A DNA stretch of 47,295 bases from NCBI GenBank assembly GCA_947168335.1, contig CAMVLM010000011.1, positions 1 through 47,295 of the forward strand, in the 5' to 3' direction. This DNA is from an uncultured Butyrivibrio sp. GTDB taxonomy: Bacteria > Bacillota > Clostridia > Lachnospirales > Lachnospiraceae. This document shows, in pieces, positions 1-47,295 of the stretch. The notes beneath the pieces are model-generated. The model did no database searches, was not told the origin of the DNA, and was given only the letters and a program-made list of their open reading frames with translations. How positions within the stretch are numbered: position 1 is the first letter of the stretch; each line of letters begins with the position of its first letter. Made by a program: the position numbers and the translations under genes.

Positions 1-1158
1 AAATGTAACGTGTGCCCTTGCTCTTGTCTTTTTTCCTGAACTGATAAATGTATATTTTGCATCGGCGGTGCGCAGATTATCCCGATAAAAACATCCATCC
101 TGCAGCACCTCGCCATACTCAAGAACCACCTCTTTATCAAGTGGAAGATCGACATCAAACTCAGCCCAGCCTGTAATCTCCTGTCCGAAATCAAGAACAA
201 GCTCTTCTTTTTTGGTAACTATCAGTTTCTCAGGTATCAGAACCTCATGCTTTCGCACAGGTACTCCTGTCATTGGCGCAAGGATTCCCTTGGGAGCCTC
301 TGCAGTTTTTACCCCGGAAATATCCCTTTCAGAAGGCTTCTCCAGAGTTCCCATCTTTCTGTCATCAAATATCTCACCATCATAGATTCCGGACAAAACT
401 ACCGGTGCTTTGAGGCATTTCCACGTATCATCAGTTGAAACAACTTTCGCAGAATCCTTCGTCGTAAGGATCAGATCTGCAATAAGCTTAAACTCATCGC
501 CATAGTATTCTCTCATCTGTCCGTGAGCAAGATATCCAAAACGTCCTTTGTACCAGCCATTTCCCAGCATGACATCTATTGTGTTTTCTCCTGCCTTAAG
601 GTATTTCTCCACAGCATAGGTCTGGTACTGTATCCAATATCTGTAGTCTGTACAGTAAGGAGTAAGGTAATCCTCTCCAACTTTCTCGCCGTTTATATAT
701 ACTTCATAAAGACCAAGTCCGCAGATATAAAGCCTTGCCTTTTTCATGTCGGATATCTCTTCATCCGTAAGGGAGAAGCTTTTTCTCATAACCGGATGTA
801 TTTCACGGGAAAACAGCGGACTTATCCACTTTCCCTGAAACTCTCCGGGATGACCCCCTTCAAAGGTCTGTATATCACTTTCTGCGCTGTCTCCGTTTTC
901 ACATTCGGCACTGATTTTCCAATAGTAAGTAACCCCCGGCTTCAATTCCAGTGTCGGAGTATATGCTCCTGCGAAAATTCCGCTTCCCCTCTCCTTGTGG
1001 ATAACGTTGTGAAACTCTGCATCATCGGACAGTAAAAACTCTGCATCTGCCACATTTTCGTCAGCAGTTCCATCATATTTCCAGGAAAAGGTAATTGAAT
1101 CAAGATCAATTCCTATGGGACATATCTGATAATTACACCTTGTATCTGTTATTTTCAT
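1..1158 (-). CDS. alpha-L-rhamnosidase, GH78 family, N-terminal part
   Basis: The frame is open from ATG at 1158 to the window edge, giving 386 codons with no stop, so the catalytic domain lies outside. Residues 1-28 match the opening of GH78 proteins (PIGID followed by FSWKY, the fibronectin-like domain). Residues of about 140-215 contain the typical rhamnosidase N-domain signatures ARLYICGLGLYEVYINGEKV, LTPYCTDYRYW and LGNGWYKGRFGY. GH78 enzymes release terminal alpha-L-rhamnose. No signal peptide is visible, so cytoplasmic action on imported oligosaccharides is likely. A GGAGG site precedes the start, 54 bases after the MGH1-like gene, so it is probably the last visible gene of the transporter operon. 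The family call is firm. The substrate is not known. Confidence 0.88.
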   Translation of the reverse strand, partial: MKITDTRCNYQICPIGIDLDSITFSWKYDGTADENVADAEFLLSDDAEFHNVIHKERGSGIFAGAYTPTLELKPGVTYYWKISAECENGDSAESDIQTFEGGHPGEFQGKWISPLFSREIHPVMRKSFSLTDEEISDMKKARLYICGLGLYEVYINGEKVGEDYLTPYCTDYRYWIQYQTYAVEKYLKAGENTIDVMLGNGWYKGRFGYLAHGQMREYYGDEFKLIADLILTTKDSAKVVSTDDTWKCLKAPVVLSGIYDGEIFDDRKMGTLEKPSERDISGVKTAEAPKGILAPMTGVPVRKHEVLIPEKLIVTKKEELVLDFGQEITGWAEFDVDLPLDKEVVLEYGEVLQDGCFYRDNLRTADAKYTFISSGKKTRARAHVTF

Positions 1159-1212
1159 ACTTATCCTCCAGATCAGCCTCCGTAATATACCGGAAACCAG
1201 ATTCTCATCTCC

Positions 1213-2478
1213 TCACACTTTCCGCCCTGCCGCAGCAAGTTCATCTACCATATTGATAGCCAGAATATTCCAGTTTATAAAGCCTCCGTTCATCACAGGT
1301 TTTCCTGTAAACGGATCGTAATATTCGTGCATACATCCCGTTTCCCAGATATCCTCGCACAAAAGATTTACACTCTTTTTGCACATATCCTCTGCCTCTT
1401 CCAGATAGCCGTAATTCAGCATACCTTTAAAGACGCAGTAATTTGCAACAAGCCATATGGGCCCAAGCCAGTTTGAAGGATTATTGGTTGCTTCCAGATT
1501 GAACATCTTCTCGTTTTTCCCAAGAGTACATATTCCGTAATCACTTGTGAAAGCATCCTCATCATGGTAATGTGCCTTAAGCTTTTCTGCCTCTTCACCG
1601 GTTGCAAAGCCTGCAAGAAGGGGCAAAAATCCTGACCATGTGGCAATCCTTATGGGAATACTCTTCCAGAAAACACCAAGTCCCTTGTGAAACCAGTCAT
1701 ATTTTCTGGTGCATACATCCACATCAACCGAATAGAAAAAACCATCCCTTTTGTCAAAGCACTCCTCATGAACTGCCTTTTCCAGCTTCTCTTTTTTATC
1801 AAGATAGTATCTCTCTTTTTCCGGTTTATCTGCAGCCTTGAAGATTCTCGCCGCAGCTTCCAGTTCACTGACCATGAAGCTGTTCAGAAATATATTTGCT
1901 GTCGAGGACTTGGGTCTTCCAAAGGAAGCCGGATCGTTATCCATACCGATCATGATGTCGTCCCGCCATACGAACAGCCCGCAGTTCTCATTGAAGTAAT
2001 TTTTGAAATAGCATTCAAAATATTTTTCTATATTTGGGAGCTTATCAGACACCCAAGAATAATCGCCGATCTCCCTGCTGATAATATCTATCTGCTGGCA
2101 CAAAAAGGGTTTATGCAGATTCATGAGATACCCGTTTTTATGCTGGATATTCAGATAAGGTTCATCCCATTCTCCATTCTCTATCATCATTGGGATGTAG
2201 CCGTCCTCCAGCTGCCAGTCAAAGAAATTGAGAACATTTCCCTTTGCATGTTCCACGATTTTTTCTGAAAGTTCTCCGCCCCGTAATACTTTTCTCAATG
2301 GAAGAAGTGCATAGGTACACCAGTATGTATCCCAGTCCCACACATTTCCGTCATATACAGATCCGGGATCAGTAAAGGGATATTTTATAAATCCCACCGG
2401 CTTCTTCATTACGGAATCTATATTTTTCTCAAGAAATTCCAAAAGAATCCTTTTTTCATTTTCCAACATCTGACTCAC
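1213..2478 (-). CDS. MGH1/GH63-like glycoside hydrolase
   Basis: A 421-residue (alpha/alpha)6-barrel type glycosidase. Visible motifs are WDWDTYW (about residue 48), NNPSNWLGPIW (about 325-340), and MHEYYDPFTGKP near the C-terminus, where Glu385 is in the position expected for the catalytic base. These resemble mannosylglycerate hydrolase and GH63/GH37 alpha-glycosidases. There is no signal peptide, so it is probably cytoplasmic. The start is GTG directly after the permease stop (TAAGTG), with an AAGGG site 4-5 bases upstream. An ATG three codons later is the alternative. It sits between the permeases and the rhamnosidase, so it probably acts on the same imported glycan. An alpha-mannosidase or alpha-glucosidase activity is inference. 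Confidence 0.7.
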   Translation of the reverse strand: MSQMLENEKRILLEFLEKNIDSVMKKPVGFIKYPFTDPGSVYDGNVWDWDTYWCTYALLPLRKVLRGGELSEKIVEHAKGNVLNFFDWQLEDGYIPMMIENGEWDEPYLNIQHKNGYLMNLHKPFLCQQIDIISREIGDYSWVSDKLPNIEKYFECYFKNYFNENCGLFVWRDDIMIGMDNDPASFGRPKSSTANIFLNSFMVSELEAAARIFKAADKPEKERYYLDKKEKLEKAVHEECFDKRDGFFYSVDVDVCTRKYDWFHKGLGVFWKSIPIRIATWSGFLPLLAGFATGEEAEKLKAHYHDEDAFTSDYGICTLGKNEKMFNLEATNNPSNWLGPIWLVANYCVFKGMLNYGYLEEAEDMCKKSVNLLCEDIWETGCMHEYYDPFTGKPVMNGGFINWNILAINMVDELAAAGRKV

Positions 2479-3321
2479 TTATCCCTTCACCGCACCTGCT
2501 GTCATGCCTTCGATAATGGTCTTATTCAAGACTGTATAAAGAATAAGCATAGGCAGAATACTCATTGAAACAGATGCAAAAATTGCTCCCCAGTTCTTTG
2601 AACCAAACTCATCAGAGAAATACATAAGACCTGTCTGAACTGTCTTAAGACTGGTGTTTGATACAAAGGTCATTGAAAACAGAAGGTCGTTCCATTTGAA
2701 GAAGAACTGCAGTACAAGGACAGTAACGATGGCATTTTTCATAAGCGGTAAAACCACGTAGTACATCAGCTTGTAAATTCCGCAGCCATCAATAACCGCT
2801 GCTTCCATGATCTCATCCGGAAATGATCTCAGATAGCCGGTAACAAGATAAATGGAAAGTGACAGTCCGAATGCAACATAGGAAATGATCAGAGACCAGC
2901 CTGTGTTGTACAATCCAGCCTTGTTATAAATCTGGAAAAGGGGAATAAGTGCTGTGGCAACTGGTACCATTATTCCAAGCTGGAAATAATCCGCAACAGC
3001 CTTCTTAAACTTCCACTGCATCTTGGTTACCGCAAATCCCACAGTAACCGAGAAAAATACAATAAATATCAGAGAAACCATTGTATAGACAAGTGAATTT
3101 CTGAAGAACGTGGACATATGTCCTCTTGTCCATGCGTCTATGTAGTTTTGAAAATATAAACCATGCGGCAGTGCAAATGCAGGAAATGCTGACCACTCAT
3201 ACTGTTCCTTAAGTGAAGCTGTTATCATCCAGAAGATAGGATAAATGTCCACCAGGCATATGATCAGTATTACGACCTTTATCAGGATACCGCTAATGTT
3301 TTGCTTTACTTTATCTGTCAT
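2479..3321 (-). CDS. sugar ABC transporter permease, MalG-like (CUT1)
   Basis: A 280-residue inner-membrane permease with about six membrane segments. It carries the conserved cytoplasmic EAA loop EAAVIDGCGIYKLMYYVVLP at about residues 178-197, which docks on the ATPase. The N-terminal segment ILIKVVILIICLVDIYPIFW and the C-terminal MPUFF-like end (TIIEGMTAGAVKG) are typical of MalG/UgpE proteins. It would pair with the permease at 3342-4229 and the binding protein at 4341-5804. No ATPase gene for this system is seen here, as is usual for CUT1 systems of Firmicutes that share an MsmK-type ATPase. The start is ATG preceded by a GGGGTG site. Confidence 0.93.
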   Translation of the reverse strand: MTDKVKQNISGILIKVVILIICLVDIYPIFWMITASLKEQYEWSAFPAFALPHGLYFQNYIDAWTRGHMSTFFRNSLVYTMVSLIFIVFFSVTVGFAVTKMQWKFKKAVADYFQLGIMVPVATALIPLFQIYNKAGLYNTGWSLIISYVAFGLSLSIYLVTGYLRSFPDEIMEAAVIDGCGIYKLMYYVVLPLMKNAIVTVLVLQFFFKWNDLLFSMTFVSNTSLKTVQTGLMYFSDEFGSKNWGAIFASVSMSILPMLILYTVLNKTIIEGMTAGAVKG

Positions 3322-3341
3322 TGCTCACACCCCATAAAACC

Positions 3342-4229
3342 TTAGTAATAACTCTCTTTTTTGTCGAAGAGATTGATAATCCTTGAACCTGTTATGCAAA
3401 GAAGGAATATGAATATTGCTATTACGGAACCATATCCGACCTTGTTGTAAGTAAAGGCAACGGAATACATGTACATAGAAAGTGATCTTGTCGCATTTCC
3501 GGGGCCGCCGTTTGTAAGAGCAAGTGCTGATTCAAAGAGCTTAACCGTACCTGAGAAGCTGAATACCATACAGGTAATTATCATCGGACGAAGCAGCGGC
3601 GCAAGAATATGTCTGAACAGATTGAAACCGTTACAACCGTCTATTCTGCCTGCTTCTATAACATCATCCGGAATATCAAGAAGTGCTCCGTAAAGGATGA
3701 TGGAATGGAAGCCTATTCCTGTCCATATGTCCATTACTTCCAGTGAGCCCAAAGCTGTTGATGCCTGTCCGATCCAGGGCTGAACCAGTGCGTTCAGACC
3801 TACTGCGCTTAAGATTGAATTGAGAAGTCCGTAATTGGGCTGAATCTCATATATCTTTGCAAAAAGCTGACCAACGGCAACCGTAGGTAAAACAACAGGG
3901 AAGAACACGATGGTTCTGACTACATTTTTGAATCTCTTAAGCCAGAAGCGGAACATAAGTGCCATGAGGAGGCCACCGCCGACCTGACCTATCATTACAA
4001 TTCCAATATATTTCAAATTCACAATCAGAGAATTGCGAAAGTTTTTGTCGGATAGAAGTTGTATATAGTTTTTTACTCCGGAAAACTCCCACTTAAGTCC
4101 GGGTGATCCGGAAAAGAATGAATAATAGAATGACCATAGAACCGGCAGAACAACTATGATGGAATACAATATCAGTGCCGGTACCACGAATAATGAGATT
4201 GCTCCCTTATTTCCGAGTACTTTTTTCAT
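3342..4229 (-). CDS. sugar ABC transporter permease, MalF/UgpA-like (CUT1)
   Basis: An approximately 295-residue membrane permease. It has an N-terminal membrane segment (ISLFVVPALILYSIIVVLPV), a further five or so hydrophobic segments, and the EAA loop EAGRIDGCNGFNLFRHILAP about 100 residues from the end. I place the start at ATG 4229, because an AAGGA site lies about 10 bases upstream of it. The in-frame GTG at 4250 has no ribosome site and would add only KRKKSV. Twenty bases separate it from the second permease, so the two are co-translated partners. A strong hairpin (4256-4285) lies just upstream of its ribosome site. Confidence 0.93.
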   Translation of the reverse strand: MKKVLGNKGAISLFVVPALILYSIIVVLPVLWSFYYSFFSGSPGLKWEFSGVKNYIQLLSDKNFRNSLIVNLKYIGIVMIGQVGGGLLMALMFRFWLKRFKNVVRTIVFFPVVLPTVAVGQLFAKIYEIQPNYGLLNSILSAVGLNALVQPWIGQASTALGSLEVMDIWTGIGFHSIILYGALLDIPDDVIEAGRIDGCNGFNLFRHILAPLLRPMIITCMVFSFSGTVKLFESALALTNGGPGNATRSLSMYMYSVAFTYNKVGYGSVIAIFIFLLCITGSRIINLFDKKESYY

Positions 4230-4255
4230 AACTGACTTTTTCCTTTTCACAATTT

Positions 4256-4285
4256 GAGCGGGCGATATTCAGACACCGCCCGCTC
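4256..4285 (-). repeat. strong hairpin between binding protein and permease genes
   Basis: A perfect 9-base G+C-rich stem, GAGCGGGCG (4256-4264) with CGCCCGCTC (4277-4285), and a 12-base loop. No T-tract follows on the minus strand. It therefore looks like an mRNA-stabilising or processing element rather than a terminator. It would favour high expression of the upstream binding protein over the permeases. Confidence 0.6.
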
Positions 4286-4340
4286 ATATATACTTTTAAA
4301 GTAACTATTTGATTCCTTTTCTCAGGAAACTTAATTCAGA

Positions 4341-5804
4341 TCAATTCAAAGCTGACATATCTGCAGCATCCTGGATTGACTGCATATAGTTTTCAGGTGT
4401 CATCTCACCTGACAGAAGCATCTGTACGTTACTCTGAGCAGCATCTGAAACCTCAGAATTCATTGTTGCTTCATACCATGTGAATGCACTCTGTGCTTTT
4501 CCGATCTCATCAAGTACAAGCTTTGTATATGCTGACATCTCTGAAGCCTGTGCCGAATATGTGTAACCCTTGATTGAACCCTGAGTTGTCATTGCTTCGT
4601 CACCGATGTGCTCTACGAAGTACTTGATGAACCACTTTGTAGCTTCATCTTCTTTTGCCTTGCTCAGGCAGAGGATGTTACCACAGTTCATTGAATAAGA
4701 ATCAATTGCGGATACTGACTCATCTACTGTAGGAATGTTGAAGAATCCGATTCCGTCTTCACCTGCTGCATTAGCTGATGTGTCATTAAGGTTTGATGCA
4801 AACCATGATCCATTGTAGAAGATAGCTGCTTTCCCTGTCATAAGCATGGAACCTGCAGTGTTCATATCTACTGTGTTAACGCCTTCTCCGAAGTAACCCT
4901 TGTCTGCCCATTCCTGAACCTTTGCTGCAGCTGCTACATAACCTTCGTCTGTATAAGATGCATTGCCGTCTGCTGCATTCTTAAGAGCGTCAGCGCCAAG
5001 TGTTCTTACTGTATATGCGTTGATAAGACGGGTTGCACCCCACTTATCTGCTGCACCGCATGCAAGAGGCTGGATGCCTGCATCATGAAGCTTTGCGAGA
5101 TCCTCTTCAAACTCATCCCATGTTACGGGAGCTGAAGTGATTCCTGCCTGCTCAAACAATGCCTTGTTGTACCAGAAGCCCTCTACGTTAAGTCCAAGAG
5201 GAAGATCATAGATTGTATCTGTTCCTGAAAGTGTCTCCAGAAGAGAAGTTGCTGAAGGTGTAACAAAATCAGTTGAACCGATCTCATTAAGCATTGCACC
5301 TATATCAACAATCTGATCAGCCTCGATAAGATCTACGATAGGCTTTCCTGATTCATAAACGAACATATCCGGAAGGTCGTTTGATGCAACCAGAGTTGCA
5401 ACCTTCTGTCTAAGGTCATCTGATGAAACAAGCTCATATTCATATGTGAAATTGGGATTAACTTCCTGATATGCCTTGCAGATGTTGTTGATAAGCACAC
5501 CGTTGTCATTGTCCTCTGCCCAGATTGAAAGGATATGGAAATCCTTCTCGAGCTGCGGATCCTCGCCTGAGAAATCGCCTGTTGCAGCTGTTGTTTCAGT
5601 TGCCTCAGTTGTTTCTTCTTTAGCTTCTTCAGTTTTTTCCTCAGATGCAGCTTCTGTACTCTCAGCTGTTGCCTCCTCTGATTTCTCAGCGGGAGCTTCT
5701 GATGCTGTGTCATTATTGCTCTCTGTGGATGTGCCGCCACAACCGGAAAGAACTCCGAGAACCATGGTAGTACTCAATAGAACTGACAAAACCTTCTTTT
5801 TCAT
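4341..5804 (-). CDS. extracellular sugar-binding lipoprotein (family 1) of ABC transporter
   Basis: About 487 residues. A lipoprotein signal peptide ends in LSGC with Cys22 as the lipidation site. An acidic linker rich in Glu, Thr, Ala and Ser follows (about residues 25-75), then a periplasmic-binding-protein fold starting at DFHILSIWAEDND. The pattern is that of CUT1 family 1 solute-binding proteins such as MalE and UgpB. The start is ATG 5804 because GGAGGG lies 5 bases upstream. The in-frame ATG at 5816 is actually part of that ribosome site. It is the first gene of the unit 5804 to 1 and has its own promoter. The bound sugar cannot be read from the sequence. Confidence 0.92.
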   Translation of the reverse strand: MKKKVLSVLLSTTMVLGVLSGCGGTSTESNNDTASEAPAEKSEEATAESTEAASEEKTEEAKEETTEATETTAATGDFSGEDPQLEKDFHILSIWAEDNDNGVLINNICKAYQEVNPNFTYEYELVSSDDLRQKVATLVASNDLPDMFVYESGKPIVDLIEADQIVDIGAMLNEIGSTDFVTPSATSLLETLSGTDTIYDLPLGLNVEGFWYNKALFEQAGITSAPVTWDEFEEDLAKLHDAGIQPLACGAADKWGATRLINAYTVRTLGADALKNAADGNASYTDEGYVAAAAKVQEWADKGYFGEGVNTVDMNTAGSMLMTGKAAIFYNGSWFASNLNDTSANAAGEDGIGFFNIPTVDESVSAIDSYSMNCGNILCLSKAKEDEATKWFIKYFVEHIGDEAMTTQGSIKGYTYSAQASEMSAYTKLVLDEIGKAQSAFTWYEATMNSEVSDAAQSNVQMLLSGEMTPENYMQSIQDAADMSALN

Positions 5805-5878
5805 AAAACCCTCCATAAAAAATATTTAAAGTTTTTTGGTTCGCTACACCCTCGAACCGGTTACACTATGTAAGATAC

Positions 5879-5906
5879 ACTATAAGCGTTTTATGAAATA
5901 GGTGAA
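5879..5906 (-). promoter_or_regulatory. promoter of the CUT1 transporter operon with LacI/CcpA-like box
   Basis: Read on the minus strand, a -35 TTCACC (5901-5906) and -10 TATAGT (5879-5884) are 16 bases apart. Between them is TATAAGCGTTTTAT on the plus strand (5881-5894), which has the AANCGNTT core of LacI/CcpA operators but differs from cre consensus at three positions. TACACTAT is repeated directly at 5862-5869 and 5876-5883. A stem GGTTCG/CGAACC (5838-5843, 5853-5858) would lie in the leader. The promoter is plausible and the operator is a candidate only. Confidence 0.45.
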
Positions 5907-5931
5907 TTTTTATATATCATGTCGGTTTTTT

Positions 5932-6684
5932 TTAGATTTTTTTATTTTCTTCTTTATATTCCCTGGGGGATTTACCGGTGTACTTTTTGAAGATTTCACT
6001 GAAGTAATGGACGTCAGCAACACCTACCATTCCTGCAACAACGGCAACTTTATTGCCTTCTTCCAGGAGCTTTGCAGCCTTCTCCATTCTAATGCCTGTA
6101 AGATATTTGATATATGTTTTCCCCACCGTTTCTTTAAAAAGCACACTTAAATAAGCAGGATTCATCCCAACAAGTTCTGAAAGCTCGGTAAGACCAATAT
6201 CCTTGTTATAATTTTTGTCGATGTAAGAAATGATCTCATCTATTGCTTTATGACCACTGTCAGGCTTCTTCTCCTCCTCTTCAAAAGGCTCCTCTATATC
6301 AGGCTGCTCCTTTGATAATCTTTTTTCTATTCTTTTAAGTGCATCAGAAAGCTTGTCTATTGTAACCGGCTTGGTTATATAATCAACCACTCCCAGCTGG
6401 ATTGCTTTTCGTGCGTACTCGAATTCCTGATAGCCGCTGATGACAATATATGCTGTGTTGAGACCAATATCCCTGCTCTGCTCAATAAGAGAAAGCCCGT
6501 CCACGTACGGAATTCTGATGTCGGTAATGACTATGTCCGGGTTCACGTTTCTGATAACGCGAAGCGCCTGCATACCGTCGTGAGCTGAACCCACAACCTC
6601 AACATCTGCGCCAATCCTTTTAAGAATCGCCTTTATTCCCTCAATAACCATGACCTCATCATCTACAATAACCAGTTTTTTCAT
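5932..6684 (-). CDS. response regulator, YesN-type (receiver + AraC HTH)
   Basis: A 250-residue protein with two domains. The receiver (1-120) has the acidic pair at Asp8-Asp9, the phospho-acceptor Asp55 in DIVITDIRIPY and Lys105 in YITKPV. The C-terminal part (about 150-250) is an AraC/XylS double helix-turn-helix (LTELSELVGMNPAYLSVLFK, then HYFSEIFKKYTGKSPREYK). Between them lies an acidic linker. It is encoded 12 bases after the kinase gene and is its evident partner. Regulators of this class usually activate neighbouring sugar-transport and glycosidase genes, here most likely the operon starting at 5804. The start is ATG after GGGAG. Confidence 0.94.
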   Translation of the reverse strand: MKKLVIVDDEVMVIEGIKAILKRIGADVEVVGSAHDGMQALRVIRNVNPDIVITDIRIPYVDGLSLIEQSRDIGLNTAYIVISGYQEFEYARKAIQLGVVDYITKPVTIDKLSDALKRIEKRLSKEQPDIEEPFEEEEKKPDSGHKAIDEIISYIDKNYNKDIGLTELSELVGMNPAYLSVLFKETVGKTYIKYLTGIRMEKAAKLLEEGNKVAVVAGMVGVADVHYFSEIFKKYTGKSPREYKEENKKI

Positions 6685-6696
6685 ATATACTCCCGA

Positions 6697-8496
6697 CTAG
6701 CCGTTTTGTTTGGCGTAGTTTTCTTCCATCATCTGCTGCGTCGTAATGCGCGGAATCCTTATGGTTACTCTTGTTCCATGCCCTGTGTTTTCAAATACAG
6801 GCACATATTCCTCCCCGTAAAAGAGTTTTATCCTCTCCTTGATATTGCGAACTCCATAACCATTTTCAAGGGCATCCATATCCTCTATTCCAACGCCGTC
6901 ATCCTCAACTACAAATGTCATATCCTTCTCTTCAAGAATACCCTTAACGGAAACTTCTCCTTTTTCGGCTCTTGGCTCAAGTCCATGAAATACTGCATTT
7001 TCCACAAGTGGCTGCAGGATAAAGGTAAGCATTCTCTCCCTAAGCATGTCTGCACCAATATCAATATCAAGAGAGTATTTGTCACCAAATCTGTAGCTCT
7101 GAATCTTCATATATGCCTGGATTCTCTGAACCTCATCCTGGACCATGATCAGCTTGTTTCCTTTATTCAGAGTGAGTCTGAAATTCTCAGAAAGTGCCTG
7201 GACAAACTCAGCAATCTCATCCTCATTTTTAATGATAGCCATCATATAAAGCGTATCCAGAGTGTTATAGAGATAGTGAGGATTTATCTGCGACTGCATA
7301 AGTAAAAGTTCCGCTTCTCTTTCTTTTAAATCCATCTGTGTCAGCTTGTTTTCCAGCTCAAGATTGTTATTTACCACATCCTTGAATTTCTGACCTATGC
7401 GTCCTGTTTCTGTATCATCGAATTCTGTATCAACGTGATAATTTCCCTCTCCCAGGCTCTGGATATTTTCCTCAAGAAGGTAAAGCGGCCTTGTGATATA
7501 ACCTGATATCATATAAGAAACCGGCAGTGATAATCCCACAAGGATTATTCCGATAAGCAGGGCAACCATTGCAATATAGTTACTCTGCTTTGCAAGCTCC
7601 TGCTTACTGATCACATTTATAATGTCCCAGTTACTTAAGTTGTTATGCCTTCCGCTGAAAAGATACTCTTCATTCTCTTTTCCGGAATAATAACCTTTAG
7701 TTACCTGTTCAAACTGCTGCTCCGATATATACTTGGTGGCATAAACCGGAACATACTTGTTTTCATTTACAGGATCCCTTGCAACTATCATTTCATAATC
7801 GGTGCCGTATCCCTCATCCTTGCCTCCAAAGGCACCGGACAGCGCATTCTCTTTTCTGATGTTCATAACAAGGAAGCCTACATGAGTATATCCGACAGGT
7901 TCAATGATCTCCTTGATCAGAGAAAAGGTTTCATCCTCATCATCAAATATTACATTCTGAGGATAAAAAATCTCTTTACCTTTTTCTGCAGCTGCTTCCT
8001 CTATCCAGGGCTTTTTCAGAATTTCATCCTCGTAGTAATAATGAACCACTTTCCTCTGATTATCGTCATTCTGGGAGGCAAAGGAGATATTTCCCGCATT
8101 GTTCACCACAAGAATATCTCGTATCTCATTGTTCGATGAGATTATGTCAATGAGGTACTTCTGAATAATCTTGTTCTGTGATGCCGCAAATGTCTTACTT
8201 CCCGCGTTTTCTTTTGTCAGTGTGGAAATAAAAGAGTTTTCCGTGAGCAGCGATCTTGCCTGCTCCACATCAGACCTCAGGCTCAATTTAATGATCTCAC
8301 TGGCAACACCAAGTGAATTTTCATGAGCCTTATAATACTGGTCTTCAATTGTTTTCCGGGATATTCCGTAAACAACTATTCCAAGTATCAAAGACAAAAA
8401 CAAAGACAACCAAACAAGCGCCAAAAAGATTTGGCGCTGAATGGATAGTCTGAAAAAACCTAATTTTTTTAGAATAAAGCTAACTAATTTTCCCAT
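6697..8496 (-). CDS. sensor histidine kinase, YesM-type
   Basis: A 599-residue membrane kinase. It has a membrane segment at about residues 20-45, an extracellular sensor of some 250 residues, a second segment at about 300-328 (ALLIGIILVGLSLPVSYMIS), a HAMP region, the His_kinase motif QINPHYLYNTLD with His near 407, and an HATPase domain (N box LVENAVFHG, G boxes VEDDGVGI and GYGVRNI). It probably senses an extracellular glycan or the loaded binding protein and phosphorylates the regulator at 5932-6684. The ATG is only 3 bases after the beta-mannosidase stop and has no recognisable ribosome site, so translation is probably coupled. A perfect hairpin lies within codons of about 20-27. Confidence 0.93.
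   Translation of the reverse strand: MGKLVSFILKKLGFFRLSIQRQIFLALVWLSLFLSLILGIVVYGISRKTIEDQYYKAHENSLGVASEIIKLSLRSDVEQARSLLTENSFISTLTKENAGSKTFAASQNKIIQKYLIDIISSNNEIRDILVVNNAGNISFASQNDDNQRKVVHYYYEDEILKKPWIEEAAAEKGKEIFYPQNVIFDDEDETFSLIKEIIEPVGYTHVGFLVMNIRKENALSGAFGGKDEGYGTDYEMIVARDPVNENKYVPVYATKYISEQQFEQVTKGYYSGKENEEYLFSGRHNNLSNWDIINVISKQELAKQSNYIAMVALLIGIILVGLSLPVSYMISGYITRPLYLLEENIQSLGEGNYHVDTEFDDTETGRIGQKFKDVVNNNLELENKLTQMDLKEREAELLLMQSQINPHYLYNTLDTLYMMAIIKNEDEIAEFVQALSENFRLTLNKGNKLIMVQDEVQRIQAYMKIQSYRFGDKYSLDIDIGADMLRERMLTFILQPLVENAVFHGLEPRAEKGEVSVKGILEEKDMTFVVEDDGVGIEDMDALENGYGVRNIKERIKLFYGEEYVPVFENTGHGTRVTIRIPRITTQQMMEENYAKQNG
8417..8438 (-). repeat. perfect hairpin inside the kinase coding region
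   Basis: AGCGCCAAA (8417-8425) and TTTGGCGCT (8430-8438) form a 9-base perfect stem with a 4-base loop, about 60-80 bases into the kinase gene. No T-run follows. It may be chance coding sequence, or it may affect early elongation or RNA processing between the glycosidase and regulator genes. Confidence 0.4.
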
Positions 8497-8499
8497 GAA

Positions 8500-11121
8500 T
8501 TATCTGATGTCGTACACACTTCTCAGTCTCAATTCCGAAGCATCACCGGAAATAATGTCCACAGTTACTTCGCCTGCGTTCATATCGAAATAGTTGTCGG
8601 AAAGAACCAGGTCTTCATTTTTATTGAGGATTTCTACTCCTCTGGCGTATGCGGAAGCCTTAACTGTAATCTTTCCATCATGAACGGTAGCGGTCAGTTC
8701 AGGATTCTTATACTTAAAGTACTTAGGCATTGTGAATATAACCGTGCCTGAAGATATGACTTCGCCATCTACCTCAGCCTGATAACTTACATAATTGTTG
8801 AAGCGGTCTGCATCGGCAAAATCCACCTTCTTAGTCCAAACACTTGAAAGTGCAGGCACATGAAGCTTTTCACCATTTCCTAGCGCATTCACGTTCTTTT
8901 CGTTTGCTTCACTGTCAAACTCACCGATACCTTCTCTTATTACTTTTCCGGATGCATCTCGAAGCTGCCATCTCACAACAGCATCAACAGCAGATCTTGT
9001 CTCGTTAGCTACGCTGAATACCGCCTCCTGTTTAACCTCTCTGGGAAGCCAGTTAAGAGTTACACCGCAGGTCATCTCTCCCTCTTCCTGGCAGGAAACC
9101 AAGACAGGTGCAAAGAATCTCTTTTCCGCATAATGAAGAGCTTTTAATCTTCCTGTATAATCCACACTTGCCCATGATGCAACAGGCCAGCAGTCATTGA
9201 GCTGCCATACAACTGCACCCATGCAGCGTCCGCGATTTCTTCTGAAGTGTTCAACACCGTATCTGATGGCATCTGCCTGAAGCATCTGGGATGCGTAAAT
9301 TACGGTGGAGAAATCCGACGGATAGAGATATGTCTGCTGCATATAATTCATGATCTTTCCGTTTGCAGCACCATTTCTCTGATGTTTCTCCATGATATAG
9401 GAGAAAACATTTTTATCAGCAGGATCATCCGTGAAGGTCTCAACTGTTTTCTCTGAAGGGAATGACTGGAATCCAAACTCTGACAGGAATCTGAAATTGA
9501 ACTTCCTGTACTCAGAGAAGGGCTTATTCCCGTGCCATACATCCCAGTAGTGAACATCTCCACGGTTCTCGTCATTGGGTTCATCAAAGCTTCCGCCTGA
9601 TGAAGGTGATGCGGGCCAGTAATAAACCGAAGGTGCATACTTCTTCATCATGTCGGGAATTATGTGTTCAAACAGGATCATGTAATCGCGTTTTTCTGAC
9701 TTCTTGGAAACCCAGACGCCGTAATCCACAAACATCTCCATCTCATTGTTTCCGCACATAAGTCCTAATGATGCATGATGGCGAAGACGTATCAGATTGT
9801 CTCTGAACTCCTCTTTAATATTTTGTTCAAATTCCGGCTCAAGGTCATAGACACCACAGGCAAACATGAAGTCCTCCCATACAAGGATTCCATATTCATC
9901 ACAGATGTCAAAGAACCAGTCATCGGGATAATAGCCGCCGCCCCATACTCTTATCGAGTTGTGGTTGGCAAATACCGCTTTATCAATAAGCTTTCTGGTA
10001 ACCTCGGGATTAACTCTTCCAAGAAGATGATCCTCGGGAATATAATCCGCACCCATGGCAAATATTTTTACGCCGTTAACAACAAAGCAGAATTCATTTC
10101 CCCACTCATCCTTAGCTGTGCTGCAGGTACAGGTGCGAAGTCCGATTCTCTTTTTCCAGGTATCAAGAACATTGCCGTTCTCATCCTTAAGAACCACTTC
10201 CACATCATAAAGATTCTGTCTGCCATACCCGTTGGGCCACCAGAGTTCAGGCTCCGAAATCTCAACCCTGAAGCCCTCGGTAACCTCCTGCCAGCCGATT
10301 CTCGTCTCTTCTTTTTTGTAGACTTCTCTTTTAGCAAAACTGAAAATACAGTCACTGATCTCAATATTTTTTGATCCGATATTGTTAAAGGAAAGCTTTT
10401 TCCCTGAAGGAGTATCAATATTTATGTCAAACGAAAGCCCTGATTTATCCACTGATAAATCCCTTATAACAGGCTTTATATCAAGATAAACCTTTCCGCT
10501 TTCACTGCCGTCATCACCGATAACCACATCACTGTGATCCTGCGCGACAGCAACAGTTTCAAGCCTTGCTTTAGAAAAACATACTATCGAGATTGGTCTG
10601 AAAATACCTGCATCCGGAAGGTGAGCACCCCAGTCCCATCCAAACATGCAATGAGCTTTTCTAAGATAAACAAAGCCCTGCATTGCATCTTCGCTACCCT
10701 TTGCAGGTAACTCTCTGCCTTCATAAGCCTCTTTAATAAACCTTGTAGGTGAGTGGAAATAAACCTTAAGTTCATTGTCCTCCGCAAGTAATTCCTTTAT
10801 GTCAAACTCCCAGATTCTGTGCATATTATTGACATTCCCAAGGAGTGTTCCGTTCAAATATAAATCTGCAACAGTATCAAGACCATCGCAGTGAAGTATC
10901 ACCATTTCTGATGAATCCGCATCATCCGGCTTTTTAAAATTACAAATATACTCATAATCATCATCCATGAGTTTGAGCGCTTTGTCTTCATTATCCTTAA
11001 AAAAGGGATCCTCCATTTTCCCTTCTCTCAAAAGATCAGTGTACACTGACCCCGGCACCACTGCAGGAATAAATTCAGAATCTCCGACCTTATGCATCTT
11101 CCAGTTTTTATCAAGTACCAT
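8500..11121 (-). CDS. beta-mannosidase, GH2 family
   Basis: An 873-residue enzyme that removes beta-linked mannose from the non-reducing end of oligosaccharides. The N-terminal sugar-binding domain starts at about residue 1 (FIPAVVPGSVYTDLL). An immunoglobulin-like domain follows, then the TIM barrel with the acid/base in CGNNEMEMF (Glu460) and the nucleophile in FLSEFGFQSFPS (Glu548). The SEFGFQSFP form is characteristic of the beta-mannosidase branch of GH2 rather than galactosidases or glucuronidases. There is no signal peptide, so it acts in the cytoplasm. ATG 11121 has an AGAGGAG site. It is the first gene of an operon with the kinase and regulator, and has a clear promoter upstream. Confidence 0.92.
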   Translation of the reverse strand: MVLDKNWKMHKVGDSEFIPAVVPGSVYTDLLREGKMEDPFFKDNEDKALKLMDDDYEYICNFKKPDDADSSEMVILHCDGLDTVADLYLNGTLLGNVNNMHRIWEFDIKELLAEDNELKVYFHSPTRFIKEAYEGRELPAKGSEDAMQGFVYLRKAHCMFGWDWGAHLPDAGIFRPISIVCFSKARLETVAVAQDHSDVVIGDDGSESGKVYLDIKPVIRDLSVDKSGLSFDINIDTPSGKKLSFNNIGSKNIEISDCIFSFAKREVYKKEETRIGWQEVTEGFRVEISEPELWWPNGYGRQNLYDVEVVLKDENGNVLDTWKKRIGLRTCTCSTAKDEWGNEFCFVVNGVKIFAMGADYIPEDHLLGRVNPEVTRKLIDKAVFANHNSIRVWGGGYYPDDWFFDICDEYGILVWEDFMFACGVYDLEPEFEQNIKEEFRDNLIRLRHHASLGLMCGNNEMEMFVDYGVWVSKKSEKRDYMILFEHIIPDMMKKYAPSVYYWPASPSSGGSFDEPNDENRGDVHYWDVWHGNKPFSEYRKFNFRFLSEFGFQSFPSEKTVETFTDDPADKNVFSYIMEKHQRNGAANGKIMNYMQQTYLYPSDFSTVIYASQMLQADAIRYGVEHFRRNRGRCMGAVVWQLNDCWPVASWASVDYTGRLKALHYAEKRFFAPVLVSCQEEGEMTCGVTLNWLPREVKQEAVFSVANETRSAVDAVVRWQLRDASGKVIREGIGEFDSEANEKNVNALGNGEKLHVPALSSVWTKKVDFADADRFNNYVSYQAEVDGEVISSGTVIFTMPKYFKYKNPELTATVHDGKITVKASAYARGVEILNKNEDLVLSDNYFDMNAGEVTVDIISGDASELRLRSVYDIR

Positions 11122-11168
11122 AGATTTCTCCTCTTAATTCAAGTTGTTTGTTAGTAGCACCTTAAATA

Positions 11169-11233
11169 ATTTTATCAGTAAAATAATACTTATTCAAAGA
11201 AATGGTACCACTTTATAAAAGAGGTACCATTTC
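11169..11233 (-). promoter_or_regulatory. promoter of beta-mannosidase operon with paired GGTACC palindromes
   Basis: On the minus strand, TTGAAT (11192-11197) and TAAAAT (11169-11174) are 17 bases apart, a good vegetative promoter. Directly upstream of the -35 box lies an 11-base perfect inverted repeat, GAAATGGTACC (11199-11209) and GGTACCATTTC (11223-11233). Each half itself contains a GGTACC palindrome, and the centres of the two halves are about 20 bases apart, roughly two helical turns. It looks like a two-site operator. There is no T-tract, which argues against a terminator. Confidence 0.6.
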
Positions 11234-11275
11234 GAATAATATCATGTCAATTGCCAAAGGGGGGCAATGTCTGAT

Positions 11276-12127
11276 TTAGTTTGCAACTGTATCAAGATCC
11301 CATTTTTCGTAGATCTTAGGTACATCGCTGATAAGTCGCTTTGTATAATCAGCCTGAGGGTTAATGATTACATCCTCAGCACTTCCGGACTCAACGAACT
11401 TACCATGCTCCATGATATATACCTTATCGGAGATATAATAAGCAAGTCCAATATCGTGTGTGATAAAGATGATTGTCATATTTATTTCATCACGAAGCTT
11501 CAAAAGCATATCAAGGATTGTTGCTCTTGAGCACGCATCGATCATGGATGTCGGCTCATCTGCCATAAGGATCTTGGGCTTTAAGAGGAAGATTCTTGCG
11601 ATCATAAGTCGCTGCATCTGTCCACCTGAAAGCTCGAAAGGATACTTGTTTGTAAGCTCTGCATACTTCAGGTTAACGAAGCTGCAGGCCTCTGTCTTCA
11701 TCTGTATCTTCTGCTCTTCGGGAAGGTTTTTGAAACCTCTCATATTGAGACAGTCATCAAGAACTGCATCAATCTTGTAGAAGATATTGTAGGAAGAGAA
11801 AGGATCCTGGAAAATAGGCTGGATATTCTTCCAATACTCTTTCTTCTTGGCATTGGTGCTGATATCGCGGGGCTTACCCTGATACTCGATAGTTCCTTCT
11901 GTTGTGCTGATAAGACCAAGAAGCATCTTGGAAAGAGTTGTCTTTCCGCTTCCTGACTCACCAACTATAGAAATAATCTCACCTTCGTTGAAATCAAAAT
12001 CAACATGGTCAACTGCCACTGTCTGAACTTTACCTACACCGAATACCTTTGTAAGTCCTCTACCTGAGAGGCAAGGCTTTGGTTCAGTCGAATTCTGTTT
12101 CGGGCTCTGGTTTTGATTCGTTGCCAT
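11276..12127 (-). CDS. oligopeptide/oligosaccharide ABC transporter ATPase, OppF-like
   Basis: About 283 residues. Walker A is GESGSGKTT, the signature is LSGGQMQR, Walker B is ILMADEPTS, and the H-loop is FITHD. It is shorter than usual OppF and lacks most of the C-terminal Oligo_HPY region. Of two in-frame ATGs, 12127 is 9 bases from GGGAGG and 12133 only 3, so I prefer 12127. The gene overlaps the end of the OppD-like gene by about 44 bases. It is the last gene of the Opp operon. It powers uptake with its OppD-like partner. Confidence 0.9.
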
Positions 12128-13127
12128 TTGCATATACCTCCCTAAGTTTTCTTACTGACATCAGGCAGCGATAACATCTGCCGTTCTCAAATTCCTTCTC
12201 ATCCGGTGCCATTGCTGTACATGTAGGTACTGCGTATGGACATCTGGGTGCAAATCTACAGCCCTTAGGCGGGTTCTTTAAGTTCGGAGGAGTTCCGCGA
12301 AGAGCTGTAAGCTCGTGTGCTTTCATTCCTTCCTCAGGAACAATGATTGATCCCATAAGACCCTTAGCATAGGGATGAACCGGATCAAATACCATCTCTT
12401 TTGCTGTACCAAGCTCTACGAACTGACCGGCGTACATAACAGCAATGTCATCTGTTACGTTGTACAAAAGAGGAAGCTCATGTGTGATGAAAATCATGGA
12501 CTTGATGTAGCCCTTTTCCATGAGCTGTCTCATCATACGGATTACCATCTTCTGTGATGTAACATCGAGAGCTGATGAAGGCTCATCGGCGATAAGTACC
12601 TTAGGAGAAAGTATTGTTGAAATAGCAATAACTGTACGCTGTTTCATACCACCTGAGAGTTCTACTGCGTGCTTCTCAAGAACCTCTTCAGGAAGTCCAA
12701 GCTCAGCGAAACGCTCTCTTGCCATATCGTAAATTTCTTTCTTTGTCATCTTGATTCCGTGAGCGTGGATAACATCCTCTATGAATCTGATGATTTTCTG
12801 AGTAGGGTTCAGCGCATTCATGGCTGCCTGAGGGATGTAAGCGATCTCGTTACCGAGGATTTTACGACGAACATCATCAGGCTTCATGTTTGAAATTGTC
12901 TGACCATCTACAATGATATCTCCACTAATATAATGAAGCGGAGCAAAATAGTAACCCATGAGTGAAAGTGCCAGGGTTGATTTACCACATCCGGATTCTC
13001 CGGCAATACCAAGTGATTTACCCTCTTCTACCTTAAGGGAAACACCGTCAACCGCATATACGTCCTCATGGAATCTGGTTACATATTTAGTTTTGAGGTC
13101 TTTAACCTCAAGCATAACTTTTCCCAT
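12084..13127 (-). CDS. oligopeptide/oligosaccharide ABC transporter ATPase, OppD-like
   Basis: About 347 residues with Walker [10 protein letters not shown], signature LSGGMKQR and Walker [13 protein letters not shown]. The C-terminal Oligo_HPY region contains the Cys-rich element [14 protein letters not shown], followed by further cysteines. In OppD proteins such a region can bind an iron-sulphur cluster. The start is ATG 13127, with an AAGGA site upstream. An upstream in-frame TTG at 13145 abuts the permease stop and would use no good ribosome site. It pairs with the OppF-like ATPase. Confidence 0.92.
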
Positions 13128-13145
13128 TTTTTTCCATCCTTTCAA

Positions 13146-14390
13146 TTAATCACGCAGCTGCGGGTTGAATACCTGATCCAGACCAGTGTTCATAAGGTTC
13201 AATGAGAACGAAATGAGCGCGATCAGGATTACTACCGGGAAGTATGCCCACCATGAGCCATTAAGGTGTGCGGAATACTGCATAGCCCACTGCATCATAA
13301 GTCCCAATGTAGCAGTCTTTGTTGTTGCAGGTCCAAGGCCTATCATTGAAAGCTGTGCTTCTGCAAGGATTCCTGATGAAATCTGAAGAATCATAGCCAT
13401 AACAACGTAGGATGCGATGTAAGGCAGGATATCGGTAAAGATGATCCTGAACATGCTGTGTCCTGACAACTTAGAAAGGTTAACGTGATCTCTGTTTCTC
13501 AGTGAGATAACCTGTGAACGAACAGAACGTGTTGTCCAAGGCCAGGAAGTAATTCCAATGATTATTCCTACCATCGCAATACCCCTTGCGCTATCACCAA
13601 CTGAGTATGAAATAAGGATAAGAATAACGAAGGACGGTATAACTGTAAACAGATTGGTTATGAAAATAATGATATTATCTGCAAGTCCGCCCATGTATCC
13701 TGCAAGAAGTCCCAGTAACAATCCAATTGCTGTTGCGATAAGTCCTGCAAGAAGACCAATCTTAAGTGATGACTTTGTTGCTGCAACAAGTTCTGTCAAA
13801 ACGTCACGACCAAAGTTATCTGTTCCAAGTACAAAGGTCTTTGTTGTAACATCTTTAATGTTTACATAGTCTGTATCCTTGATAACCTTACTCTGCTTAA
13901 GATTTCCCTCTTCATCTTTTTCAGCTATGATAACTCCGGAATCCTTCATGGCTGCAGTTATCTCATTATCAAGTCTCTTAAGAGCCTTTCTCTTAGCTGT
14001 TGTAAGTCCTGCATATTTTGTATTTTGATCGTAATTAGCTTTCCATAAGGATACAAGTCCCTCGGCATCTGTAACGTCTATCTCTGACTCAGCAACGCCT
14101 GCCTGATTGATAAGGAACTGCTGAATCTCAGCTCTTGTCTCAATATCAAGCACAGCTTCAAGCTTTGAAAATTCTTTAGGTATCTGAAGTGTATAGCTCT
14201 TACTAAGTGCTGATTCCTCAATAGATGCATAAGTACCAGGCTTAAAGAAGTTACCCTGTCCAAGCATTGCCAAAGGATCAGCAGTGACAAATATAGGATA
14301 AATAATAACTGTCAGCAGGATTAACATAAATATAATGAATCCAAAGAGGAATTTTCCTGAATGGAAAACCTGTTTGATTGTGTTTTTCAT
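13146..14390 (-). CDS. ABC transporter permease, OppC/DppC-like, with large insert
   Basis: A 414-residue permease, about 100 residues longer than usual OppC. After the first membrane segment (about residues 12-32) there is a roughly 150-residue charged external insert, then the standard VLGTDNFGRDVLTELV motif and five further membrane segments. The cytoplasmic loop containing HVNLSKLSGHSMFRIIFTDI is the EAA-type ATPase contact. Long inserts of this kind occur in some Opp-family transporters that carry sugars. That is only suggestive here. ATG follows a strong AAAGGAGG site, 15 bases after the OppB-like gene. Confidence 0.9.
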   Translation of the reverse strand: MKNTIKQVFHSGKFLFGFIIFMLILLTVIIYPIFVTADPLAMLGQGNFFKPGTYASIEESALSKSYTLQIPKEFSKLEAVLDIETRAEIQQFLINQAGVAESEIDVTDAEGLVSLWKANYDQNTKYAGLTTAKRKALKRLDNEITAAMKDSGVIIAEKDEEGNLKQSKVIKDTDYVNIKDVTTKTFVLGTDNFGRDVLTELVAATKSSLKIGLLAGLIATAIGLLLGLLAGYMGGLADNIIIFITNLFTVIPSFVILILISYSVGDSARGIAMVGIIIGITSWPWTTRSVRSQVISLRNRDHVNLSKLSGHSMFRIIFTDILPYIASYVVMAMILQISSGILAEAQLSMIGLGPATTKTATLGLMMQWAMQYSAHLNGSWWAYFPVVILIALISFSLNLMNTGLDQVFNPQLRD

Positions 14391-14405
14391 CTAATTCCTC
14401 CTTTC

Positions 14406-15410
14406 TTAATCCATCTGATTTGCCTTAACACGAGGATCGATAACACCATAAAGGAGCTCAACCGCAAGGTTAGCAATAAGTACCATGATTGTTATGATAA
14501 GTGTACAAGCTGAAAGGAGCGGATAATCCTGTCCGTTTACAGCGGAAAGAAGTGTCATTCCAAGTCCCGGATATGAGAAAATCATCTCTGCAACAAGAGC
14601 ACCACCCATCATAGTTCCAAGTGAAAGTGCAAGACCTGTAATCTGAGGAAGCATAGCATTTCTGAACACATATCCTACGATCTTTCTATCCTTGATACCA
14701 AGGAATCTTGAATACTTAACGTAATCAGCATTTAACTCATATATTGACATTGAACGCATACCGATTGCCTGTCCACCGATTGTGATAAGAACGATTGACC
14801 AGAACGGCAACTGATAATGCGAAATAATCGATTTAATGAATGCCCAGCTCGCAGAAGGAATAAGGTCATATCCGTATCCTCCGGAGGATGGAGCAATCTT
14901 AAGTTTTATAGCAAACAGGAAAAGAAGAACTGTTGCCATACCAAATGCAGGTATATTTCCAATAAAGAGGAATAAAGGAAGGATAGCCTTATCAAAAACT
15001 CCCTTGATATATGCTGCAATAGCGCCGAGGAGATTACCAAGGAGCCATCCAACTATAATAGCAGGAAGCTGTAAGCATACTGTCCACCATACTGCCTTTG
15101 CAATGATATCAGAAACAGGTCTGGGATACTGACTAAAGGATACTCCGAAGTCACCCTTTAATGCGTTCCCGAGCCACATAAAGAACTGCTTGTACATAGG
15201 CTCGTTTATGCCGAATCTCTCAGCATAGTCATTAATAACCTTCTGGATAGCCGTGGAATCCGTCATGCCACTTACTGCCTTTGATGCTAGAGCGGAAACA
15301 GGATTTCCGGGCATCAGGCGCGGCAGAATAAAGTTGAGGATTACGGCAAAGATGAGTGTCAGAAAATACCAGAAAATCTTCTGACCATAATATTTTTTAT
15401 AGCCTTTCAA
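14406..15410 (-). CDS. ABC transporter permease, OppB/DppB-like, TTG start
   Basis: A 334-residue permease starting [20 protein letters not shown] if TTG at 15410 is used. The site GGGAGG lies 8 bases upstream of that TTG and the family alignment starts there. The open frame continues to 15527, but that extension would run through the terminator-like hairpins at 15481-15556. Motifs are [27 protein letters not shown], and the EAA-type loop near [20 protein letters not shown]. It is the second gene of the Opp operon and forms the pore with the OppC-like subunit. Confidence 0.92.
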
Positions 15411-15480
15411 TTGAGAAACCTCCCTTCTGCTACTATACGCCACTAAAATGTTTGAGTTTGGTGCGTTTTTTTGATTTTCG

Positions 15481-15556
15481 GCCCAATTTTGGGCTAAAAA
15501 AGGACTGCCGCGTGTGCAGCTCGCCATTTAAGGCGATAATGCCCTAACGGCAGCCC
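15481..15556 (-). terminator. terminator/attenuator between Opp binding protein and permeases
   Basis: On the minus strand, GGGCTGCCG (15548-15556) pairs with CGGCAGTCC (15502-15510) in nine pairs including one G-T. An inner stem TCGCC/GGCGA lies in the loop. The T-run at 15496-15501 follows, then a further small stem GCCC/GGGC (15481-15494). Partial termination here would give more binding-protein mRNA than permease mRNA, as is usual in such operons. Confidence 0.75.
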
Positions 15557-15588
15557 CCATTTTTTATGAAATAATATTCAGTTCAAAA

Positions 15589-17520
15589 TTACTGAACAAG
15601 CTCAAGATCGTAAAGAGCTGCAATTCCGTAACCGTCTGTGCAGTCTGTCGGAGGAATATTTCTTCCATCATCAGCTGCAGGATAGTTTGTCCATACTGAC
15701 TCGTTTACAGCGTAGAACAGTGTAGGACGATACATAAGAGCAACTGCAGGGCACTCTTCAAGGAGAATTCTTGAAAGCTCTGTGTAATACTCTGTAAGCT
15801 TAGCTTCGTCTGTCTCTGTAGGAATAGCCTTAAGGATAGCTTCAGCATCATCGTTCATGTAATGTCCAAAGTTACCACTCCAGTTAGAAGGAAGCTTAGC
15901 ATACTCTTCTGAGAAGTAGAACATACCCTTTGAGTAAGGGTTCATCACACCTGCACCGGGTGTTGACCACATGCAGATATCGAAGTTGCAGGTTGTCATA
16001 TCATCATAGAATGAAGATGCTTCAGGGAAGTATGTCTGGATATCGATACCGATATTCTGTCCAGCTGCTGCTACGATTTCCATAGAAGCGTTCCAGTCTG
16101 ACCAACCTGTAGGGCACTCAGCCTTGAAGGAAAGGTTCTTTCCGTTGTACTCACGGATTCCGTCGCCATCTGTATCAACGATGCCTGCCTCATCAAGGAG
16201 TGCATTAGCGCCGTCAACATCAGCGTTTGACCACTGAAGATCTGAAATTGCATCGAAATCAACGTACTTTCTCTCACCATCTGTAGGTCCAACTACTGAT
16301 CTGGGATACTCATCGAATGTAGGTGACTGACCAGACATAGCTGATGCAATGATCTGCTCATAGTCAACTGCCATAGCGATTGCACGTCTTACTTCTTTCT
16401 GATCAAGTCCTTCTCTCTCTGTGTTGAAGAACATTGAAGGCATTACTTCGCATGCACCATAAGGAGCATCATCAAGCCATGTAGAAATCGGAAGTCCATC
16501 TTCGAGCCAGAGGTTCTGAACATCTGTGATGAACTGCTGACATACGTCAACTTCGCCCTGTGAAAGAGCAACCTGTCCAGCAGCGTTGTCCTTATAAATT
16601 GTATGAGCGATGTACTTCGGAACAGGAAGCTTGCCCCACATTGAATCAGCCTGGCCCCAGTAATTGTCATCTCTGATGATAACAGCCTTCTGATCATTAG
16701 AGATATACGGGCCATAAGGTCCTGTGTGAACCATATCTTCCATTGTATCCTGCTTAACAGCATCAGCATCTTCACCGTTTCTCTCTTCTACTTTCTGAAG
16801 ATATGCTTTCTGCATCATGTAAACAGTATTAAGGAATGAAGTAACCTTAAGAGGATTAAGGTTATCAGCTTTTGCCTTGATAAGAGCAGTTGTGTCATCA
16901 ACAGCCTCAACTGATTCAATATATGTTGAGAAGTCTGCACCAACAGATGACTGATACTTAACATGTGTATCAAATGTATATGCTACATCCTCAGCAGTAA
17001 ACTGAGTACCGTCACTCCACTTAGCATCGGGATTGAGCTTAACTGTAAGCTCTGTCTGGTCATCGTTCCAGCTGTACTCTGAACCAAGCAGAGGATAAAG
17101 CTCACCATCAAGTGAATTGAACATGAACAGTGTCTCATAAACAAGCTCACGAGCTGATTCGTTAGCTGCCATTGCAAGACCGTTGTTTGAGTTAGCTGAC
17201 ATAGGGTTCCAGTCGTTGATTGTTCCCCACTGCTGACCAGCTTCATACAATGTCTCGTTTCTGGGTGTTGCCTCACCGTCAGCTGCAGCAGAAGTATCTT
17301 CGGTTGTTTCCTCAGTAGCTTCCTCTGTAGACTCTTCGGTTGTTGCCTCAGTTGTTTCCTCGGTTGTCTCTGTAGCTGTCTCGGTAGATGCCTCCTCAGT
17401 AGCTGCAGGTGTCTCCGTGGTTGTAGTTGTGCCTGATCCGCCGCCACATCCAGCAAGCATTGACAATGTCATTGCTGACATGCAGAGGATTGACATAACC
17501 TTCTGTAAGTTTCTCTTCAT
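15589..17520 (-). CDS. extracellular solute-binding lipoprotein, family 5 (OppA/DppA-like)
   Basis: A 643-residue lipoprotein. The signal peptide ends in LAGC with Cys25 lipidated. A Thr/Glu-rich linker follows (about 27-85). The SBP family 5 body shows LVYETLFMFNSLDGELYPLL, LTVKLNPDAKWSDGTQFTAEDVAYTFDT, and EVRRAIAMAVDYEQI. Family 5 proteins bind peptides, but several homologues near beta-mannosidase or xylanase genes bind oligosaccharides, and that is my inference here from the neighbours. ATG follows a perfect GGGAGG site. It is the first gene of the Opp operon and is divergent from the AraC regulator. Confidence 0.9.
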   Translation of the reverse strand: MKRNLQKVMSILCMSAMTLSMLAGCGGGSGTTTTTETPAATEEASTETATETTEETTEATTEESTEEATEETTEDTSAAADGEATPRNETLYEAGQQWGTINDWNPMSANSNNGLAMAANESARELVYETLFMFNSLDGELYPLLGSEYSWNDDQTELTVKLNPDAKWSDGTQFTAEDVAYTFDTHVKYQSSVGADFSTYIESVEAVDDTTALIKAKADNLNPLKVTSFLNTVYMMQKAYLQKVEERNGEDADAVKQDTMEDMVHTGPYGPYISNDQKAVIIRDDNYWGQADSMWGKLPVPKYIAHTIYKDNAAGQVALSQGEVDVCQQFITDVQNLWLEDGLPISTWLDDAPYGACEVMPSMFFNTEREGLDQKEVRRAIAMAVDYEQIIASAMSGQSPTFDEYPRSVVGPTDGERKYVDFDAISDLQWSNADVDGANALLDEAGIVDTDGDGIREYNGKNLSFKAECPTGWSDWNASMEIVAAAGQNIGIDIQTYFPEASSFYDDMTTCNFDICMWSTPGAGVMNPYSKGMFYFSEEYAKLPSNWSGNFGHYMNDDAEAILKAIPTETDEAKLTEYYTELSRILLEECPAVALMYRPTLFYAVNESVWTNYPAADDGRNIPPTDCTDGYGIAALYDLELVQ

Positions 17521-17647
17521 AACTTACCTCCCTTTCATAAATGTGTTTTGAGCACATGACTCGTACGTGATGATTTATTTTATATTTTGTTCATAATATT
17601 TTTATATCAATAATTCCACATCCATAAAAAAATATCCGCATTTGTGT

Positions 17648-17661
17648 AATTTGTACAAATT
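17648..17661. promoter_or_regulatory. perfect 14-base palindrome in the divergent intergenic region
   Basis: AATTTGTACAAATT is a perfect palindrome roughly midway between the Opp binding-protein gene and the AraC gene. It resembles AraR-like and other sugar-regulator sites in general form only. I could not assign a convincing minus-strand promoter for the binding-protein gene. The rest of the 300-base gap is A+T-rich and shows no gene. Confidence 0.4.
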
Positions 17662-17737
17662 TACCTCAAATATGTCGTTTTTATTGTCTTATGTCACGAA
17701 AACCGCTATTTTACTGTGGCAATTATTAATAACAAAT

Positions 17738-17766
17738 TTGAATTAATTGTGAATTTAATGTAAAAT
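17738..17766 (+). promoter_or_regulatory. promoter of AraC-family regulator gene
   Basis: TTGAAT (17738-17743) and TAAAAT (17761-17766) are exactly 17 bases apart, about 55 bases before the ATG. This is the same hexamer pair and spacing as at the beta-mannosidase promoter. Confidence 0.6.
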
Positions 17767-17821
17767 TTATATGATGATATTTATCTGATGATTGTCTTTT
17801 TATAAAAAAAGGAACTGAGTT

Positions 17822-19078
17822 ATGCATACGAACATTCAGCTGCTTGATTGGAAACTGGAAAAGTATTATCAGGAAAAGAAGATACCCATTTGGGTCTTTG
17901 ACCAAAACTATGATATTTCCTATACCAATTTTACAACTTCAGCCATCCTTAATCTGATGGAATCAATGCGTCAGATGGCCAAGAACTTTACATTGGCCCA
18001 TTCAATAGAGGGATATTATCTCAATCTGGATAATCCGTACGAAATGTATTTCCTGTTGTCCAACGATATCAGCAAGCGTCAGGATAATGTTGTCATCATA
18101 GGTCCCATAATGACCATTAAGCCCAATGCTTCAATCTGGGACAGTCTCAGCTTCAGCGGTAATCTCTTCGCCGAACAGAAGCGTGTTATCGCACATGCTC
18201 TCCCCGTTCTCAGCAAAGAAGATTTCCTGTATGAACTGGCTAACTTTTTTAAGAATATAATTGATGAACAGGCTCCGAATTTCCTTTCACCATATTCCGG
18301 TACAAAAAAAGCTGCGCCTGTAAAAGAACAAAAAATGTCTTCAATGACGCAGCAAATGGACGATGTCTTCGATGACATTACTGACCTTGACGAGCTTTTA
18401 AGATTAGAGGATCTGTTCAAATTCTATATTATTAACGGAAACAGCTATAAGCTCTACTCTCTTTTCCACGATACAGACGCCATGAACATCCTTTTTCCAA
18501 ACAAGGCGTCACTCAAAGACTGTGGTTTAAGAGCTGTCGAACTTCTGACTGTAGCAAAAATAGCTTCCAGGGAAAGTGGCAATGATAAAAAGGAAAGCCA
18601 CCTGAGATTCGCAAAATATACCGAGCAGCTAAAGGGCGTAAAGAGCTACGAGAAAATTGCTGCGATATTAGAGAAGGCTTCAATAGAGTTTGCTCATAAT
18701 TCACACGATATAAACCTTTATACACGCGAAGAGTATTCGCCTATGACTAACAAGTGCATAAAGCGCATTATCGAAAAGCTTCCTGATAAAATATCACTTG
18801 AAGATCTTGCTGCTGAACTGCACATATCCGCAAAATATCTGTCCGCTCTGTTCAACAAAGAGACCGGATCCTCAATTACGGACTTCATGCAGGATATTCG
18901 TGTTAACGAAGCCAAACACCTGCTGACCGACACCGAGCTCTCCTATCTGGAGATCAGTACACTTTTGAATTTCAGTTCGCAAAGCTATTTTAACTGTATC
19001 TTCAAAAAGAAGACAAATCTCACACCTAAAGAATTCAGAGAACAATCTCTTCAGTCAGGTTTTTCAGCAGGATTATAA
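17822..19078 (+). CDS. AraC-family transcriptional regulator
   Basis: A 418-residue protein. The C-terminal 100 residues (about 310-410) are a double helix-turn-helix: ISLEDLAAELHISAKYLSAL, then LEISTLLNFSSQSYFNCIFK, ending in the family's LTPKEFRE. The N-terminal 200 residues contain IPIWVFDQNYDISYTNF and look like a ligand- or PAS-like sensor seen in Lachnospiraceae regulators. I do not recognise its ligand. There is no receiver Asp and no membrane segment, so it is a one-component cytoplasmic regulator. It is divergent from the Opp operon and probably controls it. An AAGGA site precedes ATG at about 10 bases. Confidence 0.88.
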   Translation: MHTNIQLLDWKLEKYYQEKKIPIWVFDQNYDISYTNFTTSAILNLMESMRQMAKNFTLAHSIEGYYLNLDNPYEMYFLLSNDISKRQDNVVIIGPIMTIKPNASIWDSLSFSGNLFAEQKRVIAHALPVLSKEDFLYELANFFKNIIDEQAPNFLSPYSGTKKAAPVKEQKMSSMTQQMDDVFDDITDLDELLRLEDLFKFYIINGNSYKLYSLFHDTDAMNILFPNKASLKDCGLRAVELLTVAKIASRESGNDKKESHLRFAKYTEQLKGVKSYEKIAAILEKASIEFAHNSHDINLYTREEYSPMTNKCIKRIIEKLPDKISLEDLAAELHISAKYLSALFNKETGSSITDFMQDIRVNEAKHLLTDTELSYLEISTLLNFSSQSYFNCIFKKKTNLTPKEFREQSLQSGFSAGL

Positions 19079-19082
19079 AAAT

Positions 19083-19112
19083 AAAGGCTGCGCATCAATG
19101 CGCAGCCTTTTT
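19083..19112 (+). terminator. terminator after AraC gene
   Basis: AAAGGCTGCG (19083-19092) pairs with CGCAGCCTTT (19101-19110), with five T at 19108-19112 on the plus strand. The A-run on the left makes it usable from the opposite strand as well, for the converging uracil permease gene. Confidence 0.9.
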
Positions 19113-19147
19113 ACATTGCTTAATATGTAAGTTCCTCACTAAATATT

Positions 19148-20527
19148 TCAGTTTTCCGGAGGGTTATTAAAGCTTACACCTCTATTGATGTCGCCCTTAT
19201 GATTTACACCGAAGTTGTAATCATTTCCGGGAAGAATTGCATTAAGTGCAATACCAAGAATTGCTGCAATAGCAAGTGATGTAAGTGTAATGGATGTTCC
19301 GCCGATGACAAATGTAAGACCATTAGAAAATCCAAGGCCCGAAACAAGGATAACTGCCGCAACAATAAGGTTACGGGACTTTGTAAAGTCGACCTTGTTC
19401 TCGACTACGTTTCTGACACCAATGGCAGAGATCATACCATAAAGCACAAAGCTGATACCACCAATAATAGCAGTAGGCATGGTTCCGATCAAATCTGCAA
19501 TCTTGGGAATGAAGCTGACTACAATTGCATAAAAAGCAGCTATTCTTACAACCTTGGGATCATAAACCTTGGAAAGTTCAAGTACTCCCGTGTTCTCACC
19601 ATAAGTTGTGTTTGCAGGGCCACCAAACATTCCGGCCATAGCTGTTGCAAGTCCGTCGCCAAAAAGTGTTCTGTGAAGACCGGGATCTTCAATGAAATTA
19701 TTACCTGTTGTTGCTGATATAGCTGAAATATCTCCAACATGCTCCATCATGGTTGCAAGTGCGATAGGCGCCATAACAAGAATGGCTGTAAGATCAAACT
19801 TTGCAATAATGAACGGAGGAAGTCCTACCCAGCTTGCCTTGGCAATGGGTTCAAAATTCAGGATTGCACTACCGTCTGCATTTGTAAAACCGGCAAGCTG
19901 CATAACAACAGCCACTATATAAGAGATTACTACGCCCATGAGAATGGGAATGATTTTCCACATGCCCTTACCATAAATGTTGAAAATAATTACAACAGCA
20001 AGTGCAACAAATGCAAGAAACCAGTTTGCTGAAGCATTGTTAACAGCAGAAGGTGCAAGCGAAAGACCAATACAGATAATGATAGGTCCTGTTACAACAG
20101 GGGGCAGAAAACGCATAACCTTTTTTACACCCACAAGTCTGATAACCACAGCAAGCACAAGATACAGAAGACCTGCTATAACAATTCCGCCGCATGCATA
20201 AGGCAGTTTCTCGCCATATGTCATATCGGCAAACTTACCTGACTTAAGTTCTGCTACAGTGGCAAAACCTCCAAGGAACGCAAATGATGAACCAAGAAAT
20301 GCAGGAACTTTTAATTTTGCAAAAAAATGGAACAGAAGTGTTCCGATGCCTGCGAAGAACAGAGTTACCTGAACTGAAAGTCCTTCTCCTCCAAAGTAGT
20401 TGTTTACAAGGATCGGTACCAGGATTGTAGCACCAAACATCGCAAACATGTGCTGAAGGCCAAGAAGCATCATCTTTGGCTTTCCGAGTGAAGACGCGTC
20501 ATAAATTACCTGTCTTTTTTCTCCCAT
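19148..20527 (-). CDS. uraA: uracil permease (NCS2 family)
   Basis: A 459-residue membrane protein with about 14 membrane segments. It imports uracil by proton symport. Diagnostic residues are LGLQHMFAMFGATILVPIL at the start, the LGSSFAFLGG loop, and the substrate-site region EHVGDISAISATTGNNF followed by DPGLHRTLFGDG and NTTYGENTGVL, which closely resembles E. coli UraA and so separates it from xanthine and purine permeases. ATG follows GGAGGAG. It has its own extended -10 promoter. The leader of about 45 bases is too short for a PyrR-type attenuator and I see none. Confidence 0.93.
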   Translation of the reverse strand: MGEKRQVIYDASSLGKPKMMLLGLQHMFAMFGATILVPILVNNYFGGEGLSVQVTLFFAGIGTLLFHFFAKLKVPAFLGSSFAFLGGFATVAELKSGKFADMTYGEKLPYACGGIVIAGLLYLVLAVVIRLVGVKKVMRFLPPVVTGPIIICIGLSLAPSAVNNASANWFLAFVALAVVIIFNIYGKGMWKIIPILMGVVISYIVAVVMQLAGFTNADGSAILNFEPIAKASWVGLPPFIIAKFDLTAILVMAPIALATMMEHVGDISAISATTGNNFIEDPGLHRTLFGDGLATAMAGMFGGPANTTYGENTGVLELSKVYDPKVVRIAAFYAIVVSFIPKIADLIGTMPTAIIGGISFVLYGMISAIGVRNVVENKVDFTKSRNLIVAAVILVSGLGFSNGLTFVIGGTSITLTSLAIAAILGIALNAILPGNDYNFGVNHKGDINRGVSFNNPPEN

Positions 20528-20576
20528 TACTTTTCTCTCCTCCGATTGAAATAATTTGTATCAATAAATCCTAGAC

Positions 20577-20585
20577 ATTATATCA
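20577..20585 (-). promoter_or_regulatory. extended -10 promoter of uraA
   Basis: TGATATAAT on the minus strand is an extended -10 element. The -35 region is poor (TACATT at 16-base spacing). It lies about 50 bases upstream of the uraA ATG, just downstream of the terminator of the preceding gene. Confidence 0.5.
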
Positions 20586-20605
20586 GTTTTTCTTTCGTAA
20601 TGTAT

Positions 20606-20642
20606 AGAAAAATAAAAACCCGTTTGGATTAAACCAAACGGG
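20606..20642 (-). terminator. terminator after 59-residue protein gene
   Basis: CCCGTTTGG (20634-20642 on the minus strand) pairs perfectly with CCAAACGGG (20619-20627) around a 6-base loop, followed by TTTTTATTTTT. It is a strong intrinsic terminator. Confidence 0.93.
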
Positions 20643-20652
20643 CTTGTGATAT

Positions 20653-20832
20653 TCATTTCTTTTCCATCTCGTCTGCAATCATTGCAAGTGTCTGTGATAT
20701 ATCATTAAGAGTTCCCACCATGATCTGCATAAATGCCTCAAGTCTGGGGCTGTCAGGGGTTGCTTTCAGTCTCTCTTCAACCTCTCTGGTTCTCTGCTGA
20801 TAAAGTGCACTTACTTCAGATACTCTACTCAT
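20653..20832 (-). CDS. small conserved-looking protein of unknown function (59 residues)
   Basis: This small gene begins MSRVSEVSALYQQRTREVEE and ends MIADEMEKK. It has a strong AAAGGAG site 8 bases upstream of ATG 20832 and a strong terminator directly after the stop, so it is very probably real. The sequence is rich in Glu, Arg, Met and Leu and is predicted to be two amphipathic helices joined by a turn at ATPDSPR, with no membrane segment or cysteine. I do not recognise a family. It lies about 96 bases downstream of trpB2 with no terminator between, so it may be co-transcribed with trpB2. Confidence 0.75.
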   Translation of the reverse strand: MSRVSEVSALYQQRTREVEERLKATPDSPRLEAFMQIMVGTLNDISQTLAMIADEMEKK

Positions 20833-20928
20833 TATATTAGCTCCTTTCCAAAACCGGGTTCACTAAAAAAATGAAAATTTAAAGCTAATATTATTTTATC
20901 TGATATATTCTAAAAAATGTATTAAATA

Positions 20929-22308
20929 TCACAGATCTACCTTGGGCAGAGTAGCAAAGCTCTTCTGAAGCTCCTCATCTGTAGGAACATAATCGCTCAT
21001 CTCACCATCATTAAATTTCTGATAAGCAACCATATCAAAATATCCTGTTCCTGTAAGACCAAATACAATAGTCTTCTCTTCACCGGTTTCCTTGCACTTT
21101 AATGCCTCGTCAACCGCAACTCTGATAGCGTGGCTGCTCTCAGGAGCAGGAAGGATTCCTTCTACTCTTGCGAACTTCTCAGCTGCTTCGAATACGGCTG
21201 TCTGCTCAACAGAAGTTGCCTCCATGTATCCGTCATGATAAAGCTGTGAAAGGATCGGGCTCATACCATGGTATCTGAGTCCGCCTGCATGGTTAGGTGA
21301 AGGAATATAGTTGCTGCCAAGTGTGTACATTTTTGCAAGAGGGCATACCATTCCTGTATCACAGAAGTCGTAAGCAAACTTACCTCTTGTTAAGCTGGGG
21401 CAGCTTGCAGGCTCTACTGCAATAATGCGATACTTCTTTTCTCCGCGGAGCATCTCACCGATGAAAGGAGATACAAGTCCGCCAAGGTTAGAACCGCCGC
21501 CTGCACATCCGATTATGATGTCCGGCTCAATTCCGTATTTATCAAGAGCTGCTTTTGTCTCAAGACCGATAACAGTCTGATGAAGAAGAACCTGGTTAAG
21601 TACGCTTCCAAGAACGTATCTGTAACCCTCTGTCTTAGTAGCAACTTCCACAGCCTCTGAAATAGCGCATCCGAGACTTCCTGTTGTGCCGGGATGCTCA
21701 GCATTAATCTTTCTTCCGATTTCAGTATCCATTGAAGGTGAAGGTGTTACACTTGCACCGTAAGTACGCATAACCTCACGTCTGAAAGGCTTCTGCTCAT
21801 AAGAAACCTTAACCATGTAAACCTTACAGTCAATGCCCATATAAGCTGATGCCATTGAAAGAGCTGTTCCCCACTGGCCTGCACCGGTCTCTGTGGTAAC
21901 ACCCTTAAGTCCCTGCTGTTTAGCATAATAAGCCTGAACAATGGCTGAATTCAGCTTGTGGCTTCCGCTGGTGTTATTACCCTCAAATTTATAATATATC
22001 TTTGCAGGAGTATCCAATGCCTTTTCCAGACAATACGCTCTTACAAGAGGAGCAGGTCTGTACATTTTGTAGAAATCCTGTATCTCCTGAGGAATATCAA
22101 TATATGCAGTTGTGTCATCAAGCTCCTGTCTGATAAGCTCGTCGCAGAATACAGGACGAAGATCATCAAATGACATGGGCTTTAAAGTAGCCGGATTAAG
22201 AAGCGGTGCCGGCTTATTTTTCATATCAGCGCGCACATTGTACCACTGTTTGGGAATCTCATCCTCTTCTAGATAAATCTTGTAAGGGATCTTTGTATTA
22301 TCTTGCAT
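20929..22308 (-). CDS. tryptophan synthase beta-like protein, TrpB2 type
   Basis: A 459-residue PLP enzyme that joins indole and serine to tryptophan, or uses related reactions. PLP-binding Lys is in GSHKLN (about Lys118), the catalytic Glu in TTETGAGQWGTA (about Glu140), and the phosphate loop is GCAGGGSN (about 268-275). The longer N-terminus (RADMKNKPAPLLNPATLKPM) and GAGQWG instead of GAGQHG mark the TrpB2 class, which lacks the TrpA-contact sequences. The start is ATG 22308 after an AAAGGAAG site. An upstream in-frame codon at 22344 has none. No trpA, trpC or other trp genes are adjacent, so the role may be indole salvage. Confidence 0.9.
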   Translation of the reverse strand: MQDNTKIPYKIYLEEDEIPKQWYNVRADMKNKPAPLLNPATLKPMSFDDLRPVFCDELIRQELDDTTAYIDIPQEIQDFYKMYRPAPLVRAYCLEKALDTPAKIYYKFEGNNTSGSHKLNSAIVQAYYAKQQGLKGVTTETGAGQWGTALSMASAYMGIDCKVYMVKVSYEQKPFRREVMRTYGASVTPSPSMDTEIGRKINAEHPGTTGSLGCAISEAVEVATKTEGYRYVLGSVLNQVLLHQTVIGLETKAALDKYGIEPDIIIGCAGGGSNLGGLVSPFIGEMLRGEKKYRIIAVEPASCPSLTRGKFAYDFCDTGMVCPLAKMYTLGSNYIPSPNHAGGLRYHGMSPILSQLYHDGYMEATSVEQTAVFEAAEKFARVEGILPAPESSHAIRVAVDEALKCKETGEEKTIVFGLTGTGYFDMVAYQKFNDGEMSDYVPTDEELQKSFATLPKVDL

Positions 22309-22349
22309 AACTCTCTTCCTTTCTAATATCAAATGAAAACTCAATTTCC

Positions 22350-22378
22350 ATTTTACTTTTTACAGAAAAAAACATCAA
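22350..22378 (-). promoter_or_regulatory. promoter of trpB2
   Basis: On the minus strand, TTGATG (22373-22378) and TAAAAT (22350-22355) are 17 bases apart, placed just after the prephenate dehydratase terminator. No T-box or trp leader structure is seen in the short leader. Confidence 0.6.
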
Positions 22379-22408
22379 CAAAAACTTTAGTTCTTTAAAG
22401 TGGCATAG

Positions 22409-22449
22409 AAAAACAGGACCTTTTCAAAAATCAATTTGAAAAAGTCCTG
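22409..22449 (-). terminator. terminator after prephenate dehydratase
   Basis: CAGGACTTTTTCAAA (22449 down to 22435) pairs with TTTGAAAAGGTCCTG (22428 down to 22414) with a single mismatch and a 6-base loop, followed by TTTTTC on the minus strand. Confidence 0.9.
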
Positions 22450-22454
22450 CATAT

Positions 22455-23414
22455 TTATGACAGATTTGATTTGAAGTTTCCGAATATCCTGATATCGTTT
22501 ACAGTACACATAAGTGCCTGAACCACCATATTCATGTCCGGGCTTGTCAGATCTCCTGTGAACTCCGCAAAGAACATATACTCCCAGTTGTGTTCAGGTA
22601 TAGGTCGTGATTCCAGTCTTACAAGGTTCAGACCGTAAATTCTGAAAACTGTCAGTGCTTCGTGAAGAGCACCTGCCTTATGCCTTGTCTTGAAACTGAT
22701 ACAGATTTTATCTCTTCCCTCCCTGAGTTCAAGCTTCGGAGATACCACAACAAATCTGGTGGTATTGTTGGTATTTGTATTTATTTCTCTTTCAATAATT
22801 TTAAGGCCATAGATTTCAGCCGCTCTGGATGAGCAGATGGCAGCCTTGGATTTATCCTTAAGCTCTGCTACCATTCTGGCACTTCCGGCTGTATCTGCCT
22901 GAGGGATTCTGTCCCACTCAGGGTGTTCATTGAGAAACTGTTCACACTGGAATAAGCCCTGCTCATGAGAAAAAACCGAAGTGATGTCCTTCATCTCGGC
23001 ATCCGGAAGAACCATAAGATTATGTCTTACCGGCACTGTGGTCTCGCCGACCATGTAGCACTCGTACTGTGCCAGGAGATCATAAACCTGTCTGATCGCG
23101 CCGGTTGATGAATTCTCTATGGGAAGCACTGCATAATCCGCACTTCTGTCCTGCAACTGGCGGAAGGTATCCTCAAAATGAAGAAGGCCCTCACTGTTTA
23201 CATCTTTTCCAAAAAAGTCTATTGCAGCCATCTCGCTGTATGCACCGGGCTCGCCCTGATAAACCACTCTCGGATTCGATACAGGCTCTCTTTTTCTTGA
23301 GAGTGCTTTGTCCAGCGGGTCACAGGCACCGCCTGTTTCCCCAAGCTTTCTCTCAACTCTTTCTCTTAACTGGATTGTGTACTTTTCATTTACTATCTGG
23401 ATTTCTTCAGGCAT
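22455..23414 (-). CDS. pheA: prephenate dehydratase (with ACT domain)
   Basis: A 319-residue enzyme converting prephenate to phenylpyruvate for phenylalanine synthesis. The catalytic domain (about 48-225) shows YQGEPGAYSE, LPIENSSTGAI and the invariant TTRF at 218-221. The ACT domain (about 235-315) contains GALHEALTVF and ESRP at 268-271, which bind phenylalanine for feedback control. The first 45 residues do not look like a full chorismate mutase domain, though many relatives in this group are fused to one. They may be a remnant. ATG follows GAGGAG, 35 bases after mfd, so it is likely in the pth-mfd-pheA unit. Confidence 0.92.
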   Translation of the reverse strand: MPEEIQIVNEKYTIQLRERVERKLGETGGACDPLDKALSRKREPVSNPRVVYQGEPGAYSEMAAIDFFGKDVNSEGLLHFEDTFRQLQDRSADYAVLPIENSSTGAIRQVYDLLAQYECYMVGETTVPVRHNLMVLPDAEMKDITSVFSHEQGLFQCEQFLNEHPEWDRIPQADTAGSARMVAELKDKSKAAICSSRAAEIYGLKIIEREINTNTNNTTRFVVVSPKLELREGRDKICISFKTRHKAGALHEALTVFRIYGLNLVRLESRPIPEHNWEYMFFAEFTGDLTSPDMNMVVQALMCTVNDIRIFGNFKSNLS

Positions 23415-23449
23415 TTTCAGCTCCTCATCTGTGTGTGTTCAAGTTTGTG

Positions 23450-26400
23450 TTATTCAGCCAGCTCTTGCATTTTCTCTATAATATTTTCTGTATCTTCAAG
23501 GAGCTTTCTTTCCGCTTTTTCCAGAATCTGATCCTTAACATATTTATAAATAAATACAGGATATGCTGCTGCCCTGAATTCCATGTTTCCCTTAAATGTC
23601 TTAACAAAGGCGGGTATCTTGTTTATATCAAGCTTCGCATTGTTATTCATCTTGATGACAAGTTCACCGTCACCGCCCTTTATCTCAAGCACGTAGAGAT
23701 TGTGGGCCTTTTCCCGCAAAAGGGAAATCCTTATGAGATTATCAACAGTCTCCGGAATCTCTCCGAACCTGTCTCTGAGTTCATCTCTCATATCATCCCT
23801 GTCGCCTTCGTTTTCGATGCTCGCTATCCGCTTGTAAATCTCAAGCTTCTGCTCCTCATTTACTATATAATCGTTCGGAATAAATGCTGAGGCATCGATG
23901 TCCACACTGGTGGTAAAGTCCTCCAAAAGAGCATCCTTCGTCTCGCCCTTCTTCCTTCTGACTGCTTCTCCGAGCATCTTGCAGTACAGATCATATCCCA
24001 CGGATGCCATATGTCCTGACTGGCTTTTGCCCAACATATTTCCGGCACCTCGGATTTCGAGATCTCTCATAGCAATCTTAAAGCCGGAACCAAGATCTGT
24101 AAATTCCCTTATTGCAGACAGTCTCTTTTCTGCAACTTCCTTCAGCATCTTGTTTCTCTTGTACATAAGAAAAGCATAGGCTGTCCTGTCGGATCGACCG
24201 ACTCTTCCTCTCAGCTGATAAAGCTGTGAAAGTCCCATCTGATCTGCATCATGGATTATCATGGTATTGGCATTTGAAATATCAAGTCCTGTCTCTATGA
24301 TAGTGGTGGACACCAGAACATCAATATCCCCGTCAATAAAGTCATACATTATTCTCTCAAGTTCGGATTCCTTCATCTGTCCATGAGCAAAAGAAACATT
24401 TACCTCCGGCACAAGCTTCTGAATTCTGGCTGCCACGTCAGCAATATCATTTACTCTGTTATAAACATAGTAAACCTGTCCGCCCCTTGAAACCTCTCTG
24501 GAAATCGCCTCTCTGACCATTTCATCATTGAATTCACAGACAAAAGTCTGAATAGGTCTTCTGTCCTGGGGTGCCTCCTCAAGAACGCTCATATCTCGTA
24601 TTCCAACAAGTGACATATGAAGAGTTCTGGGAATAGGTGTTGCCGAAAGTGTCAAAACATCTATGTTTTCCCTGAGTTTCTTTATCTTTTCCTTGTGGGT
24701 TACTCCGAAGCGCTGTTCCTCATCCACGATCAGCAGTCCAAGATCCTTATATGTCACATCCTTGGATAAAAGTCTGTGGGTTCCTATTACTACATCAACA
24801 AGGCCTTTCCTGAGATCCTCAACAGTTTTCTTCTGTTCTGATGCAGAGCGGAATCTGGACATCATATCTACTCTCACAGGGAAATCTTTCATTCTCTCTG
24901 TAAAAGTGTTGTAGTGCTGCTGGGCAAGAATAGTTGTAGGCACCAGAAGTGCAACCTGCTTACCATCCTGCACTGCTTTAAAAGCCGCTCTTATGGCAAC
25001 CTCAGTTTTTCCAAATCCGACATCTCCACAGATCAGTCTGTCCATTATCTTATCGGATTCCATGTCGCTCTTGGTATCGGCAATTGCCGTCAGCTGATCT
25101 TCTGTCTCATCAAAAGGAAATGCTTCCTCAAACTCCTGCTGCCAGACTGTATCCTTACTGAAGGTAAAGCCACTGGTATTCTGTCTCTTGGCATAAAGCT
25201 CAACAAGATCGTCCGCTACCTCTTCAACTGCTGCCTTTACTTTATTCTTGGTGCGCTTCCAGTCACCGCTACCCAGCTTGTTAAGCTTGGGCTTTCTTCC
25301 TTTTCCGTCAGCAGATACATCTCCGCTGGCGTATTTCTGGATAACATTTAATCCTGTAGCAAGAACGTAGAGATTGCCACCGTCGGCATAGCTTATCTTT
25401 ATATAATCCCTTACGACCTTGTCAGTTTCAATTTTCTCAATACCCTGATAAATGCCAAGTCCGTGATATTCATGAACCACATAGTCACCAATATTGAGAT
25501 CGGAAAAGCCGGAGATTTTTTCACCACTGTATTTTGCTTTTCTGCGCTTTTTCTTTTTTCTTTCAGTAAAAATATCGCTCTCGGAAATAACCGCAAATTT
25601 AATGTCAGTATACTCAAAGCCCTTGAATATTCTGCCATAGTAGGTCATTATCTCGCCTTTTTCCAGCTCTCTCATTGGATTCTCACTGTAAAAGGCAGTT
25701 ATCTGGTTATCCCGGAGGTCATCAACAAGCCTCTTTGCCCTGGTTCTGGATCCTGACAAGATCAGGATTCTGTAACCATTTTTTATAAAGCCTCTAAGGT
25801 CATGAACCAGAGATTCAAAGCTGTTGTTATAAGGCGCAATGCTTCTTGCATGTACTTCAAAGGTTTTCTCAGGCTCAAATTTATTCAGTCCTTTTGGTGC
25901 TGCAAGGGCTGCTACTGATACTCTTCTTACACTGCCCATTCTTGCAATGCATTCATCAGCAGAATAGAGAAGATCCATCTGTCCGGGAAGGGCATATCCA
26001 TTCTCCGCTCTGTGAATCATGCTCTCGCGGAACTCTGTCTCAATCGCTGATGCATGCTCAAGTACATGCAGCGGTTCATCAATGAAAATACAGCTTTTTC
26101 CGGCGGGGAAAAGCTCCTGGAAAGTCACCGTATCATCAAAGAAATATCTTATGTAGCTCTCCAGATTTACTTCAAGCTGAAGCTCCAAAAGCTGCTCCTT
26201 AAGCTCTTCAAAATTGGTTTTTAATCTGTGAGCCGCTTCTGTCTTAAACTCCGCTCTTAATTTTTCACTTACTTCTTTTGTCTCTTTTTCAATCTTCTTA
26301 AGACCTGCCCTCAGCTCATCATCGGAAATAACAAGCTCTGTTGCAGGATAAATCTCAATAGACTCAAGCTTATCGATTGATCTTTGAGACATTATGTCAA

Positions 26401-27010
26401 AGCTTCTGAGGTTTTCTACATCATCTCCCCACAGCTCTATTCTGTAGGGATTTTCTTCTGTAAGATCAAAGACGTCAATAATGTCTCCCCTTACTGAAAA
26501 CTCACCGGGAGCGCTGACCTGATAAACCCTGTCGTATCCGATCTTAACAAGAGCCTTTTCAAGCTCCTTCTCATTGACAGGTTTTCTCTTATCTATCCTG
26601 ATGACATTTTTACTAATGACATCTATTGGAATCTGAGGCGTCATAAGGCTGGAGAAGGTAGTAACCACGGTAACAGGTCTTCCCTCAATGAGCCTTCGCA
26701 GGCACTTTATTCTCTCCTTGACGATTTCTTTTGAATGAACATCAGCCTGATAGAAGATCAGATCCTTGGCAGGATATACAGTTACATTTCTGTCATAGAA
26801 CTTGTAATCTTCAAAGATCTCCTTGGCTCTGATATCCGAATACGTCACGATTATCCGGTACTTGAAATCTCCTGCAATCCCGGATATCAAATGGAGCTTC
26901 TGAGAATCAATACATCCGGCAACTTCAGCGCATGCGAAGGGCTTTTCCAGATATTTATTCAGTTCACAAAATGCCTCCATTTCGGAAAGAGGCGCTTCAA
27001 TTGCTCTCAT
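23450..27010 (-). CDS. mfd: transcription-repair coupling factor
   Basis: A 1186-residue protein of full length for Mfd. It removes stalled RNA polymerase and recruits UvrA. The N-terminal third is UvrB-like. The polymerase-interaction (CarD-like) domain is near 505-570 (NIGDYVVHEYHGLGIYQG). The translocase has Walker A GDVGFGKTE near 658, DEEQ near 757 and QLRGRVGRS further on. The C-terminal TRCF domain begins after about 1030. The gene starts within the end of pth with a 14-base overlap, and an AAGGG site lies before ATG. Nothing unusual is seen in the motifs. Confidence 0.98.
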   Translation of the reverse strand: MRAIEAPLSEMEAFCELNKYLEKPFACAEVAGCIDSQKLHLISGIAGDFKYRIIVTYSDIRAKEIFEDYKFYDRNVTVYPAKDLIFYQADVHSKEIVKERIKCLRRLIEGRPVTVVTTFSSLMTPQIPIDVISKNVIRIDKRKPVNEKELEKALVKIGYDRVYQVSAPGEFSVRGDIIDVFDLTEENPYRIELWGDDVENLRSFDIMSQRSIDKLESIEIYPATELVISDDELRAGLKKIEKETKEVSEKLRAEFKTEAAHRLKTNFEELKEQLLELQLEVNLESYIRYFFDDTVTFQELFPAGKSCIFIDEPLHVLEHASAIETEFRESMIHRAENGYALPGQMDLLYSADECIARMGSVRRVSVAALAAPKGLNKFEPEKTFEVHARSIAPYNNSFESLVHDLRGFIKNGYRILILSGSRTRAKRLVDDLRDNQITAFYSENPMRELEKGEIMTYYGRIFKGFEYTDIKFAVISESDIFTERKKKKRRKAKYSGEKISGFSDLNIGDYVVHEYHGLGIYQGIEKIETDKVVRDYIKISYADGGNLYVLATGLNVIQKYASGDVSADGKGRKPKLNKLGSGDWKRTKNKVKAAVEEVADDLVELYAKRQNTSGFTFSKDTVWQQEFEEAFPFDETEDQLTAIADTKSDMESDKIMDRLICGDVGFGKTEVAIRAAFKAVQDGKQVALLVPTTILAQQHYNTFTERMKDFPVRVDMMSRFRSASEQKKTVEDLRKGLVDVVIGTHRLLSKDVTYKDLGLLIVDEEQRFGVTHKEKIKKLRENIDVLTLSATPIPRTLHMSLVGIRDMSVLEEAPQDRRPIQTFVCEFNDEMVREAISREVSRGGQVYYVYNRVNDIADVAARIQKLVPEVNVSFAHGQMKESELERIMYDFIDGDIDVLVSTTIIETGLDISNANTMIIHDADQMGLSQLYQLRGRVGRSDRTAYAFLMYKRNKMLKEVAEKRLSAIREFTDLGSGFKIAMRDLEIRGAGNMLGKSQSGHMASVGYDLYCKMLGEAVRRKKGETKDALLEDFTTSVDIDASAFIPNDYIVNEEQKLEIYKRIASIENEGDRDDMRDELRDRFGEIPETVDNLIRISLLREKAHNLYVLEIKGGDGELVIKMNNNAKLDINKIPAFVKTFKGNMEFRAAAYPVFIYKYVKDQILEKAERKLLEDTENIIEKMQELAE

Positions 27011-27587
27011 TCGTTTCCCTTTTAACTCCGTTCCACTTGTTCATGGCAGCGTTTACATCCTGCTCCATGATTACGGAAACCGCGTCTGCGGCATGTTCTA
27101 TTGCTTCTTTTATATAAACCGTGTCCTCGTCATCGAAATGACCAAGCACCCAGTCTGCAAGATCAATCCTTGGCGGCTTCCTGCCAACTCCCACTCTGAC
27201 TCTGGAAAAATTGCTGTGTCCAAGCGTGGCGATTATACTCTTAAGTCCATTGTGGCCACCTGCACTTCCGCCCGGACGGATACGGATCACACCGGGATCA
27301 AGCTCAATATCATCAGAGATCACTATCAGTTCGGATTCAGTATCTATCTTAAAATAATCTGCAACCGGGCGAATGGACTCTCCGCTTAAATTCATGTATG
27401 TAAGAGGCTTAAGAAGAATTACTTTTTCATTTCCTATTCTTCCTTTACCGTACATCCCTTTGAATTTCATCTCAGTCAGATCTATATCATATTTCTCGGA
27501 AAGGTAATCTATTACTCCAAAGCCCACATTATGCCTTGTTCCGTTATATCTTTTTTCCGGATTACCCAAACCTGCAATTAAATACAT
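26997..27587 (-). CDS. pth: peptidyl-tRNA hydrolase
   Basis: A 196-residue enzyme that cleaves peptidyl-tRNA released from ribosomes. The start MYLIAGLGNPEKRYNGTRHN includes the catalytic His19 and the Asn contact residues. LLKPLTYMNLSG and GSAGGHNGLKSI are the other family blocks. The ATG follows AGGAG. The 3' end overlaps mfd, a gene order common in Firmicutes. No clear promoter is visible in the 96 bases between spoVG and pth, apart from a TATATT element just before the ribosome site. Confidence 0.97.
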   Translation of the reverse strand: MYLIAGLGNPEKRYNGTRHNVGFGVIDYLSEKYDIDLTEMKFKGMYGKGRIGNEKVILLKPLTYMNLSGESIRPVADYFKIDTESELIVISDDIELDPGVIRIRPGGSAGGHNGLKSIIATLGHSNFSRVRVGVGRKPPRIDLADWVLGHFDDEDTVYIKEAIEHAADAVSVIMEQDVNAAMNKWNGVKRETNESN

Positions 27588-27624
27588 AAATATCTCCTAA
27601 TATACAAAATGAAATTTTCAAAAT

Positions 27625-27662
27625 AATCAAAAATAATGGGGAGCAGCGTCAGCCACTCCCCA
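27625..27662 (-). terminator. terminator after spoVG
   Basis: TGGGGAG (27656-27662) pairs with CTCCCCA (27637-27643) on the minus strand, with partly paired inner bases, followed by TTATTTTT. It separates the glgC-glgD-spoVG unit from pth-mfd-pheA. Confidence 0.88.
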
Positions 27663-27683
27663 TAATATCATATTTTGCCATTA

Positions 27684-28004
27684 TTAGAATATACTACCCA
27701 CACCTGATGTTTCAGGAGTTGCTTCTGCAGGTCTTGAATCAATCACTTCATCTGATGCCTCATCATAAGCCTTAAGGACTATGTCCTGAATCTGCTTTCT
27801 GGTATCGGAATTGATCGGATGTGCAATATCCCTATATTCTCCGTCAGCTGACTTTTTGCTGGGCATTGCAATAAACAGGCCCTTGTCACCATCTATTACC
27901 TTGATATCATGAACAACAAATTCATTATCCAAAGTAATTGATACTATTGCACGCATCTTTCCCTGTTTAGCTACTTTCCTTACTCTAACATCCGTAATAT
28001 TCAT
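27684..28004 (-). CDS. spoVG: SpoVG-like RNA/DNA-binding regulator
   Basis: A 106-residue protein with the family sequence [20 protein letters not shown] at the start and [12 protein letters not shown] in the middle, ending in an acidic Pro/Thr tail. SpoVG proteins bind nucleic acids and affect septation and metabolism in many Firmicutes, including ones that do not make spores. So its presence does not prove sporulation. The AAGGGGG site precedes ATG. Only 26 bases separate it from glgD, so it is apparently in the glycogen operon, with a terminator right after. Confidence 0.96.
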
Positions 28005-28030
28005 CGAAATGACCCCCTTTTCATTGATGA

Positions 28031-29149
28031 TTAGATCACGTATCTTTCGTTGCTCTCTACAACGATCTTTATGTCGTTTTCACCCTTGTAGTAAGAGTTT
28101 GCCTGAATGGTTCCGTGGCTTTCCACAATACAGTTCTCAATATGCGTGTTATCACCGATATAAACATCATTCAGGATAATAGAATTCTTAATGTAGCAGT
28201 TATTTCCTATAAATGCACCCTTGAAGATTACAGAATCCTCAACTGTGCCATTAACGATACACCCACTTGAAACCAGGCTGTTTGAAACCTTAACACCTAC
28301 ATTGTATTTTGCGGGTGGAAGATCAACCACCTTGGTGTAAACACCCGGATATTCATTAAAGAAGAAGTTCCTTACTTCAGGCTTCAGGAAATCCATATTG
28401 GTACGATAATAATCTTCAACAGAAGCTATGTTGTTCCAATATGTCTTAATCTTGTATCCGTAGATTCTCTTCATATCCTTATATCTTACAAGGATATCCC
28501 TAACGAAGTCGAATCTCTCTTCTGTCTGAGCCTTCTCAATAAGTTCAATGAGCTGTCTGCGTCTGATTACATATACTCCGCAGGAAACGGTGTTGGACTT
28601 TGCAACAACCGGTTTCTCCTCAAATTCTTCGATACGGCTCTCCTCGTTCATGCGGAGTGTTCCGAATCTCTCGGCATCGATATCTGCAGCAATGTCCTTG
28701 CATACAACTGTGATATCTGCCTGCTTATCAATATGATATTCAAGGAGCTTGTTGTAATCCATCTTGTAAACACAGTCACCTGAAGTAATTACAACATAGG
28801 GCTCATGACAGCTCTTCAAAAAGCTGATGTTCTGAGCTATGGCATCTGCTGTACCTCTATACCAGAGATTGCCGTTAGCCTTGGCTGCAGGAGTGAAAAC
28901 ATAAAGTCCTCCCTGCTTACGTCCGAAATCCCACCACTTCGAAGAAGAAAGATGGGTGTTAAGACTGCCTGCATTATACTGAGTGAAAACTGCCACTGTC
29001 TGAATGTGGGAGTTAGTCATGTTACTCAGTGCAAAATCAATACTTCTGTAAAAACCGGCAACAGGCATCGCACAAACCGCTCTGTTCTTAGAAAGTTCAC
29101 GCATACGGTTGCTTCCGCCGCCTGCCAGAATAATTCCAATCGCTCTCAC
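28031..29149 (-). CDS. glgD: glucose-1-phosphate adenylyltransferase, GlgD subunit
   Basis: A 372-residue paralogue of GlgC. It keeps the nucleotidyltransferase fold and C-terminal left-handed beta-helix repeats ([18 protein letters not shown]). The active-site loop is altered ([20 protein letters not shown] in place of GGxGSRLxxLTxxxAKPA), as in the regulatory partner of clostridial and Bacillus ADP-glucose pyrophosphorylase. The start is GTG at 29149, sharing one G with the glgC stop TAG, with AGGTGAT upstream as ribosome site. The overlap implies coupled, equal synthesis of both subunits. No glgA or glgB is adjacent. Confidence 0.94.
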
Positions 29150-30420
29150 TACCTATCACCTGCCTTATCTAATGTTCGTCCACTCTCCAAAGTATTGTTT
29201 GGATAATCTTTTTCGGTAGTTACACCGGAGATCATTGTATTCTTACCAACAGTTACCCCGTCAGGTACAACTGATTTTTCTCCGATAGTTACGATTCCGT
29301 CACGGTAAATTCCGGGTTTGGTCTCATTCTCGACCTCCTCGCCTTCACCGAGTTTTACACTATTGCCAATCTTTACATTCTCAGCAATGACAGCCTTCTC
29401 AACCGTACAGTTCTCGCCGATCTCAGTACCGTTCATGATAATGGAATGACTGACTACTGTTCCCTTGCCAATCTTGACTCCACGACCGATAACCGAGTTG
29501 TGAACCTCACCGTAAATCTCGGCGCCCTCACCTATGATACATCTTGAGGTTGAGCTGTCAGGTCCAAGGAACTGCGGAGGCTGTACATCATTACTGGTGT
29601 AAATCTTCCAATATTCCTCATAGAGGTTAAACTCCGGAACAATATCAATAAGCTCCATGTTGGCTTCCCAGTAGGATGTCAGTGTTCCAACGTCCTTCCA
29701 ATAGCCATCAAACTCATACGCGTAAAGCGACTGTCCCTTATCCTTGCAATAAGGAATGATGTGCTTACCGAAATCAAGTCCGGGCTGATCCTGATTTGTG
29801 ATCAGAGCTTCCTTAAGAGAATCCCATGAGAAAATATAAATACCCATGGATGCAAGATTGCTGCGGGGCTTTTCGGGTTTCTCCTCAAAGTCCACAATCT
29901 TCCTGTCCTCGTCGGTGATCATGATACCAAATCTGCTGGCCTCCTCAATCGGCACAGGCATAACTGCGATAGTAACGTCAGCTCCGTTTGCCTTGTGGAA
30001 ATCAAGCATGGTCTCATAATCCATCTTGTAGATGTGATCCCCTGAAAGAATCAACACGTAATCCGGATGGTAATTTTCCATATACTCAAGGTTTTGGAAA
30101 ATAGCATTTGCCGTTCCGGTGTACCACTCGCTGTTTGCACTTTTTTCATAAGGAGGCAGGATACTTACGCCACCGATATTACGGTCAAGATCCCACGGAA
30201 TACCGATTCCGATATGGGAATTCAAACGTAAGGGTCTGTACTGTGTAAGCACACCCACGGTATCTACTCCTGAATTGATGCAATTGCTAAGCGGAAAGTC
30301 AATGATGCGGTATTTACCGCCAAATGATACTGCTGGTTTTGCCATATTTGCCGTAAGGACTCCAAGTCTGCTTCCCTGGCCGCCTGCAAGCAGCATGGCA
30401 ATCATCTCTTTTTTTATCAT
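29149..30420 (-). CDS. glgC: glucose-1-phosphate adenylyltransferase, catalytic subunit
   Basis: A 423-residue enzyme that makes ADP-glucose for glycogen synthesis. The catalytic loop [20 protein letters not shown] and the [18 protein letters not shown] and [20 protein letters not shown] blocks are intact. A left-handed beta-helix with hexapeptide repeats fills the last 150 residues. It starts at ATG 30420 after a GAGGTC site and is the first gene of the glgC-glgD-spoVG unit, divergent from murC. Confidence 0.97.
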
Positions 30421-30492
30421 GTTAAGACCTCGTTGTCATAAGAAAATATAGTTCCCAAAATGTTTTTGCTAATTTAAGAAACATCTATAGCA

Positions 30493-30543
30493 AGTATATC
30501 ACATCATGGTGCTTTTGACATCCTATTTAAGCGAGATTATACT
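30493..30543. promoter_or_regulatory. divergent promoters of murC and glgC sharing one -35 box
   Basis: For murC (plus), TTGACA (30515-30520) and TATACT (30538-30543) are 17 bases apart, near consensus. On the minus strand the same six bases read TGTCAA, and TATACT lies 16 bases away (30493-30498), a plausible glgC promoter. Both polymerases would need the same hexamer. Confidence 0.6.
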
Positions 30544-30594
30544 TAATAAAAATCATGTTTTTAAATTATGGCTTTAACTAAAAGAGGATAAACG

Positions 30595-31980
30595 ATGTAT
30601 AAAATTGATTATGAGAAACCGGTAAACGTTTATTTTATAGGCATTGGCGGAGTTTCAATGAGCGGCCTTGCAAGGATTCTTGCTGACAGACATTTCAATG
30701 TCTGCGGCTCCGACAGATCCGAATCGGATGTGACAAAAGGTCTTGAAGAAGTGGGAATAAAAGTTTTCACTCCTCAGAAGGCTGATAACCTTGATGCAGC
30801 CGGCACCATCGATCTGGTTGTTTATACTGCCGCAATCCATCCCGACAATCCGGAGTTTGCTCTCGCAAAAGAGAGAAATATTCCCATGCTGACAAGAGCT
30901 GAGCTTCTTGGACAGATCATGACACATTACAGACTTCCCGTTGCTGTGGCAGGAACACATGGTAAGACAACTACCACTGCAATGGTCAGCAAGATCATGC
31001 TTGAAGCCGGAATGGATCCCACAATTTCCATCGGGGGGAACCTTCAGGATATCGGAGGAAATGTTCACATCGGAACCTCCGAATACTTTGTTACAGAGGC
31101 GTGCGAATACACAAACAGCTTCCTTAGCTTTTTCCCGGGAGTCGGAATCATACTTAATGTGGATGCAGACCATCTTGATTTCTTCAAGGATCTTGATGAC
31201 ATCCGCAACTCATTCCATAAGTTTGCACAGCTCATTCCCACCGGCGGAACACTTGTTGTAAATGGAGAAATCCCAAAGCTTGATGTACTCACCGAAGGCC
31301 TTACCTGCAAAATCGTAACCTATGGTTTTTCTGAAACAAATGATTACTATCCTACAAATATAAAATACGATTCTCTTGGAAACGCCAATTTCCATATTAA
31401 TAGAAAGAACGGCGAAAGTTTTGAAGTTGAGCTCAAGGTTCCCGGACATCACAACATCGGTAACGCACTGGCTGCAGCAGCTGCTGCTGACTGTTTTGAT
31501 ATAGGTGACAGCTTCATCAGATCAGGACTTGCTTCATTCACCGGAACTGACAGACGCTTCGAGTACAAGGGAACTGTTGACGGTCTTATTGTTGTTGATG
31601 ACTATGCTCATCATCCCACCGAGATTGCCGCTACTTTGGAAGCTGCAAAGAACTATCCTCACAAAACTTTATGGGTGGTTTTCCAGCCTCATACTTTCAC
31701 AAGAACCAAGGCTCTTATGGATGAATTTGCTCATGCTCTTCTTCCTGCAGATAAACTCATTATTGCTGACATCTATGCTGCAAGAGAGACAGATAATCTC
31801 GGCATAAGCTCAAGAACACTTAAAGAAAAAATCGAATCACTGGGACATGAATGTTTCTATTTCCCGTCATTTGATGAAATTGAAAAATTTCTTTTGCAAA
31901 ATTGCACGAAGGATGACATGTTGATAACAATGGGTGCCGGAGATGTGGTGAATATCGCAAACGATATAGTTGGAAAATAA
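30595..31980 (+). CDS. murC: UDP-N-acetylmuramate--L-alanine ligase
   Basis: A 461-residue enzyme adding the first residue of the peptidoglycan stem peptide. The Mur ligase parts are the UDP-binding IGIGGVSMSGLA (about 15-26), the ATP loop AGTHGKTTTTAM (about 119-130), the middle-domain block LNVDADHLDFF (about 186-196), and the C-terminal VVDDYAHHPTEI. ATG follows AGAGGA. A consensus promoter lies 50 bases upstream. It is followed at once by DnaA-box-like sequence and a terminator. Confidence 0.97.
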   Translation: MYKIDYEKPVNVYFIGIGGVSMSGLARILADRHFNVCGSDRSESDVTKGLEEVGIKVFTPQKADNLDAAGTIDLVVYTAAIHPDNPEFALAKERNIPMLTRAELLGQIMTHYRLPVAVAGTHGKTTTTAMVSKIMLEAGMDPTISIGGNLQDIGGNVHIGTSEYFVTEACEYTNSFLSFFPGVGIILNVDADHLDFFKDLDDIRNSFHKFAQLIPTGGTLVVNGEIPKLDVLTEGLTCKIVTYGFSETNDYYPTNIKYDSLGNANFHINRKNGESFEVELKVPGHHNIGNALAAAAAADCFDIGDSFIRSGLASFTGTDRRFEYKGTVDGLIVVDDYAHHPTEIAATLEAAKNYPHKTLWVVFQPHTFTRTKALMDEFAHALLPADKLIIADIYAARETDNLGISSRTLKEKIESLGHECFYFPSFDEIEKFLLQNCTKDDMLITMGAGDVVNIANDIVGK

Positions 31981-32142
31981 TTATCCACGCTATCCACTTT
32001 TTTATGTACTCAAATTTGATAAAATTCATGTGGATAACCGCCGCTATCCCGGGAACACGAAACTTTCCCGACGGGTAGCGGTTTCTTTTATTTTTTCATA
32101 AGATAATCCACGTTATCCACATTATCCACAAAACCATCCACA
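31981..32142. promoter_or_regulatory. cluster of DnaA-box-like 9-mers upstream of primosome genes
   Basis: Three perfect boxes: TGTGGATAA (32029-32037, minus orientation) and two abutting TTATCCACA (32113-32121, 32122-32130). One box with a single mismatch is TTATCCACG (31981-31989). Three with two mismatches: CTATCCACT (31990-31998), TAATCCACG (32104-32112), CCATCCACA (32134-32142). Within each group the boxes lie head to tail at a 9-base period, with one 3-base gap before the last. The terminator of murC sits between the groups. The cluster starts one base after the murC stop and ends about 50 bases before the promoter of the DnaD-like gene. It may serve DnaA-controlled transcription or DnaA titration. 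Confidence 0.8.
32041..32096 (+). terminator. terminator after murC
   Basis: CCGCTATCCCG pairs with CGGGTAGCGG (32072-32081) allowing a one-base bulge, with an inner GGGAA/TTCCC stem, followed by TTTCTTTTATTTTTT (32082-32096). Confidence 0.85.
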
Positions 32143-32188
32143 TAGGCCGCCCCTTAAAAAGCTCTGTTTTTTATCGTCAATTTACCCA

Positions 32189-32217
32189 TTTGCATAAAAA
32201 AAACATGATGCTATAAT
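32189..32217 (+). promoter_or_regulatory. promoter of the dnaD-like/dnaI-like/prs operon
   Basis: TATAAT (32212-32217) preceded by TG one base earlier forms an extended -10. TTTGCA (32189-32194) sits 17 bases upstream as a weak -35. The DnaA-box-like cluster ends about 47 bases upstream of this -35. Confidence 0.6.
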
Positions 32218-32252
32218 TCATTTCGACAAAAAGAAAAGTGGGTGATGAAAAA

Positions 32253-33281
32253 ATGATGGGGCGAGTTATTATAAATCAGAATTCAGTTATGTCTAATACT
32301 GAACTTTCCAATATATTTATTGATGAATATCTTTCTGATGCCAATGATGCGGAGATAAAGGTCTATCTTTATCTTCTTCGTATGATGTGCGCAGGTATGG
32401 CTACCAGCGTGTCAGATCTGGCTGATAAATTCAATTATACAGAGAAGGATGTACTTCGTGCGCTCTCATACTGGGAGAAGCAGGGTCTTATGTCCCTTGA
32501 GCATGATGCTGCCGGTCAGCTTACAGGAATCCATATGCAGGATATTACACCCAAGAAGAAGGCTTCTACAGCTACTCTTCACTGTGTTCCTGCGCCTTCA
32601 GCAGTTCAGGAACCTGCTCCTGTAAAGGAGACAAAGAAAAAAGCCGTTAAGCATACTGACAATCCTCAGATGCTTTTTGTGGCAGAGCAGTATTTTGGCA
32701 GAACTCTTAACACAAACGAGATCAAGACTATTTACTATATTCAGGACGATCTCGAATTCTCAGAGGATCTTATCGATTACCTTCTTCAGCACTGCGCTTC
32801 TGCAGGCAAGAAGGATTTTGATTACGTCAGAAAGACCGCGATCAACTGGCATGAAAAAGGAATATCTACTCCCGAGGCAGCACGCCTTGCAAGCAATGTT
32901 CACAAGAATGCTTACACTATCATGCGTGAGCTTGGAATGCAGAATGCTCCTACTCAGACAGAGTTGTCTTTTTTTGACCGCTGGCAGACAGAGTATGGTT
33001 TTTCTATGAGCATTATCACCGAGGCATGCCGCAGAACCGTTCTTCAGACTCAGAACAAACGTCTTCAGTACTGCGACAGCATTATCAGAAACTGGCACGA
33101 CAACGGTGTCCGCACAATGGACGATATCAAGAAGCTTGATGAGAAATTCGGCAAGATTAACAATGCTGCAAACACAGCAAAAGCCAATGAACCCATTAAG
33201 TTCAACAATATAAAGTTCAATAACTTTAAACAGAATGATTTTAATTTTGACAGTATTGAGGACCAGCTTCTTGATAACTGA
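32253..33281 (+). CDS. DnaD-domain replication initiation protein
   Basis: About 342 residues. The N-terminal 90 residues look like a winged-helix domain (AEIKVYLYLLRMM, then LADKFNYTEKDVLRALSYWE). After a Lys/Pro/Ala linker come two DnaD-type domains, each with the YxxxxxxxW signature: DYVRKTAINWHEKG and YCDSIIRNWHDNG. Such proteins remodel the origin and help load the helicase in low-G+C Gram-positive bacteria (roles of DnaD and DnaB of Bacillus). The start is ATG 32253, with GGTGAT 6 bases upstream. An in-frame GTG at 32238 lacks one. The next gene is the DnaI-like loader. The call is firm on domains, less so on which Bacillus protein it replaces. Confidence 0.9.
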   Translation: MMGRVIINQNSVMSNTELSNIFIDEYLSDANDAEIKVYLYLLRMMCAGMATSVSDLADKFNYTEKDVLRALSYWEKQGLMSLEHDAAGQLTGIHMQDITPKKKASTATLHCVPAPSAVQEPAPVKETKKKAVKHTDNPQMLFVAEQYFGRTLNTNEIKTIYYIQDDLEFSEDLIDYLLQHCASAGKKDFDYVRKTAINWHEKGISTPEAARLASNVHKNAYTIMRELGMQNAPTQTELSFFDRWQTEYGFSMSIITEACRRTVLQTQNKRLQYCDSIIRNWHDNGVRTMDDIKKLDEKFGKINNAANTAKANEPIKFNNIKFNNFKQNDFNFDSIEDQLLDN

Positions 33282-33343
33282 TCCGTATCTGTCATTATCT
33301 GATTTGTCTTGTCTGGAGATTATCATGGGAGGAGGGATATGAT

Positions 33344-34318
33344 TTGGCACTGACAAATACCCAGTACGACGAGATCATGCATGATTATGAACGACGCAGG
33401 ACTTTTCATCGTAATGAACTAAACACCAGAATCAAGGAAGTCGAGGATCATGTTCCCGGATATCTGGATCTTTCTCAGTCGACAGGCAGTATAAGTGCTG
33501 ACTTTGGAAGACGCCTGCTTCTTGGGGAGAAGCTTAAGCGCGGAAAGCTGCACGAACTTCTGAGTGATGTAGCCAGTAAAAAGAAAAAGCTTCTTGCAGA
33601 GGCCGGATATCCCGATGACTATCTTGAGATGAAGTATGATTGTCCCATTTGTCATGACACAGGATATGTGGGCTCTGAAAAGTGTGTCTGCTTCAAACAG
33701 AGAATAATTGACAGGCTCTATGCCCAGTCCAACATCCGCAAGCTTACAGAAGCTGCCAATTTTGGCGTAATGTCTGATGAGTATTATTCAGGGGAAGATC
33801 TGGAGCGATTCAGAGGTGCGGTTCGAACTTCGAAAGATTTTATTAAGAATTTTGAAAGTTCCTACCCAAATTTACTCTTTTATGGTACAGTGGGTACTGG
33901 AAAATCGTTCCTGTCTGTTTGTATTGCCAAGGAACTCCTTGATACAGGCCATTCTGTGCTGTATTTCAGTGCTGTTTCCTTATTTTCACTTATACAGACA
34001 AACTCTTTCGATTTCAAGAAAACGGATGAACTCAATGCTCTTTATGAGGACTTATATAATACCGACCTGCTTATAATTGATGATCTTGGCACAGAGCATA
34101 TAACCAATACTTCGGTGCCCCAGCTGTTCAGCTGCATCAATGAAAGGCTTATACGGAACAAGTCCACAATTATTACGACCAATCTTACACCCGGTGAAAT
34201 AAAAGCCATGTATTCTGACAGAGTAGCTTCCAGAATAGCCAGCAATTATCACATTTGTAAGCTTACAGGCAATGACATCCGTATGTTAAAGAAAATGCAA
34301 TTCAAGAATGGAAAGTGA
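33344..34318 (+). CDS. dnaI: helicase loader, DnaI/DnaC-like AAA+ ATPase, TTG start
   Basis: A 324-residue ATPase that loads the replicative helicase. The N-terminal 95 residues are a charged, helical partner-binding region. A Cys cluster (Cys100, Cys103, Cys114, Cys116; CPICHDTG then KCVCF) probably binds zinc. Walker A is GTVGTGKS (181-188), Walker B is LLIIDDLG, and an arginine-finger region is in SDRVASRI. The start is TTG 33344, 7 bases after GGAGGAGGG. The nearby ATG at 33338 is in another frame and hits a stop at once. It is 62 bases after the DnaD-like gene and 12 before prs. Confidence 0.93.
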   Translation: MALTNTQYDEIMHDYERRRTFHRNELNTRIKEVEDHVPGYLDLSQSTGSISADFGRRLLLGEKLKRGKLHELLSDVASKKKKLLAEAGYPDDYLEMKYDCPICHDTGYVGSEKCVCFKQRIIDRLYAQSNIRKLTEAANFGVMSDEYYSGEDLERFRGAVRTSKDFIKNFESSYPNLLFYGTVGTGKSFLSVCIAKELLDTGHSVLYFSAVSLFSLIQTNSFDFKKTDELNALYEDLYNTDLLIIDDLGTEHITNTSVPQLFSCINERLIRNKSTIITTNLTPGEIKAMYSDRVASRIASNYHICKLTGNDIRMLKKMQFKNGK

Positions 34319-34330
34319 GGAATTCTTCTA

Positions 34331-35521
34331 ATGCCGAGAAGAGAAGAAAAGCGTAACCTTGAAACTATCCCTGTGGGATCTTTAGGTATCATTCCCCTTA
34401 AGGGATGCCAGTCACTTGGAGAGAAGGTAGATTATTACCTTGTAAAGTGGCGTCAGGAACGTGAGAACGAGCACAAGGGAAGCCTTGCATTCACAGGGTA
34501 CGAGCGTCCCTCTTATCTTCTTAAAGCCGAGGTTCCGCGTTTTGGAAGCGGTGAAGCCAAGGGCGTTATCCAGCAGTCAGTTCGAGGTGATGACCTCTAT
34601 ATTATGGTAGATGTGTGTAACTACTCTCTTACTTATCAGCTCTTTGGAAAAGAGAACCACATGTCTCCCGATGATCACTACCAGGATCTTAAGCGTATCA
34701 TCGCAGCAGTTGGCGGTAAGGCACGCAGAATCACAGTAATCATGCCTTTCCTTTATGAGAGCAGACAGCATAAGCGTACTTCAAGAGAATCACTTGACTG
34801 CGCAATCGCTCTTCAGGAACTTGTAGGCATGGGTGTTGATAATATAATCACATTTGATGCTCACGATCCCAGAGTACAGAACGCAATTCCTCTTAATGGT
34901 TTTGAAACAGTTCGTACCACTTATCAGTTTATAAAAGCACTACTCAGAAATGTAAAAGGTCTCAAGATTGATTCCGATCACATGATGGTAATCAGCCCGG
35001 ACGAAGGCGGAATGGGCAGAGCAATCTATCTTGCCAGTGTTATGGGACTTGATGTAGGAATGTTCTACAAGCGCCGTGACTACACACAGGTTGTAGATGG
35101 CAGAAATCCTATCGTATCACACGAGTTCCTTGGAACTTCTGTTGAAGGTAAGGATGTCATCATCGTAGATGATATGATTTCTTCAGGCGAGAGTATGTTT
35201 GATGTTGCCAAGGCTCTTAAAGATCGTAAAGCCGCTCATATCTATGCATTCTCAACCTTCGGTCTTTTCACAAGCGGACTTGAGAAGTTTGATGAAGCTT
35301 ACGAGAGCGGACTTATTGACAGAGTTCTTACAACCAACCTGATCTATCAGTCACCTGAACTTCTCTCAAGGGAATGGTACATAAGCTGTGATATGAGTAA
35401 GTACATCGCTTACATTATTGATACACTTAATCATGACGCTTCTATCAGCGATCTTCTTAATCCTGTAGAGCGTATTAACAGCATCATCGCCCGTTACAAC
35501 AACGGAGAGCTTTCTGATTGA
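34331..35521 (+). CDS. prs: ribose-phosphate pyrophosphokinase (long clostridial form)
   Basis: A 396-residue enzyme making PRPP from ribose 5-phosphate and ATP for nucleotide and amino acid synthesis. It has the ATP-region VIMPFLYESRQHKR, the FDAHDPRVQN block, and the PRPP loop VIIVDDMISSGES near 275. It is longer than the 315-residue E. coli or Bacillus form, with an extra N-terminal region of about 65 residues and changed flexible loop, matching the long type found in Clostridia. ATG follows GAGGAA. It is the last gene of the plus-strand unit and is closed by a perfect terminator. Confidence 0.92.
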   Translation: MPRREEKRNLETIPVGSLGIIPLKGCQSLGEKVDYYLVKWRQERENEHKGSLAFTGYERPSYLLKAEVPRFGSGEAKGVIQQSVRGDDLYIMVDVCNYSLTYQLFGKENHMSPDDHYQDLKRIIAAVGGKARRITVIMPFLYESRQHKRTSRESLDCAIALQELVGMGVDNIITFDAHDPRVQNAIPLNGFETVRTTYQFIKALLRNVKGLKIDSDHMMVISPDEGGMGRAIYLASVMGLDVGMFYKRRDYTQVVDGRNPIVSHEFLGTSVEGKDVIIVDDMISSGESMFDVAKALKDRKAAHIYAFSTFGLFTSGLEKFDEAYESGLIDRVLTTNLIYQSPELLSREWYISCDMSKYIAYIIDTLNHDASISDLLNPVERINSIIARYNNGELSD

Positions 35522-35543
35522 TACAGACCTGATTAATAAATTT

Positions 35544-35573
35544 TACCCTGCACAGCTGTGCAGGGTATTTTTT
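35544..35573 (+). terminator. terminator after prs
   Basis: A perfect palindrome of two 12-base arms, TACCCTGCACAG (35544-35555) and CTGTGCAGGGTA (35556-35567), followed by six T. Confidence 0.93.
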
Positions 35574-35592
35574 ATTGAGTATTTAATTTATT

Positions 35593-38151
35593 TCAATTAT
35601 CTGTTCCCGGAAGATATGTCACAAAGTGATTTCCGTTGTTTTCAAAAAGTGCTGCCGTATCATTTCTTCCCAGCTTATACACTTCTCCCTTTGAGGGTTC
35701 CAGTAATACTGTGTTCAGATCATTAAATCCTATCAGAAGAAGACTGCTGCCGTCATTCAGCGTTGCCATAACAGGAATATCCTGATTTACGTAATACAGC
35801 ATCGATTCCATGGGACATCCGTCAAGCTCCAATACCCGGGCTGACATCAGGTTGCTCTCCAATATCTCAAGTGTTGTCTTTCCCTGATCTAAAAGCGACT
35901 GAACATTAACGTTTATTCCCTTATGCTGAAGTATCAGATCCAGGCAAACTGCAGTTGAGTTTTCCTGCGGCATATTCTCCCACTCCTGTGCCAGATTGGT
36001 TATATACATAATCTGATTTGAAGTAAGAAGGTTTCCTCTGTACCACACATACTGATTTATGTCGTTTACAACCACGCCGGGGTTATCATAGGCTGTTTTT
36101 ATCGCAGCTGCAGGATCATCATAAATCTCAACATCACCGTTCATCTCATAAACATAATAGTAAGCATCTGCCTGAATATCTCTCTCAGTTTTTATACTTA
36201 CCTCTCTGCTGCCCTCATACAAAGTCATATTCGGGGTTACAGAGCGAAGAGATTTTGTATTTATACTGCTTTTACAGATAATCTCCAGAATCTTCTTGTA
36301 GTCCTCAGTAGCTGTTACCTGAAGATAATTTCCACCGGCTGAAGTCTTGATCGTACTCATAATCTGGTCATCGATGAGGCTTTCATATAATCCGCTCTCA
36401 GCATTCCAGTTCGCCCTGCTGAGCCTGATTACATTACTCTCTATTGTTGCATCTGTTATCAGAACTCCGCCCGGATTATAGTTTTCAAGCACATTGCCCT
36501 CTTTATCTATAATCTGGATACTGTACATTCCATAAACAAGGACTCCCATACGATCCGCATGGACATCACTGGCGTGAACCATTCCATATACAAGATCTTC
36601 GCCCATAAATCCCAATGTACGCACCAAATCACCGGACTCTGCGGTCACCTCCGATTCTGCCTGAGTGGACAAATCCATCATCTTTACGCTCTTACGTTCC
36701 TCGTCCTGCCATGCAATTATGCTTCCTGAGTTTGAAATGCAGTATCTGTCATCAGCGACATTTTCGATGATCTTTTTATTTTCCCTCGTTGAAAGGTTTA
36801 TCATGTATACTCCGCCTTCAAGCATGAAAAACAACTGTCCGCTTGTGTTGGAATATAACATTTTTTCATTGTAGGCTCTCAGAATATCCTGATGAACCGT
36901 TACCGGAACAAATGCCTGCTCCTCAATGGTATTAAGCTGTGAGTTGAATCCGTAAACAGCCATGCCAACATATCCTTCGTGATCTCCACGATTCATGTAT
37001 CCTGACACTACGAATTCCACATTTCCGGCTTCATCCACATTCAGAATATGGATTGTATTTCCCTGGAAAGTAACTCTTTCATCATTGTAATCATTGTTAT
37101 AAAAGCCAAAAACCAATGCCAGCTTGTTGTCATTACTGTTATAAGCATACAGTCTGTCCTCGCTTACAAAAGCAAATGCTCTTCCGCCATCACTTTCCTT
37201 AAGAGTAAGCTCTTCCTCACTTATCCAGAGATTTATGACATTTTCCGAAATATCCTGTGTGCTTCCATCAAACACATAATTCATTCTTCTGTCAAAATTA
37301 AGCAGATAGATTCTGTCAGAAGTATATCTTATACGATAGCTCTCACTGATGTTGTAAAGTTTTTCGTCACCGGATGACGTTTTCTGCTTTACCTGATATT
37401 TGACGCCAAAGCTTGCTGTCTGGCTGTGTATATCAGTTAATTCTATCAGTGGCTCAGTTCTGTCCGTAATATTCAGGCTTCCCCATGTCACCTGATCATA
37501 GCTGCTGTTTATGGTCACATGACTGAAGGATGTATTGTCTCCCTCAGAGCTTGACTCAAGATAAGTTGAAAGCTCTTCAGTAGATCCCTCTTTATCAAAG
37601 GTCAGGTTCACAAACCGCTTAACAAAGGCAATCTGATCCTGAACATGATACTTATCCATTCCCTCGGACCAGACAACTCTTGTATAAAATCTGACAGTAG
37701 ATTCGCCCACATCCGCAAGCACCACCAGCATATATTCCTGTCCGGCATCGATAAGATCCTTCAGCTGGAATTTACCTGTGATTATATCTCCGTTTTTCTG
37801 TGTATCTGTAATCTCGGAATTCTCTACAAGACTGTTTCCGGAAACCTGTCTGACCTCAAAATGAAGTCCCGAAATCGTTTGCCCATAGGTATTCATCTTA
37901 AAAGATACGCTTCTTGTTTCATCGATGGGAAGAACACTGCTTCTAATATGGTTAACCTGCATCTCCGTGGCATAACCATGCAGCATGTTCAGTTCATTAT
38001 CTCCTTCGAAAAAGGAAATCACCGGAAATGTCGGTGCTCCCATCTGTGCTGTCATATCGACGGTTTCAGCGTTGGTGAAATGCCCTATAACAAATAAAGA
38101 AATAACAAAAACTGTAATTGTATATATAATCTTGATAATGATATTTTTCAT
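35593..38151 (-). CDS. exported protein with beta-propeller-like middle and degenerate C39-peptidase-like domain
   Basis: About 852 residues. An N-terminal membrane segment (MKNIIIKIIYTITVFVISLF) acts as a signal anchor. Residues of about 40-180 are beta-rich. The middle (about 280-600) has repeated beta-strand patterns with lines such as VYMINLSTRE and IIAWQDEERKSVKMMDLS, like a propeller. The last 145 residues resemble a papain-like C39_2 domain (NSTAVCLDLILQHKG, then LLLIGFNDLNTVLLEPSKG). The catalytic Cys position aligns with Ser and the His position with Ser, so it is probably not a peptidase. I chose ATG 38151; a TTG three codons earlier is the other option. No gene name is recognised. 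Confidence 0.75.
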   Translation of the reverse strand: MKNIIIKIIYTITVFVISLFVIGHFTNAETVDMTAQMGAPTFPVISFFEGDNELNMLHGYATEMQVNHIRSSVLPIDETRSVSFKMNTYGQTISGLHFEVRQVSGNSLVENSEITDTQKNGDIITGKFQLKDLIDAGQEYMLVVLADVGESTVRFYTRVVWSEGMDKYHVQDQIAFVKRFVNLTFDKEGSTEELSTYLESSSEGDNTSFSHVTINSSYDQVTWGSLNITDRTEPLIELTDIHSQTASFGVKYQVKQKTSSGDEKLYNISESYRIRYTSDRIYLLNFDRRMNYVFDGSTQDISENVINLWISEEELTLKESDGGRAFAFVSEDRLYAYNSNDNKLALVFGFYNNDYNDERVTFQGNTIHILNVDEAGNVEFVVSGYMNRGDHEGYVGMAVYGFNSQLNTIEEQAFVPVTVHQDILRAYNEKMLYSNTSGQLFFMLEGGVYMINLSTRENKKIIENVADDRYCISNSGSIIAWQDEERKSVKMMDLSTQAESEVTAESGDLVRTLGFMGEDLVYGMVHASDVHADRMGVLVYGMYSIQIIDKEGNVLENYNPGGVLITDATIESNVIRLSRANWNAESGLYESLIDDQIMSTIKTSAGGNYLQVTATEDYKKILEIICKSSINTKSLRSVTPNMTLYEGSREVSIKTERDIQADAYYYVYEMNGDVEIYDDPAAAIKTAYDNPGVVVNDINQYVWYRGNLLTSNQIMYITNLAQEWENMPQENSTAVCLDLILQHKGINVNVQSLLDQGKTTLEILESNLMSARVLELDGCPMESMLYYVNQDIPVMATLNDGSSLLLIGFNDLNTVLLEPSKGEVYKLGRNDTAALFENNGNHFVTYLPGTDN

Positions 38152-38173
38152 TTTTAACAAGTACCTTAAGCAA

Positions 38174-38224
38174 TTGACTTATGTCATTTATCGCGGTAAT
38201 ATTTTTCTAACATTTTAAAGTAAA
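38174..38224. promoter_or_regulatory. overlapping divergent promoters
   Basis: On the plus strand, TTGACT (38174-38179) and TAATAT (38197-38202) are 17 bases apart and lead to the DUF402 gene. On the minus strand, TTTACT (38219-38224) and TATTAC (38196-38201) are 17 bases apart and lead to the 852-residue gene. The two -10 boxes overlap by five bases, so the polymerases would exclude each other. Confidence 0.6.
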
Positions 38225-38268
38225 CTCGTAGCGTATGGCACACATCAAAGTGCAGAATGGGGGAAAAT

Positions 38269-38763
38269 ATGGATCACCCAGTTCTTTACCGTAAACGTGT
38301 TATTCCAAATGAATGTATTCTTCTCAAGGATGACAAAATCATGCAGTGCGATGAAAACACCATCGTGACTTCATGGAATGCCATTCATCCGAGGCCGGAT
38401 CTTTCGCACGGCTATTCCTGCTATTATTTAAAGCGCGGATATAAGGTCAGTAAGTTCTACAGAGCAGATTCCACATTGATGTACTGGTACTGCGACATTG
38501 TGGAATACCTTCCCAATCCCGAGGAAAACACCATCATTGTCCAGGATTTATTAGCTGATGTAGTCATCTATCCGGACGGAAAAATCAGGATTCTGGATCT
38601 TGATGAGCTGGCAGAGGCCTTCGAGAAAAACCTCATTACGGAAGCTCAGCTTAAGAAGTCCCTTGTTTCATTGGGAAATCTCATGGATGCTATTTATGAA
38701 AACAGCATTTCCGCTCTCGAAGCTCCGATCATCAAGGCTCTGTCATCAAACACTCTGCCCTGA
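38269..38763 (+). CDS. DUF402 family protein (FomD/Ntdp-like)
   Basis: About 164 residues, starting MDHPVLYRKRVIPNECILLK. The family marks are MYWYCDIVEY and DLLADVVIYPDGKIRILDLDEL. Members characterised elsewhere are metal-dependent nucleoside tri/diphosphatases or phosphoesterases; this member's substrate is not known. The start is ATG 38269, which has a GGGGGA site 4-5 bases upstream. ATG 38257 is in frame but would overlap that site. The 3' end touches the SleB-like gene with no gap. Confidence 0.88.
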   Translation: MDHPVLYRKRVIPNECILLKDDKIMQCDENTIVTSWNAIHPRPDLSHGYSCYYLKRGYKVSKFYRADSTLMYWYCDIVEYLPNPEENTIIVQDLLADVVIYPDGKIRILDLDELAEAFEKNLITEAQLKKSLVSLGNLMDAIYENSISALEAPIIKALSSNTLP

Positions 38764-39984
38764 TCAGTAGAACACATGCCCTCCGATGTTTATTCCGGAA
38801 AGGCCCGGTATAGGTGTTCTGAAGTAAACACAGTTGCCCACATTGGTGGCGCCGCCCATTGCAGCATCAGCTGCTTTATAACAGTCGTTGGTGGCGCTTC
38901 CGTTTGCAAGGGCAAGTGCCAGTCTTCCGCTTCCCACAGGAGAAAACTGTGACGACTGATAAATAACTCCAACAACCGTATCCGGATAAACCGAACTAAG
39001 TACTCTGTTTATTACAACAGCCCCTACTGCAAGCTTACCTTCATAAGGCTCACCACCCGCTTCGCAGTAGATCAGGTTTGCCAAAAGATATCTGTCACCT
39101 TCCGCAAATGAAACATCAGAGATATTTCTCCATGCGGATTTTTTGGCAAGTTTTGAAAGTCGTATTTCTTCCGCAAGCTTCGCCTCAAGAGCTTTAACAT
39201 CAGCATTCTGCGTTTCTATCTGGCTCTCGTAGTCTTTAGCCTTACTCTCAATAGCTTTGGCTTCTTCCTCTGCTCCGGCTATGTCCTTCTTGTACTGATT
39301 GATACTTCCGCTGGTCTGACTCACAAGTCCTGAAACTCTGCTCTGTTCAGCTTCCACTTTAACCTTACATTCATCAAGTTCAGTCTTTTTCTTCTTTAAT
39401 TCAGCTTCCTTATTGGAAATATCCGTACAGGTCTGCTCATACTCAAGAAGCATCTTTCTGTCATATGCAGAAAGCGCCTGGATCATATCCTTCTGATTGA
39501 GGAAATCTGCAAAACTCCCTGTAGTCATTAACATATCGTAAAGGGCAAAGTTCTGCTTTTCATAGATAAACTGGACTCTCTTTTTCATAGATGCATACTG
39601 GGAATCCTTTGTATCTATGGCAACCTCAAGTTCAGCCTGAGTATTGCTAATCTCCTCAACCTTGGTATCAATCTGATCCTCCAGGTCAGAGAGATTTACG
39701 CTGACTTCACTAAGCTGACTGTTAAGATTGTCAAGCTTGGTTTCCAGCTTTCCCTTTTCCTGATTCAAATTTGAAATATCTTCTTTTTTGTCACTTAGCT
39801 GATCTTTGGTATCATCAAGCTGTCCCTTGGTTTCCTCCAGTTTGTCTTTTGCTTCCTGAAGTGCTTTCTTTGTAGCTTCCGAAGCATATACCTGATAAGA
39901 ATGCCCGATACTTGCTGTCAGTACAGCTATTACCAGTGCGCAGCGAAGTGCTCTCCCCAAAAACCTTCTCAAATTATCTCCCAT
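38764..39984 (-). CDS. secreted cell-wall hydrolase, SleB-like, with coiled-coil N-terminus
   Basis: A 406-residue exported protein. A signal peptide ends near VYA-SEA. Residues of about 35-275 form a long coiled coil similar to PcsB/FtsX-partner proteins. The C-terminal domain (about 295-406) is Hydrolase_2 (SleB/CwlJ family), with LLANLIYCEAGGEPYEG containing the likely catalytic Glu, VGAVVINRVLSS and GNCVYFRTP. It probably cuts peptidoglycan in vegetative cells, given the PcsB-like layout. A sporulation role cannot be excluded. ATG has only a weak ribosome site. It is 13 bases after comEB. Its stop is immediately adjacent to the stop of the converging DUF402 gene. Confidence 0.88.
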   Translation of the reverse strand: MGDNLRRFLGRALRCALVIAVLTASIGHSYQVYASEATKKALQEAKDKLEETKGQLDDTKDQLSDKKEDISNLNQEKGKLETKLDNLNSQLSEVSVNLSDLEDQIDTKVEEISNTQAELEVAIDTKDSQYASMKKRVQFIYEKQNFALYDMLMTTGSFADFLNQKDMIQALSAYDRKMLLEYEQTCTDISNKEAELKKKKTELDECKVKVEAEQSRVSGLVSQTSGSINQYKKDIAGAEEEAKAIESKAKDYESQIETQNADVKALEAKLAEEIRLSKLAKKSAWRNISDVSFAEGDRYLLANLIYCEAGGEPYEGKLAVGAVVINRVLSSVYPDTVVGVIYQSSQFSPVGSGRLALALANGSATNDCYKAADAAMGGATNVGNCVYFRTPIPGLSGINIGGHVFY

Positions 39985-39997
39985 TAGCTTTTATCCG

Positions 39998-40480
39998 TTA
40001 AATCTCTATATGAATATTTTTACCGGAATGTTTATATGGATAATATTTCACACCTGCAGAATCAAACATCTTCTTGGATGCTCTTGTCGCTGCAGAGGTG
40101 CTGTATTTGTCACTGTCGTAAACAACAGTCTTGATGCCTGCCTGAATTATAGCCTTGGCACACTCATTGCAGGGGAAAAGCGATACATACAGCTTGGAAC
40201 CCTCAAGACTTCCACCCCTGTAGTTAAGTATTGCATTTAGCTCACTGTGAGTCACGAAAGGATACTTTGTATTAAGCTCGTCCTCTCCATCTCTCTCCCA
40301 GGGAAACTCGTCATCATCACATCCCTTGGGGAAACCGTTGTAACCCATGGACAGGATTTTGTTATCCTCACTGACAATACATGTTCCAACCTGAGTATTT
40401 GGATCCTTAGATCTCATGGCTGCAAGTTTTGCAACTCCCATAAAATACTCATCCCAGGATATGTAATCCTCCCTTTTCAT
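39998..40480 (-). CDS. comEB: deoxycytidylate (dCMP) deaminase, ComEB-like
   Basis: A 160-residue zinc enzyme converting dCMP to dUMP. His78 and Glu80 (THSELNAI) with Cys104 and Cys107 (FPCNEC) are the zinc and catalytic residues. The usual HAE is HSE here. SKDPNTQVGTCIV at about 24-36 is also typical. Homologues are called ComEB in Bacillus by operon position only. It is 1 base after rpiB and has a GGAGG site. Confidence 0.94.
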   Translation of the reverse strand: MKREDYISWDEYFMGVAKLAAMRSKDPNTQVGTCIVSEDNKILSMGYNGFPKGCDDDEFPWERDGEDELNTKYPFVTHSELNAILNYRGGSLEGSKLYVSLFPCNECAKAIIQAGIKTVVYDSDKYSTSAATRASKKMFDSAGVKYYPYKHSGKNIHIEI

Positions 40481-40481
40481 A

Positions 40482-40919
40482 TCATGCCTCCATGTCGGAA
40501 ATCTCCGCTATTCTGCGGGAATGCTTCTCAAGTCCTGAAAAAGGTGTGTTTAAAAAAGTCTCAACAATGTCAATCGCCATATCTCTTCCAATTAGCGCTC
40601 CACCCATTGCAAGAACATTTGCATCGTTGTGCTCTCTAGTAAGTCTTGCTGAGTGAGGTTCTGAACAGAGTGCACATCTTACACCCTTCACTTTATTTGC
40701 AACAATGGAAATACCTATTCCTGTTGTGCAGATAACAATACCTTTCTCACACTCGCCGCTGGCAACGGCCTCAGCAGCCTTCTTACCAAAAACAGGGTAA
40801 TCACAGGAATTTTTATCATAGGTTCCAAAATCCTTGTATTCGATTCCTTTTTCCTTGAGATAGTCGATAACTATCTCCTTGAGTTCAAGTCCGCCATGAT
40901 CACTACCAAGTGCTATCAT
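40482..40919 (-). CDS. rpiB: ribose-5-phosphate isomerase B
   Basis: A 145-residue enzyme interconverting ribose 5-phosphate and ribulose 5-phosphate. It starts MIALGSDHGGLELKE, has the CTTGIGISI block with the active Cys, and HNDANVLAMGG. ATG follows GGGAGG. It lies between the Sua5-type gene and comEB. A similar ywlC...ywlF (rpiB) order is seen in Bacillus. Confidence 0.96.
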   Translation of the reverse strand: MIALGSDHGGLELKEIVIDYLKEKGIEYKDFGTYDKNSCDYPVFGKKAAEAVASGECEKGIVICTTGIGISIVANKVKGVRCALCSEPHSARLTREHNDANVLAMGGALIGRDMAIDIVETFLNTPFSGLEKHSRRIAEISDMEA

Positions 40920-40937
40920 TGTATTTTTCCTCCCAAT

Positions 40938-41996
40938 TTATAATCTGATAACCTTATGGCCTGCTGCCTTAAGTAATCTGTTCATTATTGCCTGTCCGAT
41001 TCCGGTATCATTGAAGCTCTCCGAGAACATGACGTTCACATCCTCATCATCGAATTCCCTGAGGAGTGTGAAAAGATTTCTTGCAATCTCCTCTTCATCA
41101 TCCCTGCTGCCGGCTATCTTGACAGAATCTGCTTTATACATCTTCTCTGTTTCTTTTGTTGCAATTACACCCGTCTTTTTCCCCAGGTCCTTTGCCTTAC
41201 TGATTTCAGCATTTATATATTTAGAAACATCACCAGGTTCTCCCTCAACAATTGTGAGATCTCCCTTTGGTGCATAATGTCTGTATTTCATTCCCGGAGC
41301 CTTCGGCGCTACCTTGGACGATGCGTCGAGAATAGTTTTATCCACATCCACATTGCCAAGCAGGTCCGCCAGATTCTCTCTGGTAATGTACCCGGGCCTG
41401 AGGATCATAGGCGTTCCGGAAGTCAGGTCTATTATGGTAGATTCAAGTCCAATACCAACAGGACCACCATCTATTATCATATCAACCCTGCCATCCAAAT
41501 CCTCTATACAATACTTTGCCTGCGTAGGGCTGGGTCTTCCGGACAGATTAGCACTGGGAGCAGCAATATATCCCCCGGACTGTCTGATAAGCTCTGCGGC
41601 TATCTTGTTACTGGGCATTCTGATTGCTACAGTATCAAGTCCTCCTGTAGTCTCATAAGGTACCACTTCGGATTTATTCATTATCATGGTAAGAGGACCG
41701 GGCCAGTATTCTTCTGCAAGCTTATAAGCCGCCTCAGGAATATCTCTTACTATCTTTTCTACCGCGTCCATATCCGCCACATGGATAATCAGCGGATTAT
41801 CGGACGGCCTGCCCTTTGCCGCATATATTTTTTTTGAGGATTCAGGATTAAGTCCGTCTCCTCCGAGACCATAAACTGTTTCTGTGGGAAAAGCTACAAT
41901 TCCGCCGTTTTTAATTATTTCACCGGCCTTCTTTATTGTCTCAAGAGCTTTCCCATCTATATTATTTTCATCAATTACTTCAACTATTGTATTCAT
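40938..41996 (-). CDS. L-threonylcarbamoyladenylate synthase, Sua5/YwlC type
   Basis: A 352-residue enzyme forming threonylcarbamoyl-AMP from threonine, bicarbonate and ATP, the first step of tRNA t6A modification. The YrdC domain (about 20-205) has FPTETVYGLGGDG, KGRPSDNPLIIHV and SAPSANLSGRPSPT. A C-terminal Sua5 domain (about 230-350) begins after KAPGMKYRHYAP, marking the longer Sua5 form. Its ribosome site is weak (AGTGG). It is 18 bases after the GH18-like gene and 18 before rpiB. Confidence 0.95.
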   Translation of the reverse strand: MNTIVEVIDENNIDGKALETIKKAGEIIKNGGIVAFPTETVYGLGGDGLNPESSKKIYAAKGRPSDNPLIIHVADMDAVEKIVRDIPEAAYKLAEEYWPGPLTMIMNKSEVVPYETTGGLDTVAIRMPSNKIAAELIRQSGGYIAAPSANLSGRPSPTQAKYCIEDLDGRVDMIIDGGPVGIGLESTIIDLTSGTPMILRPGYITRENLADLLGNVDVDKTILDASSKVAPKAPGMKYRHYAPKGDLTIVEGEPGDVSKYINAEISKAKDLGKKTGVIATKETEKMYKADSVKIAGSRDDEEEIARNLFTLLREFDDEDVNVMFSESFNDTGIGQAIMNRLLKAAGHKVIRL

Positions 41997-42014
41997 TTAA
42001 ACCACTGCTTTATA

Positions 42015-43787
42015 TTACTGTGCCATATATGCACTGATTACATCCCATATATCTGCTGTTTCGAAACCAAGAGCCCATTCTGCAACTCCTGCTATTCCAT
42101 GAGCATTCATTACACTGAGTTTTGCCTCGATTGAGCGGGCCTCCTCATTCCATATCTGATAAAGAGTACCCTCGCTGTCAGTAATCTCTCCATAATACTG
42201 ACAGGTTTCCTCATCCCAGTTCATTTCAATGCCTTTATCATTGATCACATTTGTTGCACCACTCATATGAAGAGCTTTGCTTGAAACTTCTCCGCCCTTG
42301 GTGGTCCACAGTCTTGTATAAAAAGGAATTGAATTCACAAGTTTTTCAGCAGGAACATCCTCCAGTGCCTTTTCAATTCCGGAGGTTACATATCCGATAG
42401 ATGCAACAGAGCCTGCAACATCAGAGCCTGCGTAATGCTCGTCATATCCCATTATGACTACATAATCAGCAACAATAGCCTGCTCCTTAAGATTGTAATA
42501 ACTGTTGGAAGCCAGAGGTACGTAATCATCAATTGACAATACCAGCTTATTTTCTCTGCATGCAACAGAAAGCTCTCTTACAAACTGAAGATAATCCTGT
42601 CCGAACTCTTCCTTTATTTTCTCAATATCCACATTGATACCGTCAATACCATAGGAAGTAGCCTGTCCTATAACATTAGCAACAAGATTTGCTCTGGATG
42701 CAGCATGCTTCAAAACAGTTCCTGTATCAAAATCCCCCTTGGAATTGAAATCATCCAAAGCAGCCCATACCTGTATATTGTTCGCATGAGCTGTCGTTAC
42801 ATAATCATTTGTAGCATAGCTTATTATATTTCCGTCATTGTCATTGATCTGAAACCAGGTAGGTGCTATGGCATTAAGCGTCTTCACCTGTCCTACAATA
42901 CCTGAAATAGAATCGTTTCCCGCAATTCCTCCTATAGGATGAAAACCAAGATTAACTTTTCCATCCAGGCGAACAGTTGTATAGTCATTCAGTCCTGTAG
43001 GTGAAGGCAGCGTTCCTGCAGCACCTGCGATAGGTTCAAAAAGGCTGTTACCTGAAATGGCTGCTTCCATTGTACTCTTATCAATGGTTGTATTCTCAGC
43101 TTCAAAATCCAGGACTTTGTTTTCAACATATCCGCTATGGCCATCCCAGGTAAGAACCCTTGACCATTCATCCATTTTTTCTGTGACAATTGCACTGCCG
43201 CCCTCAACTGTTGTTACAATCGGGCTCTTTCTTCCACCAAGTATTCTGATGGCTGTCTTTTTCTTGATATTTACAATGCTGCCCTCAAAACTTCCACTGA
43301 TTATTCTGATTCGATTTGGCTCAGTGAAACTCTTGAAGGTCATATCAGAAAATACTTTTACATAATCAAGCGCCACATACAAAACATCATTTTCCAGGAA
43401 TGATATTGCAAAGCCTGCATCACCACACTCGCCGTTTGTACAAGTCCATGTATTCTCTCCGACAACTGCTTTATAAGTTACAGTCGGTGTCGTGTATAAA
43501 AGTATTCCGTCCTCTTTGCCATAATAAAATCTGCCATTTATCAGACTTCTGACAGAATCAAAATCAAGATAGCTTATACCGTTGACCATTTTGGCCTTAT
43601 TTTCAAGAATCTCACTATTATAAGCTATGATCACATCATTCTCAGAGGTGATGTTGTAATAATCATTCAGATCCGCCTGTTCCTTTGTATATGAAAAATG
43701 CTCATATGCCAACTGCAGAGCATAAATTCCTCCAATCAATAAAATGAGGGCGATGATTATCACCACCGGTAAAATCTTTTTCTTCAT
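42015..43787 (-). CDS. membrane-anchored GH18-like glycosyl hydrolase with SH3-like domain
   Basis: A 590-residue protein. A membrane segment (about 5-27, ILPVVIIIALILLIGGIYAL) anchors it. Residues of about 40-170 are beta-rich with no firm family. An SH3-like part follows (VTEKMDEWSRVLTWDGHSGY). The GH18 barrel starts at about 265 and carries GIDGINVDIE near 378-388, which fits the DxxDxDxE motif with the final Glu as acid. Relatives such as YaaH and SleL act on peptidoglycan-type amino sugars, so a cell-wall role is likely. ATG follows AAGGAG. It heads the five-gene unit down to 38764. Confidence 0.88.
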   Translation of the reverse strand: MKKKILPVVIIIALILLIGGIYALQLAYEHFSYTKEQADLNDYYNITSENDVIIAYNSEILENKAKMVNGISYLDFDSVRSLINGRFYYGKEDGILLYTTPTVTYKAVVGENTWTCTNGECGDAGFAISFLENDVLYVALDYVKVFSDMTFKSFTEPNRIRIISGSFEGSIVNIKKKTAIRILGGRKSPIVTTVEGGSAIVTEKMDEWSRVLTWDGHSGYVENKVLDFEAENTTIDKSTMEAAISGNSLFEPIAGAAGTLPSPTGLNDYTTVRLDGKVNLGFHPIGGIAGNDSISGIVGQVKTLNAIAPTWFQINDNDGNIISYATNDYVTTAHANNIQVWAALDDFNSKGDFDTGTVLKHAASRANLVANVIGQATSYGIDGINVDIEKIKEEFGQDYLQFVRELSVACRENKLVLSIDDYVPLASNSYYNLKEQAIVADYVVIMGYDEHYAGSDVAGSVASIGYVTSGIEKALEDVPAEKLVNSIPFYTRLWTTKGGEVSSKALHMSGATNVINDKGIEMNWDEETCQYYGEITDSEGTLYQIWNEEARSIEAKLSVMNAHGIAGVAEWALGFETADIWDVISAYMAQ

Positions 43788-43817
43788 TAATTAACCAGCT
43801 CCTTCCAATCGCCCTCA

Positions 43818-43854
43818 ATTATACCATAAAACCGCTATACCACAAACGGTATAG
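43818..43854 (-). promoter_or_regulatory. promoter of the GH18-sua5-rpiB-comEB-sleB-like operon with dyad
   Basis: On the minus strand, TGGTATAAT forms an extended -10 (TATAAT at 43818-43823). TTTGTG at 43841-43846 is the -35 at a 17-base spacing. The dyad CTATACC (43835-43841) and GGTATAG (43848-43854) overlaps the -35 and could be an operator. Confidence 0.5.
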
Positions 43855-44135
43855 TGCCTTTGGTATTCTTCGGATTATTGAAAATCTTTCTTTTGCGCAA
43901 GGTGGGGCCCTCCGGCAATTTTGTTAATGTTGACTGATTTTGATCAAGAGGTAACGGTTTCAGCTGCCAACAGGAGATAAGTGATAATTTCCCAAACCTG
44001 CTTCATCTGATACTTATACCCGGTAATCGCAATAATCCGATTTCCCAATATTCAATTGGCCTGGTGCCACTGAAGTATCACAAAATAAAAAAGTTTGTTT
44101 GTTGTTATTATTGAAAATTATTATAAAAAGTTTTT
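43855..44135. other. gene-free region with competing inverted repeats
   Basis: No credible gene is seen. TGATACTT (44008-44015) pairs with AAGTATCA (44073-44080). The same 3' segment, AAGTATCAC (44073-44081), can instead pair with GTGATAATT (43981-43989; eight of nine). Between the arms are small stems ATCG/CGAT and CCAAT/ATTGG. This gives a compact multi-branch fold with two mutually exclusive partners, like a switch. I could not fit any riboswitch consensus, and there is no T-tract. Confidence 0.3.
44099..44127 (+). promoter_or_regulatory. possible promoter for an unannotated RNA
   Basis: TTGTTG (44099-44104) and TATAAA (44122-44127) are 17 bases apart on the plus strand, directly before a set of nested stems. 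A+T-rich DNA gives such matches easily. The minus strand has a rival pair, TTGCTT and TATATT, also 17 apart near 44275-44303. Confidence 0.3.
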
Positions 44136-44145
44136 GTGATTTCGC

Positions 44146-44269
44146 CCGACGAACGTCGGATGAATACTTGTAAGACATTCCGCACAGACAATGCGGAACA
44201 TTGTTATAAATGCCTGTCTATCATGCCTCCCTTCCTGATACTGGTATCACAGAGGCACCACGAGTATTC
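44146..44269 (+). ncRNA. candidate structured RNA of unknown family
   Basis: Stems: CCGAC/GTCGG (44146-44150, 44155-44159); an outer 10-pair stem GAATACTTGT (44162-44171) with ACGAGTATTC (44260-44269); TTCCGCA/TGCGGAA (44178-44184, 44192-44198); TGCCTC/GAGGCA (44224-44229, 44252-44257) containing TGATAC/GTATCA. The loop AGACA (44186-44190) complements TGTCT (44215-44219), a possible pseudoknot. One outer pair is G-U on the plus strand but C-A on the minus strand, which favours the plus strand. Length and a three-way layout recall 5S RNA but conserved 5S bases are missing. No family is recognised. Confidence 0.35.
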
Positions 44270-44388
44270 AATATACACTATTCCAATTATAAAAGCAAGT
44301 CTTTTTTCAATAATTTTAATTTTTATAATCAGGGCAACTTAATCTCTATAAACAAGTCATGAAATTTTTAAAAATGCCGATACATCTA

Positions 44389-44417
44389 TTGACACAAGTT
44401 CACGTTTTTTATAATAT
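44389..44417 (+). promoter_or_regulatory. promoter of mecA-like gene
   Basis: TTGACA (44389-44394) and TAATAT (44412-44417) are 17 bases apart, about 50 bases before ATG. TATAAT at 44410 would give only 15 bases. Confidence 0.6.
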
Positions 44418-44470
44418 TCAACTAATCAAACATACATTTACAGTTGTAAACTTTTTATGGAGAACATCGG

Positions 44471-45235
44471 ATGAAAATCGAAAGAGTTAATGATTATCAA
44501 ATACGATGCACACTTACAAAAGAAGATCTCGCAAGCAGAGAGCTGAAGATCAGCGAGCTTGCTTATGGAACCGATAAAGCCAAGGAACTCTTCAGAGACA
44601 TGATGCAGCAGGCCAATTATCAGTTTGGTTTTGATGCAGAGGACATTCCTCTTATGATAGAAGCTGTCCCGATCAATTCTGAGTGTATCGTTCTTATTAT
44701 TACCAAGGTAGAGGATCCGGAGGAACTTGATACCAGGTTTGCCAACTTCTCACCTTCTGTAACGAACGAAGTGACCGGTTCTTCTTCTGAAATGGATGAT
44801 ATTGAAGATGACATATCTTCTCTTTTCAAAAAGATCAAGGAAAGCGAAGGCTCTATGCCTAATTCCAATCACGGAAGGGCTAAAAAGCGCCCCAGTGCCG
44901 GAAATAAGAATGCAGAAAACAGTCAGGATAATGAAGATGCAAATCTGTTTTTCCTTTTCTCATTCGACACAATGCACGACATTATGAAATTTGCTTCACT
45001 TAATCAGGCCCCTGTAACTGTGAATAACACTTTATACAAAAGCGATTCAACCGGAAGGTTATTCCTTTTGATCCAGCCTTCTGGCGAAAGTGCAGGTGCT
45101 CTTAAGAGCCTGTGCACACAGCTTTCTGAATACGGAAGACCTGAGAATTCAAGTTCCATCAGTATTCAGTACCTTGATGAGCACTACAAAGTAATAATCC
45201 GTGATAACGCAATCCAAAAGCTGACAGATATTTGA
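44471..45235 (+). CDS. mecA: MecA-type adaptor protein
   Basis: A 254-residue protein. The N-terminal substrate-binding part begins MKIERVNDYQIRCTLTKEDL, as in MecA. A flexible charged and Ser-rich linker covers about 95-158. The C-terminal ClpC-binding part (about 160-250) has FLFSFDTMHDIMKFA and YKVIIRDNAIQKL. MecA delivers proteins to ClpC-ClpP for degradation and controls competence in Bacillus. ATG follows GGAGAAC. It is a single gene with its own promoter and terminator. Confidence 0.9.
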   Translation: MKIERVNDYQIRCTLTKEDLASRELKISELAYGTDKAKELFRDMMQQANYQFGFDAEDIPLMIEAVPINSECIVLIITKVEDPEELDTRFANFSPSVTNEVTGSSSEMDDIEDDISSLFKKIKESEGSMPNSNHGRAKKRPSAGNKNAENSQDNEDANLFFLFSFDTMHDIMKFASLNQAPVTVNNTLYKSDSTGRLFLLIQPSGESAGALKSLCTQLSEYGRPENSSSISIQYLDEHYKVIIRDNAIQKLTDI

Positions 45236-45240
45236 TATTC

Positions 45241-45278
45241 ACCCTCCACGATCCCAGGATCCCGGAGGGTTTCTTATT
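45241..45278 (+). terminator. terminator after mecA-like gene
   Basis: ACCCTCC (45241-45247) pairs with GGAGGGT (45264-45270), with an inner GATCC/GGATC stem. The T-rich tail is TTTCTTATT. Confidence 0.8.
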
Positions 45279-45335
45279 GTATACTCAAATAATTTTGCTT
45301 GTAAAATTCCCCTACGCGGGCAAAACCATAAAGCA

Positions 45336-45373
45336 AAAAATCCCCGACACGCATATTGCATGTCGGGGATTTC
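45336..45373 (-). terminator. terminator after pyruvate:ferredoxin oxidoreductase
   Basis: ATCCCCGACA pairs with TGTCGGGGAT (stem cores at 45341-45349 and 45361-45369). On the minus strand it ends in TTTTTT. The left flank is also T-rich on the other strand, so it may work both ways. Confidence 0.9.
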
Positions 45374-45403
45374 TGCTTGTATCTTAGTTCTTACTCTGAA
45401 GAA

Positions 45404-47295
45404 TTAGTTATCGTAAAGAGTAACCAGCTTGTTCAGGTAAGCAAGACGCTCTTCAGCGTTCTCCTTAGACTTAGCATAGAGCTTCTGTGCTCTCTCAGGA
45501 TTCTTGAGCTTAAGTGAAAGGTATCTAACCTCACCGTCAAGGAAGTCCTGATACTCCTCTGTAGGAGCCTTGCTGTCGAGTGAGAACTTCTTCTCAGCAG
45601 CAGGATTGAAGCGGAACATATGCCAGTAGCCAGTAGCTACAGCCTTCTTCTCTTCATCCATAACCTTATTCATACCGGACTTAAGTCCCTGGTTGATACA
45701 AGGAGCATATGCGATGATGAGTGAAGGTCCCGGATATGCCTCAGCCTCAGCGATTGCCTTAAGTGTCTGGTTCATATCAGCACCCATAGCGATCTGAGCA
45801 ACATATACATAACCATAGCTCATAGCGATAGAAGCAAGATCCTTCTGCTTGATCTCCTTACCGCCTGCAGCGAACTGTGCTACAGCACCTGTAGGAGTAG
45901 CCTTTGAGGACTGTCCACCTGTATTTGAGTAAACCTCAGTGTTAACAACGAGAACGTTTACATCCTTACCGGAAGCAAGTACGTGATCGAGACCACCAAA
46001 TCCGATATCGAATGCCCATCCGTCACCACCGAAGATCCACTGTGACTTCTTAGCTGCGAAGTCCTTATTCTTAAGAACATACTTAGCAGCATCTGAGCTG
46101 TCGCCTGCAAGTGCAGCTACGAGCTCTTCTGTAGCAGCTGTGTTTGTAGCACCGTTAGCGAAAGTATCAAGATACTTCTGAGCTGCGTCCTTAGCGGAAC
46201 CGCTGCCAGCTGCGATCTCTTCTACCTTCTCCTTGATAGCATCACGGAGTGCGTTCTGTGCAAGAACCATACCGAAACCAAACTCAGCGTTATCCTCGAA
46301 CAGGGAGTTATCCCATGCAGGACCCTGGCCCTTTTCGTTTACTGTGTAAGGTGTTGAAGGTGAGGAGTTACCCCAGATTGATGTACATCCTGTAGCGTTA
46401 GCAACGTACATTCTGTCACCAAAGAGCTGAGTAACAAGCTTAACATAAGGTGTCTCACCACAACCTGCGCAAGCGCCTGAGAACTCAAGGAGAGGCTGCT
46501 TGAACTGTGAACCTCTGATTGTTGTCTCTTTAAGCTTCTCAACAACTTCTGTCTTAACAGGAGTCTTAACTGCATAATCGAAGTACTTCTGCTCATCCTT
46601 GTTATCAGCGATAGCGCCCATCTTAAGAGTCTCGCCTGCCTTGTTACCTACGCAGACATTAGCGCAGGAACCGCAACCTGTACAATCAAGTGCAGAGATA
46701 ACAACTGAGAACTTGTATCCGGGAACTCCGTTGAGATCCTTTGTCTGAAGTCCTTCAGGAGCCTTAGCAACTTCATCATCTGTAAGCGCAACTGTTCTGA
46801 TTGCAGCGTGAGGACAAACAAGTGAACAGAATCCACACTCTACGCACTTTGTAGCATCCCACTTCGGAACGTTAACTGCAATACCTCTCTTCTCGAATGC
46901 AGCAGATCCACTAGGTGTAGAACCATCAACATAAGGAAGAAGGTCAGAAACCTTAAGTGTGTTACCTTCCTGAGAGTTAACCTTGGACTGGATGTTGTTA
47001 ACGAAATCTACAACGTCCTTACGATCGCCCTTAGCTTCTGTGAACTCAAGGCCTTCGTCCTTAGCATCCTTCCAGCTTTCAGGAATCTCTACCTTGATGA
47101 GGTTCTTCGGATCAGCACCTGCATCGATAGCATCCCAGTTCTTCTTAACGACATCTTCACCCTTACGGCCGTATGTCTTCTGAGCAGCATCCTTCATGAA
47201 CTTGATTGCATCTTCTTCAGGAATGATCTTTGTGATGTTAAAGAATGCAGACTGAAGGATTGTGTTAATTCTTGTAGGACCCATACCTACTTCAA
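45404..47295 (-). CDS. nifJ: pyruvate:ferredoxin oxidoreductase, C-terminal part
   Basis: About 630 residues, open to the right edge, so about half of the usual 1180-residue protein. It oxidises pyruvate to acetyl-CoA with ferredoxin reduction. Visible here are the linker EKR-like region (MGPTRINTILQSAFFNITKI), two [4Fe-4S] motifs CVECGFCSLVCPHAAI and CTGCGSCANVCVGNKAGET, the proximal-cluster and TPP-domain Cys (GACAGCGETPYVK, ANATGCTSIWG), and the TPP loop GGDGWAFDIGFGG with NTEVYSNTGGQ. No damage is seen. The Met at 47284 is internal, not a start. Confidence 0.97.
   Translation of the reverse strand, partial: EVGMGPTRINTILQSAFFNITKIIPEEDAIKFMKDAAQKTYGRKGEDVVKKNWDAIDAGADPKNLIKVEIPESWKDAKDEGLEFTEAKGDRKDVVDFVNNIQSKVNSQEGNTLKVSDLLPYVDGSTPSGSAAFEKRGIAVNVPKWDATKCVECGFCSLVCPHAAIRTVALTDDEVAKAPEGLQTKDLNGVPGYKFSVVISALDCTGCGSCANVCVGNKAGETLKMGAIADNKDEQKYFDYAVKTPVKTEVVEKLKETTIRGSQFKQPLLEFSGACAGCGETPYVKLVTQLFGDRMYVANATGCTSIWGNSSPSTPYTVNEKGQGPAWDNSLFEDNAEFGFGMVLAQNALRDAIKEKVEEIAAGSGSAKDAAQKYLDTFANGATNTAATEELVAALAGDSSDAAKYVLKNKDFAAKKSQWIFGGDGWAFDIGFGGLDHVLASGKDVNVLVVNTEVYSNTGGQSSKATPTGAVAQFAAGGKEIKQKDLASIAMSYGYVYVAQIAMGADMNQTLKAIAEAEAYPGPSLIIAYAPCINQGLKSGMNKVMDEEKKAVATGYWHMFRFNPAAEKKFSLDSKAPTEEYQDFLDGEVRYLSLKLKNPERAQKLYAKSKENAEERLAYLNKLVTLYDN

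What the first reader, a model, noticed from the sequence alone, without database searches (positions are those of the whole stretch)
31981..32142. Dense DnaA-box-like cluster between murC and primosome genes
Three perfect TTATCCACA boxes, one with a single mismatch and three with two mismatches lie within 162 bases, mostly head to tail at a strict 9-base period. That is much closer than usual oriC spacing. The cluster stands upstream of a DnaD-domain protein and a DnaI-like loader. There is no dnaA or dnaN here, so a second origin is unlikely. Feedback control of the loader genes by DnaA, or a titration site similar to datA or the Bacillus DnaA-box clusters, fits better.
Basis: partly seen in the sequence, partly recalled or inferred. 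Interest (0 to 1): 0.75.

Follow-up and report, generated by a model that had tools for sequence, protein, structure and literature searches.

The report
DnaA-box promoter array before helicase-loader genes
Just upstream of the genes that load the DNA-copying helicase, this Butyrivibrio-like bacterium and most of the relatives examined keep a tightly packed array of binding sites for the replication starter protein DnaA, usually at a set distance from the promoter, which suggests that DnaA itself controls the supply of the loaders.

Summary
The cluster is real: all seven boxes are where stated. In the available assembly only the region upstream of dnaA has as dense a group of exact boxes (my reading). 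The nearest named relative is a Butyrivibrio.

It is conserved. In 29 genera read (of 60 sampled), murC and dnaD adjoin in 29 and 23 have boxes exactly 9 bp apart between them. In 30 dnaA loci of the same family, close same-strand spacing is mostly 11 bp; one locus has a 9-bp pair.

The last array box ends 66-70 or 78-82 bp before the dnaD -10 in 55 of 60 thinned promoters (MAD 2 bp; control spacers MAD 15-24). In the genus sample 16 of 21 lie at 66-71 or 79. Pure titration would not need this.

No DnaA-trio run follows 80 murC/dnaD dimers, so it is not an origin. RNA covariation is absent.

Best reading: DnaA regulates dnaD-dnaI transcription from a zero-spacer, promoter-phased array, more likely as activator than repressor. 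A like array precedes hpf in 12 of 30 loci. DnaA binding and sign are not shown.

The parts
30595..31980 (+). murC (UDP-N-acetylmuramate-alanine ligase); its stop codon abuts the first DnaA box
   Evidence: Pfam Mur_ligase, Mur_ligase_M, Mur_ligase_C
31981..31998 (+). murC-proximal tandem pair TTATCCACG-CTATCCACT (9-bp period)
   Evidence: a pair at about +3/+12 after the murC stop in many relatives
32029..32037 (-). inverted exact DnaA box at about +50 after the murC stop
   Evidence: the inverted box starts at +49 to +53 in 85 of the 103 regions counted
32040..32082 (+). murC terminator-like hairpin, followed by a T-rich tract
   Evidence: RNA fold of 31978-32100, -33.9 kcal/mol, z -4.9; the simple terminator scan did not list it
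32104..32130 (+). promoter array of three boxes TAATCCACG-TTATCCACA-TTATCCACA with zero spacer (9-bp period)
32134..32142 (+). fourth, degenerate box CCATCCACA at a 12-bp step (3-bp spacer)
   Evidence: it ends 69 bp before TATAAT
32174..32195 (+). second conserved promoter block overlapping the -35 region; factor unknown
   Evidence: conserved at about -40 to -16 in 72 thinned promoters; the only match in the assembly with up to 3 mismatches
32209..32217 (+). extended -10 TGCTATAAT of the presumed dnaD promoter; TATAAT starts 81 bp after the last exact box
32253..33281 (+). dnaD-like primosome gene
   Evidence: Pfam DnaB_2 (PF07261), E 3.5e-40
33344..34318 (+). dnaI/dnaC-like helicase-loader ATPase gene
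   Evidence: Pfam IstB_IS21, Bac_DnaA, AAA

Best explanation
The cluster is the DnaA-binding control region of the dnaD-dnaI promoter. DnaA binds the zero-spacer array at 32104-32130 (extended by the weak box at 32134) and acts on RNA polymerase at the extended -10 promoter 32209-32217 from a fixed helical phase. This tunes the amount of helicase-loading proteins to the amount or nucleotide state of DnaA. Activation from upstream is the more likely sign (about 55%; repression about 30%). The murC-proximal pair and the inverted box form a second module before the murC terminator, possibly a roadblock or a partner for looping. Shown by computation: boxes, conservation, 9-bp geometry, set distance to the -10, absence of unwinding motifs. 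Inferred: that the -10 is used, that DnaA is the binder, that transcription changes, and its sign.
For: murC and dnaD adjoin in 124 of 129 loci (some near-duplicates); 98 of the 124 have a same-strand 9-bp pair. Pair distances in these regions: 9 bp 152, 12 bp 9, 18 bp 27, 21 bp 15, others <=4, against 5 at 9 bp in 924 kb of flanks. One-per-genus sample: 23 of 29. Array end to -10: 55 of 60 thinned promoters at 66-70 or 78-82 bp, MAD 2; inverted box to array MAD 24, -10 to gene start MAD 15. Genus sample: 13 of 21 at 66-71, 3 at 79. In shrunken regions that keep only murC-side boxes, a box still ends at 66-68 bp (L378-L380; L171, L178) or 80 bp (L126), but L374 gives 46. Box starts peak at -97/-96, -88/-87 and -79 to -75 from the -10. 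Order-wide exact dimer: 84 of 245 genomes, reversed control 2 hits by my reading; of 98 sites fetched 62 lie near murC/dnaD, 12 near hpf, 4 near dnaA/dnaN, 20 elsewhere.
Against: No binding or expression data. 26 of 124 and 6 of 29 regions lack a <=1-mismatch 9-bp pair. In several other families of the order murC and dnaD have almost no gap or no boxes. 5 of 60 and 5 of 21 promoters fall outside the distance classes. Only 85 of 124 regions had both a -10 and an array under the rules; 19 of 124 had no -10 under its pattern and 6 of 27 had none. The 66-70 and 78-82 classes partly reflect which degenerate box is counted as last. At hpf the array is much further upstream and not at a fixed distance outside the genus.
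Confidence: 0.7

Rival explanations
1. It is a titration or DnaA-inactivation site like E. coli datA or the Bacillus DnaA-box clusters: it soaks up DnaA after early duplication and delays re-initiation, without regulating dnaD.
For: Dense boxes outside oriC. dnaD lies about 0.10-0.29 Mb from dnaA in the five genomes of the family sample where I saw both on one contig: G580, G594, G603, G622, G624. Promoter sites may titrate as well (PMC12371093, passages).
Against: The set, phased distance to the dnaD -10 with free variation of other spacers has no role in titration. B. subtilis clusters act as a group and from various positions (PMC5295017, passages).
Confidence: 0.15
2. Another protein, not DnaA, reads the 9-bp repeats.
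For: The spacing differs from that at the family's own dnaA loci (9 bp here, mostly 11 bp there), so a different complex is conceivable.
Against: The repeat is the DnaA-box consensus, and the region upstream of this assembly's dnaA has the same 9-mer five times. Exact tandem dimers also occur at some dnaA/dnaN loci of the order (4 of 98 sites).
Confidence: 0.07
3. RNA-level control: the box near the murC stop and the inverted box pair in the transcript and modulate the murC terminator.
For: The fold of the region pairs them, and their distance is nearly fixed.
Against: No covariation in 101 distinct regions: 7.77 of 9 pairs against 7.74 with shuffled partners, reached by 29% of shuffles. It does not explain the downstream array.
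Confidence: 0.03
4. A second or ancient replication origin.
For: Tandem boxes resemble the double-stranded half of the basal unwinding system (PMC8287927, passages).
Against: dnaA-dnaN with its own boxes lies elsewhere. No run of four trios follows 80 exact dimers at murC/dnaD or 13 at hpf, against 2 of 6 at dnaA/dnaN; none follows the window array.
Confidence: 0.02

Closest known systems
DnaA-regulated promoters (dnaA autoregulation, E. coli nrdAB, B. subtilis ftsL; review PMC8203912, passages; B. subtilis sda is recalled)
   Same: DnaA boxes in the promoter region of replication- or cell-cycle-linked genes
   Different: the terms dnaD and dnaI occur 0 times in that review; boxes here form a zero-spacer array upstream at a set phase
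E. coli 'double DnaA box' (PMC11317965, passages)
   Same: closely spaced head-to-tail pair at regulated genes, proposed to bind a DnaA dimer
   Different: spacer there is 2-3 bp (period 11-12); here it is 0 bp (period 9)
Basal origin unwinding system, BUS (PMC6669920, PMC8287927, PMC10721633, passages)
   Same: tandem DnaA boxes as a platform for DnaA
   Different: no DnaA-trios, not at dnaA/dnaN
B. subtilis DnaA-box clusters and E. coli datA/DARS (PMC5295017, passages)
   Same: box clusters outside oriC
   Different: here the cluster is tied to one promoter, mostly at a set distance

Membership tests
DnaA-regulated promoter | DnaA boxes in the promoter region, conserved with the gene | tested here: met
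DnaA-regulated promoter | DnaA binds there in the cell | not testable with these tools
   needs ChIP or footprinting
DnaA-regulated promoter | expression responds to DnaA | not testable with these tools
   needs reporter or expression data
E. coli-type double DnaA box | two boxes separated by 2-3 bp | tested here: not met
   spacer is 0 bp in the core; one weak fourth box has a 3-bp spacer; 9 bp dominates in relatives
oriC / BUS | DnaA-trios next to the tandem boxes | tested here: not met
   0 of 80 murC/dnaD dimers and none at the window array
oriC / BUS | next to dnaA-dnaN | tested here: not met
   dnaA-dnaN on contig C1
Bacillus DnaA-box cluster / datA | several DnaA boxes outside oriC | tested here: met
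Bacillus DnaA-box cluster / datA | loss causes early or extra initiation | not testable with these tools
   needs a deletion strain
datA | IHF site beside the boxes | not tested
   no IHF search was made

The most novel reading that the evidence does not exclude
In these bacteria DnaA reads two spacings with different outcomes: steps of mostly 11 bp at oriC for initiation, and 9-bp zero-spacer arrays at promoters for transcription. The 9-bp form defines a small regulon that couples helicase-loader supply (dnaD-dnaI) to ribosome hibernation (hpf).
Probability: 0.3. Interest if true: 0.8.

Novelty: new variant of a known kind. Interest (0 to 1): 0.63.

Why it matters
If true, DnaA would set not only when the origin opens but also how much helicase loader is available, in a large bacterial family for which my one library search on DnaA boxes found only an unrelated plasmid paper. 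The split between 9-bp promoter arrays and mostly 11-bp spacing at dnaA loci makes a testable rule for how one protein tells a promoter from an origin. The hpf sites suggest a link between replication state and ribosome hibernation.

Tried and rejected
Second origin: rejected. RNA hairpin: no covariation. Chance cluster: rejected. Array tied to murC rather than dnaD: few informative cases. In L088 a partial murC match lies about 1 kb upstream without boxes after it, and the boxes stand before dnaD. In short regions only murC-side boxes remain, and a box still ends 66-68 or 80 bp before the -10 in L126, L171, L178 and L378-L380, but at 46 bp in L374. Class-wide: of 25 out-of-order dimer loci read (L278-L295, L300-L306) none matched the murC, dnaD, hpf or dnaA queries at E 1e-5, so the dnaD and hpf sites look order-specific; distant dnaD genes could be missed by phmmer, and the dimer hits that came without a locus were not read.

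Rows left out or weak. L080 (a weak dnaD-like match of G025 with other genes upstream and no tandem boxes) was left out of the 129 loci. The five of 129 not counted as adjoining are L088, L096, L099, L119 (cut by the contig end) and L176 (gene start set too late; boxes are there). One search holds near-identical pairs (for example L037/L105, L048/L125), thinned. Of 24 other-family genomes, 14 were fetched. Six dimer sites already known to lie at murC/dnaD, or in the genus (G000, G016, G056:C18, G059:C4, G042:C15, G049:C5), were not refetched, and neighbouring hits were merged by hand. In 'murC/dnaD' means that a dnaD or strong murC match lies within about 2 kb. Searches read 30, 30 and 29 loci: the best-scoring loci that the tool returned from 60 genera, not all 60; the three sets of genera differ. 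The oriC count used assumed gene starts; one search repeated it with matched starts and changed it little. The trio test read one strand; one search read both, and the count at dnaA/dnaN rose from 1 of 4 to 2 of 6.

Literature: search listings showed no title on DnaA control of dnaD, dnaI or hpf. The library lacks most subscription papers. I looked up one such paper (on DnaD and DnaB recruitment to DnaA-bound regions; not held) and did not look up the B. subtilis DnaA regulon papers cited; so 'not in print' is not claimed.

Full report
OBSERVATION. The region between murC (stop at 31980) and the dnaD-like gene (ATG at 32253) holds the seven boxes named in the finding at the stated places: three exact, one with one mismatch, three with two. 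Five lie in 9-bp runs. The fourth downstream box is at a 12-bp step, and one exact box is inverted and alone. The assembly has 69 exact boxes (46 for the reversed pattern), and three exact boxes within 102 bp are found only here and upstream of dnaA (my reading of the list). Random placement gives such a triple in 0.015% of 20,000 simulations.

SURROUNDINGS. Pfam confirms MurC, a DnaB_2/DnaD-type protein and an IstB/DnaA-like AAA+ protein. A strong hairpin with a T-rich tail follows murC at 32040-32082, though the simple terminator scan does not list it. Downstream of the array stands an extended -10, TGCTATAAT, at 32209-32217 with a weak -35. The 80 named relatives are mostly Butyrivibrio and other Lachnospiraceae, the nearest being Butyrivibrio sp. 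LC3010 (DnaI 75% identical).

CONSERVATION. In congeners the core mostly reads TAATCCACG-TTATCCACA-TTgTCCACA. Over 129 loci from the genus, the family and the order, murC and dnaD adjoin in 124, and 98 of these have at least one same-strand pair of boxes (each <=1 mismatch) exactly 9 bp apart. Pair distances in these regions are 9 bp 152 times, 12 bp 9 times, 18 bp 27 times, 21 bp 15 times and others at most 4 times; in 924 kb of flanking DNA 9 bp occurs 5 times. Because this set has near-duplicates, I repeated it on one genome per genus: 29 of 29 loci read adjoin and 23 of 29 have the 9-bp pair, with 47 pairs at 9 bp and 10 at 12 bp. A scan of 61 genomes of the genus (own included) for the dimer with up to one mismatch found it in 51. 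Compared by hand with the dnaD places, it lies just upstream of dnaD in 31 of the 37 genomes seen in both calls (not in G008, G015, G018, G023, G025, G033). Of 20 further sites fetched, 15 lie upstream of hpf.

UNBIASED LOOK. The exact dimer TTATCCACATTATCCACA was sought in 245 genomes of the order: 84 have it, and the reversed control has 2 hits by my reading of the listing. Of 98 sites fetched and classified by phmmer, 62 are near murC/dnaD, 12 near hpf, 4 near dnaA/dnaN and 20 elsewhere. In the class sample 39 of 293 genomes have a dimer, but none of 25 out-of-order loci read matches these genes.

GEOMETRY AGAINST ORIC. In 30 dnaA loci of the family (28 with at least 200 bp upstream; 154 boxes upstream of dnaA, 105 downstream) close same-strand spacings are 11 bp (15 upstream, 2 downstream), 12 bp (5 and 2) and 10 bp (4 and 1). 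A 9-bp pair occurs in 0 loci upstream and 1 downstream (nearly the same). E. coli also prefers 2-3-bp spacers, that is 11-12-bp steps (PMC11317965, passages). So the dnaD site uses a step that is rare at the family's own dnaA loci, although some dnaA/dnaN loci in other families of the order do have the exact 9-bp dimer, twice before a run of DnaA-trios (L186, L201).

PROMOTER PHASE. Anchored on the -10, box starts in 72 thinned promoters peak at -97/-96, -88/-87 and -79 to -75, and in only 1 of 72 does a box start between -55 and +4. The end of the last array box lies 66-70 bp (35) or 78-82 bp (20) before the -10 in 55 of 60 thinned promoters, MAD 2. In the same regions the inverted-box-to-array spacer has MAD 24 (55 promoters) and the -10-to-gene spacer MAD 15. 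These 60 come from 85 of 124 regions that had both a recognisable -10 and an array; 19 of 124 had no -10 under the pattern. In the genus sample 16 of 21 fall at 66-71 or 79; five do not (46, 49, 60, 145, 242), six regions had no recognisable -10 and two were too short. Where the region has shrunk and only murC-side boxes remain, a box ends at 66-68 bp (L378-L380, L171, L178) or 80 bp (L126), but at 46 bp in L374. In the window the distance is 81 bp from the last exact box and 69 bp from the degenerate fourth box. This constraint is the main reason to prefer transcriptional control over titration. The upstream position, the free core promoter and the weak -35 favour activation, but repression by a spreading DnaA filament is possible.

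ALTERNATIVES TESTED. RNA pairing between the murC-side box and the inverted box shows no covariation. DnaA-trios are absent. The inverted box starts +49 to +53 after the murC stop in 85 of 103 regions, so the murC-side module has a geometry of its own that remains unexplained. A block at about -40 to -16 overlapping the -35 is strongly conserved and has one match in the assembly; its factor is unknown.

LITERATURE. The passages shown of the DnaA transcription review (PMC8203912), the B. subtilis binding study (PMC4447404) and two replication reviews (PMC5295017; PMC13220808) do not mention DnaA control of dnaD or dnaI. DnaD is known to act on DnaA binding in B. subtilis (PMC4447404 and titles in its reference list), which would close a loop if the present reading is right; that is inference.

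VERDICT. A conserved, mostly promoter-phased DnaA-box array that most likely puts dnaD-dnaI under DnaA control: a new variant of the DnaA-regulated promoter, with a spacing unlike that usual at the family's oriC.

Noticed in passing
L059 2413-2504 (same genome, contig C24, upstream of hpf): A second DnaA-box group with a 9-bp pair precedes the ribosome hibernation gene hpf. In congeners a lone box mostly stands about 52 bp before the pair, and often TTATACACG plus 3 bp just before it; in the family 12 of 30 loci read, own genome included, have a 9-bp pair there.
   Followed up: partly
window 32174-32195: Strongly conserved block overlapping the -35 of the presumed dnaD promoter, with one match in the assembly; no factor assigned.
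   Followed up: partly
window 31981-32037: The inverted box keeps a nearly fixed place about +50 after the murC stop, while its distance to the downstream array varies.
   Followed up: partly
L287, L300, L302-L306 (other families of the class): Exact tandem dimers lie near a gene that by eye looks like the replicative helicase, and in several also near a FAD-dependent enzyme.
   Followed up: no
L278-L282 and L207: Exact dimers stand upstream of what by eye is an amino-acid ABC transporter binding protein; in L278-L282 a TTATACACA- or TTATGCACA-like box precedes them by 3 bp.
   Followed up: no
L186 about 1976-2020 and L201 about 2024 (minus strand): Two dnaA/dnaN loci in other families of the order have the zero-spacer dimer followed by GCCC(C) and a run of trios, the layout of a basal unwinding system.
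   Followed up: no
G580, G594, G603, G622, G624: dnaD lies about 0.10-0.29 Mb from dnaA where both are on one contig.
   Followed up: no
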